From positions 26,345,448 through 26,409,447 of the forward strand of contig NC_088296.1 in NCBI RefSeq assembly GCF_032854445.1: a stretch of 64,000 nt of DNA. Reading direction: 5' to 3'. The notes beneath the pieces are model-generated. The model was not told where the DNA came from. It searched no databases and saw only the letters and a program-made list of their open reading frames with translations. Origin of the DNA: Liolophura sinensis. Its lineage: Eukaryota; Mollusca; Polyplacophora; Chitonida; Chitonidae. Shown in pieces: positions 1-64,000 of the stretch; position 1 is the first letter of the stretch, and every line of letters begins with the position of its first letter. A program made the position numbers and the translations under genes.

Positions 1-81
1 CAATACATATGAATTTATTTACTCAATACATACTTCACTAATATTACACTAATATAGCGGCGGCCATCATTATGGTGGGCC
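1..81 (-). repeat. SINE-A remnant, 3' part, reverse orientation
   Basis: TTTATTTACTCAATA near position 14 and CATCATTATGGTGGG near 67 match, on the minus strand, the 3' half of the SINE-A family whose fullest copy is at 8,289-8,560. The copy is degraded and cut by the window edge. Confidence 0.5.
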
Positions 82-467
82 AATACATATGAAGACCACA
101 TGGCTAAACAGATGTGCACAAATGCATAAAGCATCAATAAAAATAACAAAATGCAAACATGCAGTTTCTTTTAATTAAATACAGCACATCTCATTTCAAA
201 CGACAAAAATTCATCATATTTTCAATTATATTATTTTCACAGTCCCCATATGTAGATTTGACGATTTGCAAATTTACCGCACACAGTAAAACAGTAGCAG
301 ATATGAAGTTTGTCGACTTGGTTTTGTGTTTTTGCATGAGTGCTCTGAAGGACGATAGAATGGTAACACATGTCTCCAAACCTCTACGTGTAAAATGTAC
401 TATGGGATTCTTGCCCACGCAAATTGATGACGTTTACCACAGAGGATATTGAGCAGCTGCTGTGAAA
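82..467. other. 5' flank / possible 5' UTR of LACTB
   Basis: This stretch precedes the LACTB start codon. I see no convincing TATA box and no coding potential beyond chance frames. It presumably holds the promoter and 5' UTR, but no transcription start can be placed from sequence alone. Confidence 0.3.
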
Positions 468-833
468 ATGATAGGAGCGTTGCGTAAGGGGAGATATTTT
501 TTAAAATCCGTGGTAGTTTGTTATCAAACATCGCTATCTTTCAGTAGGAACAGTAACGTGCTGCTAAAATTCCAAACATGGAGCAAAATATCTGCCAAAA
601 TTTTGAGTTTAGGTGCCGGATCCGTGATCGTTGCAGGTGTTATTTTAGCACAGGCGGCACGTGACAACTCCCCGCGCGAGGAGGCGGATCTACAGTGTGA
701 CGTAACTGAAAATAACACGCGAGCACGTGGAGGACATAAAGTGAAAGACAAAGGGCAAAATGAAACCAAAGCAGAAAGGAAAAGACTACATGATGCTGTT
801 GTGGAATCCCGCGATCTGATTCAGAGAATAAAG
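468..833 (+). CDS. LACTB: LACTB exon 1 (presequence, membrane segment, linker)
   Basis: Codes residues 1-122. ATG at 468 is preferred over the in-frame GTG at 462, and MIGALRKGRYFLKS has a matrix-presequence character. A hydrophobic stretch at 45-61 is followed by a charged linker, then RDLIQRIK, which aligns with the start of the catalytic domain. The donor AAG|GTACCC leaves phase 0. Confidence 0.93.
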
Positions 834-1343
834 GTACCCAGCCATGCCAATAGACATGATAGAGAGCTTATGCAACAGCTATAGCTTGTATGGGCAGGGC
901 TGATGAAGAAGAACTGCCGATATAGTTTCTTGTGTAAAACATGACAGGCGAGATAGGGCTTACATAAATGAAATCAGTACAAAATTCATTCAAGTCAGGA
1001 AAAATATTTTATTTAGATAACTTTTTATTTATTAATTTATCTGTTTATTATTATTTGTATTATTTACTTATGTATTTATTGGTTTATTATTATTCAAATA
1101 GTTTAATAATTGGGATGACTATTTATGTGTTTTTTTATTCATAATTTCTTTTTTGGGTCTGCCTGCAACCTGTGGATGGTAATGGGTTTCCCTGCCTGGT
1201 TTCCTCCCACCATAATGCTGGCCCCTTGTAAGTGAAATATTCTTGAGCACGGCGTAAAACGCCGATCAAGTAAACAAATAAATATTTTTTTTTGTTTTTC
1301 TTTTATTTTTAACTTATTCAATCTTTAATAGAAAAAAAAACAC

Positions 1344-1389
<46 letters not shown>

Positions 1390-4300
1390 AATGAAAGCAT
1401 AAACAAGAGCATTTTGTATATCTACTTTTGTACATACACTTCCGGTACCAAAACAGGTGTAAAACCTGTACAGTTAATTTAAATTATGTATTATGATTAC
1501 ACTGTAGGATGAAGCAGGGTGTCCTGGTGTTGTTATAGGAGTCAGTGTGGACGGGAAAACTGTGTGGTCTGAAGGTAGGTCACCTTGTTATGCTGTGTCC
1601 AGGAGTCCTGGCCGTAAACTGGTCTGGAGATAGGTCACCTTGTTATGCTGTGTCCAGGAGTCCTGGCCATAAACTGGTCTGAAGATAGGTCACCTTGTTT
1701 TGCTGTATCCAGGAGTCTTGGCCATAAACTGGTCTGAAATAAATCTGCAAATAATTGATTATTTATTTATTTGATTTACTCAATAATATTTCACATATAC
1801 GACAGCAACCAGCATTATGGTGGGAGGAATCCACGCAGAGCCCAAGAGATACCCACAACCATCCGCAGGTTGCTGACAGACCTTCCCACGTATTGCGAAA
1901 GAGGAAGCCAGCAAGAGCTGGAAAATAATCATCTGATTTTTCCTGATTCTGGATAAACAAATAATAACTCTTACCAAATTATTGTAGTTAACACAGGTGT
2001 ACATTGATTCACAACTGGCTTACTAAAGTGAAGCCTACATAAAGCCTTAATTATACATGTGTACATTGATTCACAACTGGCTTATTAATGTGAAGCCTAC
2101 ATAAAGCCTTAAATAGACCCTAATAAAACCCTGCGTGCCTACTGAAAATAGATCCGAACTGAACATATAACTTCACATATTTTTATATGTTATCTTTCTA
2201 GCATTGCGGGGAAAGTGTCTATTTTTATGAATGGGAAATTTTATACGGAGGAAGCTTGATTGCCCTGAAAACAGACATTTTGTTTAGTTTCTCTTCACAC
2301 CCTTTTAATGCAATATTTCATATTCAGTTCATATGTAAGAAAATTGGTGGCTATAGGTTTTCTGCTTTGTGTGTATTTTTTTAAAGAAATTCTCTCTCTT
2401 CTTCCAGGTGTGACAGCTAGGCCAGAAAACACTAAGACTCGCGAGACACCTGCATGTTATACATGTGGCCTGCTTTATGAGTGGCTTTCCTAATGGCTCT
2501 ACATGTGTATTAAACAAACAGAAATTCAAAAACAGACTGTTTATTTTTGTAGCCTTTTATCGTTGCTCCAAGTACATGTTTACTTCTGTCCTCTGATTAT
2601 GTAATGAGTGCCCATTATGAGGACTTTAGGCTGAAGCAAGGTTCAGAATTTCATAGCTGCTGTAACGGGATACATCAGTGGTAGATTAAGCAACCATCAG
2701 TGTCTTATTTCTGATACTGTGGCATTTAACTGAGCTGCCATCAATTTATTCCTCCATCTGTCGTGTGAAGTTAAATATTTTCTGACACGTTATACTCAAG
2801 AAAGGACTTGAGCATTATAAATATGTTTAATGCAGTTGAAGTTGCAAAAGCAGACATTTGAAATTTAAAAAGAACTAAGTTTTAAAGTGTATGCTGTATA
2901 TTCCTACATACATTATGTACTTGTGGTTGAGATGTGAATTAAATGTTGTCAAAGCTATGAACTAGAAATAATTAAAGGTTAAGATTACAAATATTTCTTG
3001 CCAGCCTACATTTACATATCATTTGAAATTTGCTTGTGAATCTGATTTCAGGTGTAGGCTTCTCTGATCTAGAAAATCGTATTGCCATTGGTCCAGAAAA
3101 AGTCTTCCGTATTGCCAGCATCAGCAAGTCTATCACTATGTCCATTGTTGCTAAATTGTGGGAGTCTGGCAAGTTGGATTTAGACGCTCCTGTGCAAAAA
3201 TATGTGCCTGACTTTCCTGAGAAGTCAGTGAATGGGGAAAAGGTATGTGGTACAAATCCTAGTTCTCCTGAGAAAAGGTGAACGAGGGAAAAGGTGTATA
3301 AAAACTGTCCTAATTCTGCTGGGAAAAGATAAATGGAGAAAAGGTGTATGGCAACTGTCCTAATTCTGCTGAGAAAAGGTGAATGATGGAACAGGTGTGT
3401 GATCACTGTCCTCATTCTGCTGAGAAAAGGTGAATGGAGAAAAGGTGTGTGGTAAGTGTCCTAACTTTCCTGAGAAAAGGTGAATGATGGAACAGGTGTG
3501 TGATCACTGTCCTCATTCTGCTGAGAAAAGGTGAATGGAAAAAAGGTGTGTGGTAACTGTCCTTATTCTGAGAAAAGGTGAATGGAGAAAAGGTGTGTGG
3601 TAACTGTCCTAACTTTCCTGAGAAAAGGTGAATGATGGAACAGGTGTGTGATCACTGTCCTCATTCTGCTGAGAAAAGGTGAATGGAAAAAAGGTGTGTG
3701 GTAACTGTCCTTATTCTGAGAAAAGGTGAATGGAGAAAAGGTGTGTGGCAACTGTCCTAACTTTCCTGAGAAAAGGTGAATGATGGAACAGGTGTGTGAT
3801 CACTGTCCTCATTCTGCTGAGAAAAGGTGAATGGAAAAAAGGTGTGTGGTAACTGTCCTTATTCTGAGAAAAGGTGAATGGAGAAAAGGTGTGTGGTAAC
3901 TGTCCTAACTTTCCTGAGAAAAGGTGAATGGAGAAAAGGTGTGTGGTAACTGTCTTAATTCTCCTGAGAAAAGGTGAATGGAGAAAAGGTGTGTGGTAAC
4001 TGTCCTAACTTTCCTGAGAAAAGGTGAATGGGGAAAAGGAGTGAGGTAACTATCCTAACTTTCCTGAGAAAAGGTCAATGGAGAAAAGGTGTGTGGTAAC
4101 TGTCCTAACTTTCTTGAGAAAAGGTGAATGGAGAAAAGGTGTGTGGTAACTGTCCTAACTTTCCTGAGAAAAGGTGAATGGGGAAAAGGAGTGAGGTAAC
4201 TGTCCTAACTTTCCTGAGAAAAGGTCAATGGAGAAAAGGTGTGTGGTAACTGTCCTAACTTTCTTGAGAAAAGGTGAATGGGGAAAAGGAGTGAGGTAAC

Positions 4301-7300
4301 TGTCCTAACTTTCCTGAGAAAAGGTGAATGGAGAAAAGGTGTGTGGTAACTGTCCTAACTTTCCTGAGAAAAGGTGAGTGGGGAAAAGGAGTGAGGTAAC
4401 TGTCCTAACTTTCCTGAGAAAAGGTCAATGGAGAAAAGGTGTGTGGTAACTGTCCTAACTTTCTTGAGAAAAAGTGAATGGAGAAAAGGAGTGTGGTAAC
4501 TGCCCTAATTCTCCTGAGAAAAGATGATTGGAGAAAAGGTGTGTGGTAACTGTCCTTATTCTGAGAAAAGGTCAATGGACAAAAGGTGTGAGTTAACTGT
4601 CCTAACTTTCTTGAGAAAAGATGAATGGAGAAAAGGTGTGTGGTAACTGTCCTAATTTTCCTGAGAAAAGGTGAATGGAGAAAAGGTGTGTGGTAACTGT
4701 CCTTATTCCCCTGAGAAAAGGTGATTGGAGAAAAGGTGTGTGGTAACTGTCCTAACTTTCCTGAGAAAAGGTGATTGGAGAAAAGGTGTGTGGTAACTGT
4801 CCTTATTCTGAGAAAAGGTCAATGGACAAAAGGTGTGAGTTAACTGTCCTAACTTTCTTGAGAAAAGATGAATGGAAAATAGGTGTGTGGTAACTGTCCT
4901 TATTCTGAGAAAAGGTCAATGGACAAAAGGTGTGAGTTAACTGTCCTAACTTTCTTGAGAAAAGATGAATGGAGAAAAGGTGTGTGGTAACTGTCCTAAC
5001 TTTCCTGAGAAAAGATGATTGGAGAAAAGGTGTGTGGTAACTGTCCTTATTCTGAGAAAAGGTCAATGGACAAAAGGTGTGAGTTAACTGTCCTAACTTT
5101 CTTGAGAAAAGATGAATGGAGAAAAGGTGTGTGGTAACTGTCCTAACTTTCCTGAGAAAAGGTGAATGAAGAAAAGGAGTGTGGTAACTGTCCTTATTCC
5201 CCTGAGAAAAGGTGATTGGAGAAAAGGTGTGTGGTAACTGTCCTAACTTTCCTGAGAAATGGAGAAAAGGTGTGTGGCAACTGTCTTAATTCTCCTGAGA
5301 AAAGGTGAATGGAGAAAAGGGGTGTGGTAACTGTCCTAACTTTCCTGAGAAAAGGTCAATGGAGAAAAGGAGTGTGGTAACTGTCCTTATTCTCCTGAGA
5401 AAAGGTCAATGGAGAAAAGGTGTTTGGTAACTGTCCTTATTCTCCTGAGAAAAGGTGAACAGAGAAAAGGTGTGTGGTAACTGCCCTAACTTTCCTGAGA
5501 AAAGGTCAATGGAGAAAAGGTGTGTGGTAACTGTCTTTATTCTCCTGAGAAAAGGTCAATGGAGAAAAGGTGTGTGGTAACTGTCCTTATTCTCCTGAGA
5601 AAAGGTGAATGGAGAAAAGGGGTGTGGTAACTGTCCTAACTTTCCTGAGAAATGGAGAAAAGGTGTGTGGGAACTGTCCTAACTTTCCTGAGAAAAGGTG
5701 AATGGAGAAAAGGAGTGTGGTAACTGTCCTAACTTTCCTGAGAAAAGGTGAATGGAGAAAAGGGGTGTGGTAACTGTCCTTATTCTCCTGAGAAAAGGTC
5801 AATGGACAAAAGGTGTGTGGTAACTGTCCTAACTTTCCTGAGAAAAGGTGAATGGAGAAAAGGTGTGTGGTAACTGTCCTAACTTTCCTGAGAAAAGGTG
5901 AATGGAGAAAAGGTGTGTGGTAACTGTCCTTATTTTCCTGAGAAAGGGTGAATGGAGAAAAAGTGTGGTAACTGTCTTAAATTTCCTGAGAAAAGGTGAA
6001 TGGAGAAAAGGAGTGTGGTAACTGTCCTTATTCTCCTGAGAAAAGGTGAATGGAGAAAAGGTGTGTGGTAACTGTCCTAATTCTCCTGAGAAAAGGTGAA
6101 TGGAGAAAAGGTGTGTGGTAACTGTCCTAACTTTCCTGAGAAAAGGTGAATAGAGAAAATGGGTGTGATAACTGTCCTAACTTTCCTGAGAAAAGGTGAA
6201 TGGAGAAAAGGTGTGTGGTAACTCTCCTTATTCTGAGAAAAGGTGAATGGAGAAAAGGAGTGTGGTAACTGTCCTAACTTCCCTGAGGAAAGGAGTGTGG
6301 TGACTGTCTTAACTTTCCTGAGAAAAGGTGAATGGAGAAAAGGAGTGTGGTAACTGTCCGAACTTTCTGGAGAAAAGGTGAATGGAGAAAAATATGTATG
6401 CTTGTCCAATTGATAATACTACTTGTACCTCCTAATACAAGAGGATAGTTGATTTGTGATTTGTAATGTTTAGAATTTGTGTGATTTTCTAACAGTATAA
6501 AAAAAGTACATTGGAGTAGTTTTCATAAATTACTAGGATTCGCCAATTTCCTGACTTGTTACAGATTTGTCTAATGTCACCATTTATGTCTGATCAAAGC
6601 TTTATCTGATGGATTCTGGTGAGTCAGTATAATTTAGCAGCAACTTAATGTGGACAAATATCATTAATCAATTTCTTTGCATAGTTCTTTGCATGTAAAA
6701 AAGTTGTTTTGCTTCCTTTTTCATGTTTCGTAGTGAAAAACATTCGTTTTAAATTTAGAATACATTTTGTGAATGGATTGTCTGATTTAAAAAGAAATGT
6801 AAAGGCAAACTTACTTTCATAATAACATAGTGAGACATATTGTTCTCACTTTCCAGACATATGGTTGATATCTGTGACTTCAGTCATTTCTAGTTCCAAT
6901 GCATTTCAGGTTACCATAACAACCAGACATCTTGTGTCTCACCTCTCAGGTATTAGGCATTATAAGAAGGAGTCAATGAAAACAGAATCTGAGGAAAAAC
7001 AGGTACGTGTATTTCACAGTGTTAATGTCACAATGTCAGGCTTGTTGATCAGATATCAGATGTTATGAGGTAAAACAGGTAGGCCCCTGCGTGTATTTCA
7101 CAATGTTAATTAGACGTGTCAGGCTTGTTGATCAGATATCAGATGTTATGAGGTAAAACAGGTAGGCCCCTGCGTGTATTTCACAATGTTAAATAGACGT
7201 GTCAGGCTTGTTGATCAGATATCAGATGTTATGAGGTAAAACAGGTAGGCCCCTGAATGTATTTCACAATGTTAATTAGAGGTGTCAGGCTTGTTGATCA

Positions 7301-10300
7301 GATATCAGATGTTATGAGGTAAAACAGGTAGGCCCCTGCGTGTATTTCACAATGTTAATTGAATGTGTCAGGCTTGTTGATCAGATATCAGATGTTATGA
7401 GGTAAAACAGGTAGGCCCCTGCGTGTATTTCACAATGTTAATTAGACGTGTCAGGCTTGTTGATCAGATATCAGATGTTATGAGGTAAAACAGGTAGGCC
7501 CCTGCGTGTATTTCACAATGTTAATTAGACGTGTCAGGCTTGTTGATCAGATATCAGATGTTATGAGGTAAAACAGGTAGGCCCCTGCGTGTATTTCACA
7601 ATGTTAATTAGAGGTGTCAGGCTTGTTGATCAGATATCAGATGTTATGAGGTAAAACAGGTAGGCCCCTGCGTGTATTTCACAATGTTAATTAGACGTGT
7701 CAGGCTTGTTGATCAGATATCAGATGTTATGAGGTAAAACAGGTAGGCCCCTGCGTGTATTTCACAATGTTAATTAAAGGTGTCAGGCTTGTTGATCAGA
7801 TATCAGATGTTATGAGGTAAAACAGGTAGGCCCCTGAATGTATTTCACAATGTTAATTAGACATATCAGGCTGCTTGATCAGATATCAGATGTTATGAGG
7901 TAAAACAGATACATGTGTTTCACAATGTTAATTAGACATGTCAAGACAGTTACGTGTTAGGCTGCTTTATCATATATCAATGTGGTGAGAAGAATGAGTA
8001 AATGTAGCATCATTTTATCTGTTCACCTCAACCCCCCCCCCCCCCCCAACCCCCCCCCCCCCTCACTCAAAACTTCTTTACTTAGATGTACACATATTCT
8101 TGAATGCAGTACATGTGCTAACATTTCTACATCTGAACAGAGCTATTCTTACACTGTGCAGCTGGTTGTCAGAAAGTCAGCACTTTGAGCAGAAGTATGG
8201 ATTGTTTTTGGAAAGAATATTGGTAATACTGGAAATCATGTGATAAAATTTCCACGCATTACTATGACAGTTAGTTGTTACTTTTTTTGTGGGGCCTCCG
8301 TGTTGGTTAGCGTGCTAGCTCAGCGTAATGACCCAGGAGTCTCTCACCCACGCGGTCGCTGTGAGTCCAGGTGCAGCTCATGCTGGCTTCCTCTCCGGCC
8401 GTATGTCGGAAGGTCTGCCATCAACCTGCGGATGGTCGTGAGTTTCCCCCGGGCTCTGCCCGGTATCCTCCCACCATAATGTTGGCCGTCGTGTAAATGA
8501 AAGATTCTTGAGTATGGCTTACAACACCAATCAAATAAACAAATAAATAAATAAATTACTTTTGTTATATTAATACATTGTAAATGAAACATGCTATTTT
8601 TCCCGGCAGGATGTGAAAGACAAAAAATCTAAAGAGAAGAAAAACGACAATGAGAGAAGAAATGTGGAAGGAGATGAAAAATATAAAGAGTTTTATTTGA
8701 AAAAAAAGTTTGCAACAACAAAAGAGGCTTTAGAGCTATTTAAAGACGACCCTCTTCTGCACAAGCCAGGTAAACATATAGGTGGTAGCGACCTACATAT
8801 ACAGGTATCATATTCACCTGTTCTCCAAATCCTTTAACGCTTTTAGGCATTTTTTAAAACTTCTTTGTTGAGGAAGACTCAGTCTAAAATAGGGTAGGTT
8901 AGAAGGAAAGCTGTTCTTTATCAGTCTGGTTAAGTAGAAAAAAAAAACAGACATTTTATAGAAATTTGTAATTGAGACATAAAGACACAAATTATAGATT
9001 CTGTCAATAGCCCAGTAAAATCTTTAGATTAGGTGTCTTATTTGGAGAGTCCGGCATGTTACACCCAACAAACATTTTTAATAGCAGCCTTACGCATTGT
9101 AATGCGTCCTCATCATATGACTGAAAAGTTGTTAAGTGCGACGTTAGACACCAAGCATTAATGCATTCACCGTAATGTGCAGAACAACTAGATTTTATGC
9201 GTGTAAATGAGAAGATCTGTACTGGCTAACATCTGGAGCAACTCCGAAGATACAACTAAGTCATTGAGCAGAATATATACGTGTAGTGTAAAAACGTACA
9301 CAATGGATTTGAGGGTCAGAATGGTATATGTATTTGCTTTAGTATGGGGAAAGGCATGCAGACGTTTTACACCCGCCTGTGTGAAGACACAAAGTAGTCC
9401 AGTTTCATTGGACAGCAACAGTCAGGTGTATGTTACAATATTCTCCAGCAGGTGCCATATTAAGGCTCTGATAATCCAACGGAGTGGGGACAGCGTCTTG
9501 ATCTAACGTTTACAACTCACACAGTCACTACCTGACAGAGGCCTGTTGGTGCACTACTGTTGATAACATTAACCATCCAAAAGCCCCTATATCACTGCTT
9601 CCGAATTTGACGTTCAGTTTCATCGACCTGGCGGGAATTTACAATAGAACCTTTTTTCGCCAGAAACGTGTCTCTTTCTAATTTTGAGGGTTTTCTACCT
9701 CGCCATTATGCACATTTAACTAAAGTATGGCAGGAAAAAAAAAACAATATCTGGATAAACAGATAAGTCATGTGGCATGTCTGCAGGCAGTAAGTTCCTG
9801 TACACGACACACGGTTGGACGCTGGTTAGTGCTGTTCTGGAGGGAGCCTCTGGCCAAACCTTTCCCAAACTGCTGACCAGTCTTTTCAAGGACCTGGGTA
9901 TGTCCAGCACTTACCTGGATGTGAATGAGCCTTTGATTTACCATCGTGGCAGGTGAGTGAGCGTTTGATCTGCCATGATGACAGGTGAGTGAGCCTTTGT
10001 TCTACCGTCGTAACAGTTGAGTGAGCCTTTGTTCTACCGTCGTAACAGGAGAGTGAGGCCTTATTTTACTGTTGTAACAGGTGAGTGAGCCTTTGATCTA
10101 CCGTCGTAACAGGTGAGTGAGCCTTTATTCTACCGTCGTAACAGGTGAGTGAGCCTTTGATCTACCGTCGTAACAGGTGAGTGAGTCTTTGTTCTACCGT
10201 CGTAACAGGTGAATGAGTCTTTGTTCTACCGTCGTAACAGTTGAGTGAGCCTTTGATCTACCGTCGTAACAGGTGAGTGAGCCTTTGTTCTACCGTCGTA

Positions 10301-11903
10301 ACAGGTGAGTGAGTCTTTGTTCTACCGTCGTAACATGTGAGTGAGCCTTTGTTCTACCATCGTAACAGGTGAGTGAGTCTTTAATCTACCATCGTAACAG
10401 GTGAGTTAGTCTTCGATCTACCATCGTGACAGATGGGTGAGTCTTTTTTCTACCATCATGACAGGTGAGCAAGTATGTTCTACCATTGTGACAGTGAGTA
10501 TTGGATCTACCATCGTTGCAGGTAAGTAAGCCTTTGATATACCATCGTGACAGGTGTGTGAGTCTTTGATCTACCGTCTTAACAGATGAGTGGATCTTTG
10601 ATCTACCGTCGTAACAGGTGTGTAAGTCTTACATCTACCATCGTGACAGATGAGTGAGTCTTTGATCTACCATCATGACATATGAGTGTCTTTGATCTAC
10701 CATCGTGACAGATGAGTGAGTGAATTGCTATGAGATCCAGGATCAATCCTGGGTAGAGTCACACCTAAGACTCTAGAAGAGGAAGTTGTAACTTCCTGGC
10801 TTGGCGTTCAGCATAAAGGGGACAGTGCAACGACTGGTTGACCCGTATCAGTATAATGGCTCGGGCGGGGCGGCTTACTTGCCTTTGGTAAGTCGTCTCA
10901 GTGAAGCAGCACTAGATAAACCGTGGACAGCAGTTGGTTAATTTCCCCACTCTTTTGCATTTGGGGGCCACTGGGACAATAAACGGTTTGTGCCCGTTGT
11001 CTAACGTTCGTTATCTTCCTATACCTGTGGGGAATTTTGTAAGTAACATTGGGGTCAGTGTGTTACAACGGACAGTTAAGTTTCCTCCACCTGTAAAACT
11101 TGCCACCTATGTGCAAGTTAAAATTCAGAATCAACTTATCAAAGCGTTAAGCAGCAATCAAATAAATAACTAACTTTACTTTCAGGCATTACGTGAAAAA
11201 CAAGAAGGGCCGAATGATTAATGCTCCTTATGTGGACAACTCATACAAATGGGCTGGTGGTGGATTACTCTCCACAGTCGGGGATCTAATGAAGTTCGGC
11301 AATGTTATGTTGTACAGTTTTCAGCGCGATGATGGCACCAATCAGGTACGAGGAGAACGCAAATCAGAGATGAAATCTAAGTCAAAATTTGAATGTAGAT
11401 CCAAAATGGACGGAATTGGTGGGAATGTAAATCTTCCTGGGTATTTGAAACGCGAGACTGTTCAGAAACTGTGGACAGTGGTGGAGAATGCCTCGCCTGG
11501 CGGGGAAACTTCATGGGGTTATGGTATGGGGTGGAGCGTGATGCCGGAGACGTACAAGTACGGATTCTGTGAACATCAGCGTTACTTCGTCTCCCACTCG
11601 GGCGGTGCCATGGGCGGGAGCAGCATCCTGCTGGTATACCCCAGTGACAAGAACACACAATGTCAAAAACATCGTAGAAATGAATCCCAAGGTCAAGGTC
11701 AAGGTCAGCAGCAAAGCCCAGTAAAGAAGGTTTTGTCTGTAGATAATCAGTCTTCAGGTGACGTTGTTAGCCAGAGTCCTTCAGACGGACAAGACCGGTT
11801 GCCTCAGGGAATTGTTGTTGCCGTCATAGCGAACACCAGTGCTGTGGGACTGAGCAAGACGGCATTCAACATTGCTCAGATATTTGAACAAGTTTATAGA
11901 TAG
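468..11903 (+). CDS. LACTB: LACTB, mitochondrial serine beta-lactamase-like protein (7 exons, 586 aa)
   Basis: Joined exons 468-833, 1508-1574, 3052-3242, 6910-7002, 8610-8769, 9787-9952 and 11186-11903 give 1,761 nt with every junction in phase. LACTB is an active-site serine hydrolase of the penicillin-binding/class C beta-lactamase family; in vertebrates it lies in the mitochondrial intermembrane space, forms filaments and affects lipid metabolism. The N-terminus here is rich in K and R without acidic residues, followed by a hydrophobic run at about residues 45-61, as expected for import. Catalytic motifs are visible: SISK (Ser167, Lys170), a YTT tyrosine motif (Tyr298) and HSGG (about 485-488), the KTG equivalent. 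Stretches such as HLVSHLSGIRHY and PYVDNSYKWAGGG are near-identical to the animal family. Vertebrate LACTB is slightly shorter; the excess lies in the N-terminal region and a Q/S-rich insert near the C-terminus. Four of six introns hold minisatellites seeded at the donor. Confidence 0.97.
1151..1288 (+). repeat. SINE-A, 3' part (LACTB intron 1)
   Basis: Contains CCTCCCACCATAATGCTGG and ATTCTTGAGCACGGCGTAAA followed by an AATAAATA tail, matching the 3' half of the copy at 8,289-8,560. Confidence 0.75.
1346..1386. repeat. (TA)n microsatellite
   Basis: An uninterrupted TA run in LACTB intron 1. Confidence 0.95.
1508..1574 (+). CDS. LACTB: LACTB exon 2 (first strand of the hydrolase fold)
   Basis: The acceptor TGTAG precedes codons reading DEAGCPGVVIGVSVDGK, a classic opening of the beta-lactamase-like fold. 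The donor is GAAG|GTAGGT, phase 1. The donor and about 60 bp of intron are repeated roughly three times just downstream. Confidence 0.95.
1562..1740 (+). repeat. Donor-seeded repeat, about 3 units of 60 bp, LACTB intron 2
   Basis: The exon 2 end GGTCTGAAG followed by GTAGGTCACC recurs twice downstream as GGTCTGGAG and GGTCTGAAG followed by ATAGGTCACC. Later units have changed the donor GT to AT, so they would not splice. Confidence 0.85.
1758..1922 (-). repeat. SINE-A copy, reverse orientation (LACTB intron 2)
   Basis: Starts with TTATTTATTTGATTTACTCA and runs through CCAGCATTATGGTGGGAGG to a region matching the middle of the full copy at 8,289-8,560. The tRNA-like head is missing. Confidence 0.75.
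1992..2112. repeat. Two-copy tandem duplication, about 62 bp
   Basis: GTGTACATTGATTCACAACT starts at 1,997 and again at 2,059; each is followed by a GAAGCCTACATAAAGCC segment. Confidence 0.9.
2113..3051. other. LACTB intron 2, unique part
   Basis: AT-rich intronic DNA between the duplication and exon 3. I see no exon or structured repeat in it. Confidence 0.5.
3052..3242 (+). CDS. LACTB: LACTB exon 3 (carries the catalytic SISK motif)
   Basis: The acceptor is TTTCAG at 3046-3051. The exon encodes the nucleophile motif RIASISKSITM and the conserved VQKYVPDFPEK. The donor is GAAAAG|GTATGTGG, phase 0. Its last 33 bp or so are copied, with changes, in the array that fills the next intron. Confidence 0.97.
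3210..6390 (+). repeat. 50-bp minisatellite seeded at the LACTB exon 3 donor (about 60 units)
   Basis: The modal unit is 50 bp with variants of about 47 bp. Each holds TTTCCTGAGAAAAGGTGAA, then GGAGAAAAGGTGTGTGG. The first part matches the exon 3 coding end TTTCCTGAGAA...GTGAATGG and the second matches the donor GAAAAG|GTATGTGG. The array thus begins inside exon 3 and continues almost to 6,390. Variants such as GGAGTGAGG are clustered, indicating local expansion. Confidence 0.95.
6391..6909. other. LACTB intron 3, unique 3' part
   Basis: AT-rich DNA between the array and exon 4, with a usable pyrimidine tract near the acceptor. No other feature seen. Confidence 0.5.
6910..7002 (+). CDS. LACTB: LACTB exon 4 (HLVSHLSGIRHY block)
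   Basis: Acceptor TTTCAG; 31 codons in phase 0, beginning VTITTRHLVSHLSG and ending SEEKQ. The donor is ACAG|GTACGTGT. The 83-bp array starting here repeats the last bases of the exon. Confidence 0.96.
6991..7945 (+). repeat. 83-bp minisatellite seeded at the LACTB exon 4 donor (about 11 units)
   Basis: Each unit contains GAGGTAAAACAGGTAGG, then GTATTTCACAATGTTAATTA and GTTGATCAGATATCAGATG. The first motif is the exon 4 end GAGGAAAAACAG|GTACG with one inserted or changed base. Units are nearly identical, so the expansion looks recent. Confidence 0.95.
8030..8062. repeat. Poly-C tract
   Basis: Two C runs separated by AA in LACTB intron 4; run length may be unreliable in the assembly. Confidence 0.8.
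8289..8560 (+). repeat. SINE-A, fullest copy, tRNA-like head (LACTB intron 4)
   Basis: The head, about 75 bp, includes TTGGTTAGCGTGCTAGCTCA (A-box-like) and CGCTGTGAGTCC (B-box-like). The body has CTTCCTCTCCGGCCGTATG, GGGCTCTGCCCGG and CACCATAATGTTGGCCG. The copy ends AATCAAATAAACAAATAAAT. This is a typical pol III-transcribed SINE layout and serves here as the reference copy for the family. Confidence 0.8.
8610..8769 (+). CDS. LACTB: LACTB exon 5 (lysine-rich linker plus LFKDDPLLHKPG)
   Basis: The acceptor CCCGGCAG follows SINE-A by about 50 bp. The exon encodes a very charged, K/E-rich linker typical of animal LACTB and the conserved LFKDDPLLHKP. The donor CCAG|GTAAAC leaves phase 1. No array follows this donor. 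Confidence 0.95.
9088..9166 (+). repeat. SINE-B tail fragment (LACTB intron 5)
   Basis: CATCATATGACTGAAAAGTT followed by GACGTTAGACACCAAGCATT matches the tail of SINE-B at 31,205-31,445 and 50,640-51,012. The rest of the element is absent. Confidence 0.7.
9167..9786. other. LACTB intron 5, remainder
   Basis: No repeat or exon recognised up to the exon 6 acceptor. Confidence 0.4.
9787..9952 (+). CDS. LACTB: LACTB exon 6 (carries the YTT motif)
   Basis: Acceptor CTGCAG at 9781-9786; phase 1 in, phase 2 out. It encodes GSKFLYTTHGWTLVSAVLE, whose tyrosine aligns with the second catalytic motif, and ends EPLIYHRGR. The donor GGCAG|GTGAGT is a consensus site and is the seed of the 32-bp array that follows. 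Reading through it meets TGA at once. Confidence 0.94.
9940..10735 (+). repeat. 32-bp minisatellite of consensus splice donors, LACTB intron 6 (about 24 units)
   Basis: Most units read GTAACAG|GTGAGTGAG, then CCTTTGATCTACC. The exon 6 end and donor supply the same string: CCTTTGATTTACCATCG, then GGCAG|GTGAGTGAG. The array therefore consists of copies of a strong 5' splice site, and many units keep CAG|GTGAGT intact. Confidence 0.95.
10725..10930 (+). repeat. SINE-B copy (LACTB intron 6)
   Basis: Shares GAGGAAGTTGTAACTTCCT, GACAGTGCAACGACTGGTTG and CGTATCAGTATAATGGCTCG with the copies at 31,205 and 60,168. The canonical tail is not recognisable. Confidence 0.75.
11186..11903 (+). CDS. LACTB: LACTB exon 7 (C-terminal half, HSGG motif, stop TAG)
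   Basis: The acceptor TTTCAG at 11180-11185 joins in phase 2 to give RHYVKNKKGRM. The exon holds PYVDNSYKWAGGG, the LPGYLK block, HSGG at about residues 485-488, a low-complexity insert with QGQGQGQQQ, and a C-terminal strand beginning PQGIVVAVIAN. The stop is TAG at 11901-11903. Confidence 0.97.
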
Positions 11904-12560
11904 GTGAAGTTTATTATTTTTTGTTGGGCGTTTGGGTATCTACACGTTGCTTCTGACTTCAGTTCTGCCTCTCATTTCACCACGTGTAATATCAAATGGG
12001 GAAACCATACTATGCAGTTACATGTAGTAATAGTTTGCATATACAAATCATGGTTCTGTCTGTATTGCTTACTCTCTGATCAGATCTCACTTGGCAATTT
12101 GGCATTTTGTAAGACGGATCGGAAGCTAGAGACCACGTGATCTCCTTAGTAAAAAACGGCGTGGGTGAAGAAAATGATCCCAACTTTATTGCATAGGAAA
12201 ATGCCTATTGATCGTTATCAGTGATGTTGTACCGTTGGATTTGTATAATTTTGAGCTTTCCAGGTGTTTCTGCTTTAGAGCTTTTGCGATGTTATTTTGT
12301 ACAACTAAGCCCTATTGATCGCTAGCGAAGTAACAAAAAGTGACCTTTTCCATTGGGCGGCCATTTTGTTTTACAGACGAAAGGGTGGTCATGTGACCTC
12401 TAACTTACAACCCGGCCTACAGAATACACCTTTGTCTAAGTCAGTGTATGCGTTATGTGCTCATGACACATTGTTGTATTACATGGGGCAAAATTAAACT
12501 TGTAATTTGTAATAATTTATAAGTCTTGACAATAAATAATGCTCAAATGCACACTTTCTA
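11904..12560 (+). other. LACTB: LACTB 3' UTR, probable
   Basis: Unique sequence after the TAG stop up to a poly(A) signal. No other coding potential is convincing. Confidence 0.5.
12531..12536 (+). terminator. LACTB: AATAAA polyadenylation signal, candidate for LACTB
   Basis: AATAAA lies about 630 bp past the LACTB stop, and a T/G-richer stretch follows. It is a clear downstream candidate; transcripts would decide. Confidence 0.45.
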
Positions 12561-12564
12561 TTTA

Positions 12565-12785
12565 TCTATTTTATTGTTGTCTTACGCCGTTCTCACGCCG
12601 TGTTTCACTTAATACCGGCGGTCAGCAGGCAGAGCCCGGGGAAATCCGCCAATCTTCCGCACATTACTGGTAGACCTTACCACGTACGGCTGGAGAGGAA
12701 GCCAGGATGAGCTGGACTCACCGCTGTAGTGAGTGGCTGCTGAATCATTACACCGGGAGGACACGCTAACCACGTAGACACCGAA
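12565..12785 (-). repeat. SINE-A copy, reverse orientation, nearly full length
   Basis: Contains CAGAGCCCGGGGAAA, TACGGCTGGAGAGGAAGCCA and a head complement including ACGCTAACCACGTAGACACC. The 3' end is rearranged. Confidence 0.75.
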
Positions 12786-12973
12786 TCGTCTTGTAATGCA
12801 TGCCTGTTTAACATGTTTCATGACGGTGTGATAAGAGAGCCACTTTGTAACGGGTGTATTGATACGCAGCTATGAATTTTTCCGGTGTCATGATACGTAT
12901 TAAAAACTCACACTACACGCCACGGAAACTGCATTAGATATATTTAGATTAGATATATTTAGGCAAATCAGCA

Positions 12974-12975
<2 letters not shown>

Positions 12976-13034
<59 letters not shown>
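12976..13034. repeat. (TA)n microsatellite
   Basis: A TA run of nearly 60 bp. Confidence 0.95.
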
Positions 13035-13035
<1 letters not shown>

Positions 13036-14040
13036 GTGCAGATACTCATGCATTTCTCTTACAGGCATATAAGCAAACACACTAAGCAAGTTCAGGGACG
13101 ACAAATTTACCAAAATGCTCGTTTTCTCTTAACAATAAAATCCTGCAAACGATAAAGTTTTATGTTTAATAATGTATAAACGGCTTTGTTCAATCTTACA
13201 ACTACAGATCGCCTATCTAAAGTAGGAGTCTTTTTATATATGTAGTTAGCAATATAGACACGAGCGATACCCTTTCACCCCTCCACCCCCACCCCCCGCC
13301 GTTTGGCAAATAAGCTTCCTATCTGTTTTCCAAGTATACGTCTTACTGTACCTCTTTTATAAATATGCAACTAGGAAAATTAGCCTCCAACCACTGTTGC
13401 CGGCAAGTAACAATGGACAAAAGACAAATTGAGAAGAAAAAATACTAAATACAATAAACTGGAGTCAAATAATTATAATGAAGTAATAAGCAAAGACAAA
13501 TATATGAAGAGCACGCCAAGCTCTAACTGCTCAGGCATTACAGTCTGCCACTATAAAACATTGATCAGTGTACGTACAAGAATTACTGGGAAAGTATATC
13601 TCACATTATCAAATAAAAAAAGACACTTTCCGGTGGAAAATTACCCGGAGGAAGTTACAAAAGCAAATGTGACGTTATAATGATCACTCCATTTGACCGG
13701 TTTAGCCGTATCATCAAAGTGGGAAAAAAGCTATCCTTTTTTGAAAAAATCGTATGCGAGTTTAAAATCATCAGCTTACATTTTACTTGTTTGGCAGTAT
13801 CAACAGCGGAACCGACAAAACAAATATCCACACGTTAAAAAAGCAAATGTGAGCCTAAAACGATCAACTCGCATTTGTTTCGCTTTGCCAAATCAACAAC
13901 CGTAGCAGACCTTTGTTGTGTAGTGTTCAACTTAGCGTCTAACAAGTTTGTTGTATATGCCCAACCTCCGCTATAGAGCTGATGTAAAGATTTCGAGTAA
14001 ACAAAGACTTTTATAATTGTTCCAGCCTCTGTTTTCGCGT
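13035..14040. other. Unique intergenic DNA
   Basis: AT-rich with short internal echoes such as AAAGCAAATGTGA at about 13,660 and 13,840. Open frames here look like chance. No gene is supported. Confidence 0.4.
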
Positions 14041-14049
14041 CAACCAGAA

Positions 14050-14600
14050 TACGTGTACATGTCATGTTGCACGTACAGAACACCCACATTCCAGCCGAAG
14101 ATCCTACGCCCATTATGGCTCCACTGTCGGCGTACGGTGAGCCCACCATGATCAGATTATGTTCCCGTGTAGGCGCATGGTGGGTGTACAACCCGATCGG
14201 GATCCGCGTATCATAGCGCCACCGTGGGACCATCGTGGCCGGACGATCTAAGCATAATTTTCCGCAGCGCTTTATTTTACGTAATCGACATAAGTGCTAC
14301 ACGTGTATGGTCTTAGGAGGAGTCAACGTCTAAACTCTACAACTACAAGAATGTAACTATTTAGATGTTTGCAGATTATTTTCTGCAGCTAATGGTGACG
14401 TCACAGCATCATTCACATGTTCCCAATGTGTACAAGCTTGTATTACAGTATGCATGCGCAGTATTCTCCAGTAATACGATACAAACACTGGTGCTATAGT
14501 CCTCGCATGATGGCCGGATCTTCCGCGTATGATATGGCCACGATGAGCGTAGGATATTCGGCTGGGATCCGGCTGTACTGTACCATGACTATCTTGGGTG
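14050..14600. repeat. Degenerate short repeats in direct and inverted order
   Basis: CAGCCGAAGATCCTACGCCC at about 14,091 (+) matches CAGCCGAATATCCTACGCTC read on the minus strand at about 14,555. A further partial copy near 14,205 shares CCGCGTAT and TGGCCGG with the plus strand at about 14,515. Inside the 14.5-kb copy GCCGGATC is answered by its complement, giving a hairpin. Similarity spans roughly 45-90 bp. Confidence 0.5.
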
Positions 14601-15085
14601 AAGAGAGCGTCGCCTATACATATTTCTATCTCACACGAACTCCCTGCAAACCCACAGCCTATAATGCTCATGAACTACGTGACGCCACAGATAGGTCACA
14701 GGTGTGTCCCAGTCCCCGGACCCGAAGCTGCATACGTCATAGACTGTCATCATGTGGTACCATCTACGTCATCGATGACGCCACATGGTGTTATCTATAC
14801 CCAGTCCTGTTTTTTCTCTTTTTTAGACTTCAGCCAGGCAGTAACATCTGTGAACATGAAAAAATATACCGTTAACCTAAATAAAAAAGTCTTTATATTG
14901 ACGAAATTAATCGTATTGCTAGGCTAGGGTTGATTCCTCAAAACCTTAGGTTTAGATTTACTCAAAGCTGTGATTTAAACGCGAACGCCTAGTGATAACA
15001 TTGGAAACGCTTAGCAAGTGGTATTTTAAGATAAACCAATGCAAGTAGTGACATTACTGCCACTACGACCTTAATCCGAATCTTC
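14601..15085. other. Unique intergenic DNA
   Basis: No supported gene. Two ~100-150-codon frames overlap here and in the preceding repeat but lack splice or family support. Confidence 0.35.
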
Positions 15086-15087
15086 CA

Positions 15088-15292
15088 TTATCTACAGGTG
15101 TTACGAATCTTCCATTATCTACAGGTGTTACGAATATTCCATTATCTACAGGTGTTACGAATATTCCATTATCTACAGGTGTTACGAATCTTCCATTATC
15201 TACAGGTGTTACGAATATTCCATTCTCTACAGGTATTACGAATATTCCATTATCTACAGGTGTTACCAACATTCAGTATCCACAGGTGTTAA
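15088..15292 (+). repeat. 27-bp minisatellite (about 8 units)
   Basis: The unit is GTTACGAATCTTCCATT followed by ATCTACAGGT. Because 27 is divisible by 3, both strands show artefactual open frames. Confidence 0.95.
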
Positions 15293-15579
15293 ATTTGGCA
15301 TAGTCCTCTGATACCCTGTAAGTAGATGTACATGTAGACACAGGTGGTTTGTATTGGCCATATGCATGCATTTAGGCCAGAATATCGTGTTAAAAAAAGT
15401 AACACTAGAACAAATGTAGATCAAAGACGCACAATGATACAGTTGAAAGCGTCGACATTGTGTCAGTTTTAACCAATCAGGCGTGAGTTATTTTTATAAC
15501 TCTAGAACGTAACTGTTTCCACCTACGTCGATTCCTGATTAAATGTTGACTTATGGTCAAACAACTCTAGGGGAAATAT

Positions 15580-18500
15580 CCATAAGGGCATGGGAGAATT
15601 AGGGGCTCATATAGGGAAATGTCCTGGAGGGTAGTGTTCGTGGGGAAAATGTCCTGGTGGAAAGTGCCTATAGGGGGAAATGTCCAGGAGGGAAGTCCCT
15701 ATAGGGGGAAATGTCCTGGAGGGAAGTGCCTATAGGGGGAAGTGTCCAGGAGGGAAGTGCCTATAGGGGGAATGTCGAGGAGGGAAGTGTCCATGGGGAA
15801 AATGTCCTGGTGGAAAGTGCCCATATGGGGAAATCTCCGGGAGGGAAGTGCCTATAGGTTGAAATGTCCAGGAGGGAAGTGCCTATAGAGGGAAATGTCC
15901 AGGAGGGAAGTGCCTATAGGGGGAAATGTTCTGGTGGGAAGTGCCTATAGGGGAAAATGTCCCGGAGGGAAGTGCCTATATGGGGAAATGTCCAGGAGGG
16001 AAGTGCCTATAGAGGGAAATGTCCAGGAGGGAAGTGCCTATAGGGGGAAATGTCTTTGAGGGAAATGCCTATAGGGGAAAATGTCCGGGAGGGAAGTGTC
16101 CGTGGCGAAAGAGTCCATAGGGCGAAATGCGTTGAAGACGAAAGAAAAAGTCCATTGGGGAAGCGTTCCTAGGGGAGGTGTCCATTGGGGAAATGGCTTA
16201 AGAGAAAATGTCCATTGGGAAGATGCCCATGGGAAAGTGTCCTGGGAAAAAGTCCTAGGGGGGAGTGCTCCTATGTGGAAGTGTCCATAGGTTAAAATGT
16301 ATCAGAGGGGAGTGTCTCAGGGGAAGGTGCAGATGTCCACATGGGAAGTGTCCATAGGTACAAATGTCCTAGGGGAAGTGTGCATGGGGGGAACTGTTCA
16401 CAGACGGAAGTTTCCATAGGGGAAGTGTTCAAAGGGGGAAATGTCCACATGGGAAGTGTCCATAGGTGCAAATGTCCTAGGAGAAGTGTGCATAGGGGGA
16501 ACTGTTCACAGAGGGAAGTTTCCATAGGGAAAGTGTCCAAAGGGGGAAATGTCCACATGAGAAGTGTCCATAGGTGCAAATGCCCTAGGAGAAGTGTGCA
16601 TGGGGGGGGGGGGGAGGGACCGTTCACAGAGGGAAGTTTCCATAGGGAAAGTGTCCAAAAGCTGTAATGTCCATTGGGGTGGTGTTTTAAGTTGGGAGTG
16701 TCCATACGTAGAAATCTCCAAAGGAGAAGTGTCCTTTGATGGAAATGTCCTAGATGGAAATGTCCCAGAGGGAACTGTCCGTAGGTGGAAATATCCCAGG
16801 GGGAAGTGTCCATAGGTACAAATGTCCTAGGGGAAGTGTGCATGGGGGGAACTGTTCACAGAGGGAAGTTCCATAGGGGAAGTGTTCAAAGGGGGAAATG
16901 TCCACATGGGAAGTGTCCATAGGTGCAAATGTCCTAGGAGAAGTGTGCATAGGGGGAACTGTTCACAGAGGGAAGTTTCTATAGGGAAAGTGTCCAAAGG
17001 GGGAAATGTCCACATGAGAAGTGTCCATAGGTGCAAATGTCCTAGGAGAAGTGTGCATGCGGGGAACTGTTCACTGAGGGAAGTTTCCGTAGGGGAAGTG
17101 TCCAAAAGCCGTTATGTCCATTGTTGTGGTGTTTTAAGTTGGGGGTGTCCATAGGTAGAAATCTCCAAAGGAGAAGTGTCCTTTGATGGAAATGTCCTAG
17201 ATGGAAATGTCCCAGAGGGAACTGTCCGTAGGTGGAAATATCCCAGGGGGAAGTGTCCATAGGTACAAATGTCCTAGGGGAAGTGTGCATGGGGGGAACT
17301 GTTCACAGAGGGAAGTTCCATAGGGGAAGTGTCCAATGGGGGAAATGTCCACATGAGAAGTGTCCATAGGTGCAAATGTTCTAGGGGAAGTGTGCATGAG
17401 GGGAACTGTTCACAGAGGGAAGTTCCATAGGGGAAGTGTTCAAAGGGGGAAATGTCCACATGGGAAGTGTCCATAGGTGCAAATGTCCTAGGAGAAGTGT
17501 GCATAGGGGGAACTGTTCACAGAGGGAAGTTTCCATAGGGAAAGTGTCCAAAGGGGGAAATGTCCACATGAGAAGTGTCCATAGGTGCAAATGTCCTAGG
17601 AGAAGTGTGCATGGGGGGAACTGTTCACTGAGGGAAGTTTCCATAGGGGAAGTGTCCAAAAGCTGTAATGTCCAAGGTGGTGGTGTTTTAAGTTGGGAGT
17701 GTCCATACGTAGAAATCTCCAAAGGAGAAGTGTCCTTTGATGGAAATGTCCCATTGGGAACTGTTCGTAAGTGGAAATATTCCAGGGGGAAGTGTCCATG
17801 GAAGAAATGTTCATAGGCGAAGTGCCCATAGTGGAAATACCCATGTGGGAATTGTCCATGTGGGTAAATGTCCTAGAGGGAAGTCTCTATAGAGGAAATG
17901 TGCATAGAAGTGTCCATAGGGAAAGTGTCCATAGAGGAAATGTCCATAGGGGAAGTGTCCATGGAGGAAATATTAAGAGAAAAGGTGTCCATAGGAAAAG
18001 TGTCCATGGAAGAAATGTCCATAGTGGAAGTGTTGATAGGGGGAAGTGTCCATAGAGGAAATGTCTATAGGGGAAGTGTCCATAGGGAAAGTAACCATAG
18101 AGGAAATGTTAATAGGAGAAATATCCATGGAGGAAATGTCCATAGAGGGATGTGTCCTTACGGGAATTGTTCTTACGGGAAGTGTCCATGGATGAAATGT
18201 CCATAGAAGAAATGTCCATAGGGAGAAGTGTCCATGAAGGAAATATCCATAGAGGGAAGCGTCCATAGGGGGAAATGTCCATGGGGGAAGTGTCCATGGA
18301 AAAAATGTCCATGGAAGAAATGTCCATAGCGGGAAGTGTCCATGGAGGAAATGTCCATAGAGGGAAGTGTTCAAAGGGGGAATATCCATGGGGGTGGTGT
18401 TTTTAAATGGGAAGTGTTCATAGGGGTGGAAATGTCTTTGGGAGAAGTGTCCATAAATGGAAATGTCCTAGAGGAAACTGTCCGTAAGTGGAAGTATTCC

Positions 18501-18610
18501 AGAGGGAAGTGTCCATGGAAGAAATGTCCATAGGCGAAGTGCCCAAAGTGGAAATGCCCTTGGGAATTGTCCATGTGGGGAAATGTTCTAGAGGGAAATG
18601 TTTACCAGGA
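15580..18610 (+). repeat. Large 20-26 bp minisatellite with higher-order structure
   Basis: The core is GGAAGTGTCCATAGGGG / GAAATGTCC in alternating variants over 3 kb. Between about 16.3 and 17.8 kb, blocks of several hundred bp recur in the same order (AACTGTTCACAGAGGGAAGT, then CATAGGTGCAAATGTCC, then GGTGTTTTAAGTTGGG). The array begins some 85 bp beyond the last predicted exon of the minus-strand gene. Confidence 0.95.
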
Positions 18611-18685
18611 AAATTGCTCCTTCTGACAATACCCTACATGTAGTCTCAACACAATCCCTTCCACCTGTCCTGGGAAGTCTCCAGT

Positions 18686-18771
18686 TTACTTACATGGTAT
18701 GTACCCTTGAGCATGGCGGCAGTCAGACAACACAAGGGCCATACAGGCGATGAGGAGAGAGATCAAGGTCA
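18686..18771 (-). CDS. Three-span protein, last recognised exon (TM3)
   Basis: Acceptor TTGGTTTTCAG; it encodes VTLISLLIACMALVLS, then DCRHAQGYIP. It either ends with CK and TAA at 18,686-18,688, or splices at 18,693-18,692 (GTAAGT) to an exon I could not find in 12-18 kb. Confidence 0.5.
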
Positions 18772-21036
18772 CTGAAAACCAAAAAAATGGTTGTTGAGGG
18801 GTCTTTACCATTGCAAATGTTACACTCTACATTAACTTCTAAAGTAAAGCAAATAGTTCAATAGCGGCAGCAAACCATAAGTGATTCTTTACACGGCAGT
18901 ATGTGTGTATGGTGTAGGATATTGTCAAGCACTTACCCGCAGTATGGATGTATGGTATAGGATTATGTCAAGCACTTGTCCGGCAGTATGTGTGTATGGT
19001 GTAGGATATTGTCAAGCACTCACCGGCAGTATGTGTGTATGGTATAGGATTATGTCAAGCACTTGTCCGGCAGTATGTGTGTATGGTATAGGATATTGTC
19101 AAGCACTCACCGGCAGTATGGATGTATGGTATAGGATTATATCAAGGACTTGTCCGGCAGTATGTGTGTATGGTGTAGGATATTGTCAAGCACTCACCGG
19201 CAGTATAGATGTATGGTATAGGATTATGTCAAGGACTTGTCCGGCAGTATGTGTGTATGGTGTAGGATATTGTCAAGCACATACCCGCAGTATAGATGTA
19301 TGGTATAGGATTATATCAAGGACTTGTCCGGCAGTATGTGTGTATGGTGTAGGATATTGTCAAGCACATACCCGCAGTATGGATGTATGGTATAGGATTA
19401 TGTCAAGGACTTGTCCGGCAGTATGTGTGTATGGTGTAGGATATTGTCAAGCACATACCCGCAGTATGGATGTATGGTATAGGATTATGTCAAGCACTTG
19501 CCCCGCAGTAAGAGTGCATGGTATAGGATAAGGTCAAGCACTTACACTGCAGTATGTGTGTATGGTGTAGGATAATGTCCAGCACTTGCCCGGCAATAAG
19601 AGTGTATAATATAGGATAATGCCCAGCACTTGTCCGGCAATATGGCTGTATGATATACATGTAGTATTTTGTCAAGCACTTGCCTGATAGTATGGGGGAA
19701 CTGTCGAGAACTATACCAGCCACCCCGGTCACGACAGCTTCCAGAAAGAACAACAGCCCAGCACCGATCACCACCCACTGATACATCGTCACGAGGCCTG
19801 ACAGAGAGGGCAGTGATGACATTTGACATGACGCTGATGTCGCACATGATAGCTGATTAATAAATCAGCTATCACTAAGAACATATACCTGGAAATCATG
19901 TACATCAGCCAATACTAAGTACATGTACCTGGAACCAAGGATTCTGCCCAGTTTCCTCCCATCATAATATAAATGAAATACTATAAGTATAAGTAAGTAG
20001 GGCGTAAAACACCCATTAATAAATAAATCTAGACTCGCGGTACAAAGAACCAGAACTATATACATACAGATTATCCGCACGCATGCGGGTATAACACACA
20101 CATCACGTGTATACATGTAGATTATTCGCACGTATGTGGGTATAACACACACAGCACGTGTATACATGCACATTATCAGTACGCATGTGGGTATAACACA
20201 CATACCACGTGCATACATGTAGATTATCAGCACGCATGCGGGTATAACACACAAAGCACGTGTATTCATGTAAAATGTAGATTACCAGCAAGTATATGGG
20301 TATAACACACACAGCACGTGTATACATGTCGGTTATCAGTACGCATGTGGGTATAACACACATACTACGTGCATACCTGTAGATTATCAGCACGCATGCA
20401 GGTATAGCACACACACGTGTATACATGTAGATTATCAGGACGCATGCGGGTATATCACACACACAACGTGTGTATTCATGTACAATGTAGGCTACCAGGA
20501 CGTATGTGGGTAGAACACACAAACAGCTCGTGTATACATGTAGACGATCATCACACATGCGGGTATAACACACTCAGCACGTTTATACATGTAGATTATC
20601 AGCACGCATGTAGGTATAACACACATATCACGTGTATATATGTAGATTATCAGCACGCAGGCGGGTAGAACACACAACACGTGTACACATGTACAATGTA
20701 GATCACCAGCACGTATGTGGGTATAACACACATGCAACACGTGTATACATGTAGATTACCACCACGCAAGCGGGTATAAATCACACCGCGCGTGTTTATA
20801 TGTAGATTATCAGCACGTATGCGGGTATAACACGCACAGTGTTTATACTGATCTCAACACTGACCGTTTTCCAGGTCCCGGATAACCTTCCACGTGTGGT
20901 GGGCGTGGCAGACGAGACCGATGATTGACAGCAGGACCAATATGATGTACAACATCTGCCTTGGTTGGAGACCGTTCCTGGCTCCCGGCTGGTCAGTTGA
21001 CGCATTGGGCCACATTGTAGAATTAGTGATGTTCAT
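18686..21036 (-). CDS. Predicted small three-span membrane protein (3 coding exons, 123 aa)
   Basis: Coding exons on the minus strand are 21036-20865, 19797-19684 and 18771-18686. All junctions agree in phase 1. I do not recognise the family. The N-terminus has three N-glycosylation sequons (NIT, NST, NAS) and no signal peptide, so it is probably extracellular. Three hydrophobic segments follow at about residues 28-45, 64-89 and 96-112, then a short tail ending GYIPCK. The exon 3 donor is GC (TCAG|GCAAGT), a known minor class. The last exon may end at the in-frame TAA or splice onward at CAT|GTAAGT, so the C-terminus is uncertain. A TATA box and leader exon lie about 4.3 kb upstream. Introns hold donor-like and other minisatellites. 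Confidence 0.55.
18895..19690 (-). repeat. 43-44 bp minisatellite seeded at a splice donor (about 18 units)
   Basis: On the minus strand each unit has AAGTGCTTGAC preceded by G plus GT, GC or AC. Examples include GGGTAAGTGCTTGAC, GGTGAGTGCTTGAC and GGTATGTGCTTGAC. The exon 19,684-19,797 ends TCAG|GCAAGTGCTTGAC, so the units are copies of its donor region. Many copies carry the canonical GT the exon itself lacks. Confidence 0.92.
19684..19797 (-). CDS. Three-span protein, second coding exon (TM2), GC donor
   Basis: The acceptor CTCTCTGTCAG has a good pyrimidine tract. 37 full codons encode LVTMYQW, then a long hydrophobic segment ending GVAGIVLDSSPILS. The donor is TCAG|GCAAGT. The open frame continues past it through several repeat units. 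Confidence 0.55.
19930..20027 (+). repeat. SINE-A, 3' fragment
   Basis: CCCAGTTTCCTCCCATCATA followed by GGGCGTAAAACACCC and an AATAAATAAAT tail match the family 3' end. Confidence 0.65.
20040..20850 (-). repeat. 49-bp minisatellite with a CACGTG core (about 16 units)
   Basis: Units alternate GCACGTGTATACATGTAGAT with TATCAGCACGCATGCGGGTA and TAACACACA. Most contain CACGTG or ACACGTGT. The array lies in the intron next to the first coding exon of the minus-strand gene but is not an obvious donor copy. Confidence 0.93.
20865..21036 (-). CDS. Three-span protein, first coding exon (TM1)
   Basis: The acceptor is TTGACAG just above 21,051, and ATG lies 15 nt into the exon. It encodes the glycosylation sites, TM1 (MLYIILVLLSIIGLVCHA) and TWKVIRDLEN. 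The donor AACG|GTCAGT leaves phase 1. Confidence 0.55.
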
Positions 21037-21499
21037 CAGGTCTCTCAGATTCTGTCAAATTGTAATATCATTTGCTAGAGCTTCTCAAATGTGAATTTCT
21101 TTTCCTTGGAAGCTAATAAATATATTTTCAGCCTGTGTGGACGTTTAGGTTAAAAATAACGTGTACACCAATACCTTTAGAGTGTGACGTCACAGGCGTT
21201 ACCCTTTAAAAGGTGTAGTTTAAAGAGTTTTAAAAATGATTTTAAACCAGTTTGGCATCGCCAGTGTTAACAAAAACCAGGGGACATTCCATCCGGTTGA
21301 TTTACTCTAGCCACCCACGTCTTTTTTACTCTAGTTTCTGAACTTTAACTATTTGCTGTGCCATATGAAGAGTAACCGGACAAATTGTCCCGAATATGCA
21401 TTTTGACGCTATTTTGCTGATATACAACTGGCTTTAATCAGACTCTCTAAACGGACAGATTCATAAACAGGAAAAACTTATATAGCCTGCATCCCATAA

Positions 21500-21815
21500 C
21501 ATTTTGAAATGCAAACTCAAAGAACCATCTTACACACCATCATAAAAAAGAACCATCATAAAGCTCAAAGCACAACCTTACACACACATCATAAAACTCA
21601 AATCACTACCTTACACATTCATCATAAAACACGGTTTCATGTAATCTTTCGAAAGATCTATAAATCCTATTGATGACCTTTCAATTTTCAAATTCCAGAA
21701 AAATAATCTCAGCATTATTACCCCAAAAGTACATACACATATACATATCGAAAACAACAACAATCGCCAAAATTTTAGAGATATCTGCATGTTTATGACT
21801 GATGTAATAAACGGC
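21500..21815 (+). repeat. Segmental duplication, copy 1
   Basis: Shares the block from CATCATAAAACACGGTTTCA through CATGTTTATGACTGATG with 22,745-23,015, with few differences, and is preceded by a few units of the 33-bp array. Confidence 0.85.
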
Positions 21816-22002
21816 TGAGACAAACCTCGGGTAACTGATCGAACAAAGAAAAATCCTCGAGGTATCGGTAGTTAATGTTTGAGAAAATAATATCGCGATT
21901 GTTAAACAAACGTCATCAGAAGATAATACATCCACCAGGGCCCAAACTGGAGAAACGTTGTTATAGCCCCATGGTTCTTTCATAATTGTTTTAAAAGAGC
22001 GT

Positions 22003-22830
22003 ATGGAATGCAAACTCAAAGCACCATCTTACACACCCGTCAAAAAGCTCAAAGCACAACCTTACACACCCATCATAAAACTCAAAGGACCACCTTACAC
22101 ACTCATCATCAAACTCAAAGCACCACCTTACACATCCACCAAAAAGCTCAAAGCACCAACTTACACACTCATTATAAAACTCAAAGGACCACCTTCCACA
22201 CTCATCATCAAACTCAAAGCACCACCTTACACACTCATCATCAAACTCAGAGCACCACCCTACACACTTATCATAAAACTCAAAGCACCACCTTACACAC
22301 TCATCATCAAACTCAAAGCACCACCTTCCACACTCATCATCAAACTCAAAGCACCACCTTACACACTCATCATCAAACTCAGAGCACCACCCTACACACT
22401 TATCATAAAACTCAAAGCACCACCTTACACACTCATCATCAAACTCAGAGCACCACCCTACACACTTATCATAAAACCCAAAGCACCATCTTACACACCC
22501 ATCAAAAAGCTCAAAGCACCAACTTACACACTCATTATAAAACTCAAATCACTACCTTACACATTTATCATAAAACTCAAAGCACCACCTTATGTACTCA
22601 TCATCAAACTCAAAGCACAACCTTACACACTCATCATCAAACTCAAAACACAACCTTACACACTAATCATTAAACTCAAAGCACCACCTTACACACTCAT
22701 TATCAAACTCGAAGCACCACCTTACACACTCATCATCAAACTCGAAGCACCACGCTACACACACATCATAAAACTCAAAGCACCACCTTACACACAACAT
22801 CATAAAACTCAAATCACTGCCTCACCCGTT
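22003..22830 (+). repeat. 33-bp minisatellite with an uninterrupted reading frame (about 25 units)
   Basis: The unit is CTCAAAGCACCACCTTACAC followed by ACTCATCATCAAA. At 33 bp it keeps frame, so a frame reading LIIKLKAPPYT repeats for hundreds of codons. No splice, start context or family support exists, so I treat it as non-coding. Confidence 0.92.
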
Positions 22831-23015
22831 CATCATAAAACACGGTTTCATGTAATCTTTCGAAAGATCTATAATCGTATTGACGATTTTTCAGATTTCA
22901 AATTCCAGAAAAATAATCTCAGCATTATTACCCCAAAAGTACATAGAAATCTCCATATCGAAAAAAACAACAAATGCCAAAGTTTTAGAGATATCTGCAT
23001 GTTTATGACTGATGA
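22745..23015 (+). repeat. Segmental duplication, copy 2
   Basis: Second copy of the 21,500-21,815 block, about 1.2 kb away in the same orientation; the 33-bp array lies between the copies. Confidence 0.85.
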
Positions 23016-23102
23016 AAAACGTGCGTGAACTTGCAGTCATTGTTCAAGTATCTATGGCCATGAACACAACAAACCACATGTAGATCTGCATTAAATGCAC
23101 AC

Positions 23103-23188
23103 GCATACAGAGTATACATAGAGTATTTCAATAGTTGACAACCACGCATACAGAGTATACATAGAGTATTTCAATAGTTGACAACCAC
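23103..23188. repeat. Two-copy tandem duplication, about 42 bp
   Basis: CACGCATACAGAGTATACAT is followed by AGAGTATTTCAATAGTTGAC, twice in a row. Confidence 0.9.
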
Positions 23189-23389
23189 TGTTAATATGAA
23201 AGGAAAAAAAGGGAGGAAGAACCCCCCCCCCCTTCCCCCAGGCAAATGCAAAGTCGTGTAAAACGATGAAAATGTGATGTATAAAAGATTCTGTATCTGC
23301 AACTGTGCTTTTAAAAACATTTTTTTTTAATTGACCTACTTAACACGTGTAGGGTTTACATGTAACTACAATAATTTACAGGATGCATC

Positions 23390-25240
23390 CTCCCATCGAT
23401 TCACCCATTTCATCGCAATTATTCAGCCCTTCATCGATTCACCCATTTCATCGCAATTATTCAGCCCTTCATCGATTCACCCATTTCATCGCAATTGTTC
23501 AACCCTTCATCGATTCACCCATTTCATCACAATTGTTCAGCCCTTCATCGATTCACCCATTTCATCGCAATTATTCAGCCATTCATCGATTCACCCATTT
23601 CATCACAATTGTTCAGCCCTTCATCGCTCCACCCATTTCATCGCAATTGTTCAGCCCTTCATCGATTCATCCATTTCATCACAATTGTTCAGCCCTTAAT
23701 CGATTCACCCATTTCATTGCAATTGTTCAGCCCTTCATCGATTCACCCATTTTATCGCAATTGTTCAGCTCTCCATCGATTCACGCATTTCATTGCAATT
23801 GTTCAGCCCTCCATCGATTCACCCATTTCATCGCAATTGTTCAGCCCTTCATCGATTCACCCATTTCATCACAATTGTTCAGTCCTCCATCGATTCACCC
23901 ATTTCATCGCAATTGTTCAGCCTTCCATTAATTCACCCATTTCATCGCAATTGTTCAGCTCTCCATCGATTCACGCATTTCATTGCAATTGTTCAGCCCT
24001 CCATTAATTCACCCATTTCATCGTAATTGTTCAGTTCTCCATCGATTCACCCATTTTATCGCAATTGTTCAGCCCTTCATCGATTCACGCATTTCATCGC
24101 AATTGTTCAGCCCTCCATCGATTCACCCATTTTATCGCAATTGTTTAGCCCTTCATCGATTCATCCATTTCATCGCAATTGTTCAGCCCTTCATCGATTC
24201 ACGCATTTCATTGCAATTGTTCAGCCCTCCATTAATTCACCCATTTCATCGCAATTGTTCAGCCCTTCATCGATTCACCCATTTCATCACAATTGTTCAG
24301 CCCTCCATTAATTCACCCATTTCATCGCAATTGTTCAGTTCTCCATCGATTCACCCATTTCATCGCAATTGTTCAGCCCTCCACTGATTCACCCATTTCA
24401 TCGCAATTGTTCAGCCCTCCACTGATTCACCCATTTCATCGCAATTGTTCAGCCCTCCATCGATTCACCCATTTCATCGCAATTGTTCAGTTCTCCATCG
24501 ATTCACCCATTTTATCGCAATTGTTCAGCCCTTCATCGATTCACGCATTTCATCGCAATTGTTCAGCCCTCCATTAATTCACCCATTTCATCGCAATTGT
24601 TCAGCCCTCCACTGATTCACCCATTTCATCGCAATTGTTCAGCCCTCCATCGATTCACCCATTTCATTGCAATTGTTCAACCCTCCATTAATTCACCCAT
24701 TTCATCGCAATTGTTCAGTTCTCCATCGATTCACCCATTTTATCGCAATTGTTCAGCCCTTCATCGATTCACCCATTTCATCGCGATTGTTCAGCCCTTC
24801 ATCGATTCACACATTTCATTGCAATTGTTCAGCCCCCCATCGATTCATCCATTTCATCGCAATTGTTCAGCCCTTCATCGATTCACGCATTTTATCGCAA
24901 TTGTTCAGCCCTCCACTGATTCACCCATTTCCTCGCAATTGTTCAGCCCTCCATTAATTCACCCATTTCATCGCAATTGTTCAGCCCTCCATTAATTCAC
25001 CCATTTCATCGCAATTGTTCAGCCCTCCACTGATTCACCCATTTTATCGCAATTGTTCAGCCCTCCATTAATTCACCCATTTCATCGCAATTGTTCAGCC
25101 CTTCATCGATTCACGCATTTCATTGCAATTGTTCAGCCCTCCATTAATTCACCCATTTCATCGCAATTGTTCAGCCCTTCATCGATTCATCCATTTCATC
25201 ACAATTGTTCAGCCCTTCCTCGATTCACCCATTTCATCGG
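23390..25240 (+). repeat. 38-bp minisatellite (about 49 units)
   Basis: The unit is TTCAGCCCTTCATCGATTCA followed by CCCATTTCATCGCAATTG. Sub-variants (CCATTAATTC, CCACTGATTC) are interleaved, suggesting unequal exchange. It lies in the predicted first intron of the minus-strand gene. Confidence 0.96.
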
Positions 25241-25298
25241 AAATGTTTAAATGTTATGAGCCACACAGTAAAATCTCACTAATAAACTAGAGACTTAC

Positions 25299-25505
25299 TT
25301 GAGCTCCTATGTACTATGTACGATATTAAGATGTCGCTCACAATGTCTATCAGTTTTCGGTGATTTTGCGATCTTCTGCAGATAAACCTCGTAGTTAGCC
25401 AACCTGCTTCACACCTGTTACTGTATGCTGAGCCGTCTACAGCTAACCAAACGCTACAGCAGCAGTCTTCAACGCTGGGATCTGCTATACTGCGCTGACA
25501 ACAGA
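25299..25505 (-). other. Candidate non-coding first exon of the three-span gene
   Basis: On the minus strand a TATA box (25,540-25,532) is followed by about 200 bp and then the donor CTCAA|GTAAGT at 25,298. It has no convincing coding frame. Linkage to the exon at 21.0 kb is inferred from order, strand and the acceptor 15 nt before the ATG. Confidence 0.35.
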
Positions 25506-25531
25506 CTTCTGCGTAGTTTCTCCGTACAAAG

Positions 25532-25540
25532 CTATATATA
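25532..25540 (-). promoter_or_regulatory. TATA box, minus strand
   Basis: TATATATAG on the minus strand would place a start near 25,500-25,508, immediately ahead of the candidate leader exon. Confidence 0.4.
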
Positions 25541-26020
25541 GGATGCTTGTAGTCTGGAAAACGAAAGTGAGAGTTGAGCGCTGTTTAAATCCTCTCATGT
25601 CTCACGCATTCAATACATCGACTCCTCCATGCGAAATGTTAGAATTTTTGTTTATGTATGGCATCATAAAATACGCAAGGGGATTTGAACACTGTGAGCA
25701 AACGAAAACAGAAACTGTGAGCACAGAAAACGAAACTAAAACTCTCTGCTCTTCAATAACGCATTTATTTATAGTGTCATTTACTGTAAATAACAAGACG
25801 AGGAGCATATACACGGGAGTGACGAGGAATTCGAAAACAAAGAAGAATATCGAGCACTCATATACATGTGCCCCACCTGGCATACGGCAACAACAGTAAC
25901 ACAGTCGCCATGTTGTTAGGGGTGCTTTACCATGTGTGAGTGTGACGGAGGGAAGGGGAAGTGATGGTGGGTGGGTTGTGGCTAGCACATGCTGGTCTTA
26001 ACTCCCTGTGTTCACCGGTC
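25541..26020. other. Unique DNA upstream of the minus-strand promoter
   Basis: No supported gene; the modest frames on both strands overlap each other and lack support. Confidence 0.35.
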
Positions 26021-26024
26021 AGAT

Positions 26025-26172
26025 GTACGTGGAACTGTAAACTTATGTCAGAATGTAACACCAGATATGATACGTGTAGGCCACAAACTCACCTAATTTG
26101 GACGTGGAACTGTAAACTTATGTCAGAATGTAACACCAGATATGATACGTGTAGGCCACAAACTCACCTAAA
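26025..26172. repeat. Two-copy tandem duplication, about 72 bp
   Basis: CGTGGAACTGTAAACTTATG ... TAGGCCACAAACTCACCTAA occurs at about 26,029 and again at 26,102. Confidence 0.92.
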
Positions 26173-26419
26173 TTTGCTTATCATACACTTAGAAAGGTTA
26201 TTAGAGAGAAAAATATAAGCCAAATTTCACGTAATCCACATTTTCTAAGCTCTCCCAATATCACGAAAAGAGATATACATACATATACATATATGTATAT
26301 TACATATACATGTAATTTACATTTTCAAAATATCTCGTGTGTTGTCGTTTCTCTGATTTTGTTTACATGCTGAATATAGGCTTACTCCTTTAGTCTCGTC
26401 AATTTGTACTGCAGCACGT

Positions 26420-26645
26420 GTACGGTATGTACACGTGTGCGAACGTACCCAGTTTGTACACGTGTGTGCAAACGTACCCAGTTTGTACACGTGTGTGCAA
26501 ACGTACCCAGTTTGTACACGTGTGTGCAAACGTTCCCAGTTTGTACACGTGTGTGCAAGCGTACCTAGTTTGTACACGTGTGTACAAACGTACCCAGTTT
26601 GTACACGTGTGTGCAAGCGTACCCAGTTTGTACACGTGTGTGCGA
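26420..26645. repeat. 29-bp minisatellite with CACGTG (about 8 units)
   Basis: The unit is AACGTACCCAGTTTGTACAC plus GTGTGTGCA. Each junction makes ACACGTGT, an E-box palindrome. Confidence 0.93.
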
Positions 26646-26924
26646 CATTGCCTGTTGTCTGAGTGATGCTAAAATGTATTCTGTTACTATAATACGTGCA
26701 ATATTCTGTGAATTTCAACATAGCGCCATGTTAGTGTATTGGAATCCGTATGTGTGTTATATTTAACAGAAAAATCTGCTGCAATATCAAAATACACTCT
26801 AGCATCACTCAGACAAACGACTATTTCTTAAAATTAACAGATTATTTTTTTGAGTGTAACTAATTTTGAACTTCGAACTGGCAACCGCGAACTCACAGCT
26901 AACTCGAGGAACATTTGACAAACT

Positions 26925-27255
26925 GCATAACACTTTGTTCTCACCGTTTTGTTCAGTGGTGACCGTTCTGTTCAGTGATCACCGTTCTGTTCAGTGCTCA
27001 CCGTTCTGTTCACAACTTTACCTGTGATTAGTAAGACAATGGTTGTAGTGAAAGTTGCACTTTCTCTTTCCTGTATACTACTAGTGGAGTCAGGCATTTT
27101 GTGCTCTTTACTATATACTACTGCAATGGAGTTAGGCATGTTATCCTCTTCCCTATATACCACTGCAATGGAGTTAGGCATGTTATCCTCTTTCCTATAT
27201 ACAACATCAGTAGAGTCAGGCATTTTGTCCTCTTTCCTGTATACTACTGCACTGG
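26925..27255. repeat. Two short arrays: ~20-bp GTTCAGTG units and ~42-45 bp units
   Basis: TTCTGTTCAGTGATCACCG-like units repeat four times to about 27,010. From 27,060 a unit with GGAGTTAGGCATGTTATCCT, then CTTTCCTATATAC, repeats about four times. Confidence 0.85.
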
Positions 27256-27494
27256 TACCCAAATTGAAAAACTTGGTCTCACGCGCAACCCGACTAAAGC
27301 CCCAGATCCGGTTTCATCCCAGGCTATGAACAGGGATTTTTTACACTCATCCGCTCTCCTGTCAGGGACCTTGGTGGCAAGACATAGTTGGCGGCGCTTC
27401 GGTGCGCAGTTTTATGATACGTGTCACATGGCATGCGCCGCTCCCTACGGTCGCTTCACATCACTACCATCACTAGACAAACTGGAGAGCTGGA

Positions 27495-27665
27495 GGTTGA
27501 GATAGAGTTTTTTGTGTTTCCTGACATCACTTCATGTCTCATCACAGTGACCCCAGTGACATCGGCGTTGTTCAAGGTTTATGTACAAAATTTGCCATCG
27601 GTGGCAGGAATGTAAGCGGATGTTAGAGAGCGGCACATGCGCTGTAAGGAGTATGGGTTTTATGT
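27495..27665 (+). repeat. Dispersed repeat, copy 1
   Basis: Shares GGTTGAGA, GGCGTTGTTCAA and GCGCTGTAAGG in order with 44,632-44,795. Identity looks like about two thirds. The element class is unknown. Confidence 0.5.
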
Positions 27666-27944
27666 TCATTAAAGATATCTTGTTTTTATACCGTACAAAG
27701 TTTTGGTGGAAAGGTTGGTCAGAAACTTGCCAGATGCCCGTGGTTTATTACGAGGAATCTCATTCCTGTACCCAAAAATCTTAGTATTATCGTGAATTTA
27801 ACATGATCAACTATGGAGTAAAACACTAATCGGTTAAATGAATACTGTTAAGGAGCAAGTAGTTCATGACATAACGGTTATCAGGTTATCAAATTTTAAA
27901 AACAGGACGACTCGCATTGAATTGCAATTTTTAAATGTGATTGT

Positions 27945-28190
27945 ATGTTAAATGTGATGATAACACAGTATTTTGAGTGATGTCTAATATATTGCAGTTA
28001 AAATCACTGCATATATATACCCTTTTTTCACCTAATTCTACTTAAGCCGTGGAGTTAAAGGGCGTGTAAATTGCTACTATTTATGCATTAACATGAACAG
28101 TTAGAATAAAATCCTGAGCGAGGTAAATTGACAAGAGGCTGTATTTCACCCATTACGTGTGACCATTTGCCAGCGACAAAATGTCGTCCT
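27945..28190 (+). repeat. Dispersed repeat, inverted partner at 43.3-43.6 kb
   Basis: CACCTAATTCTACTTAAGC, TTTATGCATTAACATGAACA and TTACGTGTGACCATTTGCC are matched, on the other strand and in order, at 43,560-43,318 with roughly 80 percent identity. Size suits a short non-autonomous element. Confidence 0.65.
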
Positions 28191-28424
28191 TGTGAAGGTT
28201 TTACTCTCTATGCTGTAAATCTTTCATTATATTTTCTACAGTACAAGAGAGCGATTACTTTTGCAATAGACACCTACTATGCCATGTAAATAACAACCAG
28301 TCTGAATAGAAATCAATTCATCTCCAGCCCTGTCAGTAAAATGTAAATCGTGTATAATGTGTAGGGAGGGTCTTAACGGTATGGCTCACTTTCCGCGACT
28401 GTCTCTTTTCCTTTTTCAGAAAAT

Positions 28425-28508
28425 AAAAGCAATTCTTGGAATATATGTGAACACGTTTCAGTTGACAGCAATTCTTTGAATATATGTGAACACGATTCAG
28501 TTGACAGC
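28425..28508. repeat. Two-copy tandem duplication, about 41 bp
   Basis: GCAATTCTTGGAATATATGT is followed by GAACACGTTTCAGTTGACA, twice. Confidence 0.85.
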
Positions 28509-28509
28509 A

Positions 28510-29555
28510 TGACTGAGGGCCGCCCCTGCTAAGCTGTTAACATTAGATCTCCGATGACATTGTATGTTACGGGGTAAACCCTGATATGATGGAGCAACTC
28601 TCAGTGCAATTTATGCACAGTTATAATTTGGTTTTGGAGACAAAACTACATTGGTTGGATTGGCCAATTTAAGGGCTTCACAAACAGTATAATTTTATCA
28701 GAATGCAAGGAATAATGGCCTCAGAGTAAGCTTGAACCTTGCAAACATGCGAAATGGTTGAAGAATTACAGTGTGCTGCATGTGAGATAAAACACAATTC
28801 ATTTGTATTTACCTGTATGAATCTCTTCTATCCGGTGTCTTTGTTGATTTCCTGTTGATGTCTCCTGAACAGCCGTAAGAATAACAAAGATAATTTTTTG
28901 GGATACTTTTTACACTAGTATTCACTTGTGTCTTTCCCTCAGGTAAACTAAGTTCTTGGGGGTGTCTTCTATGGCATGGCAGGCATGAGGAGCCGAGGTG
29001 AGAGACACCGAAATCCGGCAGTTCATGAATGTCACTGTGCTGATTATACCCGACAGATGGCGTAATGTTCCGACAGTTCACGATTAACTGACTGACATGT
29101 ATATATCTCAAACTTCCTCACTGACCGTGACATATAGTAAGCTAATCTGTTTGATTAGCTAACTGTGTGTGACAGCCGATTACAGGCTCTCATGTCATAG
29201 TACATAGCAAAGTACGGAGACCAGACAGCCTGAACTTTCCTGATCTAGTACCGTATTGTGACAGATATATAATAAGAGCACACGCAAAGTTCCTCACATG
29301 CAGCCAGCTCACGGCTCGACTAACTTCTTGGTGCGCAGCACACCTGCTTTCGGATGTGTGAATACGCGGAAATATATAGTTCCGTATTTAATACATGGAT
29401 CAAGGTGGATCAGGGTGTACATAGCAATCTTAGTCCTTAACACGCCTGTGATTAAACTTCACGCATGAATTAACCTCCTGTGGTAGTATCCCGCGTTTCT
29501 TGTACATTCTAACTTATATCACACCATTGCAGCTACATCTGTACACAGACTTTAC
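28510..29555. other. Mostly unique DNA with one TATA-like site
   Basis: TATATAATAAGAGC near 29,265 (+) resembles a TATA box and a 57-codon ATG frame follows at about 29,299, but nothing else supports a gene. Confidence 0.3.
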
Positions 29556-29559
29556 AGTG

Positions 29560-31085
29560 CATGGAAAAGGTCCCCATGTGATGTGACAGAATATGACACC
29601 CGTGTGATGTGACAGAATATGACACCCGTGTGATGTGACAGAATATGACACCCGTGTGATGTGAGAGAATATGACACAATGTGATGTGACAGAATGTGAC
29701 ACCCGTGTGATGTGACAGAATATTACACTCGTGTGATGTGACAGAATATGACACCAATGTGATGTGACAGTATATGACACCATGTGATGTAAAAGAATAT
29801 GACATAAATGTAGTGTGACAGAATATGACACCATAATATGTGACAGAATATGACACCATGTGATGTGACAGAATGTGACATAAATGTGATGTGACAGATC
29901 ATGACACCAATGAGGTGTAACAGAATATGACACCCATGTGATGTGACATATGGCACCTATGTGATGTGACACATGACACCCATTTGATATAACAGAATGT
30001 GACACCCATGTGACACCCATATGTCACATGGTGTCATGTGATGTAACAAAATGTGACAACCATGTGACATATGACACCCATGTAATGTAACATATGTAAC
30101 ATACACTTATGTGATATGACAGAATATGACACCCAAGTGATGAGACAGAATATGGCACCCATGTGATGTGACATAATTTGACACCCGTGTGATGTGACAG
30201 AATATGACACTCATGCGATAAGACAGAATATGACACCCATGTGATATGACATAATATGACATCCATGTGATGTAACAGAATGTGACACCAATGTGACGAG
30301 ATAAAATATGACACCCATGTGATGTGACAGAATATGACACCAATGTAATGTGACAGAATGTGACACCAATGTGACGTGAGAGAATGTGACACCCATGTAA
30401 TGTGACATAAGACACCCATGTGATGTGACAGAATATGACAGTCTTGTGATGTAACAGAATATGACACCCATATGATGTGACAGAATAAGACACCCATGTG
30501 ATGTGACAGAATATGACACCCAAGTAATGAGACAAAATATAACACCCATTTGATGTAACAGAATATGACACCCGTGTGATGTTACAGAATGTGACATCAA
30601 TGTGACGTGAGAAAATATGACACCCATGTGAAATGACAGAATATGACACCCATGTGATGTAACAGAATGTGACACCCATGTGATGGGACAGAATATGACG
30701 CCCACGTGATGTGACAGAATAAGACACCCATGTGATGTGACAGACTGTGACACCTATGTGATGTAACAAAAAGTGACACCCATGTGTTCCGACATATGAC
30801 ACTCATGTGACGTGACAGAATATGACATCCATGTGATGTGGCAGATAATGATACCCATGTGATGTGACAGAATATGACACCATTTGATGTGACAGAATGT
30901 GACACCAATGTGACGTGAGAGAATATGACACCCATGTGACGTGACAGAATATGACACCCATGTGATGTAACATATGACACACACGTGATGTGACAGAATA
31001 TGACAGCCGTGTGATGTGACAGAATATGACACCCATGTGATGTGACAGAATATGGCACTCATGTGATGTGACAGTTTATTACACC
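29560..31085 (-). repeat. 26-bp minisatellite (about 58 units)
   Basis: The unit is GACAGAATATGACACCCATG plus TGATGT. Substitutions and 1-4 bp indels are frequent, so it looks older than the 83-bp LACTB array. Confidence 0.95.
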
Positions 31086-31204
31086 CAGTCAAATACTGAA
31101 CATGGTGTACATACATATCCATTACAACTAGCCAGCCATAGAGTCGCTGTTACAGAGACTAAAACGTCTGTATATTGAGCTCAACTTTGACACATCCTTG
31201 AAGA

Positions 31205-31445
31205 CATAAGGGCCAGTTGTATCAGTTTATTAGCATGGAGGGGATAGTGCAACGACTGGTTGGCACGTATCAGTATAATGGCTCGGGCGGGGCCGCTTAC
31301 TTGTCTTCGGTAAGTCGTCTCAGTGACCCAGCACTAGATAAAAGAGTGGTGGAAATCCGTCCTGCAACAATAAGGTACATCACATACACCCTAAGGATTC
31401 CTTCGTCGTCATATGACTGAAAAATTGTTAAACCCCAAGCATTCA
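31205..31445 (+). repeat. SINE-B copy with body and tail
   Basis: Has GATAGTGCAACGACTGGTTG, CGTATCAGTATAATGGCTCG, GCAGCACTAGATAAA-like sequence, and the tail CGTCGTCATATGACTGAAAA plus CCCCAAGCATTCAC. Confidence 0.8.
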
Positions 31446-31489
31446 CTATCAGGTTATTATCTATAAACCTCCCCTGTAAACATTCAGGC

Positions 31490-31604
31490 TGGTTTGGCCT
31501 CAATTCCAGCACTCGGGTTTCCTCCAACCATAATGCTGGCCGCCGTCGTATTAGTTAAATATTCTTGAGTACGGCGTAAAACACTAATCAAGCAAATAAA
31601 CCAA
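31490..31604 (+). repeat. SINE-A, 3' part
   Basis: GGGTTTCCTCCAACCATAAT, ATTCTTGAGTACGGCGTAAA and AATCAAGCAAATAAACC give the family 3' end; it directly follows the SINE-B copy. Confidence 0.75.
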
Positions 31605-31639
31605 ACACTTGTATCATTCACAGTTAAAATACCGGGCCG

Positions 31640-34560
31640 GCTGGAGCCCGGGTCAATAGTTTGTTTGTTTCTTTTGTTAACTGTTTAACGTCACTGTCAG
31701 CCTTAATTGCTGGCATATCAGGGTGGTTTTTGACCCCGAGGCGAGGCCTCTGCACAATTATACCAGTAACTATTAATTACAACAATATGTATAGGACTAA
31801 CGCTGGGAATAGTGGTGCATGTTCCCAGGGCGAGTCAAGGGCACTAAGACCCATTTCCATCCAAAGATCGGATATATTTGAGAAAATTAAACATGATATT
31901 TCCACCAAATCGTGTTCTATCCAACGGAACGATTGTTTAACACTGAATTTCCAAAGCAAACATTTAACTATTTCCAGATGTGGACATACCAATTGTCTTA
32001 CATGTCCATCATTTGATACATGAACGGGCACCGTAACTCCGTGCGCAAGAAACAATTGCTAATAGGCAAACATTTCTCTGCCTCCGATCATGACTGGGAC
32101 CATTTCCGCATTCAAATAATAGAATCAGTTTATCCATCAGAAATGAGACAGGTGTCGAATTTGAACGTAAAATCCATGACCGTCAGCTTTTCTGGATGCT
32201 AGAGATTGGTTCAGTCTTCCCATATGGGTTGAATGATAACGTTATGGGAATCGGCAATGTAACATCTAGCCAACCATATGACTCCATCATAACAAATTTA
32301 TTCAAATACCATAAACGTAGGCCTCGCAGTCATGGTAGTAGGAAGTTCAACAGAAACATGATTCACCAACACGTTACAGTTAGCTATTTAGTAGGATTGT
32401 CGTATGGCACCAATAGCATGCATGCTCTACACACAGTATTATATGCGCTGCCATTGAACTTGCTAAAACAGGTCGTTCAAGACATATCCAATAACATACA
32501 CAATTTTAATGTTCCACCTCAACGTGTACGTCTGTGTCAAGACATATCGTATTTTCGATTGTATCGCCCTGTTACTACAATTGAAACTCAACACGATCGA
32601 CTCTTTCTGAAGATAAAGTATTTAGACAGAGGCCTTGATTTAATTAACCTATCACGCATCTTTAATGAACCTGATGTTCGTAGTGCTGTGCCTAATTAAT
32701 TTAATATCCAAGAGCCAACTTGCATATACTATGAGTATACGAAGCGTATCGCTTACGAAATTTTCAATTATTCCCAGGCCATCAAGGAGTTCGATTTGGC
32801 GACGTATACTTCTGGCGGCTATAACTGTGATTGTGAATCCTCAGTTTTAACCTACGACAAATGTAAACATGTCTTGACTGGTGACCTTAATATTATTAAG
32901 AATCATGATCTAATGAATCTCTTTGTGAGGGGTCCTAAGTATAGAGAAAAGTCAAATGTCAACATGTGATCAAAAATAATAAATATCATCTCGGCACTTG
33001 AGGAATATGTTAAAAATGGTCAAAACGGGAGAAAGTGGATTCTTCTGTACTTAACGATTGGCTTTAATTTGTCCAACAGAAAGTTAACTTAGCTATACAC
33101 ATTGATGCTCTACCTAAAGTTAAACAGGTTCTGAAGGATCCCACTGTGCAAGAAACCCTCGCTGACCTTCATAGTAAATTTGTCATCACTGTAGCAGACA
33201 AGGCACCTAATAAAGCCATCTTTTTTTTGCAAGGATCATTATTACCAAATTCTTGTTCAAGAGCTGTATACATCTACAACAACATCTATGTATTCTGCTA
33301 CTACATGTACTCTGGAGGAACTATTTAATAAACACAAAACCTTTCTTAAAGAAAGATGCATATATATACCTATCCATCATACAGAAATACCACAATTTTA
33401 CTGGATTCCTAAAATGCATAAATCCCATACAAGGCTCGATTTATTACGGATTCAAGAAGTTGTACCAACCAACTCTTGTCAGCCCTTCTTACGAGAGCGT
33501 TACAAGAAGTAAAGTCATTTTGGAATAAGTATTGTTGTGCCATAACAAAAAATTCAGGTGTCAACTGCATGTGAATTCTTAACAACTCCAAACGTCTTAC
33601 AGAAGAACTCGATGCTCATATGCATATACCGTACAAAGACGTATCCACATGGGATTTCTCTACTCTCTATACTACAATTCCTCACAAAGATTTTATTGAA
33701 AAATATCGTCGTTAACTGTCTCGGTATTTACTAAAACAGGCCACCGTTACATTAACGTCAGAAGCAATAAGGCTTTCTTTAGTTCTACTATTTATAAAGA
33801 ATTACTTGAATTTCTCATTAATAATATCTATGTGAAATTCGGAGATACCATTTACCAACAGTGCATAGGTATCCCAATGGGTACGAGTTGAGCGCCTCTT
33901 TTGGCAGACCTATACCTGTTTTCATATAAATACGACTATATGCAGAAATTACTGAAAAGTGATATATTTAAAGCTCGATCCTTTTCATTTACCAAGCGGT
34001 ATATTGATGATCTACTGGGGTTAAATAACCCCCAAATTGCTGACGCGGTGAAGGAAATCTATCCGCCTTCATTGGATTTAAAGGAGACAATAGATAGTCC
34101 TGATGCATCTTATTTCGATCTAAATTTGTTCAAAGACGAACAAGGTCTCCTTTCACGCCGCCTCTACCACAAAAGGGATAATTTCAATTTTGATACTGTA
34201 AATTATCCTTATTTAGATGGCAATATACCAAAGGGCCATGCATATGGCGTATACATATCTCGCCTTGTAGCATTTGTCAGATCTTGCGTTAATTGTGATG
34301 ATTTTAATCTGTGTCACAAGTTGTTATTTCAAAAACTAGTTTGTCAAGGATACTCCATCAAACGCCTTCATTCTAAGTTTCTCAAATTTTACAATGAGTG
34401 TAACGCTCATTGGCAGGCATGGACAGAGCGTTCAGAATCTCTGGTGATCTGCATTGTGATCAACCACATAGGCGGCGCTGTTATCCTTATGTACATATCT
34501 ATAGCGTACATGGTATTTAACAACACAGATGGTGCTGGTTGTCGAGTGTAACCGTCTATC
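31640..34560 (+). mobile_element. Decayed Penelope-like retroelement, N-terminal GIY-YIG type
   Basis: Conceptual fragments in order: a Cys-containing N-terminal region (GHTNCLTCPSFD, about 32,000), the C-terminal part of a GIY-YIG-like nuclease (RNSVRKKQLLIGKHFSASDH; then FPYGLNDNV), a basic segment, the pre-RT linker (VLTGDLNIIKNHDL), RT fingers/palm with STWDFSTLYTTIPH and GIPMGTS[TGA]APLLADL, the catalytic box RYIDDLL, and a thumb-like region to about 34,550. Nuclease sequence ahead of RT is the permuted order described for the Naiad clade. Frameshifts, a TAA near 32,697 and loss of the nuclease start make it a dead copy. Confidence 0.8.
33901..34551 (+). pseudogene. Reverse transcriptase palm/thumb, longest intact frame of the element
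   Basis: A 216-codon open stretch from the LADLYLFSYKYDYM block through the RYIDD catalytic box (YIDD at about 34,000-34,011), FDLNLFKDEQG, KRDNFNFDTVNYPYL and AYGVYISRLVAFVRSC. These follow the order of the Penelope-like RT palm and thumb. The frame continues upstream through the TGA at 33,889-33,891. Confidence 0.85.
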
Positions 34561-35125
34561 TTGTAGAGAGCTTTTATACAGACCAGCATGTCATTTGTAA
34601 CATCATAGAGGGGGCCCCTTGTAGCATGAGATACTTACATATTAACGGGAAAGACGTAATCGTCCGTTACTTTTGAATCACAATCTGTTCGGTTAATGTC
34701 TATAAAGCTCGTCGTTTTCGAACTGTATCTAATACCGCTTAACCAGGTGCTAAGGGCCGTAAACGCAGCCATGCTCATTACATCTGCATGATGCCTTTAT
34801 GAACAGTTGCAATCAAAGCGCGACTAAGATACCTTGTTTAATTGTTATTTGACCGGCAAGTCATTCATGGACTACGAATTTTATCTTTGATATGGAAATC
34901 ATGCCTGGAATATCAACTGTCTGCCCGGCATCATTGAAAACTGATGACCGCTTCTGTCTTGTGTGTTACCGGCCTCATGCTGCCTTGGGAGCTAGTTTTA
35001 AACGTGGTTTTGGAAATGGATCTTGCGATTATCGACTTGGAACGCCCTTTATGGACTCCGAATGGTATACGAATGTCGGACATGACGCTTATATCCTGTA
35101 CCAGGCAACACCAACTGTCTGCACA
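34561..35125. other. Flank of the retroelement, no gene seen
   Basis: Could include the 3' UTR of the element; the end cannot be fixed without another copy. Confidence 0.3.
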
Positions 35126-35127
35126 TT

Positions 35128-35274
35128 TATATTTATTTATTTAATTGATTTGTTTTTTACGTCGTACTCATGAATATTTCACTTATACGATGGCAGCCAG
35201 CATTATGATGGGAGGAAACCGGACACAGCCCGGGGGAAACCCACGACCACCCGCAGGTTACTGACAGACCTGCA
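35128..35274 (-). repeat. SINE-A, 3' part, reverse orientation
   Basis: TATTTATTTATTTAATTGAT, CAGCCAGCATTATGATGGGA and GAAACCCACGACCACCCGCA match the family in reverse. Confidence 0.75.
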
Positions 35275-35279
35275 CATTT

Positions 35280-36760
35280 TTAGTGCTGTCTCAATGAATC
35301 GCCATGCCGAAGACACCGAACACGCTCCCACGTTATATTGAAGCCAGTAAGCCTACTTGATCAATTCCTCTTATCTTGAGCCGAAAACAAGGTATTACAG
35401 GTACCAAGATTATTCACCGAGCCCTAGACCTACCGTCCATGAGACAGGCGCTCTATACCATAGGTCAGCGCAATCGACATTGATATAACAATATTGATAC
35501 CGCCTCCCATCATTTCTTTCAATCAGTCTCTCTTTCTATGTGTTATAACAACCAACATTTTTGATATGAAGGTAAGTTTTAATATTATCTGTAATGTAAA
35601 TATTATATGTTTAATTGATATCATCGCGTCTGTAAATATATAAACAGCACCTGGGCAAATTACATGTATGCTTAAAGAAAGAAAACATACGAAAAAGTAC
35701 ATGTAACCTTTATTAAAAGGTCGTTAAAACGTTGTCAGAAACCGCCTGTACTTTTCCAGATTTTGTCCTTTCACTGGATTAAATACAGTCAAATATATTT
35801 GCTGTAAGATGGGATGTATGAATGTCACCAATGGGGGTTTCTACCCAGACAACGTGAACAAAATTCTTGAATGTGCCGAAAAATAACCCCCGAGCGTGTC
35901 ACTGAATACATGATTTAAATTACAACCAGCTTGACGTCATTACGACCAGTGTGACGTCATTACGGCCAGCGTGATGTCATTGAAAACATGCTTTGTCCAC
36001 ACGGTATATACCCTGCTTAGAATCGAGTGCGTTCAATTTACTGAAAAAGTAAATCAGTAACAGAGTTACTGATAGACATAGTAAAGGTATTAGTAAAGGT
36101 TTTAAGCTTTGCACTGCAGCTATATTAAATTTTAAATAAAATGTTGTATCTATATTGTCAATACGGAGCGTTTGTCAAACATTCGCTTCACATGTAGCAG
36201 ACTATATAACTGTGCGGAGTTGAACACAACGGCTGGATGTCAAGTTTATCAGCCGATAAGGCATTTAAAATTCTCTCGAGTTCACGCGAGTTCAGTTGAG
36301 ATAAGGTGGGAGCTCTCGAAAACTAACGCAGCCAACAAGCGGGATTTGCTCATAGTGCCGTGAGCTGACAGTAACTGTCTTAACTACTGTAGAATCACAT
36401 CTTTCAGAGCATTAGTGTGCGAGAGCCCAACCTTCCCTCGCCCCAACCTAAACTAGTGAGAATCCTTACATAGTAATTCGGCTTACTATGCAAAATGTAG
36501 GTTATATCTGAACTGATGTCAGCCTAACCCCGTTACATGTAGTTGTGTATAAAATGTTAGGCTCACCCAAATGCACGTAACCCGGTATACCTATTATTAT
36601 AACACAGCTGTACGCAACAAACCGTGTCAATTTTCTATGAATTCTAGCAGCTCTTTCCAGGAAAATTCAAAATAAGGCATACAAGGTATGAATCAGCTCT
36701 AGGGATTAGTTTATATACGAATGTAAAAGTAAAAGAAGGGTGACTTTCTCACCGCTCTAT
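35280..36760. other. Mostly unique DNA with a CRE-like triplet
   Basis: Apart from the CRE-like sites listed separately, no exon or repeat is recognised. A 63-codon frame at 36,172 has no support. Confidence 0.35.
35932..35979. promoter_or_regulatory. Three CRE-like sites on a 20-bp period, TATA-like site downstream
   Basis: TGACGTCA at 35,932-35,939 and 35,952-35,959, and TGATGTCA at 35,972-35,979. A GGTATATACC palindrome lies about 30 bp further on. TGACGTCA is the full CREB/ATF site. No gene is attached to it in this window. Confidence 0.4.
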
Positions 36761-36769
36761 CAGGTTATT

Positions 36770-38850
36770 TTCAGGTTCTGGCCGTTTTTCTCCTGAACCT
36801 GTCCGGTCTCTCCCAGAATTTGCCGGGATTTCTCCGTTCTGCCCGGCTTACCCACGACTCTAACCGTGTCCCTTCTGGCGCTGCCCATACTACTCACGAA
36901 ACTACCTGGTTTCCCACAGCCATGTGTTTTTTTCTCACACTTTCGTTTTTACTTTCAGAGTCTTTTTGCCCTTCTCCAAGATTTCTGCCTTATTTTCACT
37001 ATCCTCTGGTCCGTTATCTCCAGACAGCCCGGCTTCCTCTGTTTTTCTCACACTTTCGTGTTTTACTTTGAGGCAGTCTTTGCCCTTCTCCACGATTTCT
37101 GCCTTATTTTCACCACCCTCTGATCCGTTATCTCCAGATAGCTCGGCTTACTGTAGGTTTTTTTCTCACATTTTTGTGTTTTACTTTCAGACTCTTTTTG
37201 CCCTTCTCCACGATATCTGCCTTATTTTCACCACCCTCTGATCCATTATCTCCAGACAGCCCGGCTTCCTCTAGGCTTTTTTCTCACACATTTGAGTTTT
37301 ACTTTCAGACTCTTTTTGCCCTTCTCCACGATTTCTGCCTAATTTTCACTACCCTCTGATCCGTTATCTCCAGATAGCCCGGCTTACTGTAGTTTTTTTT
37401 TTCACATTTTTCTGTTTTACTTTCAGACTCTCTTTGCCATTCTCCAAGATCTGTGCCTTATTTTCACCACCCACTGATCCGTTATCTCCAGATAGTCCGG
37501 CTTACTGTAGGCTTTTTGAGTCCTCCTTTCCCCATACAGCCAGATAATCTCCACTGATCCTTTATTTCCTGATATCCCGGTTTCCTACAGACTGTATCCG
37601 ATCTGATTTATCTTATCCGTTATCTCCAGACAGACCGGTTTCGTCTAGGCTTTATTCGCCCTTCCCCATCCTCTGATTCTCCAGACAGACCGGTTTCGTC
37701 TAGGCTTTATTCGCCCTTCCCCATCTTCTGATTCTCCAGAGAGACCGGTTTCGTCTAGGCTTTATTCGCCGTTCCCCATCCTCTTGTCAGTTCTCCAGAC
37801 AGACCGGCTTCCTCTAGGCTTTATTCGCCCTTCCCCATCCTCTGATTCTCCAGAGAGACCGGTTTCGTCTTGGCTTTATTCGCCCTTCCCCATCCTCTGA
37901 TTCTCCAGACAGACCGGTTTCCTCTAGGCTTTATTCGCCCTTCCCCATCCTCTGGTCAGTTCCCCAGAGAGACCGGTTTCGTTTAGACTTTATTCGCCCT
38001 TCGCCATCCTCTGATTCTCCAGAGAGACCGGGTTCGTCTAGGCTTTATTCGCCCTTCCCCATCCTCTGATTCTCCAGGGAGACCGGTTTCCTCTAGGCTT
38101 TATTCGCCCTTTCCCATCCTCTGATCCGCTATCTGCAGACATACCGTTTCCTCTAAGCTTTATTCTATCCTCTGGTCCCTTATCTCCAGACCGACCAGTT
38201 CCTTCTAGGTTTTATCTACCTTTTCCCATCCTCTGGTCCCTTATCTTCAGAGAGCCCTGTTTCCTCTAGGTTTTATGCGCCTTTCCTCAGATCCTGGCTG
38301 CTTTTCCCCATCCTCTGGTCCCTTATCTCCAGACAGTCCTGTTTCCTCTTGGTGTTATCCAACTTTCCTTAGACAGCTCGGGTTCCTCTAGGCTTTAAAC
38401 GCCACTACCCATCCACTGTTCCGTTATCTTCAGAAATCTCTGTTCCTTCTAGGCGTTACCCGCCATTCCCCATCCTCCAAGCCGTTATCTCCAGATAGCC
38501 CAGACTCGTCTAAGCTATATCCGCCTTTCCCCATCCTCCAAGCCGTTATCTCTAGATAGCCCAGTCTCGTCTAAGCTATATCCGCCTTTCTCCATCCTCC
38601 AAGCCATTATCTCCAGATAACCCAGTCTCGTCTAAGCTATATCCGCCTTTCCCCATCCTGCAAGCCGTTATCTCCAGATAGCCCAGTCTCGTCTAAGCTA
38701 TATCCGCCTTTCCCCATCCTCCCAGCTGTTATCTCCAGATAGCACAGTCTCGTCTAAACTTTTTTCGCCTTTCCCCATGCTCCCAGCCGCTATCTCCAGA
38801 TAGCACAGTCTCGTCTAAGCTTTATCAGCCTTTCCCCACCCTTTTCTCCA
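36770..38850 (-). repeat. Composite minisatellite, ~115-bp then ~55-61 bp units
   Basis: From 36,950 to 37,500 a ~115-bp unit holds CTTTGCCCTTCTCCACGATT and GATCCGTTATCTCCAGA. From 37,560 on, shorter units hold CTCCAGACAGACCGGTTTCG with TAGGCTTTATTCGCCC, then AGCTATATCCGCCTTTCCC with TCTCCAGATAGCCC. All share the TCTCCAGA core, so they appear to be one lineage that changed unit length. Confidence 0.9.
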
Positions 38851-38859
38851 GGCTCTGTC

Positions 38860-39045
38860 GATATTTCCGCTGAGTCTATCCAGGCTCCTTCAGGGTCTAC
38901 TTGGCCATCATCAGTATCATAAAACTGCCCAGATTGCATAATCCTCAAAGCGGTTTTCTTCAACCCACCAACGTTTAGGGTCTGATTTTCGCTAGGTTCC
39001 GTCTGTTTTTTCACAAGCTTTGTTTTTGTTATTGAAGACAATAAT
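38860..39045 (-). CDS. Candidate internal exon of an unidentified gene
   Basis: The minus-strand frame reads SSITKTKLVKKQTEPSENQ, then an acidic stretch DTDDGQVDPEGAW and EISTEPGEK. It has protein-like composition but no family I recognise and no ATG; AG acceptors lie just upstream. No strong donor is seen: AAAAGG|GTGGGG is weak. The array immediately downstream resembles its end (CTGGAGA, then GTGGGGAAAGGC), as with the LACTB exons. A chance frame remains possible. Confidence 0.3.
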
Positions 39046-39049
39046 ACTG

Positions 39050-40575
39050 CAGACTATTGCAGACTGCACGCACTGTTGTACTGTAAAAAAAACTTGTAAA
39101 TTATGTACAGAAAATGCCTGGAGATTTATTCTTCAAGTAATTTAGAATGTTATTTTATTTTGTGTATTGTACGCCTTTTTTATTCAGTAAATCTGCTAGT
39201 TGATTATATTTCCACAGCAGTGTTCCTTTAGGTTTTAGACGGGATAATCAGTGCATTGTGTTTTGTAGAGTTATGTGTTTGTCCAGATATGCGTTGCATC
39301 GTGAGTAGAGGATTTTTTCAGTGAGATTTTGACTTAGAAGTTCACAGAATGTGTTAATGCATTTATTTTCTTGTAATTGTTTGACTTGGCGAAGCATGTA
39401 CCTTAAATGACTGGGGAAGTACAGCGATTTGAATGATATGTAGCGCTGTTGTAGCATAATGTTGAGTAACGTGTTTTGATTATATCATGTAAGAGTTGTT
39501 CCCCCTGAATTGATATTTTATTGGATTAATTGAATTTAATGACGTCTACACGTATTTTGTTACTTTCATTTGTATAATGGAAAATTTTAATGGTTATTTG
39601 GTGAACGACCTTCATGTCACATACCTTCACAAGATTTGCGACATAATGACGGTATTTTCTGTTGTGTCTGTTATTTAATGTAATATGATGGAGAAATATC
39701 GTTGTTTATTTACGTACACAGTTGTCTTGGTTTAATTGGCTATTATTTGATTTAAGCACTTATTATACAGTACAGGTGAGTGCCATGTGCATTTGATTTA
39801 ATTAACACTAGCTGAAGCACCCTTGAAGTTTAAAGTAAAAGGTTAATTACAAAATTAGTCAAGAGTCGTTACAAAATATCCTCCGCTGAGGCTGTCCTGT
39901 TTGAAACGAAGATAAATTTTTACTCGAAACTTCTACAATATGACTTAACTGTCGAAAGACATTCGCGCACAAGTAAATTAGTTCTTAGAGAAATAAAATA
40001 TGCATTCAGTTATCAGTTACATGGATACATTGAAATTAGTGGTGTTTATTTTATGCATTTATGCGTTTAATTTTCCTTATTTTTTGCCAAGCGCGGTTTT
40101 CGACAGTTCTCTGTAAATACATATGTGGGGAAGGTCTGCTAAAGGATATCACTTCATTTATCTATGTATATGTCTAAAGCTGCCATAAATCTGACTAGCA
40201 ATTAATAACTTGCACAAATATCTAATTTCAGTTATACTTAGGCAATGTCCAGTGGATGACAGAGTAGGCCATACATCACAGACACATCCTAGCTAAGGAG
40301 AGTTTTCAGATGTTGAAAAGACACGTTCCCGTGTAGTATGAGAAAGTCATGAGGAATTTTTGTGCTACCTTCTGGATGAAAACAAAACAATACGTCCATG
40401 GATTTATGATGAAAGGTGATGAATATATCTGAGAATTATTACTGACGTCATGCGAGGGCAAGTAGCCGTCTGTGTACTACCTTTACTGAAGGACTACACA
40501 AATTCGATACAGTGACTTACAAACGGCAAATAACCATAATCAAGAATGACCAATGGAATCTACTGCATTTATATT
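39050..40575. other. Unique AT-rich DNA
   Basis: No gene, RNA or repeat that I can support. Confidence 0.4.
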
Positions 40576-40584
40576 TTATTACTT

Positions 40585-41335
40585 ACTCCTACAGTACTGC
40601 AATGATGCTTCATCATGTATCTCCCATGGTCAGCGCTCACTCCCACAGTCTACTGCAATGATGCTTCATCATGTATCTCCCATGGTCAGCACTCACTTCT
40701 ACAGTCTACTGCAATGATGCTTCACCATGTATCTCCCATGGTCAGCCCTTACTCCTACAGTCTACTGCAATGATGCTTCATCAGCTATCTCCCATGGTCA
40801 GCACTTACTCCTACAGTATACTGCAATGATGCTTCATCATCTATCTCCCATGTTCAGCACTTACTCCTACAGTCTACTGCAATGATGCTTCAGCATCTAT
40901 CTCCCATGGTCAGCACTTACTCCTACAGTCTACTGCAATGATGCTTCATCATGCATCTCCCATGGTCAGCGCTTACTCCTACAGTATACTGCAATGATGC
41001 TTCAGCATCTATCTCCCATGGTCAGCACTTACTCGTACAGTCTACTGCAATGATGCTTCATCATGTATCTCCCATGGTCAGCACTCACTCCTACAGTATA
41101 CTGCAATGATGCTTCATCATGCATCTCCCATGGTCAGCACTTAGTCCTACAGTATACTGCAATGATGCTTCACCATCTATCTCCCATGGTCAGTACTCAC
41201 TCCTACAGTCTACTGCAATGATGTTTCATCATGTATCTCCCATGGTCAGCGCTTACTCCTACAGTATACTGCAGTGATCCTTCGTCGCGTATCTCACAGG
41301 ATCAGCACTGACTCCTACAGTACGGCAGGTATCCT
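40585..41335 (+). repeat. 56-bp minisatellite (about 13 units)
   Basis: The unit is CTACTGCAATGATGCTTCAT, CATGTATCTCCCATGGTCAG and CACTTACTCCTACAGT; the last units drift. Confidence 0.95.
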
Positions 41336-41639
41336 TGGTCCTGTATCTTCCATGGATAGGTTTCGTTGTTAGTCTCACAGTCACATGCAGATGGTCCGCA
41401 TTGTTGCTGGCTTCAGAAAGCGAGGTATCCACAGATCTTCCTGTTACAATTATCCCAGGGGTGTTCGAAGCAAACAAGGAAATATAACGGCACCTAGCTT
41501 TTTTCTACATCCGTTACACATGAAGGCTGTAGAAAGAAGCACATATTTATTGAATTTATTTATTGAAGCACTAAACATAACTAAAGTAAATATGAGTGTG
41601 TCATTCTTATGTACATATACAAATAGACCTACACGGAAA
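41336..41639. other. Unique spacer between arrays
   Basis: No gene seen; open frames of 60-90 codons overlap on both strands. Confidence 0.35.
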
Positions 41640-42190
41640 TTGTACACCATGTACATATAGTCCTACACGGACAACGTACATATAGACCTACACGGACAAT
41701 GTACATATAGGCCTACACGGACATTGTACATATAGGCCTACACGGACAATGTACATATAGACCTACACGGACATTGTACATATAGGCCTACTCGGACAAT
41801 GTACATATAGACCTACACGGACAATGTACATATAGGCCTACACGGACATTGTACATATAGGCCTACACGGACAATGTACAAATATGCCTACGCGGACAAG
41901 GTACATATAGACCTACACGGACAATGTACATATAGGCCTACACGGGCAATGTACAAATAGGCCTACGCGGACAAGGTACATATAGGCCTACACGGACAAT
42001 GTACATATAGGCCTACACGGACAATGTACATATAGGCCTACACGGACAATGTACATATAGGCCTACACGGACAATGTACATATAGGCCTACACGGACAAT
42101 GTACATATAGGCCTACTCGGACAATGTACATATAGGCCTACACGGACATTATACACATAGAGCTACTGGGACATTGTACACGTAGGCCTA
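41640..42190 (+). repeat. 25-bp minisatellite (about 22 units)
   Basis: The unit is TGTACATATAGGCCTACACG plus GACAA, with the palindrome TAGGCCTA in most units. Confidence 0.96.
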
Positions 42191-42192
42191 CA

Positions 42193-42385
42193 CCATTTAT
42201 TTATTTGATGAGTGTTTTACGCCGTACTCAAGAATATTTCACTCATACGATGTCGGTGGCCAGCATTATGGTTGAATGAAACCGGGCAGAGCCCGGCGGG
42301 AAACCCACGACCATCCACAGGCTGCTGAGACACCTTCCCACGTACGGCCGGAGAAGAAATCAGCATGAGCTGGACCTAAACTCAC
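42193..42385 (-). repeat. SINE-A copy, reverse orientation
   Basis: TTTATTTGATGAGTGTTTTA, GGCCAGCATTATGGTTGAAT, GGGCAGAGCCCGGCGGGAAA and TACGGCCGGAGAAGAAATCA follow the family in reverse; the tRNA-like head is missing. Confidence 0.8.
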
Positions 42386-42394
42386 TTAATTTTT

Positions 42395-42560
42395 TTTTTG
42401 AAGTAAAATCAGTTCACAAATCGTGCAGCATTCTAGTATATATGTGAATAATAAAATGTTCACCTCAACTGCGCCTTGATTGCAGGTGTTTGTATATCTA
42501 ACGTGGCGATCTAATGCAATACGACGAATAAACTGTCACTAGCCCCTGTTTGAACTGAAG
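42395..42560 (+). repeat. Local duplication, copy 1
   Basis: AAGTAAAATCAGTT ... TATCTAACGTGGCGATCTAA ... TACGACGAATAAA recurs at 43,772-43,925. Confidence 0.85.
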
Positions 42561-42869
42561 AAAGATTTTGTGACGTTAATCAGCCCTTTTAAACACCGAT
42601 AAAATAAGTCATGAAACTCCATCAATTAAACCGTTTGGAGAAACGCCATATGGTATAGAGATTAGAAAAATCTCAATTAGAGATGTTATTTTGACATGTA
42701 CTGTGACATGTAGTTAAGCACGTTCTGGCGTAAATTGTGAAATGCCTTGTACCTCACCCTTAGACTGTGAGGTACACTGTTAGGAGATCTGCCTGTGTGC
42801 AGTGGAAGGGAGATAACTCTGATGAGTGTATGGTTTATGTTGATATAATGACACATGTACATGTACATC

Positions 42870-43340
42870 AGGGAGAGTAATTTCAGGGCAGCGACGACGG
42901 TATGATAGACTTACAGCATAGAGAGTAAAATCAGAGCAGCGACGACAGTGTGATACAGCATAGAGAGTAAAACCAGAGTTGCGATGACAGTGTGATAGAC
43001 GTACAGCATAGAGAGTAAGACAAGAGCAGCGACGACAGTGTGACAGACGTACAGCATACAGAGTAAGACCAGAGCAGCGACGACATTGTGATATACATAC
43101 GCCATAGAGAGTAAGGCCAGAGTAGTGACGACAGGGTGGCAGACGTACAGCATAGAGAATAAGGCCAGAGCAGCGACGACAGTGTGACAGACGTACAGCA
43201 TACAGAGTAAGACCAGAGCTGCGACGACATTGTGATATACATACGCCATAGAGAGTAAGGCCAGAGTAGTGACGACAGTGTGACAGACGTACAGCATAGA
43301 GAATAAGACTAGAGCAGCGATGACAGTGTGATAGCGGGCA
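42870..43340 (-). repeat. 48-bp minisatellite (about 10 units)
   Basis: The unit is GACCAGAGCAGCGACGACAG, TGTGACAGACGTACAGCATA and CAGAGTAA. Being divisible by 3, it leaves three minus frames open; I treat this as an artefact. Confidence 0.95.
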
Positions 43341-43560
43341 AATGGTCACACGTAACCGGTGAAATACGGCTTTTGTCAATTAACTTCAATCAGGGTTTAA
43401 TTATAACTGTTCATGTAAATGCATAAACAGTACCAATTTACACACCCCCTTGCACCATAGCTTAAGCAGAATTAGGTAAAAAATGCTGTAATTTTAATTA
43501 GACGTCACTGGTGTAGAATTGCTCAAAATGGTGTGATGGCGTCACATCTAACATACAGCG
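43318..43560 (-). repeat. Dispersed repeat, inverted partner of 27,945-28,190
   Basis: See the partner entry; here the match is on the minus strand. Confidence 0.65.
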
Positions 43561-43771
43561 CCATTAAAACAAGACAAAGAGACTGGGCCTCGGGGATTCT
43601 TTGTCCATCAGCAGAATGAAATTCAAAAGAGAAGCAGTCAACATGTTTTAATAGTGTGGGTAATCTATGCGTCCAAACAGACATTCTTAGAGTAGGCGTC
43701 AACCAATTAGGATGTTAAGATCAACAATTACAAGGCCAATTCCCAGAAAGACCTAAAGGCTGTTCTAGGTG

Positions 43772-43925
43772 AATAAGTAAAATCAGTTGACAAATCTTGT
43801 AGCATGCTCGTAAATAATAAAATATGCACTGCAACTTCGCTTTGATTGCAGCTGTTCGTATATCTAACGTGGCGATCTAACTCAATACGACGAATAAATA
43901 GCCCCTAGCCCCTGTTTAAGCGACA
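43772..43925 (+). repeat. Local duplication, copy 2
   Basis: Second copy of 42,395-42,560, 1.37 kb away in the same orientation. Confidence 0.85.
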
Positions 43926-44059
43926 TTACACACAACCCTGAAGCAGACAGCTAAAAATATTGGAATGTCTGTCCACATTTACTTTACAAGTAAATTATAC
44001 TCATTGTAAAACTTAGAAACGATATTTTACAATGTCAAAGTTGAAATTATCCCTCCTGT

Positions 44060-44400
44060 CGTAAAGTCTACGGGATTGGACACCGGTTTGGTCTTTGAAC
44101 AGTTAAAGATCCAGTTAAGATGTACTCTCTGGAGAGTCTGTGGTCAGCTTTTGAAATCCATCGAAGTTGGATATATATCTTTCACTGCCTTTACAGCCTA
44201 TATATCGTTTAAAGCTAGCAGATCATCAGTATACCGTGTACTGATTGAGAAAGATCGGGCCCGGAGAGGATTATTCTGTAAGAGGTTTTGCATATAGTCG
44301 AATTCATCCAAGGAAAAGTATAGGTCAGCCAAACATGGGCACAATTCGTACACATCAGAATACCTACTCACTGATGACATACTGATTTCCCAGAATTTCA
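44060..44400 (-). mobile_element. Second Penelope-like RT fragment, reverse strand
   Basis: On the minus strand, in more than one frame: ILMCTNCAH (equivalent of the GTNCAP box), LADLYFSLDEFDYMQNLLQN, RARSFSISTRYTDDLLALND and AVKDIYPTSMDF. These align with the element at 33.8-34.1 kb. The catalytic box reads YTDD rather than YIDD. Frameshifted and truncated. Confidence 0.75.
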
Positions 44401-44631
44401 AATACTGTATATGTTATCAATGAGAAATATAAGGAAATGGATACATCATGATGCATTTCATGATTGGAGCCTGTGCGACAACGTAAGCTTGTTTAGACTC
44501 ATCACTGGTGTCCTCGCGAAGAACTATTTAATCACCATTCGTCTACAAAAATGGTTCAGGTTTTGGTTAGAATCACCTTGTGAACACTTGAGATGAAGGG
44601 ATGCGTGTGTATATTGTGTTATTATAACCAA

Positions 44632-44795
44632 AGGTTGAGACAGAGATTTAGTGGTTTCTAACATCACCACCAGGCTCATCACCGTGACTTAAGTCACCTG
44701 GGCGTTGTTCAAACTTTCTTTACCAAATGTGCTATTGGATGTCAGTGATGTAAAGTGAACGTAGAGAATGACGCTTGCGCTGTAAGGTGCATGAT
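44632..44795 (+). repeat. Dispersed repeat, copy 2
   Basis: Partner of 27,495-27,665 in the same orientation. Confidence 0.5.
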
Positions 44796-44879
44796 GTACG
44801 TCTGCCATAGGATAATAAACTGACATCATTCCAAACAGTGATGTGTCGACGAGGAGTCAGAAGCTGTTCAGTGAGATGA

Positions 44880-45110
44880 ACAGAGTGATGTGTGCTGAAT
44901 GAACACATTGATCCTATCAGAAGATGATAGGAACAGAGTAAAGTGCTCTGAATGAACACATTGATCCTATCAGAAGATGATAGGAACAGAGTAAAGTGTT
45001 CTGAATCAACACAATGATCTTGTCAGAAGACGACAGGAACAGATTCAAGTGTGCTGAATCAACATGTTGATCCTGTCAGATGACGACAGGAACAGAATTA
45101 AGGACATTGC
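44880..45110. repeat. ~50-bp array of small hairpins (4 units)
   Basis: Each unit has a stem: CCTATCA/TGATAGG at 44,913-44,931 and 44,966-44,984, CTTGTC/GACAGG at 45,019-45,037, and CCTGTC/GACAGG at 45,072-45,090. Stem changes are paired; see findings. Confidence 0.75.
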
Positions 45111-46458
45111 TGACAGGTTTTAGGGATTTTTTTTTAGAGTTTTTGTAACACTCAGGAAAACGTAACGTTTCAACGCTTTATGTATGGATGTCTTCACCAG
45201 CACGATGGAGAGACCGTCTACCGACCCGAAGTTATTAGTAACCAAAATGCGAATAAGGTGATTTAAAAAATGGATTGATTCGGTATCAAATGTTTGATCG
45301 GTATTCCATATAACACTCACAGAACACGTTGGGTAAGGGAAAGAGGTTTGAAGTTATTGATAAATGTCGGTCACACGAAAATTCATATGCCCATCTTAAG
45401 TGCCAAGCAGCCCCAGGCCCATTAGTGCCATGGCGAAAAAATAGTTTGGGAGTAATGCCGACTTTTTATTCTCGAAATTTTCACTTTTTTTCTGTCCAAA
45501 TTTCGATTTACTTCTAGTCACACACCGGGATGAGACATCGTTCGCTGTAGAACTTCAGGTATGCGTGCATGGTTTGACCCTAATAGCGATGCCAGCTGCA
45601 TGAGATAGTAAAGTCGAAATTTCGAAGGATATGCTTCGACTTTTTTCTCCCAAAAGTAAAGGACAGAGACACTGCTGGTCCTAAAGGCAGAAACCAAACT
45701 TCTAGGCCGATCGGAAGTCGCGAGGGAAAGGTCCGCAACAAAGACTCCTATAGTAGTGGGCAGTAGTGCCTATTTTGTGTTCATGATCAGCATGCTAAAT
45801 GCAGACAAGGGTCCTGTGAACGGTTCTTATGTTCTGGATATTTCGTGGCTCATTGTCCACAAACACATGTTCAACTGGTCACTTTAGCTGAACACAAGCC
45901 TGGTGAAATGTTTTTTTAAGGATAGGTAAAGGCCCATAACTCGCTCCCGCCCTGGCACGCGTACACATCTGGAAGTGAACGAGACAGATGTGGATATCAA
46001 AAATGACAGCAGTGCGGACGTAACAATTATGTAGAAGTCCGACAAACAGCTTATAAATCGATACCAGGCGTATAAATCGGGATTAGGCGATAAACAACTA
46101 TGTAGCTCGGAAGGTGAGTCATCGGATTGTAGAGTCCTCGGATGGCGGAGTCCTCGGATGGTAGTTTTGAATTTTCCATTTGTGACATAAGAATATGCAA
46201 AGCATATCTATGGAATACAAATGGCCTTCAGAGAATATTAGGTAATTAAACAGTCACAAGACTTTTTAGCATGTCCTCTCAAGCATGTGAACATGTTGTT
46301 ACGACCCAAACTGTCTGTATTATAAAGAGATGGCTTGTTTAAAATACACGACAGTTTAGCCGCACAAAAAGTAACCAAAACCAGCAGATTTTATTTTTCA
46401 ACAGTTCATTATGTTTAACAAGAACAGATGACAAGACTTATACAATTACTAAAGTACT
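45111..46458. other. No supported gene; one Cys-rich trace
   Basis: Around 45,760-45,860 the plus strand can be read as CLFCVHDQHAKCRQGSC and GYFVAHCPQ, reminiscent of a retroelement zinc knuckle, but the frame is interrupted nearby. I do not call a gene. Confidence 0.25.
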
Positions 46459-46461
46459 TAC

Positions 46462-46807
46462 ATGTACAACGGTGTCAAGTCCAAATGGACGCATATACTC
46501 CACAATGTTGAAAACCACACAGGCATAAATGCACAGAGGCAATGTTCACAAGAGGGAAAATCCACAGAATAACTGAGTGTATGACGAAATATACACAAAA
46601 TTTCACAGACATGGTCCGTGTACTAATAAGCACTGGGTACACAAGAGCACAAATTAAATATACAAGTTCAGACTGAAACAAGTGCTCGGTGGAGATATGA
46701 TATAACAAAGCCAGAGGCTATAAAGACACCAAAATTCAGCACAAAAGGCCTACTAAAGCAACACACAGCGAAAGCATCCAAAACTCTCAATAATTCTCCT
46801 TTCTCCC
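46462..46807 (-). other. Candidate leader exon downstream of the HSE/TATA promoter
   Basis: On the minus strand a start about 30 bp past the TATA box would give a transcript with donor TACAT|GTAAGT at 46,461. No coding region is recognised further downstream, so the target gene is unknown. It could also be the leader of an LTR-type element. Confidence 0.3.
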
Positions 46808-46829
46808 CTTTTGACCAGCTTTCATAGGT

Positions 46830-46837
46830 CTTATATA
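46830..46837 (-). promoter_or_regulatory. TATA box, minus strand
   Basis: TATATAAG on the minus strand, some 6-40 bp downstream of the nearest heat-shock elements. Confidence 0.5.
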
Positions 46838-46842
46838 GAATT

Positions 46843-46916
46843 TTCTAGAATAAGAAAATTCTTGAACACTTGTTGTAAACAAACAGGCCCCGAACTGAGC
46901 TTATTCTGGAACATTC
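46843..46916 (-). promoter_or_regulatory. Heat-shock element cluster
   Basis: TTCTGGAACATTC at 46,904-46,916 is a perfect three-block nTTCnnGAAnnTTC element. TTCTAGAA at 46,843-46,850 and TTCTTGAA at 46,859-46,866 add two more paired blocks. HSF binds such arrays. Their position directly upstream of the TATA box on the minus strand is that of a heat-inducible promoter. Confidence 0.6.
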
Positions 46917-47010
46917 CAAGGCAGAGGCAAACAGCAGGCCCTGAACTCAGCATATGTAAACAGTGGCAAGCTAAATTTAGAAGCTAAGGGCCGTTGTTCG
47001 TACAGCCAAG

Positions 47011-47211
47011 CACGTGACCATATCCCCTCAAGCACGTGACCATATCCCCTAAAGCACGTGACCACGTCCCAAGCACGTGACCATGTCCCCTCAAGCACGT
47101 GACTATGTCCCTTAAAGGACGTCACGATGTCCCTTAAAGCATGTGACCATGTTTCCTCAAACGCGTGACCATCTCCCTTAAAGCACGTGACCATGTTCCC
47201 TCAAGCACGTG
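47011..47211. repeat. 22-bp array of CACGTG boxes (7 intact, about 3 degenerate)
   Basis: CACGTG at 47,011, 47,033, 47,055, 47,074, 47,096, 47,184 and 47,206. Spacing is 22 bp with one 19-bp step and an 88-bp gap that holds degenerate copies. Each is in the context AGCACGTGACC, which reads GGTCACGTGCT on the minus strand, a good bHLH-ZIP site. Confidence 0.9.
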
Positions 47212-47229
47212 ACCGTGTACTCTCAAGCG

Positions 47230-48485
47230 GGAAGTAGTATTGACGACAGTATTCAAATCTGAACCAACGGATGGACAAATAAAATGTAAAGATAAACTGA
47301 TTGAGATATCCCTTCGGTTTTCACAAAGCACCATATTTTGTTAAGGATGCATCTTTGTATTACGACCCAGAAAGTCACGAACATTCCTATATTCTGTTTG
47401 CCTAAGCGCGAGCCACGTATAGAAAGAATACAAAGCGTGCTCCAGTTAGCCCACTTATACACAGAGCCGTATCTATCGCCATACATAACTTATACATAGC
47501 CTACATTTTTGAAAGATCTTCTATTCACTGGTGTGCTTGAAGGATTATGCGTTAGTATAAAAGGCTTTCGTGAAATGTAGCAGATTTTGTAGATATATGT
47601 GGTTGTGGATGACGCATTTTTGTTACACCCAAAAGGAATTACATTTCAGGAAAAATAGCATCTGTTTAGGAACCCTATTTGATATGCGCTGAAGAGTTTG
47701 GTAGCATTCAATGAAATATAACATATTTTATATTTAACAAAGGAGTGTCATAACATGTGCACGGTAAAGCCGACATGTATACAGAGACGTTTTGTTGTAT
47801 ATGTTTCTAATGTGGAGGGTAGTGTATAGTGAGAGGATTTAGTAGGTGGGATAAGTGTGGAATATGAAGATCAGACAGGAGTTTTACCTGCCTGACGGTA
47901 TGAACGATTGGTATTAAGTTCGTACAGTGCTTAAGTCGACACAGTAAGGCGCGCTAGGTGGGCAGCGCGGATACTGAAGCCACAGGCACAAGGTAGACCA
48001 CGTCTTCACGTCTTTTCACCGCCTCGGGGAAACTGAACGGGGAATGTTCGTGGATTTTGTCAGTTACAATTCTTTTTCCAGCTTTTCCTTGCCGGTATTA
48101 ACGTTTGACGTTGAAACAACAGTTACTAAATACACTTTCTAAACGACGTCCAACTGTTTGCTGTCACAAGAGCTACAACATTCTCGAAGAGTGTGAATTT
48201 CTAGGTCAAAGGTCAACATATCCATCCTTTCGGTGCGCTAAGCTCTCGGATCTCAATTAATGACAAATCTTTGAGATCTTCCACACCGTGTGGGTCAGCT
48301 TGACTGTCCACGAACCTTGTAAAGTCACCAGAAAGTGATATCTATAAGATATTTATGCTCAATCCCGCCTTGTCAGGCAGTCTGTTTGGACTAACCCCCA
48401 CCTGGGAGACGTTTTCTGTGCATTCGAGTGATGTAGCTATCCCCAGAAGACAACACTGTGTTAATTTGTTCAGGGGCTTCAGGCA
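47230..48485. other. Unique DNA, probable promoter side of the 48.5-kb gene
   Basis: No exon or repeat recognised. The promoter of the downstream gene should lie here but I see no TATA box I would defend. Confidence 0.35.
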
Positions 48486-48585
48486 ATGGCGTCACGCCCC
48501 ATGGCGTCACCAGGCATGACGTCACAATGTGTCCTTTCGTCGTGCTGTGTATTAGTCGTGATTTTGAAACAGAGTTTGTCAGAAG
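48486..48585 (+). CDS. Type I protein exon 1 (signal peptide)
   Basis: 33 codons plus one base. A hydrophobic core lies after Met11, ending KQSLSE; donor GAAG|GTAGGT, phase 1. It was found by searching for a signal exon with the right phase, so it is less certain than exon 5. Confidence 0.5.
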
Positions 48586-51500
48586 GTAGGTGTATCTAAA
48601 TATGCTTTTCATTTCTATTCTTTGTTATCCACTAGACGACTGGGTTAACCACCAACTGTGTTATCAAAGGAATAATCAATGCATCGTTCGTGTTTCCAAA
48701 CATGAGTGAAAACTGACACTATTTTTCTAAAGTACAAGTCTGTAGCAGCACAGTGATCAAGGCCTCTGGGGTCTTCAGGCAAGTCCCAGGTTCAGTCCGG
48801 GTTGAGGGCGAGTTTAAAGCCTTTTCAATGTAAGGGTGTTTATTCTGTGAGTGAGAAACGATCGCTACAGGGTCCGTGTAGTCCTCAACCGATGGTGACA
48901 GCGACCATTAGTAAAATAGCCCTATACCAATCGATATTAACCATTTGTTTATTGTTGTTATTTTGCCTTTTCTACAGTAAAAGCTTGCCCTATATTTACT
49001 GCTTTGTCTTTCTACATATTTCCAAACTTTATGTTTCAACAGCTGCAACCATAAGCACTGATGTAAGTCTGCCAATGAATACATCTGAAAATGTGACAGG
49101 TAAGAGATCAACACCACTGTACCTCTTCTCTCTGACTTTCGCACCTGTTTTGGCGATTTCACCTGTTAAGCCATGTAGACCTAAATAGTAGGTTAGAGAC
49201 GATTTAATATTTATAAATGTCCAGTGCTTCGATAACAAACAATAGTTGTTACATAAAACGAGCTGTTTTTAAGTCTAGTTGTTCGTTTATTGATTCTGTG
49301 TCTTGTATTGTTTAAGATTGTTTCCGTCCCCTATCATTGGCATCTGGCCATATAACACTTGTATAGCGTACTAACGGGGAACACGAGGACCACAAGCAAG
49401 TCACTTACTCTGCATTGCAGTGCCCACAAAGCAAAGGGGGAGTACACAAGCATAGCAGCCGAGATTTTCACACAGATTAGTCAGGAAATATTCCAAGATG
49501 TGCTGTCTTTAAAAAATGTCATTAGACAGACACCGGATGTTACACTAAGCCACACTTACACTATGCATGAAGGAACGTCCCCAGTACTTGATGAATCTCC
49601 TGGCATTAAATGCCAAGCCAGACACATCGATGACATACTCAGTCGTACGGACACTGGCAGTACCGTTCGTCTCCACTACTTGACGTATCCCCTTACACTG
49701 AACACCAAGCCACAGACATCAGGTATGACCCTCAGCCATAGTAACACCGACAGTATGGGGTGTCTCCAGTACTAGGCGTATCCCCTGACACCAAACACCA
49801 AGCCACAGACACCAGATATGACACTCAACCATACTGACACCGGCAGTACAGGATGTCTCCAGTACTAGGGGTATCCGGTGACACCAAACACCAAGCCACA
49901 GACACCAGATATGACACTCAGCCATACTGACACGGGTAGTTCGTGATGTCTCCAGTACTAGGGGTATCCGCTGACACTCAGCCATACTGACACAGGTAGT
50001 ACGGGATGACTCCAGTACTAGGGGTATCCGCTGACACTAAACACCAAGACACAGAACCAGATATGACACTCAGCCATACTGACACGGGTAGTACGCGATG
50101 TCTCCAGTACTAGGGGTATCCGCTGACACTAAACACCAAAACACAGACACCAGATATGACACTCAGTCATACTGATACCGGCAGTACTTACACTAAACGT
50201 CAGGCCATAGACATTTCATCTTTTTTGCCCTCCAGGCTGATCGTCAAAACTACACAAATTACATCATACATTTGATTTTGATGCACTTTTGTTGGATTTT
50301 GTCGTAGAATTAGGTACATGTTGCTGTGCTTAGAGAAAACATTTTCATTTGATCTCTGTTTCCCTTAAACTCTGTTTGTTATCGTAGTAAACGAAACATT
50401 TGAGATGGCAACCCAGGAACAGTTTACAAACACAACTAGCGGTGAGTCTATCAGATTTGTAACACTTAAAACACTTTTGTAACACCTTATTATGTGTTCA
50501 ATGTCATTATAAAATTTTCATCTATTTATTTTACCGATGGTTTGCGTTGTCCTCAAGAATGTTTGACTCACAAATCGAAGATCAGATTTTTGGGTGCGGG
50601 AACAGTACAAAACAATAACTCGCAGTATTAAAACACACTTGTTCATACAATGTCCCTTAAAAGTCAGAATGGGTAGAGAGTGTCCGCCTCGAAGTCGGGA
50701 TACCCCCGATCAACTCTGGTTCGGGTCAAGCCAAAGATTTTAAAAGTAGTATTTTTTGCAGCCTCGCTTGGTGCTTAGCACTGAGAGGTTAGAGCAAGGA
50801 AGCAAGACAGGTTGGAGCGGTGTGAGCATAACGTGACTAGCTTCTGTTTCGTGTTTGGTGTTTTCGGCATGAAACATCAATGTCCCAGCACTTGGGCGGC
50901 GAGGATTCATCCGGCTACAAGAATCCAAAATACATGTACACATAAATAATGACTCCTCGTCGTCATATGGCTGAAAAAACTGTTCAGTACAACGTTAAAC
51001 CTCAAGCATTCATCCATTGATTTTCAGAATCTTTATCTTTCCTGCGACATGTAATAAACACGATTTCATCTGAATATACAGTGATTCACTAACGGATGCT
51101 CTAATCACACCGACGCTCCAGCTTATTGTATCGTCCACAAGATAAGCCTTGTTGTGAACTAACCAAATGATCTGACCTTCCCACATATGGCCGGAGAGGA
51201 ATATTGCATGACCTGGACTTGAACTCACAGCGACCACAGTGGTGAGACACTTCTGGGTCATTACGGAGCCCCCTTAATTCCTTGGTTAACGCACCTGTAA
51301 CTAGTTCTGACGCTGCGAACATTTCGTGTTATATTCTGTTCTCGGTTTCCTCATACTGATTGGGGAGGTTTGTAGGTTTCCCCAAGTATCTGTCTAGTTT
51401 CTTCAGACTTCTTGGTGAGGTTCTTGGGTTACCTACCAACTAGGCGACGTGCACAGGGCTCTCTATCAGCCTGTGGTCGGTTTCCTCTTACGGGTAATGG

Positions 51501-51877
51501 CTTATCCTGTTTTCCAGCCTATGTCATGAGGTAAAGTGGTTTCAAAAGGTCTCAGTCGCGTTTCCTCAGCCCACTCGGTGAGGTTTAGTGGTTTTTCCAA
51601 GGGTCTAGTAACCTCTACCTGCGTGTTGAGGTGGTACATTATGGTTTCTCCAAGGTTTTGTTCGGTTTCCTAAGTCTGCGTGGTGATGCTTGTTGGTTCC
51701 TCTACGCCTCCATCTGGTCTCCGCTGAAGAAGTGTTAAGGCGCTACATGTATGCTTTCAGGTAAGTTTTTACTCTGTTTCCTAGATCTGCATGGTGGCTC
51801 TTTGAGCGTTGATTATATATATAAATCAACGCTCAAAGAGCCACCATGCAGATTGTGTGAGTGTGTTTGTGTGTGTT

Positions 51878-51960
<83 letters not shown>

Positions 51961-54900
51961 TCAAATATCAGTTCCATTTTGTTACAGGGAGCACAGCGGC
52001 CACGATTGCTTCAAGTACAGTCGTGACAAACTCTACCCAAGGTAATCAATATATTTTCACGAGTGACTTTCTACATCCAGAGCAAAATAAGCCAGCACTT
52101 GTGTCATAAGGCAGTATCTGTGTCATAAGGCAGTATCTGTGTCATAAGCCAGTATCTGTGTCATAAGCCAGTGTCTCTACCATAAGCCAGTGCTTGTGTC
52201 ATAAGCCAGTATCTGTGTCATAAGCCAGTGTCTCTACCGTAAGCCAGTGCTTGTGTCATAAGCCAGTACAGGTGTCATAAGCCAGTACCTGTTTCATAAG
52301 GCAGTACCTGTGCCATAAGCCAGTACCTGTGTCATGAGCCAGTGCCTGCGTCATATGCCAGTACCTGTGTCATAAGGCATTGCCTGTGTCATCAGGCAGT
52401 ACTTGTGTCATAAGTCAGTGCCTGTGGCATAAGCCAGTGTCTGTACCATAAGTCAGTGCCTGTGTCATAAGCTAGTATCTGTGTCATAAGCCAGTGCCTG
52501 TGTCATAAGCCAGTGTCTGTACCATAAGCCAGTGCTTGTGTCATAGGCCAGTACTTGTGTCATAAGCCAGTGCCTGTGTCATAAGCCAGTGTCTGTACCA
52601 TAAGCCAGTGCATGTGTCATAAGCCAATACTTGTGTCATAAGGCAGTACCTGTGCCATAAACCAGTGCCTGTGTCATAACCCAGTGACTGTGTCATATGC
52701 CAGTATCTGTGCAATAAGTCAATGCCTGTGTCATTAGAAAGAACCTGTGTCATAAGCCAGTGCCTGTGTCATAAGCCAGTACCTGTGTCAAAAGGCAGTA
52801 CCTGTGCTATAAGCCAGTACCTGTGCCATAAGCCAGTACCTGTGTTACAAGGCAGTACCTATGCCATAAGCCAGTACCTGAGCCATAAGTCAGTACTTGT
52901 GTCAAAAGGCAGTACCTGTGCCATACGCCAGTACCTGTGCCATAAGTCAGTGTCTGTGTCATAAGGCAGTACCCGTGCCATAAGCCAGTATCTGAGCCAT
53001 AAGTCAGTGTCTGTGTCATAAGTCAGTGTCTGTGTCATAAGCCAGTACCTGAGCCATAAGCCAGTGTCTGTGCCATAAGGCAGAAGCTGTGCCATAGTTC
53101 AGTGTCTGTGTCATAAGCCAGTGCCTGTGTCATAAGCCAGTGCCCAAGGTAAATGTAGGCTAATCAATATATTTTCACGAGTGACCTTCTAAATCCAGAG
53201 CAAATAATCCAGTGCATGTGTCATAAGCCAGTGTCTGTGTCTCAAGCAAATACGTGTGTAGTATGCCAGTACCTGTGTCATATGCTAATGCCTATGTCAT
53301 AAGCAAGTGACTGTGCAATAATCTAGTGCCTGTACCATTAACCAGTGCTTCCGTCATAAACTAGAACATGTGCCCGTGCTGGTGTCATAAACCAAAGTGC
53401 CAGTGCCTGTACCATAAACCAGTGCCTGTGTCTTAAGCCATTGCCGGTTTCATAAGCCACGGCCCGTGCTATAAGCCAGTAACTGTGATATATGCCAGCA
53501 CCTTTGACGCCAGCTATTTTGTGTCAAAAGCCAATACCTGTGGCATAAACCAGTACTGTGCCATAAGCCTGTATTTGTTCTATAAGCCAGTACCTGTGTC
53601 TCAAACCAGTGCCTGTCTCATAAGCCAGGACCCGTGCCAGAAGCCAGTTTCATAAACCCGTGTTTCTGTGCTATAAGCCAGGGCTGGTGTTATAAAGTAA
53701 AGCCTGTGTAATAAGCCTTTGCTGTGCGATAAGCCAGTGCCTGTACGATAATTCAGTGCTCGTTTTATAAGCCATTTTATAAGTTTTTATGCTTGTGTCA
53801 TAGCTCATTACCTGTGTCATAATAAAGTGCCTGTGCCATAAGCCAGTGCCAGTTCCTGTGCCATAAGCCAGTGCCAGTGCCTGTGCCATAAGCCAGTGCC
53901 TGCGCCATAAGCCAGTGCCTGTGTAAAATGCTGGTGTGTGTGTATTTTTCTGCTATTTGACAGTTACTGTTTTGTTGTGAACAGAACAAATATTTTGGAA
54001 TTTTGTGACTGTTAGTTTTACTTATGGAATACTCCTTACCACTCCATGATATACAAATTAGGTTGCTAAGTTAGGTAAAGATTCTTGATGGATTGTTTGT
54101 ATTTGTTCTCAGATGTTGAGGACCATGAGGACTACACGGGCGTGATTGTCGGCTCATCAGTAGCTGGGGGTCTCGGGGTCGTCCTAGTCACGGTGTGCAT
54201 CTGCTGTCTCATCCGGTAAGTTTTGATAACAAACAAGCAACACCAGGCAAAGCTTGAGCTTTGGAGCCAGTTCGACGCAGATAGGCTGGTGTCGGCCTAG
54301 TTTCTCCACTTGTGTCGGCTTTGCCTCACCACTTGTGTCGACCCAGTCTCACCACTTGTGTCGGCCTTGCCTCACCACATGTGTCGACCCAGTCACCACT
54401 TGTGTCGACCTTGCCTCACCACCTGTGTCGACCCAGTCTCACCACTTGTTTCGGCCAAGCCTCATCACTTGTTTCGGTCAAGCCTCACCACTTGTGTCGA
54501 CCCAGTCTCACCACTTGTTTCGGCCAAGCCTCATCACTTGTTTCGGCCAAGCCTCACCACTTGTGTCGACCCAGTCTCACCACTTGTTTCGGCCAAGCCT
54601 CACCACTTGTGTCGACCCAGTCTCACCACTTGTTTCGGCCAAGCCTCACCACTTTTGTCGACCCAGTCTCACCACTTGTTTCGGCCAAGCCTCACCACTT
54701 ATGTCGACCCAGTCTCACCACTTGTTTCGGCCAAGCCTCACCACTTGTGTCGACCCAGTCTCATCACTTGTGTCGACCCAGTCTCACCACTTGTGTCCAC
54801 CCAGTCTCATCACTTGTTTCGGCCAAGCCTCATCACTTGTTTCGGCCAAGCCTCACCACTTTTGTCGACCCAGTCTCACCACTTGTTTCGGCCAAGCCTC

Positions 54901-56053
54901 ACCACTTCTGTCGACCCAGTCTCACCACTTGTTTCGGCCAAGCCTCATCACTTGTGTCGACCCAGTCTCATCACTTGTGTCGACCCAGTCTCACCACTTG
55001 TGTCGACCCAGTCTCATCACCTGTTTCGGCCAAGCCTCATCACTTGTTTCGGCCAAGCCTCACCACTTTTGTCGACCCAGTCTCACCACTTGTTTCGGCC
55101 AAGCCTCACCACTTATGTCGACCCAGTCTCACCACTTGTTTCGGCCAAGCCTCACCACTTGTGTCGACCCAGTCTCATCACTTGTGTCGACCCAGTCTCA
55201 CCACTTGTGTCGACCCAGTCTCATCACTTGTTTCGGCCAAGCCTCATCACTTGTTTCGGCCAAGCCTCACCACTTTTGTCGACCCAGTCTCACCACTTGT
55301 TTCGGCCAAGCCTCACCACTTCTGTCGACCCAGTCTCACCACTTGTTTCGGCCAAGCCTCATCACTTGTGTCGACCCAGTCTCATCACTTGTGTCGACCC
55401 AGTCTCTCCACTTGTGTCGACCCAGTCTCATCACCTGTTTCGGCCAAGCCTCAACACTTGTGTCGACCCAGTCTCACCACTTGTTTCGGCCAAGCCTCAT
55501 CACTTGTTTCGGTCAAGCCTCATCACTTGTGTCCTCCATCGTCGGACAATTTAATCAGCATTCAGGAATTATTTAAGCTGTTGTCTAGGATGATGCTGTA
55601 CACACTTTAGATAAAGAGAATGCATGTGTATACACCATTGTTATTCATATGATTTATTTGATTGGTGTTTTACGCATTACTCAAAAATATTTACTCCATA
55701 CTGACATAACATGCGCTATGTGAGTATGTATTTAGACAAACAATTGTGAAACACATACTTTGTTTTGTTTGTATCAATTTAAACCAAGAACTGCCTGTGT
55801 TATGCGTGAGTGGGCGACCAAGTGTATCTACTGTACATTTCAGCTCAGATATTATTAACCCATCGCTAACATATGATGTCATTTAGACATTAGCCTTTTA
55901 TATCGTACGAATTTGCAATATTCCCTATCAATTTATAAGTCAAATCTATGCTTTTGGAATTAATTGAGTCCCGTTTGTTTTTGTAGCTCTAGACTGAAGG
56001 TCAGACGCAAGCAACCAAGTATATCCACCATATACAACACAACCGATGGTTGA
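48486..56053 (+). CDS. Predicted small type I membrane glycoprotein (6 exons, 144 aa)
   Basis: Exons 48486-48585, 49043-49099, 50388-50441, 51988-52041, 54113-54215 and 55987-56053 join to 435 nt with phases 1,1,1,1,2. I do not recognise the family. Exon 1 encodes a signal-peptide-like stretch (SSCCVLVVIL); starts at Met1, Met6 or Met11 are all possible. The ectodomain (about 34-97) is Ser/Thr/Asn-rich with several N-glycosylation sequons and an acidic VEDHEDY just before the membrane. The membrane span is about 98-122 (GVIVGSSVAGGLGVV..., CICCLI), followed by the basic stop-transfer RSRLKVRRK and a short tail. A 66-codon frame overlaps the stop in the -1 frame and may be the real C-terminus. 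Introns are full of arrays. Confidence 0.6.
49043..49099 (+). CDS. Type I protein exon 2 (glycosylated module 1)
   Basis: Acceptor TTTCAACAG; 57 nt, phase 1 to 1. It encodes ATISTDVSLPMNTSENVT with two N-sequons. Donor ACAG|GTAAGA. Confidence 0.6.
49540..50205 (+). repeat. ~90-bp array, intron 2 of the type I gene (about 6 units)
   Basis: Units hold ACACTCAGCCATACTGACAC, GGGATGTCTCCAGTACTAGG and GGTATCCGCTGACACTAAAC; the early units are diverged. Confidence 0.85.
50388..50441 (+). CDS. Type I protein exon 3 (glycosylated module 2)
   Basis: Acceptor TTATCGTAG; 54 nt, phase 1 to 1. It encodes VNETFEMATQEQFTNTTS. Donor AGCG|GTGAGT. Confidence 0.6.
50640..51012 (+). repeat. SINE-B, copy with tRNA-like head (intron 3 of the type I gene)
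   Basis: The head has GGGTAGAGAGTGTCCGCCTC (A-box-like) and CTGGTTCGGGTCAAGCC (B-box-like). The body differs from the 10.7-kb copy, and the tail CGTCGTCATATGGCTGAAAA plus ACGTTAAACCTCAAGCATTC is canonical. It links head and tail of the family. Confidence 0.75.
51075..51285 (-). repeat. SINE-A, 5' part, reverse orientation
   Basis: CTTCCCACATATGGCCGGAG, GACCTGGACTTGAACTCACA and GGGTCATTACGGAGCCC match the tRNA-like head and early body in reverse. The left part is not clearly SINE. Confidence 0.65.
51785..51853. repeat. Perfect 30-bp inverted repeat with a 9-nt AT spacer
   Basis: The left arm at 51,785-51,814 begins ATCTGCATGGTGGCTC; the right arm at 51,824-51,853 is its exact complement. The spacer is ATATATATA. 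It lies 134 bp before the exon 4 acceptor and abuts the GT run. Confidence 0.95.
51854..51957. repeat. (GT)n microsatellite
   Basis: About 100 bp of GT with a few TTT interruptions, between the palindrome and exon 4. Confidence 0.95.
51988..52041 (+). CDS. Type I protein exon 4 (glycosylated module 3)
   Basis: Acceptor TTTGTTACAG; 54 nt, phase 1 to 1. It encodes GSTAATIASSTVVTNSTQ. Donor CAAG|GTAATC, a region duplicated about 1.1 kb downstream. Confidence 0.6.
52085..53930 (+). repeat. 20-bp minisatellite, intron 4 of the type I gene (about 75 units)
   Basis: The unit is CCTGTGTCATAAGCCAGTAC. It is regular to 53,145, then interrupted by a second copy of the exon 4 donor region at about 53,140-53,205, then more diverged to 53,930. 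Confidence 0.95.
54113..54215 (+). CDS. Type I protein exon 5 (transmembrane span)
   Basis: Acceptor GTTCTCAG; it encodes the acidic juxtamembrane DVEDHEDYTG, a glycine-rich hydrophobic span and CICCLIR. Donor TCCG|GTAAGT, phase 2. This is the strongest exon of the gene. Confidence 0.7.
54300..55540 (+). repeat. 23-bp minisatellite, two alternating variants (about 54 units), intron 5
   Basis: CTCACCACTTGTGTCGACCC plus AGT alternates with CTCACCACTTGTTTCGGCCA plus AGC. Larger blocks of several hundred bp are duplicated, for example near 54.65 and 55.06 kb. No forward frame contains a stop, so all three look open. Confidence 0.96.
55648..55700 (-). repeat. SINE-A, 3' tip, reverse orientation
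   Basis: GATTTATTTGATTGGTGTTT and TACGCATTACTCAAAAATAT match only the last part of the family. Confidence 0.6.
55987..56053 (+). CDS. Type I protein exon 6 (cytoplasmic tail, TGA stop)
   Basis: Acceptor TTTTTGTAG, with a second AG 6 nt on that would keep frame. It encodes SRLKVRRKQPSISTIYNTTD then G and TGA. The in-frame tail is 21-22 residues. Confidence 0.55.
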
Positions 56054-56250
56054 CCGGTTACGAAATGAACAGAATCTCGGCAAGGTACCAGTTGAAAATG
56101 GTACCCGTTCGCTCCACAACTTCCGGTCTTCTCATGGGACGTCCTTTCTCACCGGTTAGACCTGCCTCCCTTTATAAGGAATCAAACTACAATATCAACT
56201 TTGGATTTCTTCCTTCTCCAGTCAACGCGTACACCGCTGTTGAATATTAG
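56050..56250 (+). other. Open frame overlapping the stop in -1, possible true C-terminus
   Basis: 66 codons from 56,050 to a TAG at 56,248-56,250. Composition is protein-like: ARYQLKMVPVRSTTSG, PFSPVRPASLYKESNY and a final AYTAVEY with tyrosine-based motifs. One additional base near 56,046-56,051 would fuse it to exon 6. A sequencing error, a real frameshift, an unseen micro-intron or chance could explain it. Confidence 0.4.
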
Positions 56251-56253
56251 CAA

Positions 56254-56685
56254 AATTTTTACAACTTAACAGAATGTCCGGATTTTTAACCGTAGGATCA
56301 TCTCATTGAGGTTACACTCAAAAACACATTCATTAATTTTAAAGAAAATCATTCGATTTTATAACGTAATAACGCCTAATGTGTCATGTCCAACATATTA
56401 TCATGTTAGTCTGATGTAATCTCTATCTGGATTTATTAGAATCGTTGTGCTATATACATCCACCATCACTCAGAATGAGAGTGATTTTTAACGCACGACA
56501 GCCGTTAAAAGTTTTAGTTCAAACAACGGATTGTCTAAGGCCGAGTCGTAAGAAGAATGCCACCCATGTGGTCACTTTCCCCTATTACGGGATATCATCA
56601 CAAGGTTAGAAAAGCAGCCAAGGGTAACGGCGATTGGTTACTTATTGTGTAGGATTATATTTATCACATAGCTGTTCCCCTAACA
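56254..56685 (+). other. Probable 3' UTR and flank of the type I gene
   Basis: Unique AT-rich DNA after both candidate stop codons. No AATAAA is evident close by. Confidence 0.35.
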
Positions 56686-56689
56686 GAGC

Positions 56690-57650
56690 AGACCCAGGAA
56701 GATGCATGTAGAACTGGAACAGTCCGATGTACGTATACAAACTACATATACAACAAGAACAGTCTGATGTAACTATACAACCTACGCATACAACAGGAAC
56801 AGTCTGATGTAGCTATGCAACCAACGTATGCATTAAGAACAGCCTGATGTTCCTATACAACCTACGCATACAACAGGTACAGTCTGATGTACTTAAACAA
56901 CAGGAATAGTCTGATGTACATAAACAAGAGGAACAGCCTGATGTACAACAGGAGCAGTCCGATGTACATAAACAACAGGAACAGTCTGATGTATCTACAC
57001 AACATACATATACAACAGGAACAGGCTGATGCACCTATACAACTTTCATATACAACAGGAACAGTCTGATGTACCTATACAACCTACATATAAAAGAGGA
57101 ACAGTCTGATGCACCTATAAAACCTACATATACAACAGGAACAGTCTGATGCACCTATAACACCTACATGTAGAACAGGAACAGTCTGATGTACCTATAC
57201 AACCTACATATACAACATGCATTTACAACAGGAACAGTTTCATGTACCTATACAACCTACATATAGAACAGGAACAGTCTGATGTACCTATACAACTCAC
57301 ATGTAGAGCAGGAACAGTCTTGTGTACGCATACGACATAGACATACAACAGGAACAGTCTGATGTATCTACACGACCTACACATACAACAGGAACAGGCT
57401 GATGCACCTATACAACTCACATGTAGAGCAGGAACAGGCTGATGCACCTATAAAACCTACATATACAACAGGAACAGGCTGATGCACCTATAAAACCTAC
57501 ATATACAACAGGAACCGTCTGATGTACCTATACATTCTACAAGCACAATAGAAACAGTCTCATGCACTTAACCTACATACACAACAGGAGCCGTCTGATG
57601 TACCTATACAACCTACATATACAACAGGAACAATCTGATGTACTTATAGG
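56690..57650 (+). repeat. 40-bp minisatellite (about 24 units)
   Basis: The unit is GAACAGTCTGATGTACCTAT plus ACAACCTACATATACAACAG, with many partial units. Confidence 0.95.
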
Positions 57651-57817
57651 CTACAAAACACATGTAGTACTTCTTTTTTGCTAATTTTGCTTAGTTGATC
57701 CTTAGTTAGAAGCGAAGATATTGATAATAATTTGCTCCAGAATAAATGACGCTCTCTTATTATGTATGTACTTTATCATTCCACCTCGTTGTATAAGGTA
57801 TCGGCTGTGAACGTTCT

Positions 57818-57940
57818 TGATTTGTTTATTTCATTCGTGTTTCACACATCACTTAAAATATATCATCCGCGCGACAGCGGCTAGTAATATGTTGGGAGGC
57901 ATCCGGACTGGGCCACGGAGGAAACTCACGAGGTCTGTAA
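57818..57940 (-). repeat. SINE-A, 3' part, reverse orientation, old
   Basis: TGTTTATTTCATTCGTGTTT, CGGCTAGTAATATGTTGGGA and GGGCCACGGAGGAAACTCAC are diverged matches to the family. Confidence 0.6.
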
Positions 57941-58199
57941 TACATTCGTAATGAAACCCTGATTTATAATCCGTCTAAAAAAAACTCACCCTAATTATAG
58001 AGGATCTTTGCTGCTCGGCCAAGTCTGTTCGGCTCTAATCTACCCGCCATTTGTCACGCAGATAACTACTTCATTCTTATATTGGGAGAAAAGCATATAT
58101 TTTCCAATGGATCAGAGAGAAAAGAAAACGATGTAAAAGTCAAGGCGGAAACATGACCTCGCTGAACGACTGAGTCATATCATGGCCGTGGTGTTTGAT

Positions 58200-58520
58200 C
58201 AGAAACCAGTTTCTGTGCCACCAGCAAGGAAGCATCTATGATGCTGCCTCACTGGAAAGCCGTGCTGGTGACACCAACTATGGCAGTATCACCTTGTCTA
58301 TGTAACAGATATGTACATTTACCACCGACACGGAGACATTCATAGTGCTGCATCACTACAATGGCATGCAGAGGGACACCAGCCGTGACAGTGTCCCCTT
58401 GCTCATGTAACAGACTGATATCAGCAGCACGGGAAGATTTACAGTGCTGCCTCACACGAATAGCATGTCGAGGATACCAGTCATGACGGTGTCTCCTTGA
58501 CACATGCCAGTGTCCTGCAC
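58200..58520. repeat. ~90-bp degenerate array (3 units)
   Basis: GTGCTGCATCACTACAATGG, GACACCAGCCGTGACAGTGT and CCTTGCTCATGTAACAGA recur with about 25-30 percent change between units. Confidence 0.7.
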
Positions 58521-59255
58521 CAAAACGAAGGCATCTATTTTACTGTCCCGATTGAATACCAAACCGAAAATACCAACCAGATTTCCCCACGTAAATATAT
58601 AATACTTGTCTCGAGCCAACCAATACTCAGCCTCTGTGTGTAGACAACAGGAGAAAAATTATTCAAACTGTCAATTTTAAGATTTAGTTATGCATCACGC
58701 CCCTGGTCCTCATCAGTATACATCTAATTACATACAACATGACTCACATCTGCTCCAGCAACGACCCATCTACGCAAACTGGCCTAGCATGAAAACATGA
58801 TGAGGAAGCTGGCAAGTAATTGCTCATTGTAATTACGGTGTGATTAAATTCTACAAATCAGGACCACTGGTGCTAAAATCAGAATAATCATACACTTGTT
58901 TGTATATACTTGTGTTTAACAATAAACTGAAGAATACAAGATAAACAATACTACATGCAGTCGGGAATTTGACTCGTTAAATTGTCGTTAAGATGTGCAG
59001 AACATGTACGTATTTGGCGGACGTCCACTGCATGACTCAAACAACTTACCAAGTGATATCATATACAAGGAAATAATCATATTCTAAATGCATGAGATCA
59101 CACGATTGTCAGATATGTGCACTGGATTAGAACATCTACATGCTGTTAGGACAGCTATATACCTCGAAAAACTGGTGTGACCAGGTAGTGTCAAATGTGG
59201 CCAGAAAGCTGGATGTGCATGGAAGAAAACGGTTTAATACTAGCAGGCTTTTCAG
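58521..59255. other. Unique DNA
   Basis: No gene or repeat recognised before the next array. Confidence 0.35.
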
Positions 59256-59264
59256 TCACAGTAT

Positions 59265-60165
59265 CCTGGCAGGACATGATGCCCCTATCAGTCACAGTAT
59301 ACTGGCAGTACATGATGCCCCAATCAGTCACAGTATCGTGGCAAAACAAGATGCCCCAATAAGTCACAGTGTATTGACAGCACATGATGCAGCAATCAGT
59401 CACAGTGTACTGGCCCGACATGATGCCCCAATCAGTCACAGTGTACTGGCAGGACATAGTGCCCCAATCAGTCACAGTGTACTGGCAGGACATGATGCCC
59501 CAATCAGTCACAGTATACTGGCAGTACATGATGCCCCAATCAGTCAAAGTGTACTGGCCCGACATGATGCCCCAATCAGTCAAAGTGTACTGGCAGGACA
59601 TAATGCCCAAATCAATCACAGTGTACTGGCAGGACATAGTGCCCCAATCAGTCACAGTATACTGGCAGGACATAGTGACCCAATCAGTCACAGTATACTG
59701 GCAGGACATGTACCCCAATCGGGCACAGTATACTGGCAGTACAAGATGTCCCAATCAGTCAAGGTGTACTGGCCCGACATGATGCCCCAATCAGTCAAAG
59801 TGTACTGGTCCGACATGATGCTCCAATCAGTCACAGTGTACTGGCCAGACATGATGCCCCAATCAGTCACAGTGTACTGGCAGGACATAATGCCCAAATC
59901 AATCACAGTGTACTGGCAGGACATAGTGCCCCAATCAGTCACAGTATACTGGCAGGACATAGTGCCCCAATCAGTCACAGTATACTGGCAGGACATAGTG
60001 CCCCAATCAGTCACAGTATACTGACAGCACATGATACCCCAATCAGTCACAGTGTACTGGCAGGACATAGTGCCCCAATCACTCACAGTGTACTGGCAGG
60101 ACATAGTGCCCCAATCGGGCACAGTGTACTGACATCACATGATGCCCCAATCAGTCACAGTGTAC
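59265..60165 (+). repeat. 36-bp minisatellite (about 26 units)
   Basis: The unit is CAGTCACAGTGTACTGGCAG plus GACATGATGCCCCAAT. Frame-preserving length leaves an open frame of nearly 300 codons reading SHSVLAGHDAPI; treated as non-coding. Confidence 0.95.
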
Positions 60166-60167
60166 AC

Positions 60168-60435
60168 TAAGAATCACATCTAAGAATTTAGAAGAGGAAG
60201 TTGTAACTTCCTCGTTTGGCGTTTAGCATGAAGGGGATAGTGCAACAACTGGTTAACCCATATCAGTATAATGGTTCGGGCGAGGCAGGTTACTTGCCTC
60301 CGGTAAGGCGTCTCAGTAAAGCAGCACTACATAAAGGAGCGGTGGAAACCCGTCCTGGAACAAGGAGGCATATCATATGCATCTTAAGTGCATTCGTTAA
60401 AAATTGTTTAGTGCAGCGTTCATCCCCAAGCAGTC
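60168..60435 (+). repeat. SINE-B copy inserted within the 36-bp array family
   Basis: GAGGAAGTTGTAACTTCCTC, GATAGTGCAACAACTGGTTA and CATATCAGTATAATGGTTCG match the 10.7- and 31.2-kb copies. The same array family lies on both sides. Confidence 0.8.
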
Positions 60436-60444
60436 ACAGTCACA

Positions 60445-62760
60445 ATTAACCAGTCAGAGTATACAGCCGGGACATGATGTCTCAACCAGTCAGAGTATAC
60501 AGCCAGAACATGATGTCTCAACCAGTCAGAGTATACAGCCAGGACATGATGTCTGAACCTGTTACAGTGTACAGCCAGAAAATGATGCCCCAACCAGTTA
60601 GAGTATACTGGCTCAACATCATGTCCAACTAGTCACCGTCCACTTACAAGACATGATACTACAACCAGTCAAGGTATATTGGCAGGGCATGATGCCTTAA
60701 CCAGTCAGTATACTGGCTCGACATGATGTCCCAATTAGTCTCAGTATACCTACAAGACGTGATGCCCCAACCAGTCAGAGTATACCGGCAGGACATGACG
60801 CCCCAACCAGTCACTGTATACTGGCTGGACATGATGCCAAACGACTCACAGTATACTGACAGGACATGATGCCCCGACCAGTCACATCTCAGTGACCGGA
60901 CTTCCTGCCCCAACCAGTCACAGTATACTGACAAGACATAGTGCTGCAACCAATCACAGTGTACTGACATCCGACATGGTGTCACAACCAGTCACAGAAT
61001 ACTGGCAGAAAATATGTCCCAAGCAGATATGGTATACTGGCAGGACATGATGGCCCAATCAGTCACAGTATACTGACAGGACATGATGCCCCAACCAGTC
61101 AAAGTATACTGGCTGGACATCATGCGCCAACTAATCACCGTCCACTGACCAGACATGATACCACAACCAGTCATGGTATACTGGCAAGGCATGATGCCCC
61201 AACCAATCAGTATTCTGGCTGGACATGATGCCCCAACCAGTCACTTTATACTGGCTGGACATGGCGCCCAACCAGTCACAGTCCACTTACAGGACATGAT
61301 GCCCCAACCAGTCACTCTTTATTGGTTGAACATGGTGCCCAACCAGTCACAGTGTACTGGCATCCGACATGGTGTCACAACCGGTTACAGTACACAGGCA
61401 GGACATGATGGCCCAACCAGTCACAGTGTACTGGCAGGGCATGATGCCCCAACCTGTCAATGTATACTGGCTGGAAATGATGCCTCAACCAGTCACCGTC
61501 CACTGACCAGACATGATACCACAACCAGTCATGGTATATTGGCAAGGCATGATGCCCCAACCAATCAGTATTCTGGTTGGACATGATGCTCCAACCAGCC
61601 ACTGTATACTGACAGGACATGATACCCCGACCAGTCACATCTCGGTGACCGGACTTCGTGCCCCATTATACTGACAAGACATAGTGCCCCAACAAATCAC
61701 AGTGTACTGACACCCGACATGATGTCACAACCAGTCACAGAATACTGGCAGAAAATAATGCCCCAACCAGGCATGGTATACTGGCAGGACATGATGCCCC
61801 AGCCAGTCAAAGTATACTGGCTGGACATCATGCCCCAACCAGTCACCGTCCACTGACCCGACATGATACCACAACCAGTCATGGTATATTGGCAGAGCAT
61901 GATGCCCCAACCAATCAGTATTCTGGTTAGACATGATGCCCCAACCAGTTACTCTATACTGGCTGGACATGGTGCCCCAACCAGTCACAGTCCACTTACA
62001 GGACATGATGCCCCAACCAGTCACTCTTTACTGGCCAGACATGGTGCCCCAACCAGTCATAGTGTACTGGCCCGACATGATGTCCCAACCGGTTACAGTA
62101 TACAGGCAGGACATGATGCCACAACCAGTCACAGAATATTGGCAGGACAGAATGCCACAATCAGTCACAGTATAGTGGCATCATGTGCCAAACTGTGACA
62201 GTCCACTGACAGGACATGATGCCCCAATCAGTCACTAAATACTGGCTGGATATGAGGCCCCAGCCAGTCCTTCTATACTGGCTGGACATTGTGCCCCAAC
62301 CAGTCATAGTGTACTGGCAGGGCATGATATCCCAACTGGTTACAGTATACAAGCAGAACATGATACCACAACCAGTCACGGAATATTGGCTGGACAGAGT
62401 GCCCCAATCAGTCACAGCATACTGGCAGGACATTTTGCCCCAAACAATGACAGTCCACTGACTGACATGTTGCCCCAACCAGTCACAGTGTACTGGCAGG
62501 ACATGATGCCCCAACCAGCCACAGCATACTGGCAGGACATGATGCCCCAACCAGTCACAGCATACTATCAGGACATGATGCCCCAACCAATCACAGCATA
62601 CTATCAGGACGTGATGCCTCAACCAATCACAGGATACTATCAGGACGTGATGCCTCAACCAATCACAGCATACTATCAGGACGTGATGCCTCAGTCAGTC
62701 ACTTTATTTTAACTCAAGACATGATGTCTCAGCCAGTCATAATATACGACACCCGACATT
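60445..62760 (+). repeat. 36-bp family array, diverged, with higher-order blocks
   Basis: Units such as CAACCAGTCACAGTATACTG plus GCAGGACATGATGCCC, with many variants. A block containing GACATGATGTCACAACCAGT and GGCAGAAAAT near 61.72 kb has a close counterpart near 60.97 kb, so segments of roughly 740 bp were duplicated. Frames are broken here, unlike at 59.3-60.0 kb. Confidence 0.93.
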
Positions 62761-62825
62761 ACGCTCCACACATCTACAGTATTCTGACAGTAGAAATGAC
62801 AGTCCCCCCATTCACATTACACTGA

Positions 62826-64000
62826 CACCAGGTGGAAAACCCTGCCCTGTCACAGTCCACTGACACCAGACATGACGCCCCACTCGGTCACATTGTGGAG
62901 ATACCAGAGTTACAGTATTCTGACACCAGACATGACGCCCCACTCGGTCACATTGTGGAGATACCAGAGTTACAGTATTCTGACACCAGACATAACGCCC
63001 CACTCGGTCACATTGTGGAGATACCAGAGTTACAGAAATCTGACACCAGACATGACGTCCCACTCAGCAAGAGTGTGGTGATATCAGAGTTACAGTATTC
63101 TGACACCAGACATGATGCTCAACTTAGTCACTGTGTGATACCAGAGTTACAGTATTCTGACACCACACGTGATGCTCAACTTAGTCACAGTGTGATACCA
63201 GAGTTACAGTATTCTGACACCAGACATGATGCTCAACTTAGTCACAGTGTGATACCAGAGATACAGTATTCTGACACCACACATGATGCTCAACTTAGTC
63301 ACAGTGTGATACCAGAGTTACAGTATTCTGACACCACACGTGATGCTCAACTTAGTCACAGTGTGATACCAGAGATACAGTATTCTGACACCACACATGA
63401 TGCTCAACTTAGTCACAGTGTGATACCAGAGTTACAGTATTCTGACACCAGACATGATGCTCAACTTAGTCACTGTGTGATACCAGAGTTACAGTATTCT
63501 GACACCAGACATGATGCTCAACTTAGTCACAGTGTGATACCAGAGTTACAGTATTCTGACACCAGACATGATGCTCAACTTAGTCACAGTGTGATACCAG
63601 AGTTACAGTATTCTGACACCACACATGATGCTCAACTTAGTCACAGTGTGATACCAGAGTTACAGTATTCTGACACCAGACATGATGCTCAACTTAGTCA
63701 CAGTGTGATACCAGAGATACAGTATTCTGACACCAGACATGATGCTCAACTTAGTCACAGTGTGATACCAGAGTTACAGTATTCTGACACCAGACATGAT
63801 GCTCAACTTAGTCACAGTGTGATACCAGAGTTACAGTATTCTGACACCAGACATGATGCTCAACTTAGTCACAGTGTGATACCAGAGTTACAGTATTCTG
63901 ACACCAGACATGATGCTCAACTTAGTCACAGTGTGATACCAGAGTTACAGTATCCTGAATGGTACCTTTTCTTGCATGCCTTTTCACGTCCCTGCTCTCA
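62826..64000 (+). repeat. 57/60-bp minisatellite with no stop in one frame to the window end
   Basis: The first units are 60 bp (GACATGACGCCCCACTCGGT type), then about 15 units of 57 bp (GACATGATGCTCAACTTAGT, CACAGTGTGATACCAGAGTT, ACAGTATTCTGACACCA). The plus frame starting after a TGA at 62,823 stays open through the last base, about 390 codons repeating DTRHDAQLSHSVIPELQYS. It has no ATG, and the end beyond 64,000 is unseen. After 63,950 the sequence leaves the array but the frame continues. Confidence 0.9.

Follow-up and report, generated by a model that had tools for sequence, protein, structure and literature searches.

Four of the six introns of LACTB in the chiton Liolophura sinensis carry minisatellites that span the exon-intron junction at the 5' splice site, structures of the kind described as mirages in amphioxus and as exon stuttering in chicken. 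The coding exon and the first (5'-most) donor are intact in LACTB. The original prediction had seen in these arrays repeated seeding at donors, by a shared process there or under selection that tolerates repeats, and as a whole it is partly supported. On balance the likeliest cause is that this genome is prone to minisatellites and tolerates those duplications that cross a donor, a reading that explains most of what was observed with no need for a special process at donors.

The window, that is, the whole stretch of 64,000 nucleotides that was analysed (NC_088296.1, positions 26,345,448 to 26,409,447), belongs to an assembly of 632 contigs and 609.46 Mb that was first published under the name Liolophura japonica (PMC11068029), later corrected to L. 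sinensis (PMC12441733). A seven-exon reading at 468-11903 is LACTB: human LACTB structures matched it (7ulw, E 1.3e-114), as did the Pfam family Beta-lactamase (5.2e-52). All exons lie on the + strand. Exon 1 (468-833) was read from its frame, with a provisional start codon, and ends at the donor AAAG/GTACCC; exon 5 (8610-8769), likewise from the frame, ends at CAG/GTAAAC; exon 4 (6910-7002) and the last exon (11186-11903) follow from the frame and the human match. Exons 2 (1508-1574), 3 (3052-3242) and 6 (9787-9952) have VSVDGK.VWSEG, FPEK..GEK and NEP.IY.R, respectively, in common with human LACTB. The six introns occupy 834-1507, 1575-3051, 3243-6909, 7003-8609, 8770-9786 and 9953-11185. 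The first and the fourth also contain, at 1150-1290 and 8290-8550, what we take to be SINE-like elements with ATAAATAAATA tails.

The arrays, all on the + strand, were delimited with TRF. The intron 2 array (1565-1738; 3.2 copies of a 55-nt unit) spans the donor at 1574/1575, its first part being the last 10 nt of exon 2, and the intron 3 array (3207-6391; 64.7 copies of a 50-nt unit) spans the donor at 3242/3243 and encloses the last ~36 nt of exon 3. At intron 6 (9921-10720; 25.3 copies of a 32-nt unit) the last 32 nt of the exon make up one complete unit of the array and continue to code for VNEPLIYHRG. For intron 4, where an 83-nt unit is repeated 10.9 times, the TRF range (7006-7908) has its left edge 3 bases inside the intron, and the junction likeness extends ~12 nt into the exon, giving an array at 6991-7908.

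A 35-nt junction query was then compared with the same intron, taking the best of 300 shuffles as the threshold. Junction copies exceeded the shuffle maximum in introns 2 (score 23, maximum 14), 3 (21, 17), 4 (20, 14) and 6 (25, 15), so that the prediction of four arrays that start at the donor with a unit copying the border withstands alignment statistics as well as TRF. Introns 1 and 5, which had been said to lack such arrays, yielded no junction copy above 300 shuffles with the same 35-nt query (8 against 13 and 10 against 13). The 20-nt heads of the next exons scored 7-8 in each of the six introns, a value at chance when judged by the shuffled tails. With the 20-nt exon tail alone, introns 3 (15 against 13) and 6 (16 against 12) passed, and introns 2 (10 against 12) and 4 (11 against 13) stayed below the shuffle maximum because the exon share of their units is short, at ~10 and ~12 nt. 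Read directly, the short share of intron 2, TGGTCTGAAG, is back in register at +55, +110 and +165 with 9/10, 10/10 and 9/10 matches, and in intron 4 GAGGAAAAACAG and GAGGTAAAACAG agree at 11/12 positions.

The exon share is large in introns 3 and 6. The first intronic copy of intron 6 is identical to the 32-nt exon tail at 25/32 positions, and since the unit wholly matches that tail, the donor GTGAGTGAG resembles a copy of the exonic GTGAATGAG. Counting the true donor in each case, GT is kept in 38/52 aligned copies in intron 3 and 16/22 in intron 6, and CAGGTA in 11/11 in intron 4; in intron 2, GT is lost in both intronic copies (GATAGGT). In most intron 3 copies GTGTGT stands in place of the GTATGT of the true donor, with AAGGTGTGT in 34/52. 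The intact decoy donors of introns 3, 4 and 6 count neither for harmlessness nor for harm. Since the exon tails at introns 2, 3 and 6 are conserved coding sequence in common with human LACTB, the exon part predates the array; at these three introns the array was copied from the exon, and copying ran from exon to intron.

As the original prediction had stated, the sequences differ between introns: the four LACTB units, compared among themselves, are unrelated, and each copies its own exon border. This speaks against multiple insertions of a dispersed repeat or transposon family containing a donor-like word, as does the finding that units differ among the arrays of the word CAGGTGAGT discussed below, among the matches listed. 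Although SINEs and other dispersed repeats occur in the genome, with a published repeat content of 27.89% (PMC11068029), we consider such a family very improbable.

The same structure was found in other genes. Our sample comprised 132 exons chosen by family searches with repeats disregarded: 67 exons from beta-lactamase (7), myosin (30) and kinesin (30) loci, taken with 1.5-kb flanks and excluding LACTB's own locus (L004), and 65 dynein exons from 12 clusters. They are HMM hits with predicted borders, some perhaps without introns on both sides, and some loci are parts of one gene. For each exon, the 50 nt around its end were compared with the downstream flank, and those around its start with the upstream flank. 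Above the null threshold were 5/109 tails and 2/109 heads (1/109 and 0/109 in the wrong-side controls), and 23 additional dynein exons contributed one more tail (L087 exon 2) and zero heads. After the cases had been read, donor-spanning arrays stood at six of the 132 exons (L027, L035, L040, L058, L082 exon 3 and L087 exon 2), of which L040 and L082 exon 3 were detected by TRF and not by the null threshold. With the relic of a donor-spanning array at L082 exon 2, the donor total is 7/132 (~5%); an acceptor-spanning array occurs at L045 alone (1/132). On its own this 7:1 split is not significant (two-sided p 0.07), and leaving out the relic gives 6:1 with p 0.125.

Among the donor cases, L040 has a 125-nt unit downstream of a kinesin exon that includes 46 nt of the exon tail; two of its copies read CAGGGAATG in place of the true donor CAGGTAACG, so those decoys are dead. 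Two cases are weaker: at L035 the TRF edge lies 59 nt past the donor, the unit agreeing with the donor region at 23/25 nt, of which 8 nt are exon, and at L082 exon 3 the TRF range includes 6 nt of exon. The acceptor case, L045, is the rarer mirror image: a 64-nt unit with the intron end and the head of a kinesin exon is repeated ~12 times about the exon start (position 1500).

Three further candidates were set aside. L069 was dropped as a donor array, its true donor being CAAG/GTAAGT and its array beginning tens of bases deeper in the intron; L050 was not counted, the hit having arisen in the wrong-side control; and L033 was dropped as an acceptor case, having a single upstream copy only. That copy, a near-identical exon head ~650 nt upstream of a myosin exon, is perhaps a mutually exclusive alternative exon. 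Eight molluscan haemocyanin units also stand in a row in this genome (L070-L077); these loci lie outside the array counts.

At the sampled rate of 7/132, four or more arrays in six LACTB introns would have a probability of 1e-4, a value uncorrected for the fact that LACTB was picked by the reader from a larger reading. That choice, together with a HiFi coverage of 14x (PMC11068029), is what speaks for an assembly artefact or a chance pick. The copies, however, are imperfect with distinct variants, they exceed the shuffles, and the structure recurs in other genes, and we find this explanation hardly credible.

In the 67 exons, LACTB again excluded, 10 left array edges fell within -60 to +120 nt of a donor (12.1 kb) compared with 25 in the 92.5 kb beyond (p 0.005), a density of 0.83 versus 0.27 per kb, or 3.1 times; this bin was chosen after a first look at the data. 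Right edges at acceptors showed no excess in the same exons (4 versus 28, p 0.78). An absence of edge excess at donors, which the prediction had named as counting against it, was therefore not what this small sample gave: donor edges were denser, and acceptor edges were not. Array coverage rose from 2% at 0-30 nt before acceptors to 6.5% at 120-250 nt, and from 5% to 15% after donors, and the lower coverage before acceptors fits acceptor-side sequence being more constrained. The 53 dynein introns (median 360 nt) held four arrays, two spanning donors and none an acceptor; on their own they gave no significant edge excess, with 3/4 arrays near donors where 1.7 were expected (p 0.16), or 4/7 at a lower TRF threshold (p 0.25).

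These observations are most readily accommodated by tolerance. The chiton genome would often make short tandem duplications, and selection would remove most of those that touch an exon. A duplication that runs from an exon tail across the donor would leave the exon and the first donor unchanged and act as neutral intron growth; it may be tolerated because the exon stays intact as long as the first donor does its work. The array could then expand by unequal exchange, gene conversion or slippage, the exon serving as a wall and so holding the left edge at the donor, and the extra intronic donors would be putative decoys that splicing must ignore. A duplication across an acceptor would also copy the branch point, the pyrimidine tract and the AG, and arrays there would be rarer because junk would be added wherever the first AG was used. 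Tandem repeats (period of at least 10) account for 44% of the window and for 43% of the 10 kb that precede it, compared with a mean of 14% (median 2%) at the 67 exon loci elsewhere, which places LACTB in an array-rich stretch. Some results weigh against pure tolerance: it predicts no preference for a donor word, yet one such word, described next, is in 24-fold excess against 1.7- and 1.9-fold for two others; and by itself it would not raise edge density near donors, unless the exon is a stopping wall.

Donor words were counted genome-wide, regardless of their position relative to exons, as three copies with gaps of 15-45 nt on both strands, with the same word read backwards as control. CAGGTGAGT was found in tandem 673 times against 28 backwards (24-fold), compared with 264 against 158 for CAGGTAAGT (1.7-fold) and 127 against 68 for AAGGTAAGT (1.9-fold). 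Changing one base of CAGGTGAGT at the invariant T gives CAGGAGAGT, which had no excess (37 against 49), so the invariant T matters for CAGGTGAGT, yet not all good donor words are favoured. Single copies of CAGGTGAGT numbered 10,097 against 2,731 backwards. The rate of tandem copies per occurrence, computed for CAGGTGAGT and its backwards control, was 6.7% against 1.0% (Fisher p 7e-41, a value that is too small because matches within one array are not independent).

Since one long array yields many matches, places matter more than match counts. Among 100 single CAGGTGAGT matches listed, 10 of 59 places were multi-copy within 500 nt, where chance would give ~0.4%. Among the matches listed, whose reach may differ between the two strands, we counted at least 14 array places for CAGGTGAGT in the first 50 Mb of C1, at least 14 for AAGGTAAGT up to the start of C10, at least about 15 for CAGGTAAGT (by hand) over C1, C2 and C3 to 23.3 Mb, and at least 16 for the threefold-degenerate acceptor word TTTTHCAGG from C1 to C3 and into the start of C4; for CAGGAGAGT the complete list has 9 places genome-wide.

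The CAGGTGAGT counts, the multi-copy places and the edge enrichment at donors but not at acceptors are what one would expect if donors were hot seeds for tandem duplication, through co-transcriptional nicks or R-loops, a stalled polymerase, or CAGGTGAGT acting as a recombination or repair motif. We hold this explanation only tentatively. The excess of CAGGTAAGT and AAGGTAAGT is smaller than that of TTTTHCAGG in tandem (317 against 109), even though among predicted donors (n=123) GTAAGT outnumbers GTGAGT twofold (16 versus 8). A tandem excess is therefore not shared by donors at large. In 57 genic arrays donor words were not clearly above their backwards controls (CAGGTGAGT 0/0, AGGTRAG 1/1, AGGTRNG 6/6 and CAGGTR 10/6, word/backwards); the corresponding counts in 33 intergenic arrays were 0/0, 0/0, 1/1 and 5/1. 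The post hoc choice of the edge bin and the disregard of exons in the CAGGTGAGT counts further weaken the case. R-loops, one of the processes originally proposed, found no backing in GC skew, which was 0.027 in array bases against 0.059 in the other flank sequence; the skew of the array bases was positive at 17 of the 28 loci with over 100 array bases. The broader proposal of a shared process at donors is supported insofar as some other genes have such arrays and edges are denser near donors, and falters on the two of three strong donor words that show little tandem excess.

Biased conversion would account for the preference in another way: arrays would begin at many donors, GC-biased conversion would change GTAAGT to GTGAGT and, at -3, A to C, and CAGGTGAGT would be the end state of long arrays. 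Places per Mb among the matches listed, at a rough 0.28, 0.10 and 0.03 for CAGGTGAGT, CAGGTAAGT and AAGGTAAGT, track G+C; array bases have 43.8% G+C against 37.5% outside; and the predominance of GTGTGT over the true GTATGT in LACTB intron 3 goes in the same direction. On the other hand, CAGGAGAGT shows no excess with a G+C equal to that of CAGGTGAGT, and the copies in LACTB intron 4 keep GTA, and we think this explanation rather unlikely. The word counts would fit a donor effect favouring GTGAGT, a property of the word or biased conversion in arrays.

Tolerance at donors, our preferred reading, concerns structures already described elsewhere. In amphioxus such arrays, called mirages, occur in Adh3 and the globins at both boundaries (PMC3087553, citing Canestro et al. 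2002), and are reported there as not disturbing regular splicing (PMC3087553). In the portion of that account available to us, the minisatellite unit spans the exon-intron boundary and the exon is intact, as in LACTB introns 2, 3, 4 and 6 (with a short exon share in 2 and 4), and many copies have AG/GT, as in introns 3, 4 and 6 but not in intron 2. Amphioxus mirages sit at 5' and 3' boundaries, whereas donors prevail in our sample from a different phylum, and the chiton arrays are known from the sequence of one haploid assembly, in contrast to the regular splicing and length instability reported for mirages. Chicken exon stuttering affects 236 introns in 115 genes, often several per gene, with >90% of source copies within 1 base of the exon border and 190/236 introns on dot chromosomes (PMC12954441, 2026); the length of such introns differs among individual chickens. 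According to the available text, it resembles LACTB in that the exon edge and splice site are copied many times into the adjacent intron, the coding exon stays intact and several introns per gene are affected. The chicken bias towards small GC-rich chromosomes was not seen among our few examples, which lie on C2, C6, C9, C11 and C12 (C6 being 82.5 Mb), with the array G+C given above. The LACTB arrays thus have the testable structural features of mirages and exon stuttering, and the phenomenon itself is not new.

Exon stuttering is called unreported in other vertebrates except gerbils, for which data are not shown in the available text of that paper (PMC12954441). Among the papers listed by our literature searches there was no mollusc case of a junction-spanning array, and none is reported in the accessible parts of PMC3087553 and PMC12954441. 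Intronic minisatellites are known from an abalone gene (PMC6905558) and an earthworm gene (PMC12783039), and in what is available of these papers they are not described as junction-spanning. Intron gain by tandem duplication of AGGT has also been discussed (PMC3087553; see also PMC4974935). As far as the available text goes, LACTB intron 6 resembles it, with duplication of a 32-nt exon tail that starts with GTGA and ends in CAG, but need not be a new intron.

Tandem repeats are abundant beyond LACTB, making up ~44% of positions 12000-64000 of the window and of L009. In the published table (PMC11068029), as far as available to us, simple repeats, microsatellites and RNA come to 0.08%, and 14% is unclassified; the terms tandem repeat, minisatellite, satellite and simple repeat are absent from a paper on chiton genomes (PMC12005716). 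Minisatellites look under-annotated in this genome, and part of them may fall within the unclassified 14%. A Pfam scan of three ORFs resembling reverse transcriptase in the window found no family. The open frames at 33068-34548 (+) and 44201-44413 (-), with IPMGTSCAPLLADLYL and RYIDDLL, are presumably Penelope-like reverse transcriptase.

These results extend an odd structure, known from a lancelet and from the dot chromosomes of chicken, to ordinary genes and to a third phylum, where its rate at sampled donors (7/132, ~5%) and a possible donor bias can be measured. They make it testable whether splice sites start minisatellites, with a bearing on intron growth. It may be, though we put this forward tentatively, that CAGGTGAGT is a birthplace of minisatellites across the genome, with tandem duplications started there by a process linked either to 5' splice sites or to the word; if so, growth of introns would proceed from the 5' end, with decoy donors filling them. 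Such introns supply natural pre-mRNAs in which dozens of nearly identical donors follow one another, useful for asking how the first donor is chosen.
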